From Sphaerolaimus hirsutus (Eukaryota > Nematoda > Chromadorea > Monhysterida > Sphaerolaimidae), in contig OZ038458.1 of the NCBI GenBank assembly GCA_964036195.1, forward strand, positions 25,929,832-25,993,831: a stretch of 64,000 bases of DNA. The letters are read 5' to 3'. Shown in pieces: positions 1 through 64,000 of the stretch. The position numbers and the translations under genes were made by a program. Position 1 is the first letter of the stretch, and every line of letters starts with the position of its first letter. Below the pieces are notes generated by a model. That model saw nothing but the letters and a program-made list of their open reading frames with translations. It searched no databases and was not told the DNA's origin.

Positions 1-57
1 TCAAAATTTGCACTCTGAAACAATCAACCCCCTGGGAGGATTTCGAGGAAATAGGGT
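1..57. mobile_element. TA-target MITE, right end only
   Basis: CCCCTGGGAGGATTTCGAGG leading to a GGTA-like tip. The left part is outside the window. Confidence 0.55.
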
Positions 58-179
58 ACATACATTTGCCCCAAGAAGTACCTAATCGATATTAAATTAA
101 TATAAATGTCCCCTTACACACTTATATTTATCAATATTTATTCAGTTATTCTCAAAATTGATCAACTGGATTGACGAAT

Positions 180-432
180 TTCACTGAATTATAAGAATTT
201 TATAATGACGGTTGGCGCTTTTTTGGCGCTATTTTAAATGCTAGCGCCAGGCGCCAATAGCGCCAACAGAAATGGCGCCAAGCGCCAAAAGCGCCACGGC
301 GCTTTCTCAGATCCCGGCGCCAAGCGCCGATTGGCGCCAGAGCGTTTTAGCGCCAAGCGCCAAAAGCGCCATGGCGCTTTTTGCTTTGGCACTAGCGCCA
401 GGCGCCAGCGCCATGGCGCTTTTCCATCACTA
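180..432. mobile_element. hAT-type GCGCC element, right end
   Basis: Very GC-rich interleaved repeats of GGCGCCAAGCGCC and AGCGCCATGGCGC, ending CCATCACTA at 432. The left end is outside the window. The presumed right duplication is GTCCTGGA. Confidence 0.6.
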
Positions 433-2640
433 GTCCTGGAGTGCTTTTGTGTTTCTTTTCGTGGTTCATCTTTTGCTTGGATGCCATATCTGGTTGACTG
501 ACTGGTGGTTGCTGCTTGACTGGTGTGTCCAATGAGTGCTGTAACGGATCCCGATTGCATAGTCGTTGGTGGTGCGATGCATCCGTTGATACTGTCAGTG
601 TTTGCTGTGGTGCGATTCTGTTGGTGGGGCGGCTGCTGGCTGTTTGCATCTGCATGTGCTGCAAATTCAGCTGCACTACTGTAATGATATGCTCTGATAG
701 CCCTTGTGACAACTGCATATCACTGTTATCCCTGGCAGCTACTCACCATTTGATGAATTGTTTGTGTTGTTGCTCAGCCGCAGCTGGTGGCATTGCTTGT
801 GCCAGCTGGCTTCAGCGTCACGGCGGTGGGCGAGTCTGTGCGTGCTTGCTGCCCTCAACTCTGGCAGCCTGGGTGTGCTGGATGCAGCCAATCTCTGTGA
901 CATGTTCTTGTAGCAGTACTACATGCTTGGTTGTTGGCGATGGGACTTGGCTTCGCCTATTGTTCAAGGTGCACTTGCCAATTCATCAGAACTCAACTGA
1001 ATCCCTGCCAGTGTGCCACCGACTCAGCACGCTGTGAGCCCTGTTTCCCGTGCACACAACAATGTGCACTCTTTGATTGTGTTTGTGTGTTGGTGGGCTA
1101 GAGCAGCTGTGATCTCTGGTGCTGATGGGCACATTTGCTGTGGCTGAGATTGGGGGACACCTGCTGCTGTCTGTGCCCTTCATGGGTGCTACAGGTTTTG
1201 CCAAGTGTTCCAGCTCATGGGGGGCAGTGTGAACTATCTCTAGTGGACCTCAAATGGCAGTTCTTTCAATCAGGAGTGGGTCTACTGTTGGGATAGATTT
1301 TATGAGTTTTACAACTGCTGGTAGTGTGTCACTGTGCCGCTGGACATCTGGTGTTTGATGTTCAACCTTCATGCTGTAAACCCGTGAGCAATCCCACTTG
1401 ATTATGTGTCCAGAGGTGCATACCGTGTATCCTCGATTAAGCCTCCCCCCTCAAATAACTCCCCCCATCGAATAACTCCCCCCTCATGAATGGCTGATTA
1501 AGATGTCCATATACAAAACACGTTTTTATGTATATTTTCTTTAATAGGATGCATTTATTGCAGTGTATTCTCACTAGCATTCATTTCATTGCATGAATTA
1601 ATGCATTTCTATACTGACTGACTTATAAGTTTACAGAACTAATTCAACCCAATTTATACAATATACTGATCATGCATTTTACTTAATATTCTGACAAAAA
1701 ATAACTCCCCCCCCTCGAATAACTCCCCCCTTGAATAACTACCCCCTCTAATAACTCCCCCCTCAAATAACTCCCCCCTCAATTAACTCCCCCCCTCAAA
1801 AAGTTCTGACAAAAAATAACTCCCCAGGGGACTTATTCAAGGATATACGGTATATGGTTATTTGTGTATGGGCTGAATTTTGAACATTCCTTCTTTGAGT
1901 CAGCTTTAGAATTAGTCCAGACTTTCTCCAGTGCTGAACCTTCAATGAATATTCCAATGTTGCAGCCAGTGTTAATCTGGACCTAAATTGGGACTCCCAT
2001 AAACATGATTGTGCCATCAGGTGTGGCTCCTTCCCTGATCAGGGGTATTTGTGCAGGGAATTGTGGGTACCCAGTGGTCTAAATTTCCCCACTCATCTTG
2101 GTCACTGTCTTTGTCCCAGTCTTCCCTGCCATCTTGTACTGTGTAGTGGCTGGCTGGTGACTTGAGGGGTGCCTCGGTTTTTTCTGGGATGTCCAGTTGC
2201 TTGCACTTTGGTCTATTCCACCTGTCTCTCTGTCCTAGATTGTCTTTGGGCTGTGTGCGGACCCTTTCTACTTCAGTGAGTGCAGCATCCATTTTTGTGA
2301 TGGCCATGTTCAGGGTGCAGCCTCCCTCCTTTCAGCATCCTGTCCACATGTACCAGCACTAAACTGGGAAAGTGAGATGACTTTAGTAAAGAACTCGTCA
2401 TCAATCATGAGCCATGGTCATAATCCAACATGGTTTCATTGATGTGGTAGAAGTTTGTGCTTAGTCGGTTGTGCAGTGACGATACCATTTCACCTTCATG
2501 CACTTTCAGGTTGTACCAGTTGTACATCACATGGATCTTGTGGTCTAGTCTGTAGATGCCCACTAGCTGGTCAACCACATATAGAATGTGATGTGTTGCC
2601 AATCGTAATGCTTGTGTATCATTCCTGGGCCTCACCCATC
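433..2640 (-). pseudogene. Decayed minus-strand coding region, origin unclear
   Basis: Several minus-strand frames look protein-like but are broken by stops and by a MITE (1421-1852). One at about 2635-2405 reads LRLATHHILYVVDQLVGIYR and then MVSSLHNRLSTNFYHINE, with continuity into another frame just downstream. 2307-2017 is charged (WDKDSDQDEWGNLDHW). About 1400-986 runs on across a stop. 718-430 is Gln/His-rich. The order and style resemble a retroelement gag-like or low-complexity regulatory gene, but I recognise no domain. A spliced functional gene is possible but less likely given the internal stops. Confidence 0.3.
1421..1852. mobile_element. TA-target MITE (CCGTATTTCCTCGAATA family)
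   Basis: TA-CCGTGTATCCTCGAT at left, AAGGATATACGG-TA at right. Interior rich in AATAACTCCCCC. Confidence 0.75.
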
Positions 2641-2679
2641 AGACAGTGCATAAACATTATTGTATCGTTTTGTTCATGT

Positions 2680-3610
2680 ACCAAATCTTATGTCAAAAAG
2701 TAAGATTTGAATACAAAAACGTATGATTCAGATACAATACAATAAGATTTGGATACACACGACACATTACATGGTCTTTTACATGACATTTGACACTTTA
2801 CATGGTCTTTTACATGACATTTGACACTTTACAGGGTATTTTACATGACACACAACATTTTACAGGGTGTTTTTAATGAAAAATGACATTTTACAGGGTC
2901 TTTTACACTTTACAAGGTCTTTTACATTGTCTGAGGCTGGCACTTGTATGTTAGCCACGGTTAAATGGAAGTGAGCGGACGCAGGCATTGATAAGCTGCT
3001 CACTGCCTCTGTCATTGGTCGGGCTCGGTTCGGCATTTCTGCACTCGCCCACGCTGTACATGTGGTCGCGCTTCCCAGTGGGCTTCTGCATGGGCGGCGT
3101 CCAGGTGCCACTCCCAGACCATGTAAAGTGCCCTGAAAAATGTAAAATGTCATGCAAAGTGTCAAAAGTCATGGAAAATGCCCTGCAAAATGGCAACATT
3201 TTTCATGACTTTTGACACTTTGCATGACATTTGACGTTTTACAGGGCTTTTTACAGGGTCTGGGAGTGCCCCCAGACTGTCACGTTCACCTACATGGCTG
3301 AGATTACCACCTCCAGGGCCAGGTTATACTCCAACGTCCTGTTGGCCCCTACGATCCCCGAGATTATGGTCTGTTTCGCTGTGAGCCTTTAAGCTGGTGC
3401 CGGTCCCAAGCCCTGTAAAGTGTAAAGTAAAGTGTCAAATGTAAAGTAAAATGTCAATCAAAACAAAACAAAAAGATTTTATTACTGAACTTTACTTAAC
3501 ATTTGTCATAACTATTGAGACTTTACAGACTTGAGTCATTGAGACTGAGACATTTTACATGACATTTGACACTTTACTTTACACTTTACAGGGCTTGGGA
3601 CCGCCCCCTG
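2680..3610. repeat. GTCAAATGTCATGCAAAGTG foldback repeats
   Basis: Two palindromes, 3104-3276 (CACTCCCAGACC...GGTCTGGGAGTG) and 3391-3608 (GGTCCCAAGCCCTGTAAAG...), preceded by tandem TTTTACATGACATTTGACAC blocks. No gene. Confidence 0.7.
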
Positions 3611-3699
3611 GTGAGCGTTTCATGCAAACCTGACATGCATTCGTGCAAGCAAAGTGCCACTTTCTAAGACTAGCTCAGCAAAAGATGCCACTTGCAAAT

Positions 3700-4386
3700 G
3701 AAGGGTGTGCTTCTAAAAGTAAATCTAAATCTACAAATTTTTCAAATTTGCGTTAGGACCATTTTTGGGGTCTCCATAAAAATGCGCTTCAAAAATATAT
3801 ATTATATATGGGGGGTGCGAAATTCAATTTTGAGATATGGGGGGTTGAAAAAAAGCAAAAAAATCGCAAAATACAGTTTTTGAAATTTTAAAAGTACCGA
3901 TCTACAAGCTTTTTCAGCTTTTGTGTCTTTAAAAGTACCGATCTACACACTTTTTTCAAAATTGTTCTTTTAAATGTACTGATCTGCACATTATTTTTGG
4001 TGCTTCTAAAAGTACCGATGTCAGATCGGCGTCCGGTTGCGCAAAAACTCATTTTGTGCTTTTTTATTATGGGTAAAAGTACCGATCTACAGCATTCTGA
4101 TTTTGTGCTTTAAAAAATACTGATCTACACGCTATTACCAATTTGTTCCTTTAAAATGTACTGTACTACAAAAATACAATTCCCTAAATTTTATATAGCT
4201 AGTGTTATGTGTATAATCAATGATTATACCCATGCATGTGGATACCCAGCAATATGGCTGAAATACCCTTAACCAAAATTCCCATACCCAATACCCATGT
4301 ATAGGTATTGCATGCTCCAAACTTTCAATCGCGATTATCTCAAAATCGATTTTTTGTAGATCGGTACTTTTAGAAGCACACCCTTC
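3700..4386. mobile_element. Inverted-repeat element, AAAAGTACCGATCTAC repeats
   Basis: Ends GAAGGGTGTGCTTCTAAAAG and complement; AAAAGTACCGATCTACA recurs about six times inside. A diverged second pair of ends lies near 4411 and 4787. No transposase. Confidence 0.55.
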
Positions 4387-4841
4387 AAATGTCACTTCAC
4401 ATATGAATGAAGAGTGAGCTTTTAAAAGTGCTGATCTAAATATGTACCATTTTTTGTGATCCCCATAGCCTGCACGTGCATCAAAAAATATAAAAATAGA
4501 TACTTCCACACGCTTCCACATGCTTCACTGCACGCTTCAGGTGCTTCTAAAATTGTGGAAGACACTTCACAACACTAGCGCTTCCACACACCTCACTCAC
4601 ATATACATTTGCACACCAGCCCTTTGCATTGTTAAAAAGCGTGAAGTGTCTTCATGCAGCTTTTCGTGGTGTGTGTGGAAGCGCTATCATGCTTGGTGAA
4701 GCGTCAGCGTGAAGACACTTCACGACGCTTTACCAGGCATACACACACCAATTTTTTGCTGTGATTGCCACTTTTAGAAGCACACCTTTGATATGCGTGG
4801 CAGCTTTGCAACCATGAAACTGCATGAATCATTGGACCAAG

Positions 4842-5765
4842 GCTCATTCCGAATGTATACCCGCCCCGAATGTAGACCCGCACCGCATGGAAGCATACCC
4901 GCTCCGAAGGTAAGCCCGGCCCGAATGTAACTGATGCTACCTTCGGGCCGGGCTTACCTTCGGAGCGGGTATACATTCGGACCGGGTATTCATTCGGGCC
5001 GGGTTGGAGATTAGCGGGCCGGTGTATTGATTTGTGAATGTGAGTACGACGGTCATCGATTCCCCCCCCCGCATAATAATTTATCAAAAATCGAGTGTCC
5101 CCGCAGTTAGTTGCACTGTTGTTTTTCTTTGTCATGCCGCCACAGCATAAAATCCATGACACTGAAAAACACACTGCTTTCGGAACTTATCTCATCATCG
5201 GAATCAGTATCCGAAATTGGTTTCAGGGTCTAATGGTGGACCAATTTCCAACTAGAGTATACGGAAATAAGTACACAAATGATACAATGAAAGGCATTCT
5301 TTCACCCCATCGTCAGCACCATCAGAATGCATTGTTTCATTTGTGTAAAATGTCAATCAGATTAAATGTTGCACAAATGTTTCTCGGAAAGACACCAAAT
5401 CGCATGCCGAACCGGGGGGGGGGGGGGGAGGGGGTCACGCATCATACATCAAACATCAGTTGCGGTCTTGGCGGCAAAACATAAAGAGCCCTAAAGAATG
5501 TATTGTTATTTGCCCTTTGTGTTTGCCGCACCGCGCCGATGGGTGCACACGCGCCGCCAGTCGTGCCCCCCCCCTCCGCTAATCTCCAACCCGGCCCGAA
5601 TGAATACCCGGTCCGGATGTATACCCGCTCCGAAGGTAAGCCCGGCCCGCAGGTAGCATCAGTTACCTTCGGGCCGGGCTTACCTTCGGAGCGGGTATGC
5701 TTCCATTCGGTGCGGGTATACATTCGGGGCGGGTATACATTCGGGGCGGGTATACATTCGGAGAG
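4842..5765. mobile_element. Element with GC-rich inverted arms of CCGAATGTATACCCGC units
   Basis: Arms 4842-5025 and 5574-5765 are inverted copies built from short units (CCGAATGTATACCCG, CCGAAGGTAAGCCCGGCC), each arm itself partly palindromic. The 550 bp between are AT-rich with an 11-bp-plus G run (about 5416). No gene recognised. Confidence 0.65.
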
Positions 5766-8268
5766 GCACAGGCTCGAATCATTGTTGTATAATATCATAT
5801 GCATTTCGACTGACGCAGTTTTCGGGCCTGCTTTATTTGTGTGGCGATTGGCGCGTGTTCACCATGGTCGTCAACATCACTGCCCTTGTGCCCCTGCTCA
5901 TTTTCATGTTAGTATATTGTTCAAGTGTTTTACGTGTTCAATATTTATCCTATAGCATACCATCTTTCCTCAAAATACACCACTTGAATTGAGCCCCCAC
6001 CCGTTGCAATACTCTCAGGTCAGAGTGAGCTGAGGAAAAAAATAAGCTCCCTCTCAAAATATCCCCTGTCTGAAATGATGTAATTCATGTATACAATGTA
6101 AACTGGTGGAAAATATAAACGGGAAAATCACTTAATTGTATTTTACAAATCCCACATGCAAGCTGTTAGGCTTTCATCTTGTGTGAGGGTGCCCCCGAGT
6201 ATTTACTATATATAACCTAGGGGACACCCCCCTCAAGCCACCCTTGATGCAGAAAAATTTTTTTTCATGTTTTTTTCTGGCAAATATAAATGGAACTTCC
6301 ATACAAATTTTTGTTCCTGATGCAACAAAAATTATTGATAAATTTTTTTCTTGACATTTGAGACCAAAAAGTTTTTTTGACATTGGTAGATTGTAATCAT
6401 GTGCAACTTTTCTACCCAGTCAGAACCCCCAGAAGCCCCACACAATGGTGGCGTTGTTGATCAAACATGAAATTTTTTTTGGAGAAAAATGTAGGTTTGA
6501 AAAAGTGAACAATCCACTATCCCAAGCTATTCATGGAGCACATGGGGGCCAGAATTGGCTTGTTTGGTTTCAGGGGCAACATATGGCTGCTCCTGGGCTC
6601 CATTTTTGCATTCAAGTGCTTTTTATAGCCAATGATAAAAATGGCCCTGCGTAGAGGGGGCACTCACCTGACAGCGTGTCTGGCGCCTGCAGTGTCTTGA
6701 CACAAATGACAAAATACTTGTGCCCATCCAATGTGGACACTAATTATTTGATAAAAACCTATAGGGGCCAATGGGCAATGTGCCCTGTATACTGTGTGAC
6801 TGGGATAAACAAATGAAGAGGTCATGCCCAGAAAATTGAAAATCACAGTTTTTCAATCACAACTACAATTTTGATAATCACAAAGTTTAAAATCATTGTT
6901 GTCATGTTTTTGTGGTCCATGCCTGCTTGCTGGGGGCAAGTTTTGTGGGTGTGAGTGGACCAGGGGCCAAATTATACTCCCAACTTACCAGCAGTCAAAA
7001 TATGGCTGTGGGAAAGCTATAAGTAACTTTTATTTTATTTGAAAAGGACCCAACACAAGTGCATTCATTGCTTGTGTTGGCAGCACACAAAAAAATCGGC
7101 TGTGCACTTTACTGCAGCTGTATTTTGTGTTTTTTGAAAATTCCCATTTATATTTGCCGGGAAAAAAATTGGAAAAAAACATTCATCAATCTGTAGCAGC
7201 AGAACAGGGGGGTGCCAGGGGGTGCCACTTGGCATATATGTAGGCAAATGTTGTGGGCAGCCCCATATCAAATGGCAGCCATATTGGGCTGCACGTTTTC
7301 CTGTGAGATAGTTATGAAAAATAAGGTACCTGATTTCCCATTTATATTTGCCACCAGTTTATGTGATGTATTTTTTCGTGCTAATGTGAATATCGTCGTA
7401 TCTACACATAGACTAGTTTGTGTAGCAATTAACATTGATTTATATGTCCAAATATATCATGTTTTATCACATCTATTAACAGTTTTGGGTGAGTAAATAA
7501 TAGCCTATTCTTTGCAACATTTCTTCCCGATATTTTCTGGTAAAAAAATATGGTCCCCCATCGAATAAGCCTCCCTCAGATTAACCACCCTCAAAATTTG
7601 TTCGAGAAATAATAAACCCCTTTGGGCTGGGGCTGTTTTGAGCAAATATGGTAGTTCTATTCAAAATTTTGGTGCTGACATTCAGCCAATCATTGTTGTC
7701 ATATATAATGCACATTTGATGATGGGATTGAATTAACACAGCGGTACTGGTACCATTTGAGGGTGCCCAAGGATGCCACACGCCATGGTGTCATGGGCAA
7801 CGATGGGTAAGTTCTCCAAAAAAACACTTTCTGTGTTTTGAGTTTTTCAAAAATGAATACCTGTGTTTTGAGTTTTGTTCTCGAAAAAAACTTGAGTAAC
7901 TCTGTTTTTATTTATGTGTTTTTTTTATAAAAACTCGAGTTTTTTGAGTTTTTTTCTAAAAAACTTGAGTTTTTTTTCCAAAAAATTTGAGTTTTCCCCA
8001 CAAAACTTTTGATTTACAGCATTTCGATCTGGAAACAGTTGTTTTCTTATAAAATATTGGTTTTACACATGTTTGAACGCCACATAACATTTGTGTATTC
8101 ATTCAAGTGTCAAAAAAGTCCATAAAAATGTCCACAATGAGGACATCAACATCACAACACCAGCAACAAAATGCCCAGAAATGACAATTTACGCAGTACT
8201 CCAAAATTCTTCAATGGATGTGCACTGTATGGAAGACTATGGAATTGATTTGAACTACAACTACCATT
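5766..8268. other. AT-rich intergenic DNA with decayed MITE pieces
   Basis: Contains partial CTCGAATAA/CCTCAAAATTTG MITE pieces (about 5985-6080 and 7551-7653) and GTTTTGAGTTTTT runs (7815-8010). No convincing coding region. Confidence 0.5.
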
Positions 8269-8599
8269 TACCTTGAAATACCCCCATGGGGGTTTATTTT
8301 TTCATCAGAAAGTTTTGTAAGGATCATAGAAAATAGTAGGCATTTACGTACCCAAACAGGTTATAAATGCATACAAACAGGATATATTTGAAATAAACAT
8401 CAGTAGTCAGCTACACAACCTAGTACAGTCTATGTGTAGCTGCGATGCAAATTAGCAGTAATAAATACATCATGTACATTGGATACATGATGTACATCAT
8501 CCCGGAGGGGGCTATTTCGAGGTGGGGAGCCTTATTATGTAACCACTCCATTTTGAAGGGGGTTAATTCAAGGGGGGGTTAAGTCGAGGTAATAAGGTA
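8269..8599. mobile_element. TA-target MITE (CCGTATTTCCTCGAATA family), diverged
   Basis: TA-CCTTGAAATACCCCC to TCGAGGTAATAAGG-TA. Confidence 0.6.
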
Positions 8600-8968
8600 T
8601 ACTTAAATGTCGAAACTTAAATTGTCAAATCCACCATGAGATGTGCATGCCATCTTGAATTTCTTTTTTGTACCATTATAAAATATGAATACATTATGTA
8701 CATATTTACATACTATAGATGCTTATCTTATCTTGTTTAGTTTAACTTAATTAATGTGCATTCAACGGAACCACTTTTCTGTGTTTCCGTGTTTCTGCGT
8801 TTCTGTGTTCTCCAAAAAAAACTCATTTGAGTTTTGAGTTTTTCAAAATTTATGAGTTTCCATGTTTCTGTGTAAAACAAAAACACAGAAACTCAATGAG
8901 TACATGATGTATTTTTTATTGCAAATTTGCATCGCAGCTACACATTACTAAATAGTTTGTGTAGCTAT

Positions 8969-10132
8969 TAACGATGGCAAACCCCCCAGAAAAAAGTATT
9001 AAAATTTTCAAGTGTTTTTTCTAAAATGAATTTTCGAATTTTCGAATTTTTTCCCAAATTAATTTTCGAATTTCGAATTTAATTTTCGAATTTTCAAATC
9101 TTTTTTGTCAATTTTCGAATTTTTTAAGAAAAATATTGAATTTTAAGCCTAAAACACAGTATTTGGACTGTTTTCATGTTTAGAGCCCCTTTTAACTGGA
9201 ATTTCACTGTAAGTGAAGCATGATATGACAATTTCACGTCACTTTAACATGACAGATGGTAGAAATACTTACTGTATTTCCTCGAAATACCCCCGGGGGG
9301 TGATTGTTTCATAGTGGTCGCGAGAGGGGGGATAAACGAGGGGGTATTTCGAGGGGGGTTTATTTCGCCAGAAATTTTTTTTTGAAATCCAAGTACAAAT
9401 TCGTTGTTTGTAATGTACGCTGAGGTAGTAAAATGCAACAATAACTGACATATATAAGGTTCTGTAGACTAATATTAGTATGTATATGGTAAATATAAAC
9501 ATTCTTCTAACGCGACATTGTTTTAACATGTGTTCTGCATTACACAGAACACAAACTACAGTTTTTGTCGCGTGCGTTCCCTTTACACTCAATTTGGGGG
9601 GGGGGGGGGTATTTCGAAGGGGGGGGGGTGATTGTTTCATAGTGGTCCCGAGAGGGGGGGTCAAACGAGGGGGATATATCGAGGAAATACGGTATGTGGA
9701 CTTATATGTGGGACAATTTCTTGATGGTCCGGCGTCTGTTTCGGCGGAAGTAGAGCGCCGCGGTTCTCATTGTTCGGGCAGCTCTGTGCATTCAGTTCCC
9801 CAACTGATGTGTCGGACTCGGGCTTCGCGGCAGCCGCAGACGGACGCGGTTTCAATGGATTTTTTCATTACATCAGGCGTTTTCAGACCCACCGCATATT
9901 AAATGTCGATTTATTTAGCACACTGAACTTAAGAGTGCGGTTTGTCGCCTTGAATCACAAAAATTCGAAAACTATTTTCGAATTTTTGAATTTTTGAATT
10001 TTCGAATTTTTTGAAAAATAAATCGATTTTTAAGTGTTTTTTCCAGAGGTGAAATAAAAATTCGAAAATTATGAAAAAATTCGAAAATTCGAAAATATTT
10101 TTGAATTTTCGAATCTTTTTTTGCCATCGTTA
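8969..10132. mobile_element. hAT-type element, TAACGATGGC ends
   Basis: 1164 bp, ends TAACGATGGCAAA...TTTGCCATCGTTA, 8-bp duplication GTAGCTAT (8961-8968, 10133-10140). Subterminal DNA is dense in TTCGAAAATT. It carries a nested TA-target MITE (9270-9694). No transposase. Confidence 0.87.
9270..9694. mobile_element. TA-target MITE nested in an hAT element
   Basis: TA-CTGTATTTCCTCGAAATAC to ATCGAGGAAATACGG-TA. Full-length form of about 425 bp. Confidence 0.8.
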
Positions 10133-10229
10133 GTAGCTATCTATGTTTTTATGTCCAAATATACCGTGTTTGGATGCATTTATTACCTGTTTTGGGTATG
10201 CAAATGCATAGTCTTCACCCTTACGAAAA

Positions 10230-10706
10230 TTTCTGACGAAGTAATAAAACCCCCCCGAATAAACCCCCCTCAAATTTTGCCTGGGAAATAATAAACCCCC
10301 ATGGGGGTAATTCGAGGTAATACGGTATACCGAGGGGTCTCGAGAGGGGGGGGGGTAGAACGAGGGGGGTATTTCGAGGAGGGGGTGATTGTTTTGCAAG
10401 AAAATTTTTGAAATCCCAGTACGAAATTGTCGTCTGAAACGTACGCAGACGTCGAAAAATGCAACAAAAACTGCCATTGATAAGGTTCTGTACACTAATA
10501 TTAGTATGTAGATGGTATGTACACTGTTCTAACGTGACACCGACATTGTTTTAACGTGTGTTCTGCATTACACAGAACACAAACTACAGTTATTGTCATG
10601 TACGTTCCCTTTACACTCAATTTGGGGGGGGGGTATTTCGAGGGGGGGGGATGATTGTTTCATAGTGGTCCCGAGAGGGGGGGGGGTATTTCGAGGAAAT
10701 ACGGTA
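10230..10706. mobile_element. Two abutting TA-target MITEs
   Basis: A right end at about 10326 (TCGAGGTAATACGG-TA) adjoins a near-complete copy whose right end is at 10706. Confidence 0.6.
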
Positions 10707-11071
10707 TGCAATTCCTGTGCCAATGAACTTAGTTTTTGAATCACTTTTGAATTGTTGATATTTTACTGGTCATTTCACTTCTCACTTATAAATTGATATG
10801 TCTTTAGATCTTTAGAAGAGATGCTTGCCTGTTTCTGCACATAGGCACTTAAATTGTATTTTGTGAAATGAAATGCCGGTGGAAATATTTAGGTAATCAC
10901 TGGTTAATTTGCAAACATTTTTGTCATATCAACATAATTAATAGCATAATTGGAATTGATTTGCATGACCATGTGCACTTCTCGTGCCGTCTTCGAGGCA
11001 GCGTCACAAAGGCATTTTAGTGTATCCATTGAGCGGATCAAGGGGCTGTCATGTGCGTGCCGGCTCTTCAT
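10707..11071. other. AT-rich DNA without recognisable features
   Basis: No frame, splice pattern or repeat family stands out here. Confidence 0.4.
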
Positions 11072-11547
11072 TACCGTAAATTCTCTAATGGGGCACCAGG
11101 CGTACTATTGTTTTGAGCACATTTTTCGGGGGCGCACTATTGGAGATGGCGCATTATATGTTTGCTCCAATCACAAACTTGACTGTGCACATGACTCGAA
11201 TGTGAGCGTGACCTTGGATGTGAACAGTGGGGAGTGCCGTGGCTGGCCGCTTGCCAACTGCCGCTGAGCCCAGTGAAATGCCCTCCGTCTTGTCCCAAAG
11301 TGCCCAATCCGCCGCTTCTGCACATTACACATGCACATCGTTACATTATTTTTTTCTTTTTTTCTCAGGGTGTTGCACTATTGGAGAGTGGCGCATTATT
11401 GGAGAGTGGCGCATTAAGCCGGTATTACAGCTACACACATAACGTAAAATTAGATCATGGAAAATTCACTGGAAAAATGATTAGGTACATGAGAATGGAT
11501 GATGATACAAGTTTACAACGTTTCATGGACATTTTATCAGTCACTAG

Positions 11548-12739
11548 TAGTGATGTTAAAGGCACCGGGAAAAATGGCACCGCACCGCACAGGCACCTTT
11601 GCCAACGCATGGAAAGGGCACCTGGCACCCTGGGGCTGGGGCACCGGCCAGAAAATGGCACCGCACCGCACCGGCACCGGTGCCTTTTGGAAAAAATGGC
11701 ACCGGCACCGAAGGGCACCGGCCGGTTGCCGGTGCTAGCACCGAAAGGCACCGCACCGGGCTGGAATTTCTGAAGAGCGGTCTCACCTTTTGAAGTGCAT
11801 ATTTCCATGAATTTTCAACCGATTTTGATGGTTGAGCACTTAAAATGATCAGAATGATGTGGCAATCACTTTTATGAAGCAATTACAATGATTACAAATG
11901 AAAGATAACATATTTAATTCACTGCAATGTCCATAGCCACAATTGTCTACTGATCGGAGTTGTTGCTGTACAGAGAATGGAACTATCTCTGTCATAAACT
12001 GACAACAAATTTTGAACAAACAAGTAAGATAAATATTTTTAAAAAATGATTTAAAATTCAACCAAATTTTAGATTCGCTCATCAGATCACGTATCGGGTA
12101 TAATGGATTTCACAGTAGGTACCGTATTTCCTCGAAATACCCCCCCTCGAAATACCCCCCTCAAAATGGGCACTATGAATTTGCGGTCAAAACAGCATAA
12201 CAAACGGGGAAATGCATAACAGACGTTCAAAAAACACTTACTGTGTTATGTTAGAACATCGTTTATACCATCTACATCCTTATAAAAGGCTGCAAAAACT
12301 TATAAATGGTGGTTTTTGTTGCATTTTTTAAGTTTTTCTCTCAAAATTTTCACTCCGAAAAAAAGCCCCGGGGGTAGTTCGAGGAAATACGGTATTTTTA
12401 TTTGATGGGAGGTTTACAAAAAAGGCATGAACTGTTGGGTAAATATATCACTGTTTTTTGAAATATGAATAAGCACATACTATGGAAAAAATTGCACTGC
12501 ACATGGCCTTGGCCGGTGCCTTTCCCGGTGCCTTTTACTTTGGCCCTGGTGCTAGCACCTTTGGCACCGGCAAAAAAATGGCACCGCACCGCACCAGCAC
12601 CGGTGCTATTCTGAAAAAAATGGCACCGGCACCGGCATGGCACCCCTGACGATTGCAATGGCACCGCACCAGCACCGGTGCTGGTGCCCTTCGGTGCCCA
12701 GCACCGGGGCACCGGTGCCCCGGTGCCTTTACATCACTA
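11548..12739. mobile_element. hAT-type GGCACCGG element
   Basis: 1192 bp, ends TAGTGATGTTAAAGGCACC...GGTGCCTTTACATCACTA, 8-bp duplication GTCACTAG (11540-11547, 12740-12747). Ends are rich in GGCACCGG. A TA-target MITE is inserted at 12120-12394. The interior has a paralog at 55725-56310. Confidence 0.87.
12120..12394. mobile_element. TA-target MITE with an empty-site paralog
   Basis: TA-CCGTATTTCCTCGAAATAC to TTCGAGGAAATACGG-TA. The paralog at about 56011-56030 lacks it (CACAGTAGGCATATTTATTTG), confirming insertion with TA duplication. Confidence 0.85.
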
Positions 12740-13008
12740 GTCACTAGCTTAATTGTGTCCGACACACAGCGAAACCAGTCACCGCTGGATCAAATTGAAA
12801 AATTGAAAAGTGCTAATTTTACGTTAATAATTTTACATAATGGACTAATTTCAATTTTACGTAATTCAATTGCATGCAATCTGGTTACGTAAAATTAAAA
12901 TTAGTCAATTACATAAAATTATTAATGTAAAATTAGCATTTTTAAATTTTTCAATTTGATCCAGCGGTGACCAGTTACGCTGTGTGTCTGTTACAATTAA
13001 GCTAGTGA
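12740..13008. repeat. Palindromic foldback MITE
   Basis: GTCACTAGCTTAATTGT at left and ACAATTAAGCTAGTGAC at right, with arms of about 130 bp. An hAT element (11548-12739) is inserted at its very edge. Confidence 0.75.
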
Positions 13009-13331
13009 CTAATACACTACTGTGCAGAAAAGTTGGGACTCTGCACGCTGCAGGATAAATGTTGCCAAAAGTTCAAAATGATGAATGTGCACAATGTTTG
13101 GATACCATTCGTGGGTACTCTGGGGGCTTGGCTACATGTGCCCAGGATGGCCAGCCCTCAAGTTTCTATGTGCATATATTCTTAGTGCAGTAACTTAATG
13201 CACTCACTTTGTTACTGTTTCAGAATAGTTCGGACTCTGCTTGTTTTGAGCAATAGCTGCCCAGTTTCTTAATTTAAAGTCTGTATTCAATGCCTCTATT
13301 CATTTTCAAACAAAGTTTTCAATATGGTGAC

Positions 13332-14471
13332 TAACGATGGCAAAAAAAGATTCGAAAATTCGAAAACATTTTCGAATTTTCCAATTTTTTTGGAATTTTC
13401 GAATTTTTATTTCACCCCTAGAAAAAACACTTAAAAATTGATTTATTTTTTTAAAAATTCAGGGAATTCAATGCAACAATACTCTTAAGTTCAACGTGTG
13501 AAATAAATCAACAATTGATACGCAGCGCGTATGAAAAAGGGAAACGTTAAGTGGCGTTTACACTTTCACGTGTGCCGACAAAAATTTTCTGGCTATCTTG
13601 TTATGAAAATTGAATATTTGTTGTGTCTGACATGTGTTTTTTGGAAGGCATTCAGCCCCAGGGAAAATGATGCCGCATTGTGCCTCACACACTAGTTTTC
13701 ACCATGACTTCAGTGAAAACTAGTCATGTAAAAGCGCCATGGCGCTGGCGCCTGGCGCTACTGCCAAAGCAAAAAGCGCTATGGTGCTTCTGGCACTTGG
13801 CGCCATTTTGCTCTGGCGCAATTGGCGATTGGCGCTAGGGGTCAGAAATGCGCCATAGCGCTTGGTGCCAAAGTTCTGGCGCTTTTCACATCACTAGTGA
13901 AAACTGAAAATTTTTCAAATGTAAATTAATCATCACAGTGGGATGATTCAATTTAATTTTAATAAATGAAAGTTTAAATTAAAAAATTTGAAAACAAAAA
14001 CACATTTAGCATACAATAACATACAGTAACCTAAATGTTGCCGTGATGTCATTTCAGTGTTCACCCATGTCACCATGAAAACTAGTGTGTGTAGGGCCAA
14101 TGTGCAAACATGCAATGCAGCACACTGGTCCCCATAACTCCTTCCTTCCACCATTTTTAATGCTTAATTATGGTGAAAAAAGGTATAAAAGTTTTCAAAA
14201 TATTAAAACAGTCCAAATTCTGTGTTTTAAGCTTCAGATTCAATATTCTTCAAAACAATTCAAAAAGTATTTAAAAAAATTCGAAAAATAGCCAAAAAAA
14301 TTCAAAAATTGCCAAAAAAGATTCGAAAATTTGAAATTCGAAAATAAAATTCGAAATTCGAAAATTATTTTGGAGAAAAATTAAAAAATTAGAAAATTCA
14401 TTTCAGAAAAAACACTTAAAAATTTAAATACTTTTTTTAAAGATAAATTTAAAGACTGTTTGCCATCGTCA
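13332..14471. mobile_element. hAT-type element, TAACGATGGC ends
   Basis: 1140 bp, 8-bp duplication ATGGTGAC (13324-13331, 14472-14479), right end diverged to GCCATCGTCA. It hosts the 176-bp GCGCC element at 13721-13896. Confidence 0.85.
13721..13896. mobile_element. hAT-type GCGCC miniature element
   Basis: 176 bp, ends TAGTCATGTAAAAGCGCC...GGCGCTTTTCACATCACTA, 8-bp duplication GTGAAAAC (13713-13720, 13897-13904). Confidence 0.87.
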
Positions 14472-15290
14472 ATGGTGACTGCCACACTGTGTTGCTAAGC
14501 TCTGTGATCAGCCAGGAATTTTTTAAGCTAGAACAGGAGATGGTAGTGCAAATGGGAAACTGTGGTATGTATTTATTTTAGCCACAGTTTTGCATCCATT
14601 GCCAGCCACTTGGAAATGGAGGTAGACAAACTAGTCAGTGGGGGTTAGTGATGTAAAAAGCGCCAGACTTTTGGCGCCAAGCGCCAAAAGCGCCATGGCG
14701 CTTTTGGCATGTGAGCGCCAAGCGCCAATGGCGCCAAAGCGAAATAGCGCCAAGCGCCAAAAGCGCCATGGCGCTTTTCTAGAACACGGCGCCAAGCGCC
14801 AATGGCGCCAGAGGATGTTGGCGCCAAGCGCCAATAGCGCCAGCGCCAAAAATTTTTGCTGCCTAAAAGGCAGCCATGCTAATGCAGGTATTGGTTAGGT
14901 CCTGTCGGTTAGGTTTTGTAGTAGGTTAAGTAGGTTATGTAGGCTAAGGGTGCTGAGCACTGATGAGTAACGATGGCAAAAAAAGATTCGAAAATTCGAA
15001 AACATTTTCGAATTTTCGAACTTTTTCAGAATTTTCGAATTTTTATTTCACCCCTAGAAAAAAAAATTAAAAATCGATTTATTTTTCAAAAAATTCAAAA
15101 ATTCGAAAATTCAAAAATAGTTTTTGAATTTTTCAGGAAATTCAAGGCAACAAAACACACCGTTATGTTCAACGTAATCAATAAATCGACAATTGATACG
15201 CGGCGCGTATGGAAAAGCGAAACGTAACAAAAAAAAACGTTGAAATGTCATCCACGGCAGAAGAGGCGGACTTTGACATATCCGTTTTTA

Positions 15291-15848
15291 TACTGTATTT
15301 CCTCGAAATATCCCCCCTCGAAATACCCCCTCAAAATTTACGCTATTAATTTATTAACCCCCCTCGAAATACCCCCCCCCAATTTGGTGTATAGAGAATG
15401 TAAAGCAGTATTTGTGATCTGGGAAACACAGAACACACATTAAAAACAATGAGTGTGTTGTGTAGAACAGGGTTTGTACCATAGGCGGCGCAAGGTCCCA
15501 ATTTGTGCTTGTGACATTCACAATCGCATTGGCCAAAATTTGACCTTGTGACACTTTTTACTAGGTAAACTAGGTATTTCTGCTTGTGACACCGAAAATT
15601 CCGCTTGTGACATTCACAAGCGCACAAGCACTTACGCCGCCTATGGTTTGTACCATCTACAAACTTATATAAGTATATAGAGTCTTAAAAAAGACTATTT
15701 TTGTAGCATTTTTTGACATCTGTGATTCTTGACTACAAACAACAATTTATACTGGGATTTCGAAAAATTTCTGGCAAAATTATACACACCCCTCGAAATA
15801 CCGACCCTCGTTTAACCCCCCCCCCCCCTCTGAAAATATAATACAGTA
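15291..15848. mobile_element. TA-target MITE containing a Mutator-like MITE
   Basis: TA-CTGTATTTCCTCGAAATATC at left, decayed right end ATAATACAG-TA. Confidence 0.65.
15481..15644. mobile_element. Mutator-like MITE, ATAGGCGGCG ends
   Basis: 164 bp, ends ATAGGCGGCGCAAG...TTACGCCGCCTAT, 10-bp duplication GGTTTGTACC (15471-15480, 15645-15654). Target length and GC-rich tips suit Mutator-type elements. Confidence 0.8.
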
Positions 15849-16970
15849 TTTGATGCCAATTTTGTATTTTATGCTGATATTTTATTTGACGCCAATTTTT
15901 AAATCGTTGTTTTTATTGCCTTCACTCTGTTGGTGAATTAAATGTATCAATGTGTGAATTAAATGGAGAAGCAGCACACTGGTCTGCATAACTCCTTCCA
16001 CCATTTTTAATGCTAATTTATGGTAAAAATAAGGTTATAACAACTGAGCAGAACATGAAGACAGTCCAAATTCTGTGTTTAAAGCTTCAGATTCAATATT
16101 TTTCCAAAAAGATTCGAAAATTATTTGAAAAAATTCGAAAACTAGCCAAAAAAATTCGAAAATTGCCAAAAAAGATTTGAAAATTTGAAATTCGAAAATT
16201 ATTTTGAAGAAAAATTCGAAAATTCAAAAATTCATTTCAGAAAAAACACTTAAAAATTTAAATACTTTTTTTTTGACTGTTTGCCACCGTTACTGATGAG
16301 ACCCTGGCCCCCGCCCCAAAATCATCCCCTGTCTGTTCGAAAGGGTCGAAACAGGTTTTTCTGTCTGGAGGTGCATGGGAGTGCACCATGTGATTCTTAC
16401 AGACATCTGTTGGATATCTATTTACTTTGGGTCCTCTACAGTTTGAAGCATTCAGACATTTTACCATTGTATTTATCTTTTTATTCAACAACAACAAAAC
16501 TTAATTTTCAACACAATGCAATACTATGCATTTGATCGTCACTCGTCGGCTCGTGAGCAAGATTTGAATTGGGATGGGAACCATTAGGCCCATTTTTGGG
16601 GAATGTTTTTGAATATCCTTGCAAAATAAGCAAGTGTAGGGTTTGTTCTTCCTGGAATACATGTGCAGTAACACATTTACTTGTGAAAATTTTGCACACA
16701 AGGTCTTTTAACATAAAATAATAATATATTTTTTGAACTCCTTGGCGCGTTTTTGGCGCTTTTTAAAATGCCAGCGCCAAGCGCCAATGGCGCCACGGCA
16801 TCATAGCGCCAAGCGCCAAAAGCGCCATGGCGCTTTTCCGTAGCACAGCGCCAAGCGTCAATGGCGCCACAGCAAAAAGGCGCCAAGCGCCAAAAGCGCC
16901 ATGGCGCTTTTTGCTTTGGCGCTAGCGCCAGGCGCCAGCGCCATGGCGCTTTTACATCACTAGTGGGGGT

Positions 16971-17690
16971 ATTTGGTGTGTAAATTTGAGGGTTTGGCGT
17001 TGCTCTATTGGGGAGAACAGTTGACCCAACTGTCATGTAATGTGCAAGTATTTTGTATGGAAGAATGTTTGAAGTGCTTAACTTTTGATAGGGAATAGAT
17101 ATTGAAATAATTTTTTGGCATAGTAATTATGTGTGTCATAAATAAGTATATGATAGCATGTTAAAAAATGTTTCCATATAAGTCAAATCAGCATAAGGAA
17201 TTTAGACACCACTGATAACTTTGAAGTGCTATAACTTTTGATTGGAAAGAGATATGGAAATGATTTTTGGGCCAGATGAATTCATTTTGTCTAAAGTATA
17301 TGATAGCACATTCAGAAAAAAAGATTTTTCATGTTGAGAAACGGGTCAAAAAAGCATAGGGAATTTAGACGTCACTAATCCGACCTCAAAAATAGAATCT
17401 ACAGGTTGTACCTATCATTCTAAGTGTTGAACGATCCAAAACGGCCCAGAAACGCCGGTCGAGTTATCAACTCAATCATCAAAATCAGCCATTTTTATTA
17501 TTTTCATCGACCACCTTTTTATGGACCCCCTTATCTCTGGCCAGAGGGATTATTCAAGCAAACAAATTTTTTTACTAGTAGCCCCAACCTCAAACCCCAA
17601 CATACTCGAATGGCATCAAAATTGGGCAAGAGACAAGTCACTGGGAGGCGACAAAATTGTTTTTGAACCACTGCCTCTCATTTCTCTATT
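16971..17690. repeat. Non-coding interior with a two-copy repeat of about 150 bp
   Basis: A block TTTGAAGTGCT...ACTTTTGAT...GGAATTTAGAC occurs at about 17068-17210 and 17218-17370, moderately diverged. No gene seen. Confidence 0.5.
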
Positions 17691-17904
17691 GTGAAAAGTC
17701 CCAACTATTCTGCACGGTAGTGTATAATGTCCATGAAAAGTTGTAAACTTGTATCATCATCCATTCTCATGTACCTAATCATTTTTCCAGTGAATTTTCC
17801 ACGATTTAATTTTACGTTATGTGTGTAGCTGTAATACCGGCTTTATACTCGCACAACCTGCGCAAGGTTGGTGTACTATTGGCGAGGACACATTATTGGA
17901 GACC

Positions 17905-18272
17905 TGGGGCCAATTCTGCAAAAAGTGAAGTGAAAAAAAGAAGTGAAAAAAGAAAAGAAAAAAGAAGTGAAAAAAGAAGTGAAAAAGAAGTGAAAAAAGA
18001 AGTGGAAAAGGAAGTGGAAAAGGAAGTGGAATCTTCTTTTGAATTGCGTAACATTTTCACTTTCAAAGTTCCGACGTAAGCGAACAATTGGCTCGTTTCC
18101 CACTAAATCATCACTACCACTGTCAGAAACAATGCTTTCTAAGTCCGAACTCATCCTTTGCGTTTTTATTTTTTCCTTATTTTCCACTTCTTTTTTCACT
18201 TCTTTTTTCACTTCTTTTTTACTTCCTATTTTCCACTTCTTTTTTCACTTGACTTTTGCGGAATTGGCCCCT
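17905..18272. mobile_element. GAAGTG-repeat foldback MITE
   Basis: Ends GGGGCCAATTCTGCAAAAAG and complement. Arms are tandem GAAGTGAAAAAA, so it folds completely. Apparent Lys/Ser or Phe-rich frames are repeats. Confidence 0.7.
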
Positions 18273-18717
18273 GCCCTGGCGCACAATTAGAGAATTTACG
18301 GTATGTGTGTGCCCAGCAATCAGCATGCATGCCGGGTTTATGTGCGTAATAGGCCTGGCCAGTTAAGCATGACTCTGTTTGAAAATTCAAAGCATTACAG
18401 TTTCAGCATATAACCCCCTAATAGGGTCTAGTTCCCAGTTGCCACCATGGTCCAGAAGTGAGGGTGCTTGTGTTTGTCTTCTATGAGAGGCACACATTTT
18501 GCACTCTTTTGTTTATTGCTGTTTGTAAACACCTGCCCACACAAGTCTGGCCACTATTTTTGATTTCACTTTGGGTGCTTATCTCCAGTTGTGGGCAGGG
18601 TGGAAAGCTAATAAACACCTTCCCGGACAAGTTCACCACCCATTGTTTTATTTCACTTAAGATACAATATCTCTCGCTATGGGAGTGGTATAAACCTAAT
18701 ATTTGGTGGGTATATAG

Positions 18718-19558
18718 CAGAGTTGGAAAAACGTATTTACGTTTACCCGAAATACCCGGTTATTCGGGTATTTATACTTACGTTTACGTTTACGTTTTCC
18801 AAAAATACCATTACGTTTTGTTACGTTTTCCTAGGCACAATTACCTGGGTACCAGAGAAAACGTAAAAATCCAGCTACACGAAACCACGCGTCTGTAAAA
18901 TGTGCTCTATTACCGCAGTCACATATTGATTTTGTGTAAATAGTTATACCACTGCACCTAAATAATGCCAATTAAGTTGTGTAATTGTCTTCTTGACAGT
19001 GAAAATATTGTAAATAAATGCAACCAATGAATTGTAAATGTAATCAATGTGTCAATTTTGGAATATGAACAATGTCTAGGAATGTGTTACCTATAAATAC
19101 AAGCAGAAAAGTGGAATGTGTGTGTGTGTATTTCTGTTGTGGATTTTACAATCATTCGCTGTTTTATTCATATCCTGCTGAAGTTTTGCAGTAATGTAAT
19201 TTTTTATGAAGAAGTGTGCTAATCCATGTGTTTGCTAAACTGCATGGCCATCAGCACCAACATTTAAATAAACAAATAGACCAACGTTTAAATAAGATTT
19301 TGTTGTTTGCTATGAAACGTAAGTGAAAAATGTGGATAGAAATTATGTATACATTGCTGAAAATGTCACAACAATGGTTTTTTCAGAAGCTCTGCTCATA
19401 TGGGGCACTTTTTGGAATTTTTACGTTTACGTTTTATTTTACATTTTCCCTGGTATTTTAAAAATACCTTACGTTTTAGTATTTATACTTTTGATTTGGA
19501 AAAGGTATTTACGTTTACGTTTACGTTTTTCAAAAATACCAGTATTTGTACAACTCTG
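18718..19558. mobile_element. hAT-type element, CAGAGTTG ends
   Basis: 841 bp, ends CAGAGTTGG...CAACTCTG, 8-bp duplication GTATATAG (18710-18717, 19559-19566). The related foldback copy at about 60190-60210 shows the empty site (GGTGGGTATATAGTCCC). Confidence 0.87.
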
Positions 19559-21410
19559 GTATATAGTCTTACAACATCTCCTATTAGGACTCCTAACACC
19601 CTGTTACTCCGAATCAATGGAGGAAGGTGCGGCGACTCACTACAGGGTGGGTCGCCCTATATGCAAACATTTTCTGTGGCTTTTTCGGTGTCCCAAACAA
19701 GTTCACCACCAACTTGATTAGCAACACTACGAGGGCCATATCTCCAGCTGTGAGGGCGATAGAAAGCTGTAATTTGGGGGTTGCTTTGCAAACAACCCCC
19801 TCTCACAATACACCAGTGGGTGGCCGCCAACGACCCACTACAGCATGGGTCGCCACTTATAAATGTGTTCATTTTTTACAAACAACTCAAGTCTCCCAAA
19901 CAAGTTCTCCACCCAACTGCATTGTAAAAAAATGTTGTGAGAACAAACCTGATATAAAATTGAATCAGATTTGCACCTTAGTTCTGCTCATTACAAAGTT
20001 TTCAGTAGGGCACCCACCCTGTCCCATAAATGGCAGACTGAAAATTTCACTTAAAACCAATTTTTTGTTTCATACTTAAGAAGTTGGTTTACAAAGTTCA
20101 CTAGGGGAGGGTCTAAATAAACACTGTACTCAAATACAATTTTTAACACAATAGGTTTTGCATCAATTTTAGCAGTGAGGGTGAAAATTTCCATAATTCA
20201 CATTTTCATGACTCAAAGGGTTCAAGTAAAAATAATAAGGAAAATGCCTCTTCCCACCCTACCCAATCAATGTGAACTTTCCATAAAAATAACAAAATTG
20301 TGAAAATTTCCATAACATAAATGATCTCTCAGGTGGGATTAAAAACTGTTTGAAAAACACAGAAAATTTTGGTAAAAATAAGAAAATTGGTGTGAAAAAC
20401 ATCCTCACATTGCCCCCAAAGGTAACCAAAGAGAGTGGGCCATGTGGGTTGTGAGGATCACATTGTAGGGGAATTTCCACCCTGTGTACGGTGCTACACA
20501 GGATTGGAAATTCAACATAAACAGGCATTTTTCTACAAGAGCACCGTTAACCAAGCTTTACCGGAACAAAAAAAGAGGCACCGACCAAAGTCATTTCCGG
20601 GCAGTCTTTTTTCGCCAACATCGCTTCCCTTTTCTTGTACAGCATGGCCACGTAGCGCTCCGAGATGCGGGGCTCCTTGTTCACCTGCTTCGCCGGCACG
20701 TTCCCAGCGTCCAAATGTGTAGATTTACGCTTTCCGCCTTTAGTCGCCGGTGCAGCAGTAGTCGTCATTCTGGGAGGAGTGCGATGAAGTGATTTTTTCG
20801 ATGAAGTGAAGTGATGTACGTTTTTCAAAAATACCAGTATTTGTACAACTCTGGTATATAGTCTTACAACATCTCCTATTAGGACTCCTAACACCCTGCT
20901 ACTCCGAATCAATGGAGGAAGGTGCGGCGACTCACTACAGGGTGGGTCGCCCTATATGCAAACATTTTCTGTGGCTTTTTCGGTGTCCCAAACAAGTTCA
21001 CCACCAACTTGATTAGCAACACTACGAGGGCCATATCTCCAGCTGTGAGGGCGATAGAAAGCTGTAATTTGGGGGTTGCTTTGCAAACAACCCCCTTCAC
21101 AATACACCAGTGGGTGGCCGCCAACGACCCACTACAGCATGGGTCGCCACTTATAAATGTGTTCATTTTTTACAAACAACTCAAGTCTCCCAAACAAGTT
21201 CTCCACCCAACTGCATTGTAAAAAAATGTTGTGAGAACAAACCTGATATAAAATTGAATCAGATTTGGACCTTAGTTCTGCTCATTACAAAGTTTTCAGT
21301 AGGGCACCCACCCTGTCCCATAAATGGCAGACTGAAAATTTCACTTAAAACCAATTTTTTGTTTCATACTTAAGAAGTTGGTTTACAAAGTTCACTAGGG
21401 GAGGGTCTAA
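19524..21410 (+). repeat. 593-bp near-identical direct repeats flanking 700 bp
   Basis: 19524-20116 and 20817-21410 differ by only a few bases (for example CTGTTACTCC/CTGCTACTCC and one 1-bp indel). The first 42 bp of each copy is the end of the CAGAGTTG hAT element. The 700 bp between contain the putative exon at 20562-20768. Confidence 0.85.
20562..20768 (-). CDS. Possible first coding exon of an unknown gene
   Basis: Minus-strand frame of exactly 69 codons from ATG (MTTTAAPATKGGKRK...) to a donor-like VP|GTAAAG in phase 0. It is Lys/Arg/Ala-rich and reads like a real coding exon: GC-rich, balanced codons, unlike the AT-rich surroundings (PRISERYVAML, KKREAMLAKKDCPEMTL). No domain is recognised and no downstream exon was found. 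It lies in the 700 bp between two copies of a 593-bp direct repeat, so it could be a captured gene piece. It could also be an exon of a real gene nested in the transporter locus. Confidence 0.35.
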
Positions 21411-22530
21411 GGTTCAAAGTTATGTAAACAACATAACCTCTAAAATACCTGCATAACGAAATTTATTTGGGGTGAGTGAAAAAGTAAAAATTTTGTCAAA
21501 TTTTGTTCCTGTCATGTTGTGATTATGACATCATAATATTCACCCCAAATAAATTTCCTTATGGACACATTTTAGAGGTCATGTTGTTTACGTAACTTTG
21601 AACCTTGGACCCTTCCCTAGTGAACTTTGTAAACCAACTTTTAAAATGTGAAACAAAAAATTGGTTTAAAGTGAAATTTTCGCTCTGCTGTTTTTGGGAC
21701 GGGGTGGGTGCCCTACTGAAAAAAATTTTATAAGCAGAACTAGAGTTCGAATCTGACTCAATTTTATATTAGGTATCTTCTTACAACATTTTTTAAAATG
21801 GAGCTTGGTGGCAAACTTGTTTGGGACACTTGGGTTGTTTTGAAAAAAATGAACAACTGTACATACAGTAACGCATACCGTAGTGGATCGCTGGCAGGCA
21901 CCCCCACTGGTGTATTGTAAGGGGGGTTGTTGGCAAGACACCCCCCAAATTTCAGCTTTATACCAGCCTCACAGCTGGAGATATGACCCTCGAAGTGTAG
22001 CTAATCAAGTGGGTGGTGAACTTGTTTGGGACACCAAAAAAAATTGGTGCATATAGGGCAACCCACCCTGTAGTGAGTCGCCCCACCTCCCCCCATTGAA
22101 GTAAAGTAGGGGGGTGTTACAACTTTATATATTCAAAGTTTCAGCTTTATAACACCCCCATAGATGGAGATTTTACAACCGAAGTGAAAAAAAAATGGGT
22201 GGTGAACTTGTCCGGGAAGGTGTTCACTTAGTTGGTGTGTAGGTGTAACCCACGACTACTCCTCATGAATAGAACGGACCGCAGCAACTGACTACAGGGT
22301 TGGTTGCTGTATAGGTAAATTTTTTTTTGGCATTTTCCCTGTGTCACATACAGGTCTGTCCCACACTTTATTTGTTATACTACAGTTTGAAAAAGGTGCA
22401 CACAGCACCGATGGCACCACAAGAAGAGGGCACCATGGCATGGTGCCCCTTGGCACCCTGAAATGACACCAGCACCATTGCCGTATGAATCGCGAGGCGT
22501 GCCTCTTAAGCAATGCCACTGCCCCAACAG

Positions 22531-22685
22531 GATATTCTTCCATGAAACACCGATGTGGCTGATTGGCCAGGGAGACTGTGCTGGAGCGGTGGCTGTGCTC
22601 CAGTCGGTGTGCAATCGCTGGAATGGCAGGCAGATACCCACTGAGCAGCTGGAGCACTTTGTCCACACGCAAATCGCTCACAGAG
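22531..22685 (+). CDS. SLC22-type gene exon: cytoplasmic loop after span 6
   Basis: Begins after a CCCCAACAG acceptor and reads IFFHETPMWLIGQGDC..., then RWNGRQIPTEQLEHF. This matches the family pattern ESPRWL-sRGr-eA...Ng...P, which opens the large cytoplasmic loop of SLC22 proteins. The likely donor is AGAG|GTCACA. A MITE with GGGGCC ends begins only about 7 bp further on, so the intron start is squeezed between exon and transposon. If the donor is not used, the frame runs on into the MITE and stops at 22723. Confidence 0.7.
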
Positions 22686-25600
22686 GTCACACCCAGGGGC
22701 CCATTCCGCTAAAAGTCTACTGAAAACAACAAGTGCAAAATAGGAAGAGAAAAGCGAAGTGAAAAAGAAGTGAAAAAGAAGTGGAAAAAAAAAATATTAT
22801 TATTAAATTATTTTTATTTATTTTGCACTTCTTTTTTCACTTCTTTTTCCACGTCTTTTTATAGTTCTTTTTCCAGTTCTTTGTCCACTTCTTTTTCCAG
22901 TTCTTTGTCCACTTCTTTTTCCACTTCACTTTTTGCGGAATTGGCCCCTGGTCACATTTTGGTTTTGAATCCATTTTTAGTAGTGCCATTCACAGAGTTT
23001 TGATGTGACAACATATTTGAGGCATCCAATTCCAAAAGGTAACAAGTTTACATTTTGGAAATTTTACGTTAGGCCTGAAAAGCTGAAAATGTCATTTGGG
23101 GATGCTACTGCACATTTCCCATAAACTTTTTTGACCTCACATACCCTTTTCTCATATTGTGAAATTTGACACTTATGGTAAAAAAATGCAAAACTCTTGG
23201 GCAAGAAGTTGAAGAGTCTACCTTGTGTAGCCATTTTTATAGCGGAAAGAAAACAAAAAATGTGAAAACCTCGAAAGTCCACAATGGGCAGCAATTTCTT
23301 AAAGTTGACAAGTTCATAAATTACCCATAAAGCAGATTTATCAGGGTCAGGAACAAAAATGTTGTCACATGCAAGAAGTCAACAAATCCATTTCCCTTCC
23401 AAAACTGTTATACACATGGGATTTTATGGACACACCATATGGACACATATTTTATGGACATTCACATATTTATGTTGAGAGTGGGGGCAGAACATTTGTC
23501 ACTTTATCGTCAACATTTGGAACTTAATGTTGGGCATGAGCGAGCACTATTGGACACAGCATGGGCTGTAAATTTGACATGAAACGCAAAATGCAATCTA
23601 CTCAAAATTACATGTTGTGGACTTCTTAGCTTTCAGAACTAGGTGCCTCATTTACATTGCACAACTGGATGTACATTTTTACTGCAAATGTGTGAATACT
23701 AACGATGGCAAAAAAAGATTCGAAAATTCGAAAACATTTTCGAATTTTTGAATTTTTCCGGAATTTTCGAATTTTTATTTCACCCCTAGAAAAAACACTT
23801 AAAAATCGATTTATTTTTCAAAAAATTCGAAAATTCGAAAATTCGAAAATACTTTTCGAATTTTTCAGGCAATTCAAGGCACTCTTAAGTTCAACGTACT
23901 AAATACATATTTACAACGAAAATTGATACGCGGTGCTTATGAAAAAGCGAAACAAAACAGAAAAAAGGTCCAAAAACGTTGAAATGTAAACTGCCCTGTA
24001 AAATGTGAAATGTCATGCAAAGTGTCAAAAGTTATGAAAATGCCCTGGAAAAATGGCAAACATATTTGACATTTTCCACAGCATTTCCATGACTTTAGAC
24101 ACTTTGCATAACATTTGACATTTCACAGAGCATTTTACGGGTGTCTGGGACTGCACATAGGAACTGCACATATTTATAAGTAAAAGAGATGTGATCAAAG
24201 ATATACTTCAGCGGCAGTACACTTTACAATGAAACCTACCATATCCCATCTGAATAAAAGAACAAACATAAAAAAATTTCATCATATTAATCAAATTGCT
24301 TTGATAAATATGATGGAAAAAATTTTTGTTTGTTCTTTTTTTCAGATGGGTTATGGTAGATTTCATTGTAGGTGCAATGTCGCTGGAGTATAAGAGTGGT
24401 TTTGAGTATTGGTTTGAGAGGTACCCATATTTCGTGCAGTTAGCACCGTATGCACTGAGTACGCTCAGTGTGCTATACTCGGGCGAAATTACAGCCTACA
24501 TTTTTCTGGTGGTAACACTCCATCATGACGTCATAACCGCAGTCCGCAGTGAACTTACGGCTGACTGAACTGGTTCGGAGTCAGGATGAAATGGAGTGCA
24601 GTGGTGAATCAGTTCACAAGTTTTCAGTTGGCTGTCTATCAGTTTGCTTCATATAAATCATATCTATTTGTAGATAAGCATGTCTGCCAAGTATAGCCAC
24701 TTCCAAAACAGTACAAATTCTGTGTTTAAAGCTTCAGATTCAATATTTTTCCAAAAAAATTCAAAAATTATTTGAAAAAATTCGAAAAATGGCCAAAAAA
24801 ATTCGAAAATTGCCAAAAAAGATTTGAAAATTAAATTCGAAATTTGATAATTAATTTCAGGAAAAATTCGAAAATTCGAAAATTCATTTTGGAAAAAACA
24901 CTTAAAAATTTAAATACTTTTTTTTGGAGGGTTTGCCATCGTTAGTGAATACTGCCTCAATATTCTGTAGGATATTCCTTCATATTCAGCAGGATAAAGC
25001 AGGATCTTCTCATGGATCCTCATTCCGGTTTTATGGTATTATACATTTTCACAATCATAAACAGGGTGCACGCCAGGTCCGCCACCAAAATTCTGAGTCG
25101 GTGCCGGACGCCATATCTCCAGTTGTAGTGGGGGGATTTATTCGAAATTTTGAGGAAATATACTCGATCGAAACCCACCCACTACTATATACGGGCTGGG
25201 GAGGGTCGGCGAACCACCTGAGTGTGGGTCGCCACTACAACTGGAGATATGGCGTCCGGCACCGACTCAGAATTTGGGTGGCGGACCTGGCGTGCACCCT
25301 GTTTACTACTGACCTACAAAAAGATCGATTTTGGGATATCATGATTAGGGTTGGCAAAATCTTAGAAAAAAATAAAGTGGAAAATTAAAGAATAAAATGG
25401 AAAATTAATAAAATAAAAATACAATTTTACTAAAACCAACCACCCTGATCATGATTGAAAGTTTGGGTATGCAATACCCATATTTACATGGGTATCAGGC
25501 ATGAAAATTTTGGGTATGGCTATTTGTGGGATATTGTTGGGTATTCACCTGCATGGTCTTTGGCACAAAACAATCTACCGTATTTCCTCGAAATACCCCC

Positions 25601-28600
25601 GTCTCGAAATACCCCCCTCAAAATGGACACTATGAAACAATTACCCACCCCCTCGAAATAACCCCCTTAATTGTATGTAAAGGAACATACATGACTAAAG
25701 CTGCGGTTTGTGATCCGGGCAATGCAGAACAGACGTTAAAAAGAACCACTGTGTTACGTTAGAACCTTTTTATATTTACCATCTACATACTTATGTAAGT
25801 GTATGGATTCTATCACATGGTGTTTATTGGTGGATTTTTCGACGTCTGCGTACGTTACAAACGACAAGTTTGTAACGGGATTTCAAAAAATTTCTGGCGA
25901 AAAAATAAGCCCCCCTCGAAATACCCCCCTCGTTTAACCCCCCTCAAAATTCTCACTCTGAAACAATCACCCCCGGGGGGAGTATTTCGAGGAAATACGG
26001 TAAGAGTAATTTGAATGCATTTTCCCACAATATCCATTTCAGGAGTGACAAGTACTAAATCAAAAGGTTATTATATCTGGCATATATTCTGCACACCCAA
26101 ATTGGCACTATATTCAGCAACTATGGCATTTTGTTGGTGAGTGTTTTTTTGGATGCTTTGTGGCTTCATAAATGATTCTCAAAATAATGGGATGCTACTA
26201 TCACACTATTTTGTTTGTTTCTTGACTTACCTTACTTAGACTTGTTTCGTCTACTACCCCCTTACCCCCCCCCCCAAATCGCCCAGTTTTCTACCTATCC
26301 AGAGCGATTTTAAGACTTTTGCCCAAATTGTTGCTCAAAATCGCTACTTATCATGCCTTTTTATAGATTTTCACCTCCAAAATCACTAGTTCATGTTCAT
26401 TATTGCCTATTTTCAGCTAGGTATTTTGGCTATATATGTGCTTCTATACCTATTTCAAGCCATTTTTACCTACTTTTCTCCCTGTTCTCCCTTTCCTCCC
26501 TGTGATTTTTCTCCCTGTTTTCCTTCTACACCTCAAAAAAAGCCTAAATATTGTAGCCCCGCGAACCCCCCCCCCGCCGACCCCCCAGACCCACCTCCCA
26601 AAAAAAATCAGGTATTAATCCATCTGGAGGAGCGATTTGCTATCTATCCAGCTACTCGGAGGGTCACAATTTAAGATACCCCTGGATATATACATGGGAT
26701 GAATTCTAGTAGATTGAGGTTCCTAAATGCCACATACATTGCTGCTCATTTGACAGCAATTCAAAGACAAATTTCCAATGGAAAAAGTCTTTATCCTTTT
26801 TGTGAAATTGTTTAAACATAGAAAAAACATGTTAACATGATGAATAAAAGCTCCCTGTATGTCTTGTTCATCATTTTTAATGTTTTTTCTTTGTTTTAAC
26901 ACTTTCACAAAAATCATAAACACTTTTTCAACTGAAAATTTGACTTTGGGTTTCTGTCAAATGAGCTAAACTAAAGCTAATCAAAAATAAACATGTTGTA
27001 AAATAGGCTAAATTAATCATTCATCATTATTTGTGAACTCTGTGTGATTATTTGAGTTCACGGTGAAGGTTTCATTGAATGAAAATTGATGACTAGCGAA
27101 ATACAGTTGATTTATACTGATGAGTGAACAGCGAGAAATCGCATCGAATTGAACTGCTTTACACCGATTAATCATTGGATTGGATAGAGCGCTAAGTTGA
27201 GTTCCGTGTGTTTGACAAGCAATGCACTCACCACATCGATTGAACATATGTATATATTTAACATATATCATGTGTGCAGTTTAAGAATTATCCACAGTGA
27301 AGAGCACCCAGTTATGCATGCAGAACTGGGATCAAAAGAATAAGCTCAAAGGTGAAAGTGAGTGCAATCAAATTGGTCAAAGCTGAATCTGAATTGATCA
27401 TGGTGAAATCTCCTGTTCCATACTGCCAGACAGGCCAGATGGCGCCAGTCTGCTGGGGCTGACTGCTATCGCCGATTCAGCTTCTTTTGGTGGAGAAAAT
27501 GCCAAGCTTGCCTTCTATTGAAAACAAGCATGGACATTTGAATTGGATGGATGCTATGCTTTATGAAGCACAGTGTGCCACTGCAACGGAGGCCCAACCC
27601 GACCGACCCGAATACTCTGACGACAAAATAACTCCCCCCTCGATTAAATCCCCCCTCAAAATATTCTGACGAAAAAATAACTCCCCTGGCCCCAGATTTA
27701 TTGGGCAGATTATCCCTGAGAGGGAGGACATGACGGGCGTGTCTGGCAAGTGGAGATTTGATTGGGCAGGCACGCCCGCGCCCGTCGCGCCTGCCCCGCC
27801 CGTCGCGCCTGCCCCGCCCGTCGCGCCTGCCCCGCCCGTCGCGCCTGCCCCGCCCGTCGCGCCTGCCCCGCCCGTCGCGCCTGCCCCGCCCGTCGCGCCT
27901 GCCCCGCCCGTCACGCCAGGCTCCTGACAGCCGCCGCCCGACTGCCAGGCAAATCGAGATTTAATTGCGTGCCGGGCGGCAGCTGTCAGGTGCCTGGCGC
28001 GACGGCCAGTTCGGCCACAATTTTGTACGGAATAAATAAAAAGAAAAATCGAAAATGTGACTTGGCAGCTGGCCAAAATTTCGAAATCGCTATAAAAACA
28101 ACTTGGAATAGGTATATAACCATCATGCAGATGAAAATTGCGATTTTGAAGGTGATTCACAAAATTTGAGTGATTTTGAGCCAAAATTAGGGGAAAATCG
28201 CTCAAAATTTGCTACAGATAGATATTTACATTGCTTGCTGAGCGATCTGGGGAGGGGTTCATGGGATACAGTACGCGCAGATATTTTGCTTTGCAAGCGG
28301 CGGTCGGCGCAAGCTCCGCCCACTTTCGTGTAAATGCCCACTAGCACTAACCCCAAAAATCACGAACGCTCCGTCAGCCTCGCCTTTTTTGTGTGTGAGC
28401 TCAATAACGACAGCACAATTTCTACGATTTCTTACATTTGACAGAGAACGCACATAATTTTAGCCCTCTGTGCGTACGCTCGACCCACAATTCCCATTTT
28501 TAAGCGCGTGGTGGGCCTCGAAGGTTCGTAAAAATCACAAGTTTGTATTGGGAAAAAGACACGCCTGGCCGAGCAAAATTCACGTGCATTTTTAAGATGT

Positions 28601-31600
28601 AGGCTGGCGCGAGTGCGCGGAGTAAAAGTGGCACATGGCTCGGTGCCAATACGCACAGGAATTTCTGCGCACACTGTAGTATGCCTCAGGATAAATCGAT
28701 ATCTGAGCGGCACCCGGGATAGATGGATGATTACCAATTTGCTTTAGCTCTTGTTCATCGAATACACAACCGGTAACTCGGATAGGGGTGCGTATTTAGA
28801 CGCCCTCATCCAAGTTACATTAGCGATTTGACCCACGCCCAAGTCCGACCGATTTTTCCTCATTTTTTTTTGCTCAAAATCGTTTAAATTGGCCCTTTTT
28901 TCCAATTTTCACCGTCGTAATCTCTATTTTCGTTTGTATACATGGTTATATTCATTTTAAGCTATTGTAGTCTATTGTACTTAGGTATATATTTTGGGCG
29001 ATTTTGAAATTTTGGCCAGCTGCCAAATTCTCGCACATTTTTTGGTACATCTTCGTACATTTTTTACGTAAAAAGGTCTGCCCTGCACCCCTGAGCGTGC
29101 AGGGCAAATGTTTCCTTTTATTTTTAGTTTTGCCTGACCTGCCCTCACAATTAAATCCCGTTTGGCATTTTTCGGGCAAATCTGGCACGAGTGAGGGCGC
29201 GTCAGGCAGGCGCGACGGGCGTGTCAGGCGCCTGGCAGGTAGGGCGCAATTGAATCTCGTTTTGCCAGATATTGCCTGGCAGGCGTGACGGGCGTGTCAA
29301 GCGCCTGGCAGGTAGGGCGCAATTGAATCTCGTTTTGCCAGATATTGCCTGGCAGGCGTGACGGGTGTGTCAGGCGCCTGGCGCGACGGGCAGAAATCTG
29401 TCTGCCCAATTAAATCTGGGGCCTGGGGACCATGGTTGGTTTAAGTAAAATTATTTTTACTAAAATTATATTTTTTTTTTATTAAAATTGTATTTTATTC
29501 ATGTTTCAGTTTATTTTTTATTTTTCTGAAATGTCATTAATAAAATAAAATGAAACCATTTTACAAAAATTTTACAAAAAATCGGACATCTTGGATTCAA
29601 GGCCATAAAACATGTGCACGCTAGAAGCATGCAGATGAACACAAACATTTCATTTAGACTCGTGACACAGGTTGCGAGGTAGGTATCTTGAATTTTGACC
29701 CTCAAGGGGGCTGGATTGATATGCAGCTAATTGCTCCTTGTGAGGGAAGATAGCTAAAAAAATTTTGTTTGTTTTTGGGGGGTGGGGAGGGCTTGGGGGT
29801 TCAAAATATAGGCTTTTTCAAGGTATGGATCAATGAAAATGGGAAAAAATCACATAAATTAGTGATTTATAAGGTGAAAATGTAATAATCCGCAAATTTT
29901 CAGCAAAAATGTTTTTCAATCACAACAATGAAAGATACAACAAGGCACTAGTTCTGCAAATTGGCAGCTAGGAACTTAAGCAACAAGATAGAGAACTTTT
30001 TATAGAATTTAAAGACACTTGAGTTTTTGTACAATTTTATTAAAATTTGACAAAAATTCAAATTTTAGTAAAATTGTATTTTTATTTTATTAATTTTCCA
30101 TTTTATTTTATTTTATCCTCCAATTTTCCATTTTATTTTTTTTTTTTTTTTTTTTTTCTGGGATTTTGCCAACCCTGCTGGGGACTCATTCGAGGATTTA
30201 CAGTAAAAAAACAACTTTTTGAAACATTTCCACTCAATGAACAACAAGCAAGAGATGACAGAATATCACAAAATTACACTAAAAACTGTGTGTTACACAA
30301 CTCACCCAAAATGTGGCCGTTTGGGTTGCAAGCTTCAGAATAGGTGTCCTATGGAGTCTGCTCAATTGTGTTAAAATTTCATTGTGATAGCTCAACTATA
30401 GCTCAAGCTATCGTGTTTTTCTAGCGGTAACTGAAGATGCCCACCCCTGTATGTAAGAATGCGACTTGGGCGCGTGGGCAGCATTTTTTAGAAATGTTGA
30501 GCTGATTGGCACGCATAATACCGTATTTCCTCGAAATACCCCCAGGGGGTTTATTTTTTAGAGTGGAAATTTTGAGGGGGTATTTCGAGGGGGGGCTTAT
30601 TCGAGGGGGGGGGGGTATTATTTCGTCAGAACTTTTCGTCAATTTAGTAGTAAACATTGCTTTGAAAATGCCCTAAACCGGTAATAAATGGGACGAAATA
30701 GGATATAGTCATGTTAACGTACATTCTCTACTTACACTTGTATATGTGTAACTGCGGTGCAAACCGGCAGCAATAAATACGTCACATACGCTGCATAGAT
30801 GATGTATATCATTTCAGACAGGGGTATTTCGAGGGGGGGGGGTTATTTTTTCCTCAGCTCGAAAACACCTGGGGGTATTTCGAGGGGGAGGGGTTAATTC
30901 AAGGGGGGGGTATTTCGAGGAAATACGGTAATTGACTAGTTCAAGTCAATGCTGCATACGAAAACAAGAAATGTTAAAGTACAATAAAATCAGGCAATTG
31001 ACATAAAGTAGACACGAGGGAATAAATTTACTAAAAAAAATTTATAAAACGAAAACACCTACATGTGGCATAAACTCACCTCAATCTATGAGAATTCATC
31101 CCATGTGTATATTCCAACACATGTCACTGTTGCGGGGGCAGACATTGATTTTTTTGTTCCTGATCAGGAGTATAAAGACTTTTTTCCTGGAGTGTACACA
31201 CATGCCTTCTTGAATATACCGTAAATTCTCTAATAATAAATATGACCGTCATATTATTTTTTTCAGCACATTTTTAGGTGTCGTACTATTAGAGATGTCG
31301 CATTAATAGAGAGTGTCGTATTATATTTTTCATCAAATCAACAACTGACCACATAACTTAAATGTGAGCATGACATAGTAAAGCAATAAACATCAACAAT
31401 CGCTTTGTCCAAAAGCTCGGAATCCGCGGCTTCCGCAGATTGCGACATCATTACGTTTTTATTTTTTTTCTCTTGTGTCGCACTATTGAAGTGTGTCGTA
31501 TTATTGGAGAGTGTCGCATCATTCTCACACAACGTGCCCAAACCTGTCGCACTATTAGAGATGTCGTATTATTAGAGACCTGTCGCCGAATTAGAGAATT

Positions 31601-34600
31601 TACGGTACCTAATCGTGATTTGCATAGTTGTTAAAACGTATTTACCTTTACTCGATAAATACGGATACTCGAGTGCTGCGTAAATACGTTTACGTTTCCT
31701 CCCGAAAAAATACCAGTACTCACTTACTCGCGTACTTTTTGAAAGTACGCGAGTACAGAAAACGTATTTTAAACGGACAGAAAATGTCATTTTGCCAGAC
31801 AAAAAGTGACAAACATAGGACATTTTCCTTAGAAAAACTTATCAGGAGAGAAAAACACATTTGATGTATTTCAGGGTAAAAATTGGAAAAATACGTACGT
31901 ATTTTGTACGTTTGTACGTTATTTGTACGTTATTTTTGTGTGAAAAATAGTCACTTTTACGTTTTCTGTAAGAAAAATACCCATTTTTACGTTTTACTTG
32001 GATAAAATACTCAATTTTACGTTTTCAATGAAAAAAAAGTTTTTTACTCACCTTTTACGCAGTGTAAAAGTAAAAATAAAATACATTACGTTTTCTGTAC
32101 TCAGTGGTGAGTAAAACAAAATACTTTACGTTTACGTTTACTTTAAAAAAAGTTGAGTACTTTTAACAACTCTGGTGATTTGCAGGTTTTCAAACTCTCT
32201 AGTTAGCTATGGGTTCACTTTCAATATTGGGAGCTTGTCCGGTTCGATCTACCTGAACATACTTTTGTTTGGCCTCCTTCGTGGGACAATGATCATTGTA
32301 GTGATTGTGTTGGAGAGGAATCTAAGATGGTTTGGAAGGAGAATGCTGCATCACGTCTCAATGGTGCCTTGTGCACTGTGCATCATCGCCGCCGCTTTGT
32401 TCCAGTCGTTCGGTGAGCCGGAACGCTTGGCGCATGCAACTGTTGCACTAAACATTGCCTCTAGTATGTACCGTATTTTCTCCAAATACCCCCGGGGGTT
32501 TATTGTTTCAGAGTGAGAATTTTGAGGGGGGTATTTCGAGGGGCGGGGGGTATTTCGAGGGGGGGTATTTCGAGAAAATATGGTATCAGAGTTGTCGAAA
32601 TAATGGCGTTTTTGGAAAGCATAAACATAAGTATAAATACACTTTCTAAATTTTGAGTATTTATACCTTGTGCTTAGTAATTCTGAATATTTTAAAATAC
32701 ATTATATGAGTTTATATTCAGTGCAAAATCTCAGACATTCACTTTAAACCAATTTTCTTAAAAAGATAATCAAGGGTGGTTGTTTTCACTTATATGTTCC
32801 CTCATCCCATTGGCAATGGTGCACTGAATGTTGTTTTTGAAACAAGCAGAACAATCACCCCACCCTCTAAAAACTTGGCCTTCACTGAATTATTACTTTC
32901 AAGCATTTTACCATTCAATTTCATTCAACTTCTCATTCTTTCCATAGTTGCTAAAACATATTAATGTTTACTAAAAAAATATGTAAACTCAAGTACTGAC
33001 TAAATATGTTTACATTTTGTATATGAAAAGTACCTGTACTCACTTTGAAAGTGAGTGTGTACTTGAAGAGTTTCATTCCAAAAGTTCACAAGCATCAAAT
33101 CTAGAAAAGGCATGCTAAGTGTGGATTTTACATTCACATATAGTTTTGCACATTTTAGAAAAAATAGCATATATTATAGTTCATGTTGTGCCCAAGATAC
33201 AATGGTTCCAATTTTTAAAAAAATCATGATTTTCAAATTGAAAGTGCACATATCCACGATGAAAAATGGTGATTTTCATGTCCAAAGTGCACATATCCAT
33301 CTTAGACTGCAGGAGATTCATTTGGAAAATGCACATATCCAAAAAATAGTTTCATTTTTAAAAGTGCATGCATACCTCTGATTTGCCAGGAAGTGGTGGC
33401 CGAAATCTCATCTCAGCCGAGTTTTATTTCCAAAAGTGCACACATGCATTTCGAAATCAATTTTGCACTATATATCAAAAATGGATGTATCTAAAGCTCC
33501 AAAAAAATAGTTCTGGGTACCTTTCAATATGGACTTTTTAATGATGCAAGCAGTTTTGCTCACGATTTATAGTTAAGAATTTATTTGATATTGAATTGCA
33601 AATGTTCAGATTTACTCCCCATTTTGGGTGGTTTCCAAAATGTGACATTACTCCCAAAATATTAGACAGCCAACAAATGTACTGGATACAAAAAATGTAG
33701 ATAATTGTCCAAAGTATCTGAAAAGTGAAATGCAAGCTTTGTAGCCCAAACATGGCACTGTTGGCCAGTGCCAAACTTTAATATGTGATTTTGACAAAAA
33801 CAAAAAAATGTGGATTTGTGCACTTTCGGAATGAAAACCTTCATTTCAGATAGGCTCTTATGTAGGCTGGTAAAAGGGTGAAAGGGACAAAAATTAGGAA
33901 AAATAGCCAAAAATGGTTTATAAGTACATGTATAGCCAAAAAAATAGGTAAAAACACATGTATTTTTTCCAAAAATAGTTTTCGAATTTTCGAATTTAGT
34001 TTTTGAATTTTCGAATTATCAAATCTTTTTGATGACTTTTCAAATTTTCGAATATTTTTTACTACTTTTTGAATTTTTTTTGCATAGAATTATTGCATTT
34101 TAGAATTTTTTTATCTGAGTTTTCAATACACTTTAATGTGTTACAGCATTGTATATTGTTACCGCGGACATATATTGCACGTTGAAGTTCTGCCGCTACA
34201 TAAAAAATACATTCAAAACTGATGTTTTGACTTATACCTTTTTACCCATTTTCAACCAAAAATGCTCAAAAAAATTTGAAAATTCAAAAATTCGAAAAGT
34301 CTTTTCAAATTTTCGAATCTTTTGAAACAAATCTATTTTTATGTTGTTTTTTCACCGCGTGCTCAAAAATTCAAAAACGATTTTGAATTTTCGCCTGCGC
34401 CCTCCCTCGGCGATATCTGACAATAAGTTTATTGTAAATGCGTTTTCTCAACTCTAATACCCACGCATTAGTTGCATGTCTCCTCAAATTGCGAATTTAT
34501 TTCCTACACAATCATTCGAAACGCCACGCGAATGTAAAAATGCAGACCCGTCGCAAAGGACATGGATCACCGCGCTGGTGCCAGTCCCGCACCCTGGAAA

Positions 34601-37600
34601 GTGTAAAGTGACCTGTCAAATGTCCCGGGACCAGTGAGCAAATAACAACGCAAAAAATAGGTTCGTGATGTGTGTGAAGCGGCCTATGTGAAGACACTTC
34701 CACACACATGACCACACATCACAAAGTTTTCGATATTGTTCGTTAAGTGTCTTCCACACACTTCACCTATCATCACGGCGACAGAAATTCGTGATGTGCA
34801 CTTCACGAGCAGGGTTGGTTTTATAAAAATCATTTGTATACAAATTGTATAAAAATTGTATAAAAATGTATTTAATTTTTTTTTCTTCTTGTTTCATTTT
34901 ATTTTATTTTATTTTGTTTCAAAATGTTAATAAAATAATAAAATGGAACCATTTTGTGCCTGGGCACACTAGTTTTCACACGGAATTTCGAAAACTCACA
35001 AATCAGTTTAGAACGCATTTGAGTTTTCTACAATGAGTTGGCCGTCAACTACAGTTGATGGAGACTAAAAATGACTCATTGTGGAAAACTCAAACACGTT
35101 CAAAGCTCATTTATGAATTTTCGAAATTTCGTGTGAAAACTAGTGTGCGCAGGGCCTTTACAAAACTTGTACAAAAATTTTACAGAAATTTCACAAAAAA
35201 TCAAAATCTTGCATGCAAGGCCAGAAAAATGTTATAATAAGACATAAACATGAAAAACATGTGACAAATTTTTCCATTACTTTGCAAAAGTTGCATGCAG
35301 TAGGTATTGTTAGCTAGTTGCAAGTGTTAAGTTACAATTATTGTTAATGATGGTTTGCATTTTCAGTATGACTACTGGAGTGTGCTGGGTGCATTTGTAA
35401 AATGTAAAGTAAAGAGTCAATTGACATCTCAAATGTCAAGCAAAGTGTCAATTGTCATGAAAAATGTCATGCAAAGTGTCAATTGTGTATCCGAATCTTA
35501 TTTTTGGTATCCAAAACTTATGTTTTGGTATCCAAATCTTATGTTTTGGTATCCAAATCCTATGTTTTTGTATGCAAATGTTCACATAAGATTTGGATAC
35601 AAAAACAACAAGATTTGGATACAAAACATAAGATTTGTATACAATTTGCTTGACAGTTTCCACTTTTTCATGACAATTGACACTTTACTTAGCATTTGTC
35701 ATGACAATGGACACTTTGCATGGCATTTCATATGACATTTGACACTTCACAGGGCTTGGGACTGCCCCAGTTCAGCGAATAAACAGGTTGAACCCCAAGC
35801 AACATGATAAAAATTTTACAAAAAATATGAATTTTTATACAATTTTTACAAAAATATGAATTTGTATATAATTTTACAAATTTTTTACAAAAATGCGAAT
35901 TTTTGTACAAATTTTATTTTTATATTGAAATTTCCCATTTTATTTTATTTTACTTTATTCTTCAATTTTCCATTTTATTTTTATTTTATTTTTATTTTTA
36001 TTTCTGCAATTTTGCCAACCCTGTTCATGAACCATTACAGCATACTTTGCATGGTTTGTGAAGCGCCGAGAAGCGCCAACCAGCGCTTCACAGCATCGGG
36101 AAGTGTCGTCGTGAATACACTTCAAGACGCTTCACGACGCATCACACACCCATTTTTTGCTGTGTAATAATCCGCTCCCATGAATAATTCCGCCATTTAG
36201 GCAACTGAAAAAACTTGTTGGGTATAATTTGAACAAAAATGGCATGTTATGTTCTAAATAAAGCATAGGTATTTCATGAAATGAGTTGATAGAAACATGG
36301 TTGAAAATATTGATGAAACAACAATTCCCCCCTTGAATAGTCCCTCTCAAAAAATTTTTGATGAAAAAATAATTCCCAGGCGGATTATTCAAGTAAATAC
36401 GGTAGTTTTGTTGTTGGTTTTGATTTGACATTTGACAGTTGACATTAGACTTAGTGGCGCGGGACTGCCTCAGAGCTTGCTGTCCAAGTGCCACTCCCAG
36501 ACCCTGGAAAGTGCCCTGTAAAATGTCAAATGTCATGCAAAGTGGAGAAAGTCATGGAAAATGCCCTGCAAAATGGCAAACGTACGGGCATTTTGCATGA
36601 CTTTGTCCACTTAGCATGACATTTGACATTTTACAGGGCACTTTCCAGGGTCCGGGAGTGCCGCCAGGAGCACTGGTGGTGGCGTGTGGCTGGCGCTCAA
36701 TCTCGCCACAGCCGAACTGTATCCAACTGCAGTGAGAAATTCTGCCAACAGCTTCGGTTCAACGTGCAGGGTTACAAACTCACCGTTTTTTTGGAAATGA
36801 GCTAGTTCTGAACTTTAAAATTGTCTGAGTTAGGGGTAAGTTACGGCAATAACAAATAAAAGATTACAGACCTTTTTAGTTTGGCTCCATATGCTGCGCA
36901 AGTAGTGTGTCAAGTTTCCGTTTTTCGTTTTCCGTTTCCGCCTTCTGCAGGCAAATTTTTTTCTGTTCTCTGTTCCATTTTCCGGCAACTGCAAAAAATT
37001 CCATTTCCATTTTCTGGCAAGTGTAAATTTTTTCCATTTCCATTTTCTGCAGGCAAAATTCTTGCCATTTCCGCTTTCCACAGGCAAATTTTTTTCCCTT
37101 TTATCATTCTGTTTTCCGACAAGTGCAAAAAATTTTCCGTTTCCATTTTCCGGCAAGTGCAAATTTTTTTGTCGTTTCCGTTTTCTGCAGGCAAAATTCT
37201 CTCATTTCCGCTTTTCACTAACAAGCAAATTTTTTCCCTTTTCCATTCCGTTTTCCAACAAGTGCAAAAAAATTTTCCATTTCTGTTTCTATTTTCCGGC
37301 AAGTGCAAAAATTTTTTTAGCAATATCCATTAGCAGTAAACTTGTCTCAATAGTCTAGTGAGTTTTGAACCCTCACAAGGTGGGCCAGAGTGGGCGGAGC
37401 CTTGAGCCCTCAGGTTTTCCTATTGGTTCGTTTCCTTTTTTCTTCCCTTCAGCACATTCGATGAAATATTTTTGTGAATGATGCATAACGATGGCAAAAA
37501 AAGATTCGAAAATTCGAAAACATTTTTGAATTTTCGAATTTTTTCATAATTTTCGAATTTTTTCATAATTTTCGAATTTTTATTCCACCCCTGGAAAAAA

Positions 37601-40600
37601 CGCTTAAAAATCGATTTATTTTTCAATGAATTGTAAAATTCGGAAATTCAAAAATAGTTTTCGAATTTTTCAGGGAATTCGAAGCGACAAAATGCACTCT
37701 TAAGTTCAGCGTGCTAAATAAAGTGACAATTGATATGCAGTGGGTGTGAAAAAGCCTGATGTAATGGAGAAAAAACATAAAACGTTGAAATGGGGTCTGG
37801 GGCGGCGGACCCGACACATCCGTCGAGGAATGCACCGAGCCGCCGAACAAATAGAACCGCGGCGCTCTGCTCTACTTCCACGGAAACGGACGCCGGTCCA
37901 TCAAAAAATCCGAGGCACAAAAGCGATCAACTTCAGTAGCGATGGAAAAAGTGGCAGGACTTTGGCGCCAAGCGCCATGGCGCTTTTTCGAACGCTAGCG
38001 TCAAGCGCGAATGGCGCCAGTGGTAAATGGCGCCAAGCACCAGAAGCGCAATGGCGCTTTTTGCTTTCGCGCTAGCGCCAGGCGCCAGCAGTTTCGTGTT
38101 CCGATAACCTTTTTAACCTTATTTTCACAGTTATCTAGCATTTAAATATATCAAAGTGTGTAAATGTGGACCAATTTACAATATCATTTCATTCATTTGT
38201 CAATTAAAACAGGGAAAGACAACAAAACGAAATGATACATTGCGACAATCAGCGCCAACAACAAATCATGCGCATTTACTGCACACACTTATTACAAATT
38301 TTTGACACTTTTTAATGCTTTTTTAACGGCTCACCCAAACACCCAAAATAAATTGTCAAATGAATGTATACATTGAGCTTACAAATGCATTTTGCAGCCT
38401 TGAATTACCTGAAAAATTCTAAAAGTCTTTTTGAGTTTTTGAGTTTTTGAGTTTTCAAATCTTTTGAAAAAATCTTTTGGATTTTTAAGTATTTTTTTCA
38501 CCGCGTGCTCAAAAACTCGAAACGTCCAAAAAAATTCGAAAACTCAAAAACGTTTTTGAGTTTTTGAATCTTTTTTTGCCATCGTTAGTCTTATTAGACA
38601 CCCATTATCTTGTGACTGGAAAATTTTGATCCTCCTGTCTGACTCGCAATCAATTTTTTAGGGTTGTATATGTTTAAATAATGGTGCGAAAAAACGATCG
38701 CAAGCGAACTTCAACGTGCATTACATCATGTCACTTTTTAAGTGTACACACACATTCTGGAGATTCAGATATTTCGGACCCTTGAAATCATGCCGGTGCC
38801 TTTCCCGGTGCCCCGCTTTTTTGGCTGTTGCCAGCATGGTTGGTTTTAGTAAAATTCTTTTTACTAAAATTGTATTTTATTTTTATTAAAATTGTATTTT
38901 ATTTTTATTTTATTCATGTTTCAGTTTATTTTATTCTGAAATGTCCTTAATAAAATAAAATGAAACCATTTTACAAAAATTTTACAAATATTTTACAAAA
39001 ATTTTTACAAAAAATCGGAAATCATGGATGCAAGGACATAAAACAATGTGCATGCTAGAAGCATGCAGATGAATACAAAAAAAATTTATGTTAACTTTTG
39101 ACACAAGTTGTGAGGTAGGCATTTTGTATTTTGACTCTCAGGAGGTCCTGGATATATGCATCTAATTGCTCCTCCCAAGGGAAGATACCTAAAATTTTGT
39201 TGTTTTATTTGGGTGGGGGAGGGCTTGCGGTGTTCAATATATTGGCTTTTTCAAGGTATGGAACGAAAAAAATGGGAAGCAAATCACATAAATTAGTGAT
39301 CTTTAAGGTGAAAATATTTTTAAAAATGTGAAATTTTTCAATTTTGAGCAACAATATGTTTCAATCACAACAATGACAGATACAACAAGGCACTAGTTCT
39401 GCAAAATGGCAGCTAGGAACTTAAGCAACATGATAGAAAACTTCCTATACAATTTAACAGACACTCGAGTTTTTGTAAAATTTTACTAAAATTGTACAAA
39501 AATTTGAATTATTGTACAATTTTACTAAAATTTTACAAAAATTCGAATTTTAGTAAAATTGTATTTTTATTTTATTAATTTTCCATTTTATTTTGTTTTA
39601 TTTTATTCTATAATTTTCCATTTTATTTTTATTTTATTTTTATTTTTTTCTGAGATTTTGTCAACCCTGGTTGCCAGCACCGAAGGGCACCAGCAAAAAT
39701 TGACACCGCACCGCACCGCCGTTTTAAAAAAAAGCACCGGCACTGGGGTGGCACCTCTGAAAATCGCAAAGGCACCGCACTGGCACCGGGTGCTGGTGGC
39801 CTTCGGTGCCCAGCACCGGGGCACCCGAGCCCGGTGCCTTTACATCACTAGTCGCAATCACAAACTGAAAATTTGGTCGCATTTTCAAAATTTCAGCCAT
39901 GGGTTTCAGTGAGAAAAAAAACATTTGATGAAGTTTGTTTGTATGGGCCAATTTATCTCCAAAACTTAATACTCCTCTTAATAAAATTCCAAAATATTAT
40001 ATTAATAGATAATGTCATGCAAAAATTGTCTCCAAAAACAGCCGAAAAATGGTGACTTTTGACTTTGATCAATATATTTAGTAGGAAGATGACATTTCCA
40101 CATAAAGGTATGGAAGGAAATTTTCGGTTTCTACATAAATACCTACCGTATATCCTCGAATAAGTCCCCCGGGGAGTTATTTTTTCATCAGAACTTTTTG
40201 ATAGGGGACTTGTTTATTTTTCATCAGAATATTAAGTACCATGTATGATCAATATACCGTATTTCCTCGAAATACCCCCCGGGGGGTGATTGTTCCATAG
40301 TGGTCCCGAGAGGGGGGGGGGGGGGGTTAAACGAGGGGGGGGGGGTATTTCGAGGGGGGGGTTATTATTTCACAAGAAAAATTTTGAAAACCATGTACGA
40401 AATTGACGTCTGAAACGTACGCAGACGTCGAAAAATGCAACAAAAACCGCCATTTATAAGGTTCTGTAGACTAATATCAGTATGTAGATGGTATGTACAC
40501 TGTTCTAACGTGACACCGACATTGTTTTCACGTGTGTTCTGCAGTACACAGAACACAAACTACAGTTATTGTCATGTACGTTCCCTTTACACTCAATTTG

Positions 40601-43600
40601 GGGGGGGGGGTATTTCGAGGGGGGGGGGTGATTGTTTCATAGTGGTCTCGAGAGGGGGGGGGTCAAACGAGGGGGGGGTATTTCGAGGGGGGGGTATTTC
40701 GAGGAAATACGGTAATTGTATTGATAGGGTCGAAATTACGTAATTCATAAATACAATGAAATCAATGCTTGTGAACATTAGCTGCAAAAAAATACTTGGC
40801 ATTTTGAGAAAGCATGCATAAAAACAACTCTCATACATAGACGGATATGTCACCGACTCTGGAAGACGAGTGAGGAAAAAATAATCCCCCCCCCCTTGAA
40901 TAATCCCCCCTCTATAGGCGGCGCAAGGTCTCAATTTGTGCTTGTCACATTCACAATCACATTGGCCAAAATTTGACCTTGTGACACTTTTTGCTAGGTA
41001 AACATAGATGATCATGCTTAAAGTTCGTATTTGTGCTGGTGACAGCGAAAACACCGCTTGTGACATTGACAAGCGCACAAGCACTTGCGCCCCGATGCCC
41101 CCTCAAGAGATTTCATCGATTGGTTGTGCTCAATTTTCACAAAAATGACATGTTATTGTGTTAATCTACCATTTTCCTTGAAATAAGATGATAATCACAT
41201 CCTTGAAAATTTTGACAAAATAAAAATTCACCCCTCGAATAATCCCCTCCCCCTCGAACAGTTCCTCCCTCAAAAAAGTCTGACAAAATAATAATCCTCA
41301 GGGGGATTATTTAAGCAAATACGGTAATTGGATGATGGAAACTTTTTTACATGGCATATACACATACAGTGTATGATGGCATTACACGGTGTCATTTGAC
41401 ACTGTCAGGGGTGGCACCGATTGTGTTGTCCGACCATAGTTGAGATGATGTTATAGGCGGCTTAAGTGCTTGTACGCTTGTGAATGTCACAAGCGGACTT
41501 TTCGGTGTCACAAGCAGAAATACCAATGTTTACCTAGTAAAACGTGTCAAAAGGTCAAATTTTGGCCAATGTGATTGTGAATGTCACAAGCACAAATTAG
41601 GACCTTGCGCCGCCTATGACAATAAGGGATGGAAAATGCGTTTTTTCTCTAACATACATACCGTATTACCTTGAATTAACCCCCCCCCCCCCTCGAAATA
41701 CCCCCCTAAAATTCGGCTGAGGAAATAATAACCCCCCCCCCTCGAAATACCCCCCCAAAAATTGAGTGTAATGTGAACCTACATAACAAATACCGCAGTT
41801 TGTGATCTGTACAAGGCAGAAAACACCTAAAAACTGATGATAAAGTGACGTTAGGGTAGGGTTACTGTGTATATGAGTCAGTCCACGAGTCAATAGCCAA
41901 AACTTGGACATCTCAAAAAAAAATTTATTTTCTTAAAGTGTTGCCCATATAGCACTGATAAAAAAATCATAGTTCATTTTTTCAGTTTCCTCTTATATAT
42001 AGCATAATCGAGCATTTTCACATGAAATAGTGACCTGAGGTGATTACATCACAATTCACGCCTTAACCGTGTCCAGGACAAGGCAGTAGACACACATTGT
42101 TGCAAAGCCAAGATAGTTCTCTATCAGAATACACAGACTTTTTGGGGTGTTCCCCTCAGGTCACATATACCTAAGAAAGCAAAATGTGCCACGTGCAGTT
42201 TTCTGCGGCACAGTCACATTGAGATTTAGGCGAAACCGGGCAAAACTATTTGCTATGATTCATACCACAAGATAGCTGAGATTGTGCTCTTTCAGAATCC
42301 ACTGCTTTCCAGATTGTTCACTGTCACGATTTTATACCTAAGAAATCAAAAAAGTAAAAATTTGACAATCTGACGTCATTGTATCACAATTGAGGCCATA
42401 ACTGAGGATACATATAGGCTTTATTTTATACTGTTGTGTCGCTGAGAATGTGCTCTTTCTAAATCCACAGACTTTTCAGGGGTTTAATGAAGGGAATTCA
42501 CCCAAGAGGCCAAAACGTGATGACAGGGGAGATTTTGGCCGATTGAGTTGCGAATCACGCGTTAACCGTGTCCGGGACAAGGCAGTAGACACACACCGTT
42601 GCAAAGACAAGAATGTCCTCTATCAGAATTCACAGACTTTTCGGGGTGTTCCCCTCATGTCACATATACCTAAGAAAGCAAAACGTGCCACATGCAGTTT
42701 TCTGTGGCACAGTCACATCGAGATTAAGGCGTAACCAGGCAAAACTATTTGCTATGATTCATACCACAAGATAGCTGAGATTGTGCTCTTTCAGAATCCA
42801 CTGCTTTCCAGATGGTTCACTGTCACGATTTTATACCTAAGAAATCAAAAAGGTGAAAATTTGACAATCTGACGTCATTTCATCACGATTGAGGCTGTAA
42901 CTGAGGATACATATAGGCTTATTTTATACCATTGTGAAGCTGAGAATGTGCTTTTTCTGAATCCACAGACTTTTCAGGGGTTTAATGAAGGGAATTTACC
43001 CAAGAGGCCAAAACGTGATGGCAGGGGAGATTTTAGCCGATTGAGTCGCAAATCACGCCTTAACCGTGTCCGGGACAAGGCAGTAGACACACACCATTGC
43101 GAGGACAAGAATGTCCTCTATCAGAATTCACAGACTTTTTGGGGTGTTCCCCTCATGTCACATATACCTAAGAAAGCAAAATGTGCCGCATTGTTTAGAG
43201 CGCAGTTCTATTTTTATGCTTTATTCGAGTCCTCACAACAGCTGCTCATTGTACCCGTTTGAGCTCTTAAATGGCAAAATCACAGGATTACACAAGAATC
43301 ACATTTACAGGAAATATCCATATGATCACAATATCATATCACATTCCACCCTTCAAAACAAACCAGAAAAAGAACTTTGTAAAGTTGTCATAGGGTTGTT
43401 ACTCTGTAGGCCCTCCAGTAGACGTGGTGGGCTGGTTTTCGGCCACGGTGGCATTCTCCAATTCGGCGGGTAGCTGCTGATCCATCTGAAACAGTCAAAA
43501 TTCATAATTTTAGAATTATTAAATTATTTAATATAATCTTAACCTACATTATCACAGTTAAGCAGCCAAAGCTCTTCTTCCAAAGTGACTCTGGGACCCA

Positions 43601-46600
43601 CATAGGGGTCACAAATTTGCAAAAATTTGCTTTCTTCAGACAGAGATGAATGTGCATAGTAGTTATTCGGTGCGATTCTCATTGTCTGAAATTCTAATTA
43701 GTTGGAGATTTGTCAGTTGGAAACCAGTTCAGTAATATTTCAAATTTTCTCGTTTCTTTAAGTTCAATTAAATAACCCAATTTTAAACACATAAAGATAA
43801 AAGATTTAAATTAGTCACAAACTGGTTTTTCTTTTTCCTTTTCCTGCACCATTGGTGGTGTGCTTTCTGGCTGTGCCTGATATTGTGGTGGCTGGAAGAC
43901 CGAGTTCTTTATAGCCATTTGTGCCATGTGCCCAGCAGTGGCGCTGACGCCCGAAATACTGACATTTGTCATTGGCAAGCCAGCTGAGTTTGATGCTCCC
44001 ATTGTGCCCATTGTGCCCATTGTGCCCATTGCAGAGTTGTTTTCATTTTGATACACCACCACCACGTTTGGTTCATTCCATTGTCCCGACTGTAAAATTG
44101 TGTGAAATAAATTCAAAAATTTTGGTTGAGTTGTCTTATTGTTTTATTGTAAATTATTTGTTTTATTGTCAGTTTATTTATTTGAGTATAAATTCCCATT
44201 TTCCATTTAGTGTCATTTTCCCATTTTCCTTTTTGTTTTTGGTTTTTACTTTGCCAGTTTTTACTTTGCCAGTTTTTACTTTGCCAGTTTTTACTTTGCC
44301 ACTTTACCTGGTCATAGGAGTGGTCATATGGGGTTGGGCGGTTATGATAACCCCCGCGTCCCCTGCCGCGATAGGAACCCCCGCGGCCCCAGCGTCTCCC
44401 ACCGTGCGAAGCAGTGCCCCTGCCATAATTCATCGGCAAAGGCCAGTAATCGGCCGGGTTTGGGTTGTTGCTTAGGAGGTGTTCCAGGCTGTAGTTTTAT
44501 TGCTCAAATTAATTTATAATTTTGATTACGTATTTATGTAAGACTAAGTTTATTTTTTAAAATTTATATTTTATTAAAGGTTTATTTAAGTTAATTAAGA
44601 AAACTCTCTTTTTGTTTTTAGAATATTTTAGTTTTTATATGTTTATATTTCCCTTTCTGTTTTATTGGTTTGAATGGTATAAATTTTATTTACCGTTCGG
44701 GGTGTTCCATTGCATGCCCACTCAACAAATTTTCCAAGCCCACTGGTTCTGTTTTCACCGGTTGTGGCTTCTGGGGCATTTGAAACGAAGTCATCAGATT
44801 TGGATACATAGTTTTGATGCGCTCCAATTCAACGTGCGCATTGCCACATTTTGCATGCTCAATTTGCAACTTGGATAGTTCAGTTTTGGTCTGAACTAGA
44901 GCCCTGGCCAGTTCGGCATTATTTGCTTCTCTTCCCACTACTTCTCCAGAGACCATATGCAGAAATGGACCACACCTATAAGACATGTACCGAAAATTAA
45001 CGGTTAAATTAATGTAGTTCACTGTTTTTATTCTTTTTCAGGATTTTTCAGTTTTATTGACATTTTCAATTTTATTGACATTCTTGTAGAGTTTTTCTTT
45101 GCAATTAATTTTTCGTATTTTGATTTTTATTTATTTTTAATAAATCCAGAGTTTGTTTTTGTCATAAAGTTCAGTCTAACCTTCTGCACGTTTGGATGTG
45201 TGTCTTGTTTGTGTAGCAGAAACCGTTCACAAGTTTTTGTTGCAGTGACTTTTGGCTGTTGCCAAATTGTCCAGCTTGGAGTTGTGCCATGGTTTTTTGT
45301 GCTTTGTTGTCCAAGTTGACGGTTGTTCGACTGATTTTGGGCATGTTTGTGGCCCATTTAGGTATCTTTAAATCCGCGGGAGTGGATGGATACTTGTTCG
45401 TTTCCGTCATTGAAAAATGCGTGTGCGTATACAAATCTTTTTGTTTTTTCAAAAAGAAAAAATTTCAGCGTCACTTGGCACGTGTTCAATTGCATTCTCT
45501 TTGACGCTCAATTTTGCTATGTCGGACAACCTGTCGAGCTCTAGCGGGACTGCTGGTTTGTTTTTATTGTTTGTTTTCGTTTTTATTCGTTGATTTCTTA
45601 GTTTTAATCAAGTTTGTTGACTTGGGTTGTTTTTTGGCACTGAGCCGAATAGTGTTGTTTTTCGCAGACACTTTGCAACGGTTGGCGCGGTTGGAGGTGG
45701 CGCGCGAGGTGCACCCGGGCCACGCCCAATTTTGGGGCGACGGCCAGCGGCGACGCACTCCGGCCATTTGGATGATAAATGGCACGAACACGGACGACAT
45801 GCATTTAAACGACGCCGCGAAGTTGCTTCTCAGCCACCATGAAAACACTCGTATTGGTTAGTTTTCTTTGTATGGTGTCTTCGTTTGGCAAGTGTTTGTT
45901 AAGAGTGTTTTGTTTAAAAATCGTTTGAATTTTTAATTGGTAATTAATTGATTTGTACCGTTTAAATTAATAATTAATGAATTGTTTTATTTTCAGTTAG
46001 CGCGCGACTTGGTGGGCAGGTGGACGTGGTGGAGATTGAATTTGTCGATTTTTCTGTGCAGGAGCATGAAAATCGCAAATCTATTGGGCGCCAGTATTAT
46101 GCCAGCACCAATAAGAGTTACATCGGCGGCACCAAGTCCACTTTGGTCTCCAGTTCGTGCAATGTTGATGTGAGTTCTGTGGGTTTATTGGTTTGTTTTT
46201 ATTTTGTGAATTTGTAAATCTCTGTATTACTTTCTATGATTTTATAAATCTCCACAATACGTTTTAGAGTTGTGTGAATTTCCATAAATTTGTAAATTTA
46301 GAATTTATCTCTTGTAATGATTCTATTTATGGTTTACTGGTAAATAATTTGATAATTTGACTTTATTAATGTCGCAGGTGTTTTTCCGGCACCACCGAAC
46401 GGATTATCCGGTGGTGTTGGAGAATGGTCGATATGTGCCGGCTCGCGTTTTGTTGGTGCGGCTGTGCACTTTCAAAGAGTGTGAGAAGCGGCACACTCAG
46501 CAATTGCACGATTTGGACGTTTGCCAGATTTACCCAAATGCGGCTTTGGGTCTCCCGGTTTGTTATCTTTTTGCTTTCTGTAGTTTGATAGCCTTGCTTG

Positions 46601-49600
46601 TGTTCCAAGAGAATTAAATTGATTCAGTTTAGATATACTTGCTGTAAAAAACCAAATTAACAAGTTTTATTTTATTTTTCCAGGTTCATGTGTATTCCAG
46701 TCTCAAGGGCGAATTTCTGCCAGACTGTTTGGGCGCCTGTTTGCGCTATGTTGGATTTCAAACTCGTATGATTGAACGGTGCTGTTTAATTGGCTTTGGT
46801 GATTATGAGGAGATTTTGGGTGTTTTGGTTGGTTTAGCTGGTATTTTGTGGGGTTTATTTCGTTGGTATTTATTCCAACTGTAAATTTATTTTACTTATA
46901 CTGTTTGATTATCTCATAAATGATTGTTTATTTGACTGAGATAAAAAATAATGCAGAAAGAGTCCGATCCGTTCAATTGGAATCGGAAGCAGTTTGGGCG
47001 CCTATTTGAAGCGGGGATGGTGCACATTCACCCGGCCGTGTTGGACGCGCTGTCCAATGTCAAGGATCATTATTGCTACCAATGTTTCAACGACAGAGTT
47101 GGTAGTGATACTTTTGCACCGGGTTACAATAATGTGATGGAAGAGGCGGGTAAGCATCGGGCGGAAAAGTTTGAGGGCAGCCCGTATGCCAAGCCGGTTG
47201 CGGGCGGCCCGCCGCCTGCAGTCGCTTGGTATGACCGGCGGAATACTTTCAATATGCACGAGTAATTTGTAAATTTGCCACGGTAAATCATCAATTTACT
47301 TGGCGGATTGCAAAGTATGTGCCTTCGGTTAGTTGGGTTTGTTTTTGGTCTAATGAGCCTTTTGAAATGAATTTTTGGGTTTTAAATTTTAATGAAATAA
47401 AGTTATTTTGTCACAGAAGGCTCATTAGATTGAACTCTGTTTCAGGTTAATTGATGCAATTTAGAGGTGCGTGTGTGCATTTAGAGGTGTGCGTTTTCTA
47501 GTACTATGGTGGCATAATGATTCAAATTTCATTGAAAGAAAAAGTTGAAATATAAATTTTATTCTAGGTGGAGACTTTTTGTTTTATTCTAAAGTCGGAA
47601 TTTTGTAAATTGACTCCAAACGAGCTGTTATTATGCCTCCATTGTTATCCGTTAGTGTGGCCATGTTGTTGGTTAGTTTTTCCACTTTGAGCGGGCCAAA
47701 ATATTTTGGCGCAAGTTTGTTTTCCCCAGTGTGTTTTACTAGTACTGAATTTCCCACGGCAATTTTATCCACAATTTTGAAGCGTCTTCTTTCATTGAAC
47801 CATTGTTGGTATTTTTTCTTTGCATTGTCAGTAGCATATTTTGCTGATCTCCATGCTTTTTGCGGATTTTCGGACAGAAATATAGCATTTGATAAGTGAT
47901 TCATTTTTGGCATGCGGCCAAAAACTAGCAAGAATGGTGGCATACGAGTGTATGAATTTGTTGCAAGATTGTGCTTCAAAATTGCCTGTGGGAAATTATC
48001 CACCCAGTCATTTCTTTTTTCATTCATAATTTGCAGTTGCGTGCAAATTGTTTGGATGGATCTTTCTGCTAGGCCGTTAGTTTGTGGGTGATATATTTGC
48101 CCCGTTTTATGTGTTATATTCCATTTTTTGGCGAAATGTTGGAATTCCTTTGAAATAAATTCAGGCGCGTTATCAGTGTTTAGAACTGAAGGTGGTCCAT
48201 AAATGGCACAAAAGTTTTTTTCTATTGTAGTGATTAGGGTGCTAGATTTTCTATTTCTTACTGGGAATGCTACCACATATCTGGTAAGTGCGCAGATCAT
48301 GACAACTAAATATTGATATCCACGTTTGCGTGGTAATTCGACCAGGTCCATATGAACTGTATGGAATGGCTGTTCTGGGGTCGGAGTATTCAGTAAGGGT
48401 GCTTTGCCATGCTTGTGGCTTTTGAACTTGTGGCATGTTGTACATTTTTCACAAAATTGTAAAATGTCTTGTCGGATTCTTGGCCACGTGCCAAAAGTTG
48501 TCAACAATGCTAAAGTTTTTTCCGGACTTCCATGATTTGCATACAAACCTGCATGTGCCTGTTCTAGAAATGCATGATGCCAATGTGCTGGCACCCATTT
48601 GACAAACAGTTGTGGTCTGTAAGGTGATCTTACATGAACTATGTTTTGAATTAACGCAAAATTTTCTAATTTTTCTCCACTCTGCAATTGTTTATATACT
48701 TTTTCGATGGATGGGTCGGTTAATTGATTTTGGTGCCAAACTGAAATATTGCTGTCACTGACTAAATCATTGCTTAATGCAGGCAGTTCATTGGTGTTCA
48801 GGTATTCTGTTAGCATTGTTGACTCCCCTGGCGCTGGTGGCATTAGTGAAGGAATGACATCTATCAATTTTGCTGAGTCATGTAGCAATTTATCATCTAT
48901 TGGGTCGTTTAGTTCAATAGGGTTTCTACTGAGCTGGTCAGCTAGTTTGTTGAAATTTGCTGGTCTGTGTTCAATTCTTGTGATAGTTGATTGAAGGTAC
49001 ATTGCCCACCTTTCTAGAACTGATGGATTAGGAGTTTTGTATGCTTGAACAATTCCTGAATTGTCTGTTTGTATGCTCTGTCCAATGCTGGCCTGATGCC
49101 TTCTGCACTTATATCATGTCCTAAATATCGTAGTTTATTCACCAGAAAGAGGCATTTTTTAGGTCCTAATTTCAGTTTGGCCCATCGCAATCGTTGGAAT
49201 ACCAATTTCAAACAACTCAAATGATCATCTACTGAGTCAGTGGTTAGAAGTAGGTCATCTAAATAGCTTCGTACCCATGGGCGGCTGGCATGTGCTGGTT
49301 CCACAAGTCCTCTCAGCATTGTGTTCATTAATCTTTGGAAGGTGGCTGGGCTACCCGAGGCTCCCATTGGGCAACGTTTAAATCGGAATTGTCCCAAACT
49401 GCACACAAAAGCTGTTGCATCTCGGGTGGCTTCATCCGCCAAGGGAAGATTATAAAATCCGTGTTTCAGGTCCAATGAGGAAAAAATTTTCCTTCCAGCT
49501 AATTCTGTCAAGATGTGGCCAATTTGAGGTAGTGGGTAGGACTGTACTTGTGTTACCTGATTTAATAGTCGATAGTCTACTGTTAATCGCCAGTCATTTT

Positions 49601-52600
49601 CTCCCTTTTTGACAACATTTATTGGACTTGCCCATGGTGAATCACATGGCTCAATTATTCCCCTAGCTAACATTTGTTCAATTGTGTCTTTTATGTAAGG
49701 CCTTTTTTGTGGTGCTTCATAACGTACCGCTTGTTTTATCGGTTTTTGTGATGGGTCAATTCTGATTTTATGAGCTATCAAATCAGTGCATCCTACGTCA
49801 TATTCTCCACAACTGAAGACGTCTTCAAATTGTTCCAGTAGCTTGTGAAATGTTGATTGTTGCTTTTGCGACATTTCCACCATGTTGGATGTTGGGAGAT
49901 TTTCCTTGATATATTGTATTCTTGCCACTTTTTCAGTGGGAAATGGAGGTGTTGGTTCAGCAAAATCTGGTGGTAATGGTTCTTGTACTGCCACATTGAC
50001 TTCATTTTGGTGATTTTTAGTCTGTAGTGGATGTTTTTTGACTTGAAATGATTCAATCATTGTTTCTGGAAACCATTCTCCCAACACCATGGATTTTTTC
50101 AAAATGAGTTCATTATCAGAATTGTTGCAAATTAATGCATTGATTTCATTTTGTGACGGGGTGCTCATTAATATATCTGGGCATTCTATCCAGGGATTGT
50201 GTTGTTCTAATTTTTGTAAGGAAATGATTCCCTTAACTCTTGGTGTTTTATTCTGTCCATGCTGCGTGTGTATGTGGATGGGTATGGTCATTGCTGAATG
50301 TGCTGGTATCCTCATTTTCGCATTTGGGTACACTTTTGATTTTCTAATGTGTTTCCAATCGGTGTTTGGTGTCAGAAAATCTTTCAATATTTGAATGATA
50401 TCCAGTTTTTTCATTAAGTCTAATCCGATTAAAATTCGATTGTTGGCGGAATTACAACAGTTGACCAAAAAGTCCCAATTCAATTTTTGGATTTTCCCTT
50501 GTTTTGTTGTAAATTCTATTGGTAGCGTGGTTTTTTTAATTTGATTTTCTGGGAACATCCCATTAGCGTGGCTCACTTGAACTGTGGCAACTTCTAACTT
50601 TCCATGATTTGGGTTTTTTGGCACTGTTGGTACTAAGTAATGTAGTATTTTCTGCGGAATGAGCGATTTAGTCGCACCTGTGTCTAGTATTGCTTCCACT
50701 GTGTGATGGAATATTTTTAATGGAATTTTAATTAATGATGGTGCTGTCTTTTTTGGTTGCTCTACGGATTGTTTTTGTTTTTGATTTTTCTTTTGTTTTA
50801 GTGTCTTCTTTTTCACGTTTTTGTTCATTCGCAATGCACGAGTAGAGACGACATTTACGTTCTGCACTGCAGAACCAGACAATTTGGATAATTTATCACA
50901 TCCGGTTGTTGTGATCACATTAGTTTTGGCCAAAACATTTTTCAAAATCATCAAAACCATCAAAATTATCATTTTCGGGGCCTGGAATCCTTGCATTATT
51001 GCGACTGGCAGTTTCTTCCACGAATTGTAGCAGGTTGAATTCGTCTGTGATGGTGAAACTTTTTTGTTTTTTGTGCAATTGTAGTTTGTGCAATTGTTAT
51101 TTGTGCAGTTGTAACTTTTCTCTGAAAAGGACTCACCATTTTCAGTGTCCAAGTTTTCGGTCAAAGTGCCATCGTGCTGGTCTTCCGTCCCATTCTCGTC
51201 ATTGTCTTCATCTGCATCCGGGGTTTCTTCATGTTCAATTTCATTTTCACCCTCATTGGTTTCCACATTTGCCAGTAGCAGTTGTTGCACTGCGTCGATT
51301 AGTTCTGACACGTTCACTTCCACTTTCCTGGGAGCGAGTGGTCCAGTCATGGGTTTTTTCTCCGCATTCTGGTTTTTCTCCATGGATGGAAAAAATCTTG
51401 GAAATGGTGTGTTTTGTTTTTTGATGATTGGATTGTTATGGGTGGCAGTAGGGCCCACCATTTTGACGCCACTATAACCTGCGGATGGTGGCAAACGGGT
51501 TACATTCCCTTTTTCGGTGCAATTTGCTGCCCGGTGTCCCATTTTGTTGCAATTCAAGCACTTCAAAAATCGGTCCCTATTAAATGGCTTTTGCTGCCCC
51601 CCTGGAGTGGTTAGTGTTTTCCCAAAATTGGGGTTATTTGACTTTGCCACGAAGCCCCCTGGCTGTGTTGTTTCGTTTTTGAACTTTGGCCCTTTGACAC
51701 CGGCCATGCCTAGCCTTTTCAAATTGAACAAATACGTGTCCAAGCGGAGGGCCGCTTCCCTTGGTTGGGTCACAGTTCCTTCTTCGATGTCATTTTGCAA
51801 AGCCAGCAAAACAGTTTCATCAAACCAGGCGGTTTTCACTCCATTCATGAATTGGGTGAGAATGATGAAGTTTTTCTCCTCGTCCGCCATTCTTTTGTGA
51901 TATTCCAGTGGCAATTTTGCCATTAGTCTGGCGCAGAACATGATGCAGGTGTCGTTTTCTTGTTGAACTAGCCGCCACCATTGGTGCACTGTCAGGCGTT
52001 GGGTGTGTGTTTTGAACATGGCGGAGAATTGTTTATTGATGAATTTGTGGTCATTTTTCTGCTCGTTGGAATAAGACTTGTAAACGTCTTTGGCACAGCC
52101 CTTGAACTTGGCTACGAACACCATTCGCCAAAAACGATCCATCAGTGTGTCAGGCACCATAAATAAGTGCCTCTCAACTGTTTCCACCCAGTCTTTAAAA
52201 TCATCCCCATTGCCATTAAAATCCGGAATGGTTGTTATGACCACTTGCAATGGCATTGCTCCACAGCTTGCCATTTTTTCTCCATCCGAAAGTTGGCTCG
52301 GCAGGGCCATTTCATCCAGGTTTACCACATTTTCTTGTGGTGGGTTTTCCGTTGGGTTTATTTGATTTGCTGTGCCATGTGTGCTATTTGTCAACTTTTT
52401 TAGCGAGTTGATTTGTGTGTCGATGTTTTCAAATCTGTCATGCATGATGGCGGTGGTATTTTCAATGGACTGTTTTAAGTCCTGCTGCATGTTTTGCAGC
52501 CACGACCACAGCACATCATTGTTTTGGGTATTCAATGTCTGATTGGTTGCAGGCATAGCACTCGAGGACTGTAACAAAGTTGTGTTATTTTCGGTTTCGC

Positions 52601-55600
52601 GTGTGATACTGTGTCCCTCGGGATTAGTGAATTCGTCCAATTGTTGCCATACAGCAGTGTGCACACTGTCTGGCGAGTCAGCGGTTGCGTTTGTCGCATT
52701 TCTTGCGTTTCTCTGCCGCGCAATAGCAGAGTTCACGTTACTGAAAAATTGCTCATACGTTTGCCCATTGGCAATATTCAGATTTTGCGAACGCGTGATT
52801 CTATCGGTGTGTGGCGGGGTTCGCTCCATTTTTGTTTTAAATTCTGTGTGGAGAGATCTTTTTCAGTGCCCGATGGCAGTGTCTATGATCACTCCAGATG
52901 AATTTTTCATTCAATTGCCCCTATTCCATATTCAGTGTGGAAAGATCTTTTTCAGTGCCCTTTGGCAGTGTTCACGATCAGTCCAGACAAATTGGATGGC
53001 ATCAAATTGTCCCAGGGACAATTGTGTAGCTTGTTGTGGGAGTCCCTACCCCGCCCGAAAAGCGTAGAAGTGCTCGTCCACCAAGTGTTTAGACAATTCA
53101 AATGCTTGCAAGCGAGAAGTCCAGGGTTCGATCCCCTGCTCGTCCACCAAGTGTTTAGAGCGCAGTTCTATTTTTATGCTTTATTCGAGTCCTCACAACA
53201 GCTGCTCATTGTACCCGTTTGAGCTCTTAAATGGCAAAATCACAGGATTACACAAGAATCACATTTACAGGAAATATCCATATGATCACAATATCATATC
53301 ACGCATGCAGTTTTCTGTGGCACAATCACATCGAGATTAAGGCGAAACCAGGAAAAACTATTTGCTATGATCCATACCACAAGATAGCTGAGATTGTGCT
53401 CTTTCAGAATCCACTGCTTTTCAGATGGTTCACTGTCACGATTTTATACCTAAGAAATCAAAAAGGTGAAAATTTGACAATCTGACGTCATTGCATCACG
53501 ATTGAGGCTGTAACTGAGGATACATATAGGCTTTATTTTATACCATTGTGAAGCTGAGAATGTGCTCTTTCTGAATCCACAGACTTTTCAGGGGTTTAAG
53601 GAAGGGAATTTACCCAAGAGGCCAAAACGTGATGGCAGGGGAGATTTTGGCTGATTGAGTTGCAAATCACGCCTTAACTGTGTCCGGGACAAGGCAGTAG
53701 ACACACACCGTTGCGAAGACAAGAATGTCCTCTATCACAATTCACAGACTTTTTGGGGTGTTCCCCTCATGTCACATATACCTAAGAAAGCAAAACGTGC
53801 CGCATGCAGTTTTCTGCGGCACAGTCACATCGAGATTAAGGCAAAACCAGGCAAAACTATTTGCTATGATTCATACCACAAGATAGCTGAGATTGTGCTC
53901 TTTCAGAATCCACTGCTTTCCAGATGGTTCACCGTCACAATTTTATACCTAAGAAATAAAAAGGTGAAAATTTGACAATCTGACGTCATTGCATCAACCA
54001 TTGTGAAGCTGAGTATGTGCTCTTTCTGAATCCACAGACTTTTCAGGGGTTTAATGAAGGGAATTTACCCAAGAGGACAAAAGTGATGGCAGGGGAGATT
54101 TTGGCCGATTGAGTCGCGAATCACGCCTTAACCGTGTCCGGGACAAGGCAGTTGACACACACCATTGTGAAGCCAAAGGATCCCTCTATCAGAAAACACA
54201 GACTTTTTGGGGTGTTCCACTCAAGTCACATATACCTAAGAAAGCAAAACGTGCCGTGTGCAGTTTTTTGTGGCACAGTCGCATTGCGATTGAGGCAAAA
54301 CCAGGAAAAACTATTTGCTATGGTTCATACCACAAGATAGCTGAGATTGTGCTTTTTCAGAATCCACTGCCTCCCAGAAGGTTAAGACACAATTCTATAC
54401 CTAAGAAATCCAACATCTGTAGATTTGATGCATTTTTGATTTCTTATGTATAAAAGCATGATGGTCAACCTTCTGGTAGGCAGTGGATTATGAAACAGCA
54501 CAATCTCAGCTATCTTGTGGTGTGAATCATAGCAAAAAGTTTTTCCTGGTTTCACCTCAATCGCGATGTGACTGTGCCGCAGAAAACTGCATGTGGCACG
54601 TTTTGCTTTCTTAGGTATATGTGACCTGAGTGGAACACCACAAAAAGTCTGTGTATTCTGATAGAGGACTATCTCGGCTTTGCAACAATGTGTGTCTACT
54701 GCCTTGTCCCGGACACGGTTAAGGTGTGATTCGCGATGCAATAGGCCAGAATCACCCCTGCATGCACGTTCTGGCTTCTTTGGTAAATTCCCTTCATTAA
54801 ACCCCCGAAAAGTCGGTGGATTCAGAAAGAGCACATTCTCGGCTTCACAACGGTATAAAATAAAGCCTATATGTATCCTCAGTTACGGCCTCAATCGTGA
54901 TGCAATGACGTCAGATTGTCAAATGTCCACCTTTTTGATTTCTTAGGTATAAAATCGTGACAGTGAACCTTCTGGAAAGCAGTGGATTCTGAAAGAGCAC
55001 AATCTCAGCTATCTTGTGGTATGAATCATAGCAAATAGTTTTGCCTGGTTTCGCCGTAATCACGATGTGACTGTGCCGCAGAAAACTGGACGCGGCACTT
55101 TTTGCTTTCTTAGGTATATGTGACCTGAGGGGAACACCCCAAAAAGTCTGTGTATTCTGATAGAGGACTATCTCGGCTTTGCGACAATGTGTGTCTACTG
55201 CCTTGTCCCAGACACGGTTAAGGCGCAATTCGCGACACAATAGGCCAGAATCACCCATGCCAGCACGTTTTAGCCTCTTGGGTAAATTCCCTTCATTAAA
55301 CACCTGAAAAGTCTGTGGATTCAGAAATAGCACATTCTCGGCTTCACAACGGTATAAAAAAAAGACTCTATGTATCCTCAGTTACGGCCTCAATCGTGAT
55401 GCAATGATGTCAGATTGTCAAATTTTCACCTTTTTGATTTCTTAGGTATAAAATCGTGACGGTGAACCATCTGGAAAGCAGTGGATTCTGAAAGAGCACA
55501 ATCTCAGCTATGATGTGGTATGAATCATAGCAAATAGTTTTGCCTGGTTTCGCCGTAATCGCAATGTGACTGTGCTGCAGAGTTGTACAAATACTGGTAT

Positions 55601-58600
55601 TTTTGGAAAACGTAAACGTAAGCGTAAATACCTTTTCTAAATTGTGAGTATTAATACTGAAAACGTAAAATACTTTTAAAATACACGGGTAAATGAAAAT
55701 AAAACGTAAACGTAAAAATTTCTTTGGTTGAGCACTTAAAATGATCAGAATGATGTGGCAATCACTTTTATGAAGCAATTACAATGATTACAAATGAAAG
55801 ATAAAATATTTAATTCACTACAATGTCCATAGCCACTATTGTCAACTGATCGGAGTCGTAGCTGTACAGAGAATGGAACTATCTCTGTCATAAACTGACA
55901 ACAAATTTTGAACAAAAAAGTAAGATAAATATAAAATATAAAAATGATTTGAAGTTCAACAAAATTTTAGATTCGCTCATCAGATCACGTATCGGGTATA
56001 ATGGATTTCACAGTAGGCATATTTATTTGATGGGAGGTTTACAAAATAGGCAAAAACGGTTGGGTAAATATATCGCTGTTTTTTGAAATATGAATAAGCA
56101 CATACTATGGACAAAATTGCACAGCACATGAAGCCTTGGCTGGTGCTTTTCCCGGTGCCTTTTACTCTGGCCCTGGTGCTAGCACCTTTGGCACCGGCAA
56201 AAAAATGGCACCGCACCGCACCAGCACCGGTGCTATTCTGAAAAAAATGGGACCAGCATGGCACCCTTGAAGATTGCAATGGCACCGCACCAGCACCGGT
56301 GCTGGTGCCCTTCAGTATTTTCCATACCATTTTTACGTTTTCTCTGGTACCCGGGTAATTGTGCCAGGAAAACGTAACAAAACGTAATGGTATTTTTGGA
56401 AAACGTAAACGTAAACGTAAATATAAATACCCAAATAACCGGGTATTTCGGGTAAACGTAAATACGTTTTTCCAACTCTGCTGTGCTGCAGAAAATTGCA
56501 CACGGGACGTTTTGCTTTCTTAGGTATATGTGACCTGAGGGGAACACCCCAAAAAGTCTGTGAATTCTGATAGAGGACATTCTTGGCTTCGCAACGGTGT
56601 GTGTCTATGGCCTTGTCCCAGGCACGGTTAAGGCGTGAATCATGATGCAATTGGTTGGAATCATCTCTGCCAGCACGTTTTTGCTTCTTAGGTATACGTG
56701 ACCTGAGGGGAACACCCCAAAAAGTCTGTGAATTCTGATAGAGGACATTCTTGGCTTCGCAACGGTGTGTGTCTACTGCCTTGTCCCAGACACGGTTAAG
56801 GCGTGAATCAAGACGCAATCAGCCGGAATCAGCTCTGCCAGCATATTTTGGTTTCTTAGGTAAGTTGGTTTCAGCAAATCCCTGAAAAGTATGTGGATTC
56901 TGAAAGAGCACATTCTCAGCTTTGCAACAATATAAAATATGGCCATTATATTTTTATAGGCAAGTGCCCAACAGCGAATAATGTCAGAAATGCCCAATTT
57001 TGGAAATATTCACTTTCAATTATATGCAATATATAGGAATGAAAATTTTACATGTTTTTCACAACTCACTGGACCCATTGGAGTACCTTAGGACCATTTT
57101 TGCAATTTTCTTTTTTTTATCGGTGTCCAGGGTTTGTTCCTGGAGTGGCTATTGACTCGTGGACTGACTCATATACAGTTTTAAATGCTTATAAACACGT
57201 ATACATCCGTGTAATTGCTTGTTTTTTATACGTCTGAGTATGGAGGATTTCGGAAATTTTCTGGCGAAATAATAGAGCCCCCCTCGAATAACCCCCCCCC
57301 CTCGAATTATCCCCCCCTAAAATTTTGCTGGCGAAATAATAAACCCCCTGGGGGTATTTCGAGGTAATACGGTATACAGGTATATCAGATGAGTCGAGTG
57401 CTATATATACCGTATTTCCTCGAATTACCCACCGGGGGGGTGGGTTTCAGAGCGGAAATTTTGAGGGGGGTAAAACGAGGGGGGTATTTAGAGGGGGGTT
57501 TATTATTTCGCCAGAAATTTTTTGAAATCCCAGTACTAAATAGTCGTCTGAAACGTACTCAGACATCGACAAATGCAACAAAAACAGCCATGTATAAGAG
57601 TCTATTGACTTATATACGCATGTAGATGGTTTAAACCATGCTCAATTGTAACACAGTCATTGTTTTTACGTGTGTTATGCATCACCCGGATAACAAACAA
57701 CAGTACGTTCTCTATACACTCAATTTGGGGGGGTATTTCGAGGGGGGGGGGTTATTAATTCATAGTGTCCATTTTGAGGGGGGTATTTCGAGGGGGGGTA
57801 TTTCGAAGGGGGGGGGGCATTTGGAGGAAATATGGTATGTGTTATATATAGCCATACAACGGCTATGGAGCTATGGGATAACATAGTAAGCGGTGCTTTG
57901 TGCAAAAAATCCATTTTTATGTCAACTCATCAGGTATATTGCCTTTCATGGCTTGTGACTTTCCGAGAAATTGTTTCTACCAATAAAATCAATCTGCCAG
58001 CACAACACGCTAGACTAAACTTCAGTGAACTGAGTACTGAATGACGTGAACTGTGATTAACCCTCAAAGATGCACAAAAACATTTGCAGTCATCCCCAGA
58101 GGGTTTGGATATACCATCAGCTACCTATTGGGTATATGTCATGTTTGCAATTGCCGAGATCCTGGTGTCAGATTCAATTTGAACGTAGGACACGCGTAAG
58201 GCACCCGCATACGAAATTGTGCATGGATAGGGTTGGGAAAAACCATTGTTTCAAGTTGATTTGAAAACTAATTAATTTTTATTATTTAAAAAAAATCTAT
58301 TAAAAATGATTTAATAAAAATATAATCAGAAATTGTCCAGCTGAGGGCATAGAGTGAAAAACTGTTAAGTGAAAAAATGTGGCCACACAAGCTAGTTTTC
58401 AATGTTCCTTTTTGAAAACTCGTAAATCAGCATTGAACGCATTGAGTTTTCTAGAATAGGTCGTTTTTACTCTCCGTCAACTGTAGATGACGGACACCTC
58501 ATTCTAGAAAACTCAAATGCATTCAATGCAGATCTACAAGTTTTCAAAATTTTGGTTGAAAACTAGCTTGTGTGGTGCCAATATGTTACCAATACCAATT

Positions 58601-59881
58601 CCAATCCCAAAATCTAAAAATACCAATCCTGATCCTGATACTGAAACTTTTGAAATCCCAATCCCAATCCCTGAAAAATTTGTGAAATTTGTCAAACAAC
58701 CTTTTTGCACCGATAACCGTGAACACAAACCTCCAGTGTGCTTTTTTTGCCACTTCCTTGGCATCCAACTGTGTTTTTAGATTTTTGAAAAAATCAGTTA
58801 AAAACGGGGGTCCACTTGTACGCACAAATGACCATTACGCACATCTGCCCATTACGCACAAAATTGTGCCTGCCACGCACATCTGCCCAGTACACACATG
58901 GCTGATCCTCTTTGCGTACCAGGCAGATGTTCACTAATGTCATTGCACAACTTTGAAAACACAAAGTGAAAAAAACGGTGAAAAATGGCTATTTTTGATC
59001 GTATTTTCACTTGACACTTTTTCAAGTGATTTTCAGATATGAGTGAAGTGAAACGAAGTTGCACAATGACATTAGCGAATATTTACCTGGTACACACAGA
59101 ACATCAGCCATGTGCGTACCAGGCAGATGTGCATGGCGGGCACAATTTTGTGCATAATAGGCCTGCCCCGTGAAATGTATTTTAGAACCTTTTCCAACAG
59201 CCTGATCCCAATCCCAAAAAATGTCAATCCCATTCCCAATCGTAATCCCAAAATCTCAAAAAACCAATCCTGATCCCAATCCTGTGACCCGAATCCCAAA
59301 TTCAATATAAGGTATACCTTATATTGGAGGTAAACTGGTATAATTAAATCTTGCCAGAAAAACTGGGAGAAAATATAAAGAATAGAAGGTTTTTTCTTCT
59401 TGTATTTAAAAAATCTAAATCTCCTGATATTTTTGGAATGCTAATTGTAGTCATATTTTGACTGTGGAGGTCATGGGGTAGCATTATTTTTATGGGGCAG
59501 TGGGACAGTGATTTTAACCCAAAAATCACAGTGCATGTCTACCAGAAATTTTGCCTCTTGAAAAAAACCCATTTCCAACCAGTAATTAAAAAATCAGATT
59601 TTTTAAATCAGTTGAAAAAAATCAAGTGCTATCCCAATGAACATGAGCACTGACTGGCGTGCATTGGGTGCCTTGGTGCCGTTCGTTCGAATTGGATTTG
59701 GACCCAGGTGTTTGCTGTGGTCGTCCCAGAAACAAGGGGAGTAGCACTTCCTAAGCACATGCCGCCGCAAAGTGAAAGGTTCAAGTTGTGCAAAGGCAAA
59801 CGGGCTTCTGCTGAAACTGGCACAGAGCGTGATTGTGATCTAGACATTAGAAACATTTCCAACAATGATACGCAGCTGTAA
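22531..59881 (+). CDS. SLC22-type (organic cation/carnitine) transporter gene, partial exon set
   Basis: Multi-exon plus-strand gene for a major-facilitator solute carrier of the SLC22 type, a plasma-membrane transporter with 12 membrane spans in intact members. Exon pieces occur in the family's order: a WLI...WNG...QIPTEQL block (22531-22685), the SYGF...SLSGSIYLN and WFGRR block (32186-32463), the AELYPTAVRN signature (36664-36770), a VAPIVLSDH piece (41409-41438), a membrane span (58100-58164), and VVVPETRGVALPK plus a polar tail ending in a stop (59708-59881). The first half (large extracellular loop, spans 1 to about 6) was not found, and at least one exon between 22685 and 32186 is missing. 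Phases join cleanly for the last three pieces but not around 36664-36770, so either a tiny exon is unseen or the gene is decaying. Introns are almost wholly transposon DNA, including the 15.3-kb foldback element. Family call is firm; integrity is uncertain. Confidence 0.78.
22693..22950. mobile_element. GAAGTG-repeat foldback MITE at a transporter exon
   Basis: Ends CAGGGGCCCATTCCGC and GCGGAATTGGCCCCTG, flanked by TCACA on both sides. It starts 7 bp after the likely donor of the exon at 22531-22685. Confidence 0.7.
22951..23690. other. Transporter intron, no feature recognised
   Basis: AT-rich, no coding or repeat structure seen. A missing transporter exon was sought here and not found. Confidence 0.4.
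23700..24944. mobile_element. hAT-type element, TAACGATGGC ends
   Basis: 1245 bp, 8-bp duplication GTGAATAC (23692-23699, 24945-24952). Contains a foldback repeat (23988-24157) and a second inverted repeat (about 24228-24372). Confidence 0.87.
23988..24157. repeat. GTCAAATGTCATG foldback, nested in an hAT element
   Basis: Decayed palindrome of the same family as 3104-3276. Confidence 0.6.
25060..25312. repeat. 250-bp GC-rich palindrome
   Basis: ACAGGGTGCACGCCAGGTCC and complement form the arms. It contains GCCATATCTCCAG(T/C)TG, a string also present in the 60.1-kb foldback family. Confidence 0.75.
25346..25447. mobile_element. Tiny hAT-type element, AGGGTTGGC ends
   Basis: 102 bp, ends TAGGGTTGGC...CCACCCTG, exact 8-bp duplication ATCATGAT (25338-25345, 25448-25455). 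Confidence 0.83.
25576..26002. mobile_element. TA-target MITE
   Basis: TA-CCGTATTTCCTCGAAATAC to TTTCGAGGAAATACGG-TA, about 427 bp. Confidence 0.82.
26003..27690. other. Transporter intron, largely featureless
   Basis: C-rich stretch near 26560 and a MITE remnant near 27622-27690. No exon identified with confidence. Confidence 0.4.
27690..29420. mobile_element. GC-rich element with CCCCAGATTTA ends and internal minisatellites
   Basis: CCCCAGATTTATTGGGCAGA at the left and TCTGCCCAATTAAATCTGGG at the right form the inverted ends. Inside are an 18-bp minisatellite (27772-27915) and a two-copy repeat of about 78 bp (29214-29382). The middle (28230-28740) is CpG-rich with no recognised protein. 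Confidence 0.55.
27772..27915. repeat. 18-bp minisatellite, about eight copies
   Basis: Unit CCCGCCCGTCGCGCCTGC, nearly perfect. It is open in all plus-strand frames (Pro/Ala/Val or Arg/Pro repeats), which reflects the repeat rather than a protein. Confidence 0.9.
29431..30177. mobile_element. hAT-type element, CAGGGTTGG ends
   Basis: 747 bp, ends CATGGTTGG...CCAACCCTG, 8-bp duplication CTGGGGAC (29423-29430, 30178-30185). Interior very AT-rich (TTTTATTTTATT). Confidence 0.86.
30519..30930. mobile_element. TA-target MITE
   Basis: TA-CCGTATTTCCTCGAAATAC to TTTCGAGGAAATACGG-TA. Confidence 0.82.
31217..31607. mobile_element. TA-target MITE, CCGTAAATTCTCTAAT family, intact
   Basis: 391 bp with repeated GTCGCA(C/T)TATT(A/G)GAGA motifs. 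It serves as the uninterrupted reference for 11072-18303. Confidence 0.78.
31623..32174. mobile_element. hAT-type element abutting a transporter exon
   Basis: 552 bp, ends CATAGTTG...CAACTCTG, 8-bp duplication GTGATTTG (31615-31622, 32175-32182). The right duplication runs directly into the CAG acceptor of the exon at 32186. Confidence 0.85.
32186..32463 (+). CDS. SLC22-type gene exon: spans about 7-9
   Basis: The clearest exon of the transporter. It opens at TTTGCAG|G and ends at TCTA|GTATGT, with an open frame of about 92 codons. Motifs seen are SYGFTFNIGSLSGSIYLN (family: YYGLs...L.GdiYLN), a hydrophobic span, then WFGRR (family: .r.GRR), then another hydrophobic span ending LAHATVALNIASS. 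Codon use is balanced and GC-richer than its surroundings. An hAT element ends 11 bp before the exon and a TA-target MITE begins 5 bp after its donor. The upstream join needs a phase-2 exon that I could not find. Confidence 0.85.
32469..32585. mobile_element. Short TA-target MITE in a transporter intron
   Basis: About 117 bp. TA-CCGTATTTTCTCC to GAGAAAATATGG-TA. Inserted at intron position +6, so the donor is GTATG followed by the element's TA. Confidence 0.78.
32586..33110. repeat. Decayed CAGAGTTG-type hAT fragments
   Basis: CAGAGTTG at 32587 followed by typical subterminal text, and a second decayed end near 32944 (ATAGTTGCTAAAACATATT). No matching duplications were seen. Confidence 0.4.
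33961..34410. repeat. TTCGAAAATT-rich hAT interior fragments
   Basis: Subterminal sequence of the TAACGATGGC family without recognisable ends. Confidence 0.5.
34810..36023. mobile_element. hAT-type element, CAGGGTTGG ends, with nested foldbacks
   Basis: Ends CAGGGTTGG...CCAACCCTG. Flanking 8-mers TTCACGAG and TTCATGAA differ at two places. Contains an ACTAGTTTTCAC palindrome (34958-35155) and a GTCAAATGTCATG repeat block (about 35391-35760). Confidence 0.65.
34958..35155. repeat. Palindromic element, CACACTAGTTTTCA arms
   Basis: Relatives at 58381-58578 and at about 13676-14098, the last with a nested hAT. All fold fully. Confidence 0.65.
36141..36404. mobile_element. TA-target MITE, left end decayed
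   Basis: Right end TTCAAGTAAATACGG-TA; left part has AATAATTCC repeats. Confidence 0.5.
36488..36662. repeat. GTCAAATGTCATG foldback before a transporter exon
   Basis: CCACTCCCAGACCCTGGAAAG to CCAGGGTCCGGGAGTG, 175 bp, ending 1-2 bp before the exon text begins. Confidence 0.75.
36664..36770 (+). CDS. SLC22-type gene exon: ELYPT signature, span about 10
   Basis: In the frame giving GGGVWLALNLATAELYPTAV, this carries the strongest signature of the SLC22 family (TaElyPTvvRn), followed by RNSANSFGSTCR. The probable donor is TGCAGG|GTTACA. The 5' border is unclear: the nearest AGs (GCCAG|GAGC, GGAG|CACT) do not restore phase with the upstream exon, which ends in phase 1. A foldback repeat ends directly before the exon (36488-36662) and may have replaced the original acceptor. 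Confidence 0.72.
36900..37325. repeat. Minisatellite of TTTTCCGTTTCC / GGCAAGTGCAAAAA units
   Basis: Alternating units of about 30-60 bp containing CTGCAGGCAAATTTTTT or CCGGCAAGTGCAAAAA. Open frames on both strands follow from the repeat. Confidence 0.75.
37486..38588. mobile_element. TAACGATGGC-type hAT ends without matching duplication
   Basis: Left end at 37486 and right end at 38588 have family sequence, but flanks differ (ATGATGCA against GTCTTATT). They may belong to two broken copies. A GCGCC-type piece lies at 37936-38090. Confidence 0.5.
38785..39850. mobile_element. GGCACCGG-type hAT element split by a CAGGGTTGG element
   Basis: GC-rich blocks at 38785-38830 and 39670-39850 rejoin once the guest at 38835-39669 is removed. 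Right end CATCACTA followed by GTCGCAAT. The left end is not recognisable. Confidence 0.6.
38835..39669. mobile_element. hAT-type element, CAGGGTTGG ends
   Basis: 835 bp, 8-bp duplication GTTGCCAG (38827-38834, 39670-39677). About the same interior as 29431-30177. Confidence 0.87.
40144..40714. mobile_element. Two TA-target MITEs, one truncated
   Basis: A left end at 40144 (TA-CCGTATATCCTCGAA) is followed by a full copy at 40255-40714 with long runs of G. Confidence 0.7.
40914..41090. mobile_element. Mutator-like MITE, ATAGGCGGCG ends
   Basis: Second copy of the 15481-15644 family, inserted in a C-rich MITE remnant (40885-41327). The right end is diverged. Confidence 0.6.
41409..41438 (+). 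CDS. SLC22-type gene, tentative 30-nt microexon
   Basis: After ACTGTCAG the frame reads VAPIVLSDH and then meets a donor CATA|GTTGAG in phase 1. The next exon (acceptor CCCCAG|AG at 58100) takes phase 1, and the joined text fits the family's aP-iv-l segment. Weak points: the exon is very short, the polypyrimidine tract is poor, and the phase does not match the 36770 donor. A Mutator-like MITE begins 15 bp after the donor. Confidence 0.4.
41454..41620. mobile_element. Mutator-like MITE, inverted copy
   Basis: ATAGGCGGCTTAAGTGCTTG to GACCTTGCGCCGCCTAT. Third copy of the family, 15 bp after a tentative transporter exon. Confidence 0.65.
41866..41900 (+). repeat. Left terminal inverted repeat of the foldback element
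   Basis: CTGTGTATATGAGTCAGTCC and onward, ending AATAGCCA. It mirrors 57146-57178 with a 2-bp difference near the tip. Confidence 0.75.
41930..43191 (+). repeat. Satellite array, about 498-bp higher-order repeat (three units of about 166 bp)
   Basis: Homologous marks (CTTAACCGTGTCC) fall at 42062, 42561 and 43059, a period of 498-499. Within one period three related units start with CTCT(A/T)TC(A/T)GAAT.CAC at 42618, 42786, 42951 and again 43116 (spacings 168, 165, 165). Each ends in TACCTAAGAAA.CAAAA or a relative. Long open frames across it arise because 498 is a multiple of three. They are not genes. Confidence 0.82.
43192..43341 (-). repeat. 3' LTR of the retrotransposon (150 bp)
   Basis: Partner of the LTR at 53152-53301. 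On the element strand, AATAAA at 43225-43220 can serve as the poly(A) signal both for the genomic RNA and for the sense cargo gene, whose stop codon lies only 57 bp upstream of the LTR. Confidence 0.93.
43342..43354 (-). promoter_or_regulatory. Polypurine tract
   Basis: The element strand reads GAAGGGTGGAATG directly before the TGATATG start of the 3' LTR. This is the expected place and composition for the plus-strand primer of reverse transcription. Confidence 0.75.
43399..45410 (-). CDS. Unknown RG-rich protein gene inside the retrotransposon (sense strand, six exons)
   Basis: Exons 45410-45181, 44975-44694, 44488-44308, 44089-43823, 43685-43548 and 43485-43399; phases agree at all five joins (1185 nt, 394 residues plus stop). 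Donors are GTTAGA, GTAAAT, GTAAAG, GTTTGT and GTAGGT; acceptors end TATAG, CTACAG, TTACAG, TTTCAG and TTTCAG. Residues about 192-217 form an RG/RGG box (GRGTASHGGRRWGRGGSYRG), followed by MGT triplets, a Gln/Pro/Glu-rich part and an acidic end (LEEELWLLN...). RG boxes commonly bind RNA, so RNA or RNP binding is inferred. No enzyme or envelope motif is visible and I do not recognise the family. A shorter form would stop at 43811 if exon 4 is not spliced. The gene sits between the antisense gene and the PPT, with the LTR supplying AATAAA. Confidence 0.68.
45411..45518. promoter_or_regulatory. Short divergent intergenic region (putative bidirectional promoter)
   Basis: Only 108 bp separate the start codons of the two cargo genes, so both promoters or 5' UTRs must lie here or inside the opposite gene. 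It contains a CACGTG box and inverted GCGTCA/TGACGC motifs about 30 bp apart. A promoter role is inferred from layout. Confidence 0.4.
45519..47265 (+). CDS. Unknown protein gene inside the retrotransposon (antisense strand, six exons)
   Basis: Exons 45519-45555, 45668-45856, 45997-46169, 46378-46557, 46684-46827 and 46957-47265; phases agree throughout (1032 nt, 343 residues plus stop). Donors are GTTTGT, GTTAGT, GTGAGT, GTTTGT and GTTGGT; acceptors end CGCAG, TTTCAG, CGCAG, TCCAG and TGCAG. Motifs include MINGTNTDDMHLNDAAKLLL, GGQVDVVEIEFVDFSVQEHE, YYASTNKSYIGGTKSTL, a His/Cys-rich CTFKECEKRH...LDVCQIYP block, and FGRLFEAGMVHIHPAVLDAL near the end. If the fifth intron is retained, the frame instead ends in a hydrophobic segment (about 46811-46884), a possible membrane-anchored variant. 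I recognise no family. It is convergent with the integrase frame and divergent from the RG-rich gene. Confidence 0.65.
47266..47583. terminator. Convergent 3' ends of antisense gene and pol
   Basis: Holds an inverted repeat (TCTAATGAGCCTTT at about 47350 and AAGGCTCATTAGA at about 47417) enclosing AATAAA on the plus strand near 47395. This fits 3'-end formation for the antisense gene. No other frame is seen here. Confidence 0.4.
47584..49002 (-). CDS. RNase H remnant plus integrase (Ty3/Gypsy type)
   Basis: Frame of 472 residues from its first Met, extending upstream without Met into the last part of RNase H (TDNSG ... ERWAMYLQ ... ADQLSRNP). Integrase zinc finger uses H150, H157, C184 and C187. 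The catalytic triad is D219 (HMDLVE), D277 (NTDNAPEF) and E313 (NGLAERS), with exactly 35 residues between the last two. Near the C-terminus KYFGPLKV fits a GPY/F module. It lies in a different frame from the upstream polyprotein because of the deletion junction at about 49040-49080, so in this copy it cannot be made as part of the polyprotein without a frame change. Strand placement in pol order (RT before IN) fits Ty3/Gypsy. Confidence 0.9.
   Translation of the reverse strand: MYLQSTITRIEHRPANFNKLADQLSRNPIELNDPIDDKLLHDSAKLIDVIPSLMPPAPGESTMLTEYLNTNELPALSNDLVSDSNISVWHQNQLTDPSIEKVYKQLQSGEKLENFALIQNIVHVRSPYRPQLFVKWVPAHWHHAFLEQAHAGLYANHGSPEKTLALLTTFGTWPRIRQDILQFCEKCTTCHKFKSHKHGKAPLLNTPTPEQPFHTVHMDLVELPRKRGYQYLVVMICALTRYVVAFPVRNRKSSTLITTIEKNFCAIYGPPSVLNTDNAPEFISKEFQHFAKKWNITHKTGQIYHPQTNGLAERSIQTICTQLQIMNEKRNDWVDNFPQAILKHNLATNSYTRMPPFLLVFGRMPKMNHLSNAIFLSENPQKAWRSAKYATDNAKKKYQQWFNERRRFKIVDKIAVGNSVLVKHTGENKLAPKYFGPLKVEKLTNNMATLTDNNGGIITARLESIYKIPTLE
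49014..52829 (-). CDS. Gag-protease-reverse transcriptase polyprotein (truncated by deletion)
   Basis: Single 1271-residue frame with gag and pol fused and no frameshift between them. In order: Asn/Gln-rich N-terminus (to about 190), gag core (about 195-375, with FKDWVETVERHLF), one CCHC zinc knuckle (C424, C427, H432, C437), and an acidic linker (about 525-570). Next come an unusual hydrophobic stretch (about 617-632), aspartic protease with DTGA at 716-719 and ILIGLDLM near 799-806, and reverse transcriptase. RT has motif A FSSLDLKHGF (D1120) and YLDD at 1189-1192. After SAEGIRPALD (about 1250) the normal thumb/connection and RNase H do not follow, and the frame ends 21 residues later. It would make Gag, protease and an RT core without RNase H. 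Start chosen at the first ATG after the leader. Confidence 0.92.
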   Translation of the reverse strand: MERTPPHTDRITRSQNLNIANGQTYEQFFSNVNSAIARQRNARNATNATADSPDSVHTAVWQQLDEFTNPEGHSITRETENNTTLLQSSSAMPATNQTLNTQNNDVLWSWLQNMQQDLKQSIENTTAIMHDRFENIDTQINSLKKLTNSTHGTANQINPTENPPQENVVNLDEMALPSQLSDGEKMASCGAMPLQVVITTIPDFNGNGDDFKDWVETVERHLFMVPDTLMDRFWRMVFVAKFKGCAKDVYKSYSNEQKNDHKFINKQFSAMFKTHTQRLTVHQWWRLVQQENDTCIMFCARLMAKLPLEYHKRMADEEKNFIILTQFMNGVKTAWFDETVLLALQNDIEEGTVTQPREAALRLDTYLFNLKRLGMAGVKGPKFKNETTQPGGFVAKSNNPNFGKTLTTPGGQQKPFNRDRFLKCLNCNKMGHRAANCTEKGNVTRLPPSAGYSGVKMVGPTATHNNPIIKKQNTPFPRFFPSMEKNQNAEKKPMTGPLAPRKVEVNVSELIDAVQQLLLANVETNEGENEIEHEETPDADEDNDENGTEDQHDGTLTENLDTENGESFSEKSYNCTNNNCTNYNCTKNKKVSPSQTNSTCYNSWKKLPVAIMQGFQAPKMIILMVLMILKNVLAKTNVITTTGCDKLSKLSGSAVQNVNVVSTRALRMNKNVKKKTLKQKKNQKQKQSVEQPKKTAPSLIKIPLKIFHHTVEAILDTGATKSLIPQKILHYLVPTVPKNPNHGKLEVATVQVSHANGMFPENQIKKTTLPIEFTTKQGKIQKLNWDFLVNCCNSANNRILIGLDLMKKLDIIQILKDFLTPNTDWKHIRKSKVYPNAKMRIPAHSAMTIPIHIHTQHGQNKTPRVKGIISLQKLEQHNPWIECPDILMSTPSQNEINALICNNSDNELILKKSMVLGEWFPETMIESFQVKKHPLQTKNHQNEVNVAVQEPLPPDFAEPTPPFPTEKVARIQYIKENLPTSNMVEMSQKQQSTFHKLLEQFEDVFSCGEYDVGCTDLIAHKIRIDPSQKPIKQAVRYEAPQKRPYIKDTIEQMLARGIIEPCDSPWASPINVVKKGENDWRLTVDYRLLNQVTQVQSYPLPQIGHILTELAGRKIFSSLDLKHGFYNLPLADEATRDATAFVCSLGQFRFKRCPMGASGSPATFQRLMNTMLRGLVEPAHASRPWVRSYLDDLLLTTDSVDDHLSCLKLVFQRLRWAKLKLGPKKCLFLVNKLRYLGHDISAEGIRPALDRAYKQTIQELFKHTKLLIHQF
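52829..53071 (-). promoter_or_regulatory. Retrotransposon 5' leader with an 86-bp-spaced direct repeat
   Basis: Untranslated leader between PBS and gag start. A block containing AGATCTTTTTCAGTGCCC and TGGCAGTGT is present twice (about 52849-52902 and 52935-52988). This could be a packaging or dimerisation signal, which is inference from position only. Confidence 0.45.
53072..53159. repeat. Duplicated LTR-edge/PBS junction, 66-bp offset
   Basis: The 22-nt string starting GCTCGTCCACCAAGTG and ending TTTAGA occurs at 53072-53093 and again at 53138-53159. Each copy joins the tRNA 3' end to the LTR edge. The second copy is the functional junction. The first is followed by 11 nt of unknown origin and then the tRNA half. 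Confidence 0.85.
53105..53149 (+). other. Primer binding site extended to a 45-nt 3' tRNA half, probably tRNA-Ala(UGC)
   Basis: Read on the plus strand this is the 3' part of a tRNA from anticodon loop to CCA. It has loop CTTGCAA (anticodon TGC), stem strand GCGAG, variable AAGTC, T arm CAGGG-TTCGATC-CCCTG, acceptor strand CTCGTCC, discriminator A and CCA. T at position 70 of the acceptor suits the G3:U70 alanine identity. A 2-nt spacer (AG) separates CCA from the LTR. A normal PBS pairs with about 18 nt of the tRNA end; here the match covers the whole 3' half. The sequence before it (CAATTCAAATG) does not continue the tRNA. It is not a functional tRNA gene. Confidence 0.75.
53152..53301 (-). 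repeat. 5' LTR of the retrotransposon (150 bp)
   Basis: Matches the other LTR over all 150 bp. On the element strand it begins TGATATGATATTG and ends CTCTAAACA. It is very short for the group. It contains AATAAA on the element strand near its 3' part. Confidence 0.93.
53302..54428 (+). repeat. Satellite array, continuation of the left arm after the LTR element
   Basis: Resumes at the exact base where the array broke at 43191, in the same orientation. One period is shortened to about 454 bp by a deletion near 53995. It ends at a palindrome centre near 54428 (CACTGCCTCCCAGAAGGTTA / AACCTTCTGGTAGGCAGTG). Confidence 0.8.
54429..56985 (-). repeat. Satellite array, right arm (inverted), interrupted by an hAT element
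   Basis: Same units in minus orientation, split by the hAT insertion at 55578-56480. Units decay toward 56985. Apparent frames of 120-160 codons on the minus strand mirror those of the plus-strand arm. Confidence 0.8.
55578..56480. mobile_element. hAT-type element, CAGAGTTG ends, in the satellite
   Basis: Ends CAGAGTTG...CAACTCTG with an exact 8-bp target duplication CTGTGCTG (55570-55577, 56481-56488). Subterminal parts are rich in ACGTTTACGTTT. The interior (about 55725-56310) is the same sequence as 11829-12700, a GGCACCGG-type element. No transposase. Confidence 0.85.
57146..57178 (-). repeat. Right terminal inverted repeat of the foldback element
   Basis: TGGCTATTGACTCGTGGACT and onward, ending ATATACAG. 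Mirror of the left repeat. Confidence 0.75.
57408..57837. mobile_element. TA-target MITE
   Basis: TA-CCGTATTTCCTCGAATTAC to GGAGGAAATATGG-TA. Confidence 0.75.
58100..58164 (+). CDS. SLC22-type gene exon: late membrane span
   Basis: Between CATCCCCAG| and CTG|GTGTCAG the frame reads GLDIPSATYWVYVMFAIAEIL, a short loop and hydrophobic span. It joins in phase 0 to VFAVVVPETRG of the last exon, as the P..ifg.....LPET region does in SLC22 proteins. An alternative acceptor (TTTGCAG|T at 58090) would add about three codons in the same frame. Confidence 0.62.
58381..58578. repeat. Palindromic element, CACACAAGCTAGTTTTCA arms
   Basis: 198-bp palindrome in the last transporter intron, related to 34958-35155. 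Confidence 0.65.
58586..59306. repeat. CCAATCCC-repeat blocks around a 315-bp palindrome
   Basis: Short tandem CCCAATCC-like repeats at both sides (58590-58680 and 59200-59300) surround a palindrome (58850-59165; GGCAGATGTGC arms). Probably one nested pair of elements. No gene. Confidence 0.5.
59708..59881 (+). CDS. SLC22-type gene last exon: PET motif and C-terminal tail
   Basis: Acceptor GGACCCAG|GTG, then VFAVVVPETRGVALPKHMPP, matching the family's LPET.g..LPeti motif at the end of span 12. A hydrophilic cytoplasmic tail follows (...ETGTERDCDLDIRNISNND...) with a TAA stop at 59879-59881. A foldback repeat starts about 12 bp after the stop, so the 3' UTR is transposon-derived. No convincing poly(A) signal was identified before it. 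Confidence 0.75.
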   Translation: MFAVVVPETRGVALPKHMPPQSERFKLCKGKRASAETGTERDCDLDIRNISNNDTQL

Positions 59882-59892
59882 GTTCTGAGCTG

Positions 59893-60091
59893 GTGCCACT
59901 CCCAGACCCTGTAAAGTGCCCTGTAAAACGTCAAATGTCATGCAAAACGTCAAATGTCATGCAAAGTGGAGAAAGTCATGTGAAATGCCCTGCAAAACGG
60001 CAAACGTACGGGCATTTTACATGACTTTCTCCACTTTGCATGACATTTAACATTTTACAGGGCACTTTACAGGGTCTGGGAGTGCCCCTGA
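59893..60091. repeat. GTCAAATGTCATG foldback in the transporter 3' UTR
   Basis: About 200-bp palindrome with the same CCACTCCCAGACCCTG ends, starting about 12 bp after the stop codon. Confidence 0.75.
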
Positions 60092-60100
60092 TATCTTTTG

Positions 60101-61556
60101 TAAACACCTTCCCGGACAAGTTCACCACCCATTTTTTTATTTCACTTCAGATGCAATATCTCTCGCTATGGGAATGGTATAAAGCTAATATTTGGTGGGT
60201 ATATAGTCCCAACACTCCGCTACTCCGTATTAATGGGGGGAGGTGCGGCGACTCACTATAGGTTACGTCGCCCTATATGCAAACATTTTTTGTGGCTTTT
60301 TTGGTGTCCCAAACAAGTTCTCCACCCACTTGATTGGCTGCACTATGAGGGCCATATCTCCAGCTGTGTGGGCGATAGAAAGCTTAAATTTGGGGGATGT
60401 CTTGCAAACAAACCCCTCTTACAATACACCAGTGGGTGGCCACCGACGACCTACTACAGCATGGGTCGCTGCATATAAAGTTGTTCATTTTTTAAAAACA
60501 ACCCAAGTCTCCCAAACAAGTTTGCCACCCATCTGGATTATAAACAAATGTTGTGAGAATGTACCTGATATAAAATTGAATAACATTTGAACCCTAGTTC
60601 TGCTCATTTAATTTTTTTTCAGTAGGGCACCCACCCTGTCCCATAAACAGCAGACTGAAAATTTCACTTTAAACCAATTTTTTGTTTCACACTTAAAAAG
60701 TTGGTTTACGAAGTTCAGTAGGGGAGGGTTTAAGGTTCAAAGTTATGTAAACAACATAACCCCTAAAATGCCCGCATAAGGAAATTTATTTGGGGTGAAT
60801 GAAAAAGTGGAAATTTTGTCAAATTTTGTTCCTGTGATGATGTCATTATGACATCATAATTTTCACCCCAAATAAATTTCCTTATAGAGGCATTTCTGAG
60901 GTCATGTTGTTTACGTAACTTTGAACCTTGGACCCTTCCCTAGTGAACTTTGTAAACCAACTTTTTAGTGTGAAACAAAAAAATTGGTTTAAAGTGAAAT
61001 TTTCGGTCTGCTGTTAATGTGACGGGGTGGGTGCCCTACTGAAAAAGTCTTAATGAACAGCACTAGGGTTCAAATCTGACTCAATTTTATATCAGGTATG
61101 TTCTCACAACATTTTTTATAATGCAGTTCGGTGGCAAACTTGTTTGGGACACTTGGGTTGTTGTTAAAAAAATGAACAACTGTACATGCAGCAACACATA
61201 CTATAGTGTGTCGCTGGCAGGCAGCGCCACTGGTGTATAGTAAGGGGGGTTGTTAGCAAGACATCCGCCAAATTTCAGCGTTATACCAGCCTCACAGCTG
61301 GACATACGACCCTCGAAGTGTAGCTAATCAAGTGGGTGGTGAACTTGTTTGGGACACCAAAAAAGCCAAAAAAATTGTTGCGTATAGGGCAACCCACCCT
61401 GTAGTGAGTCGCTCCACCTGCCCCCATTGAAGCAGAGTAGGGGGTGTTACAACTTTATATATTCAAAGTTTCAGCTTTATAACACCCCCTTAGACGGAGA
61501 TATTACATCCGAAGTGAAATAAAAAATTGGGTGGTGAACTTGTCCGGAAGGTGTTT
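60101..61556. mobile_element. Compact 1.45-kb foldback element
   Basis: One continuous imperfect palindrome from TAAACACCTTCCCGGACAAG to its complement, centre near 60840. Short frames on both strands mirror each other and are not genes. Confidence 0.75.
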
Positions 61557-61702
61557 ATAATTTGACGACTTTGCTGCCAATTCCGCAAGCGGACAAGCAA
61601 CAAGAGATGTTATGGTGGAGGGCTGGTTAAACATCTAATTAAAAAAAATGATTTTTATGTCATTTACATATCTTATTTTTTTTGAAATAACTGCTAGACA
61701 TA

Positions 61703-61800
61703 TACCGTATTTCCTCGAATTACCCCCCGGGGGGTTTATTTTTTCAAAGTGGAAATTTTGAGGGGGTATTTCGAGGGGGGTATTTCGAGGAAATGCGGTA
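61703..61800. mobile_element. Minimal TA-target MITE (98 bp)
   Basis: TA-CCGTATTTCCTCGAATTAC joined almost directly to TCGAGGAAATGCGG-TA. Only the two ends remain. Confidence 0.78.
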
Positions 61801-62245
61801 GATGAAGCTCCAATATTTCAGCAGGTAAAAAGTTGACAAAAAATAGAATATCGCTTTTCTATTAGAAGAAATATACCTAGTATAAAAAAAATAACTGCAA
61901 ACACCAAGGATTTTTCATTTCATTTATTTTTCCCAATACTACCACAATTATATTCAAGAGTAATTTTTCATGCAGATTTTTGTGTCATGCTTGAATGGAT
62001 GGATAGATTGAAAAATTGTTACCATAGGCACACTGAATAAGTGCAAACACCCTGAATTTTTCATTTTATTTATTTTTCCCAACACTAGTAGTCACTAGTC
62101 ACTAGTTAATATAGGCTGTATATTGTCATCATTTGTAATGCATTATAAATTACAGGAATGTTACTATTACACAAACAGTAGATTAAAAGCCATGAAAAGT
62201 CATACAATTGTGTAAAAGTACTTATGATGTATTTATGTATACGTA

Positions 62246-63155
62246 TAGTGATGGAAAAGGCCATGGCACTGGCGCCTGGCGCTAGCGCCAAAGCAAAAAG
62301 CGCCATGGCGCTTTTGGCGCTTGGCGCTAAAACGCATTGGCGCCATTGGCGCTTGGCGCCGGGATCTCAGAAAGCGCCATGGCGCTTTTGGCGCTTGTCG
62401 CCATTTTCTGGTGGCGCTTTTTGCGCTTGGCGCCATTTTCTGGTGGCGCTATTGGCGCCTGGGGCCGGCATTTTTAATGGCGCCAAAAAAGCGCCAACCT
62501 TGATTTTAAAAATTGCTATGATACTGTGAAATTGAAACTCTAGTTGATCAACTTTGAGGGCAACTGAATAAATTTTGATTGATGTAAGGGTGTTATGGGA
62601 CATTATTTTTAGAAGATTGATTAATATTAGGAGACAACTTTATTTACATCAAATTCAATAAAAGGTGTAAAATGGTGCTCTTTTCAAAGGTCCTCATATT
62701 TGTTTAAATACCTTCTGTTCTCACAAAAATGTACTGGTATTGTATCCACCTTTTTTCATTTTAAGCCTCAACTGATAAACGTTGATGATTAAGACACAAG
62801 AGATGATTGATTTCAAGAAAGATTTTTTCTAATCACTGAATCCCCTTCCAGAATTTCCCTTCCCCCTTACATGGTTGACCAATACTGTACTTAAATGGCC
62901 AAAGTTAAATAGACTACATCGACATCAGCAGTACGTCACAGTTATGTATTCATAACTCTAAAAACGAATTGATGAAAAAAAATTGGCGCTGGCGCTATTG
63001 GCGCTTGACGCCATTACCCTCTGGCGCCATTGGCGCTTGGCGCTGAGGTCCAGAACAGCGCCATGGCGCTTTTGGCGCTTGGCGCTGTAAGTAGGAAAAG
63101 CGCCATAGCGCTTTTGGCGCTTGGCGCTAAAAGCCTGGCGCTTTTTCCATCACTA
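62246..63155. mobile_element. GCGCC-type hAT element
   Basis: Left end TAGTGATGGAAAAGG, right end TTTTTCCATCACTA, with GC-rich arms 62260-62500 and 62985-63140. Flanking 8-mers TATACGTA and TGTATGTA differ at two places, so the pairing is likely but not certain. Confidence 0.6.
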
Positions 63156-63767
63156 TGTATGTATGTATTTATAAAAAAAAATAAAAAAATTCCATTACAT
63201 TTTCTGTACTCAGGCAGTGAGTAAATAAAATATACTTTACATTTAAAATACTTTCAACAACTGGTAATTTCTCAAATAAAAACCAGCTTTCAAAAAAGTT
63301 GCACACAAGTTGGGTGGGTGTAGACCAAGAATGAATGCCTATATGAGAGACAGTGACACCGTGACCGCAGTGCTTGTGACCGCCTGCTTGTGGAGGGCAC
63401 CGCGACAAAATGAGGTGTCATCGCGGTGACAATCACCGTCGCATTTATTGAGGGGCGGTTCAGGGCACGATTTTTTACACATTGCATAAATAGAATTCCG
63501 TAAAGATTTAGAATCACAAGGGCGCGCCGAATTGAGGCATCTAGTTCCGAATGTCGGTAAAGACCAAAGTGTAAAAAATGAGTTAAGTGCGGATCTGTGA
63601 TAAGTGCACTTATTTCTTCATGATAGCAAAATAATTTTTTCAATATCTTATACCGTTCCCGAGATATATATATGCTGATTTTTAGAAAAAACAAAAAAAA
63701 TCATTCGAAACAGGGTATCTCCACCCTCAAACTGGAAAAAATTCACTGGGAACAGGGTATCTCCCAG

Positions 63768-64000
63768 AGTTGTTAAAATACCGGTATTTTTGGAAAGTGT
63801 AAGTGTAGGTGTAAATACACTTTCCAAATTTAGAGTATGGATACCAAAAGTGTAAGGTATTTTAAAAATACCTAGGAAAGTGTAAAAAAAGTGTAAGTGT
63901 AAAAATTTTTTTTTAGAAAGAGCTCTCACCGTTGAGCATTAGAAAACACTGCTGTTCTCACCTTTAGATCAATTTATTTATCATTTTCATGCATTTTTTC
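63768..64000. mobile_element. CAGAGTTG-type hAT, left part only (runs off the window)
   Basis: Starts CAGAGTTGTTAAAATACC and shows the TGTAAGTGTA variant of the family's subterminal repeats. Confidence 0.5.

Follow-up and report, generated by a model that had tools for sequence, protein, structure and literature searches.

On the minus strand of the window (the whole 64,000-nucleotide stretch of Sphaerolaimus hirsutus DNA that was analysed), positions 43192..53301 are occupied by a 10,110-bp Ty3/Gypsy-type LTR retrotransposon. Two head-to-head six-exon genes sit between its integrase and its polypurine tract: P, antisense to the element and encoding 343 aa, and M, in sense orientation and encoding 354 aa from a conserved start at 45290, with a Cys cluster and an RGG stretch. 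The features along the window are the following.

43187..43191, no strand: left copy of the target-site duplication (TSD), CGCAT
43192..43341, minus strand: 3' LTR, identical to the 5' LTR, with TG..CA ends
43342..43354, minus strand: polypurine tract, GAAGGGTGGAATG in minus-strand reading, assigned from position
43399..43485, minus strand: M exon 6 and stop codon
43548..43685, minus strand: M exon 5
43823..44089, minus strand: M exon 4
44308..44488, minus strand: M exon 3, with the Arg/Gly-rich (RGG) stretch
44694..44975, minus strand: M exon 2, which contains Cys 3 of the cluster and, by eye, a stretch resembling a coiled coil
45181..45290, minus strand: M exon 1, counted from the conserved start codon at 45290
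45291..45518, no strand: intergenic stretch separating the start codons, a candidate bidirectional promoter
45519..45555, plus strand: P exon 1
45668..45856, plus strand: P exon 2
45997..46169, plus strand: P exon 3
46378..46557, plus strand: P exon 4
46684..46827, plus strand: P exon 5
46957..47265, plus strand: P exon 6 and stop codon, with a CxxC motif
47396..47401, plus strand: AATAAA 3' of P, a possible poly(A) signal
47584..49113, minus strand: integrase ORF (rve, Integrase_H2C2)
49014..52862, minus strand: gag-protease-RT ORF (RVT_1; CCHC knuckle by eye)
49073..49076: site of a ~470-bp absence at the RT/integrase junction, relative to the C4, C15 and C3 copies
53094..53136, minus strand: additional 43-bp stretch, unaligned in the other compared copies
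53138..53149, minus strand: primer binding site, TGGTGGACGAGC
53152..53301, minus strand: 5' LTR
53302..53306, no strand: right copy of the TSD, CGCAT

The element and its gene models

The insertion is as the first-pass annotation had described it. The LTRs match at 150 of 150 bases (43192-43341 versus 53152-53301), CGCAT stands at 43187-43191 and 53302-53306, and the satellite flanks, joined across the element, align to other monomers over 499 bases with one gap and over 498 bases with none. The primer site TGGTGGACGAGC is two bases away from the LTR, and the polypurine run adjoins the 3' LTR. Assignment to the Ty3/Gypsy type, also made at first reading, is supported by the TG..CA LTRs, the 5-bp TSD and a domain scan in which RVT_1 precedes rve/H2C2 in minus-strand reading, giving the order RT before integrase; protease models were weak and below the cut-off in that scan. 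The ~470 bp missing from the RT-integrase interval, where RNase H would be expected, are present in the C4, C15 and C3 copies. The pol of the window copy is not intact, and the element is best described as a young member, with a defective pol, of a Ty3/Gypsy-type lineage. Positions 53104-53149 resemble a tRNA 3' half with CCA.

All ten predicted introns of P and M are bounded by GT..AG and have consistent phases. The two six-exon models proposed initially stand, except for the start of M. The ATG further upstream, at 45410, heads a stretch that is open in the window but shifted or stop-bearing in C15, C3a, C6 and C2; comparison of the copies indicates that M probably starts at ATG 45290 instead. 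In relatives, the start of P lies further inside, at MSSSS. For M, no exon joined to gag was seen; its predicted exons all lie 3' of integrase and read from a start that is separate from gag.

Searches for relatives and domains returned little. Pfam scans recognised no domain in P or M, DUF5701 at E 0.056 being the only result for P; the TRP28 domain (PF04195) was not found in P, nor an env domain in either protein. This agrees with the earlier statement that neither gene resembles env or another usual retroelement gene. In a set of 5.8 billion proteins, relatives numbered 0 of 2571 candidates for P, 0 of 2425 for M and 0 of 5728 for the P alignment. Matches to the PDB occurred only at E above 0.3, and relatives of P and M were absent from viral contigs.

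Occurrence of the module and selection on its proteins

In all five near elements read (C4, C15, C3, C2 and C6), the module or what is left of it occupies the equivalent position; most of P is deleted in C4 and C2, and part of M in C3a. In two distant complete elements the order is the same as in the window; one of these order-keeping elements has identical LTRs and P exons that are 25-40% identical. The outcome that would have spoken against an element-borne module, namely module-free copies with a clean secondary boundary in the window, was thus not seen in these five near and two distant elements, and a recent secondary insertion is rejected because the module, whole or in remnants, has this position in the other elements examined too. 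A TIR transposon within the element was likewise rejected, exact inverted matches between the module ends never exceeding 10 bases. An apparent module swap in L043 (C15:21.95-Mb) was discarded, as the 32%-identical integrase, which had looked foreign, belongs to a neighbouring element downstream of M; the C15b integrase values and three correlations computed along with them were accordingly left out of account. TSDs of 5 bp flank seven of eight elements, the window's included (CGCAT, AGGGT, AATGT, ATCTC, CAAAA, TGCTT and TCTGT), and the eighth, on C15, has no visible TSD.

At the level of the genome, a divergent P lies within 4.5 kb of M at 35 of 48 M clusters, and 16 of 51 P clusters are without M. 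The C2 element has kept M and lost P. Since some elements hold one gene without the other, P and M need not act together. A P-only repeat family also exists. Around six places with weaker LTR matches (C4:27.6 Mb, C591 and four of the eight on C9), P and M exons were absent at E 1e-4, which bounds the spread of the module only loosely. Two of these six stretches, L019 and L026, contain a Ty3-type RT that is 33-41% identical, and L019 has a gag remnant as well (64-66%).

Both proteins bear the marks of selection. Differences between the window and the C15 copy at codon positions 1/2/3 number 14/14/67 in the exons of P (p=1.4e-13) and 15/15/47 in those of M (p=1.7e-6), and no codon-type periodicity is present in the introns (p=0.96 and 0.83), which are far more diverged than the exons (Fisher 6e-23 and 1e-44). 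Identity to C15 is 90.7% in exons and 72.3% in introns for P and 92.8% and 67.7% for M; the corresponding values for C6 are 70.4% and 54.7% for P and 76.7% and 56.4% for M. The exception is M intron 5 (62 bp), which at 92% is conserved like the exons in C15 and C3a. Among the more diverged copies, dN/dS ranges from 0.04 to 0.16 (0.082, 0.110 and 0.042 for P; 0.154, 0.120, 0.070 and 0.063 for M), with the nearly identical C4 copy set aside. When the exons of copies are read one at a time, C15, C3a and C6 are free of stops from the conserved starts. Small exon indels in these three are multiples of three with one exception, a gap of 2 bases at the end of P in C6 that vanishes in exon-wise reading. 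Splice sites are kept among near copies, and divergence of the pair runs along with that of integrase. All seven M proteins compared share the spacing C-x9-C-x2-C, and an Arg/Gly stretch is present in the three distant ones in which this region could be located. P, also conserved, has no RNA-binding signature. Judged from these comparisons, P and M are both under purifying selection, the pair has spread together with the element, and it is almost certainly element-borne and selected; it is best read as an old accessory pair maintained by selection.

Retention and turnover of the introns

Copying of an element through RNA should erase introns unless its RNA escapes splicing, as the first-pass annotation had pointed out for the sense gene. 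All ten introns are common to the window and C6, two subfamilies between which synonymous sites are saturated. Among the matches listed, no copy of M or P lacks all of its introns. Single introns are nevertheless lacking in distant elements, and the expectation of intron loss holds in part: L035, L042 and L043 are without M intron 1, and L035 is without P intron 1 as well; in L034 and L042 the coding match runs on across the position of M intron 2, and a break lies ~20-30 codons upstream instead. Sequence comparison indicates that intron positions turn over with depth, and no single intron is therefore shown to be indispensable.

Possible roles of the pair and related systems

A mechanism can be proposed in which both genes would start from the 0.2-kb stretch separating their ATGs. 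The introns of P, antisense in the genomic RNA, would be unspliceable there and would survive; those of M would survive if the genomic RNA that is packaged leaves the nucleus unspliced. Given its Cys cluster and RGG stretch, M may be an RNA-binding factor that takes unspliced genomic RNA from the nucleus or off the spliceosome, acting like CERV of Cer1 or Rev of HIV. Export of unspliced genomic RNA is the most likely single role suggested for M by our analysis, at a confidence a little short of even. P would probably be either a partner of M or a factor regulating transcription or silencing, an assignment of low confidence. Taken whole, a lineage with a divergent spliced accessory pair, in which M would be the export factor and P its partner or regulator, is the best explanation of the sequences, with about even chances of being right. 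It is tempting to go further and propose a long-kept, two-strand, intron-bearing control module with one internal bidirectional promoter, in which an RGG/zinc-type export factor M and its antisense partner P form a Rev-like system that evolved apart from retroviruses and CERV. If this rather doubtful extension were true, the system would be of independent origin, and carriage of introns through reverse transcription would be a selected trait in spite of the turnover of their positions.

Complex retroviruses also have spliced regulatory genes (Rev and Tat of HIV) and, in HTLV, an antisense gene. They differ from the present element, where an env domain was not found and the antisense P, itself interrupted by five introns, stands head to head with a spliced M. 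A close likeness is to Cer1, a Ty3/Gypsy element of C. elegans. According to PMC10309623, its protein CERV is made from a spliced mRNA, in the interval between pol and the 3' LTR, and is required for export of the genomic RNA, the Cys loop being needed. PMC10309623 and PMC3315495 describe CERV as a novel protein of a multi-exon mRNA, coded partly between pol and the 3' LTR, with a Cys-rich stretch and no obvious relatives outside nematodes; consensus splice sites stay in the genomic RNA of Cer1 and must be skipped. The predicted gene structure of M and the selection on it would fit a protein of this kind. What sets M apart from CERV, as the latter is described there, is that CERV exons 1-3 are in the gag frame, whereas the predicted M exons all lie beyond integrase, towards the 3' LTR, and have a start codon of their own. 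Furthermore, the database used by the authors of CERV recognised no RNA-binding motif in it (PMC10309623), whereas M has an RGG stretch, and the word 'antisense' is absent from the main text of PMC10309623 and, in the available text of PMC3315495, applies only to a control probe.

Antisense coding between pol and the 3' LTR, lineage-conserved and of unknown function, is described for the plant Ty3/Gypsy elements Retand, Grande and RIRE2 in the parts of PMC7264820 and PMC11963269 at hand. In the same parts, the antisense ORFs of Retand mostly bear TRP28, unlike P, and a head-to-head spliced sense partner is not described; the word 'intron' is in neither main text. LTR elements of bdelloid rotifers carry a family-specific ORF3, typically a separate unit expressed from spliced messages, and several are, unlike P and M, of recognisable type (DEDDy, GDSL, env); the available text of PMC5408684 neither uses the word 'intron' nor describes a head-to-head pair.

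Among the alternatives, a possible if unlikely one is that the pair encodes accessory proteins acting on host silencing or transcription, the unspliced RNA leaving the nucleus by an RNA structure or a host factor. Regulatory functions have been proposed both for plant-element antisense proteins and for retroviral accessory proteins (PMC7264820 and PMC11963269), and a conserved P without RNA-binding signature would suit them; the Arg/Gly stretch and the invariant Cys cluster of M, distant elements included, point to RNA instead. An improbable alternative makes the introns themselves the object of selection, the reverse-transcribed copy passing as host DNA and evading the silencing of intronless elements. 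In human cells, long intronless transgenes are recognised by HUSH, and the presence of introns relieves this repression even when they are not spliced (PMC8770142); it is for human cells that HUSH is described. Turnover of intron positions, with some introns in each element read, agrees with selection for presence rather than position, yet most intron sequences are not conserved, and selection on introns alone does not explain the strong protein-level selection. A recently caught host gene pair or separate transposon, hitchhiking without function, would account for the unlikeness of P and M to usual retroelement genes and for the P-only family; it is very improbable in view of the dN/dS values outside C4, the divergence of the pair along with integrase, and module ends whose longest exact inverted match is not above 10 bases. 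A gene-model artefact, with chance ORFs joined by eye, for which only the absence of database relatives speaks, is rejected by codon periodicity, kept splice dinucleotides and frame-preserving indels, and its likelihood is negligible.

Ten introns in a head-to-head pair are common to saturated subfamilies (window and C6), under protein selection as strong as that on a working gene. In an animal host, the lineage offers a natural way to test how retroelements that have no known Rev protect their unspliced genomes, and antisense accessory genes would be shown to occur beyond plants and retroviruses. Structure prediction could also profit from the two orphan protein families, of which one genome supplies dozens of diverged natural variants.

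The window element and its near copies

The Ty3/Gypsy-type window element lies in a 499-bp satellite. Its identical LTRs, target duplication (TSD) and perfectly rejoining satellite flanks, recorded in the first-pass annotation, are all borne out by the 150-bp LTRs and by alignment of the flanks to satellite monomers. Its features are as follows.

43192-53301, minus strand: LTR retrotransposon, identical 150-bp LTRs, TSD CGCAT
Two bases from the 5' LTR: primer site TGGTGGACGAGC
At the 3' LTR: polypurine run
45519-45555, 45668-45856, 45997-46169, 46378-46557, 46684-46827, 46957-47265, plus strand: gene P, antisense to the element, 343 aa
45410-45181, 44975-44694, 44488-44308, 44089-43823, 43685-43548, 43485-43399, minus strand: gene M, 394 aa from the upstream ATG

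Pfam identifies RVT_1 in a 1282-aa gag-protease-RT ORF and rve with H2C2 in a 509-aa integrase ORF. About 4.2 kb separate the integrase from the 3' LTR and contain P and M, head to head. The pol of this copy is broken, despite identical LTRs and two open accessory genes: at 49073-49076, where RT gives way to integrase, it lacks ∼470 bp that the C4, C15 and C3 copies (named by contig) possess. At the other end (53094-53149 region), 43 extra bases, absent in the other copies compared, lie between primer-site copies at 53072-53083 and 53138-53149. With its CCA and perfect T arm, segment 53104-53149 resembles a tRNA 3' half, and looks as if reverse transcriptase had copied beyond the primer site into the tRNA. 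Satellite blocks occupy 42052-43191, 54433-55581 and 56510-56862; monomers from 54433 onward are oriented opposite to those adjoining the element.

The genome (348 Mb, 762 contigs) holds at least 23 LTR matches. The six nearest elements are the window copy (C14), C4, C15, C3, C2 and C6. TSDs are visible in all (in C6 by eye) except C15, a compound element. LTR pairs match at 150/150 (window and C4), 148/150 (C15 and C3) and 149/151 (C2) positions. The P-M module, or its remains, occupies the same position in each, so it came by descent with the element and not by insertion at the window locus. Losses differ: 1.3 kb of P in C4, part of M in C3 (copy C3a), most of P and the integrase in C2, and most of gag-pol in C6. 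The stretches examined around six further, weaker LTR matches (74-79%) contain no P or M exon.

Two near loci are of unusual build. At C6:21593713-21600628, P and M are open though most of gag-pol is gone, and a pol piece is inserted in one LTR; this is possibly a non-autonomous form moved in trans. At C3:27528445-27560075, two partial elements make up a 30-kb compound with one flanking TSD (AATGT).

Gene models and selection

The two six-exon structures proposed at first pass stand, with one change in M. Upstream of 45290, stops or shifts occur in C15, C3a, C6 and C2, and conservation runs from M[AS]Q onward; M therefore likely starts at 45290 (354 aa) and not at 45410. In relatives, P starts at MSSSS, further in than in the window model. 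All seven M proteins compared share C-x9-C-x2-C, and M also has an RGG-type stretch; the signature of P is limited to conserved Cys and His residues. Neither protein has a useful-score match in Pfam, the PDB or the protein set searched.

For P, dN/dS is 0.082 against C15 (340 codons), 0.110 against C3a and 0.042 against C6; the corresponding M values are 0.154 (354 codons), 0.120 and 0.063. Synonymous sites are saturated in the C6 comparison. Against C2, M gives 0.070; the P of C2 is decayed, with a large deletion besides four stops and a 2-base gap. Values against near-identical C4 (P remnant 0.54, 110 codons and six differences; M 0.22) come from too few changes to weigh. Exon differences are in excess at third positions (p 1.7e-6 to 3.7e-25), whereas those in introns have no codon periodicity (p 0.11 to 0.98), and introns diverge far more than exons, with M intron 5 the sole exception. 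All ten introns keep their splice dinucleotides in C15, and also in C6 when exon ends are read locally (the raw alignment had a gap at one donor); one M acceptor in C2 is shifted by 6 nt. Even by itself, the sequence record indicates that P and M are real, selected and spliced genes.

Distant relatives

Exon by exon, the genome gives 157 matches to P and 115 to M. Clusters built from the coordinates of part of the listed matches number 51 for P and 48 for M; among them, 35 M clusters pair with a divergent P cluster no more than 4.5 kb away and 13 have no such neighbour, while M is missing beside 16 P clusters. Reading at base level took in the six near elements, two distant ones, two more that are distant and partial, and four P-only loci. 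The two distant elements are the following.

C13:22148671-22159182 (loci L034, L036, L037): 168-bp LTRs 98.8% identical, TSD TGCTT; identity 59% in integrase and 41-77% in P exons
C14:24375658-24385926 (L035, L038): 130-bp LTRs 100% identical, TSD TCTGT; P exons 25-40% and integrase 50% identical

The second shares the primer site of the window element, arranges integrase, P and M in the same order and orientation, and has the M Cys cluster and Arg/Gly-rich stretch. By the LTR pairs and TSDs of near and distant elements, both ends of this deep divergence hold young insertions. The partial elements L042 and L043 retain the pair, with most change at third positions in every P exon and M exon 1+2 compared; one apparent stop falls in each of L042 P exon 1+2, L042 P exon 5 and L043 M exon 1+2. 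No in-frame alignment of the Arg/Gly stretch was obtained there, but matching the protein directly recovers it, open, in L042 and also in L034.

A dispersed repeat (L032:890-9001, L040:1876-9901, L041:1834-9576; copies 96-99% identical) carries integrase remnants and P exons without M. Three copies with unrelated flanks share its sharp left end, AGTAGTGGGAGTGGG, and it is not obviously an LTR element. In L032, the frame of P exon 4 is broken.

Intron retention and turnover

Open-access papers found by search cover antisense ORFs of plant elements, ORF3 genes of bdelloids and CERV, the accessory protein of the C. elegans element Cer1; none of their titles or abstract starts describes a head-to-head spliced pair. 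P introns, antisense in genomic RNA, would be safe. M introns, in sense, should disappear with any packaging of spliced RNA; full-length RNA would therefore have to leave the nucleus unspliced. Export of Cer1 genomic RNA needs CERV, made from a spliced mRNA and with an essential Cys loop (PMC10309623), and the 8-kb Cer1 RNA arises by skipping consensus splice sites (PMC3315495). With its C-x9-C-x2-C and RGG-type stretch, M could have an export or splicing-escape role, to which we give slightly less than an even chance. P may act as a partner, in transcription or in silencing. As a rival or an addition, introns may be kept to escape a HUSH-like silencing of intronless DNA, an activity described for HUSH in human cells (PMC8770142).

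Under export of unspliced RNA, leakage would look like occasional single-intron loss, as distant clades may show. The expected loss of sense introns finds a partial counterpart: among the matches listed, no whole M or P lies in one open frame, hence no wholly intronless copy, but single M intron places are read through in distant elements. Intron 1 is absent in one clade, and intron 2, with an upstream break, in two.

L034:936-1470: M intron-position difference
L042:1944-3203: M intron-position difference
L035:4101-4974: M intron-position difference

These differences may be loss, gain or sliding. M exons 1+2 form a single open stretch (NTCRRCGPF) in L035, L042 and L043, and the P start of L035 falls in what corresponds to exon 2 of the window element. 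By eye, 23 of the 115 listed M matches are open across the intron 1 place (residue ∼8-15 to 82-106). L034 (residues 113-189) and L042 (108-192) are open across the intron 2 place (residues 130/131), each being interrupted upstream of it instead, after residue ∼94-98; at least three listed M matches (residues 110-189; C14 twice, C1) look alike.
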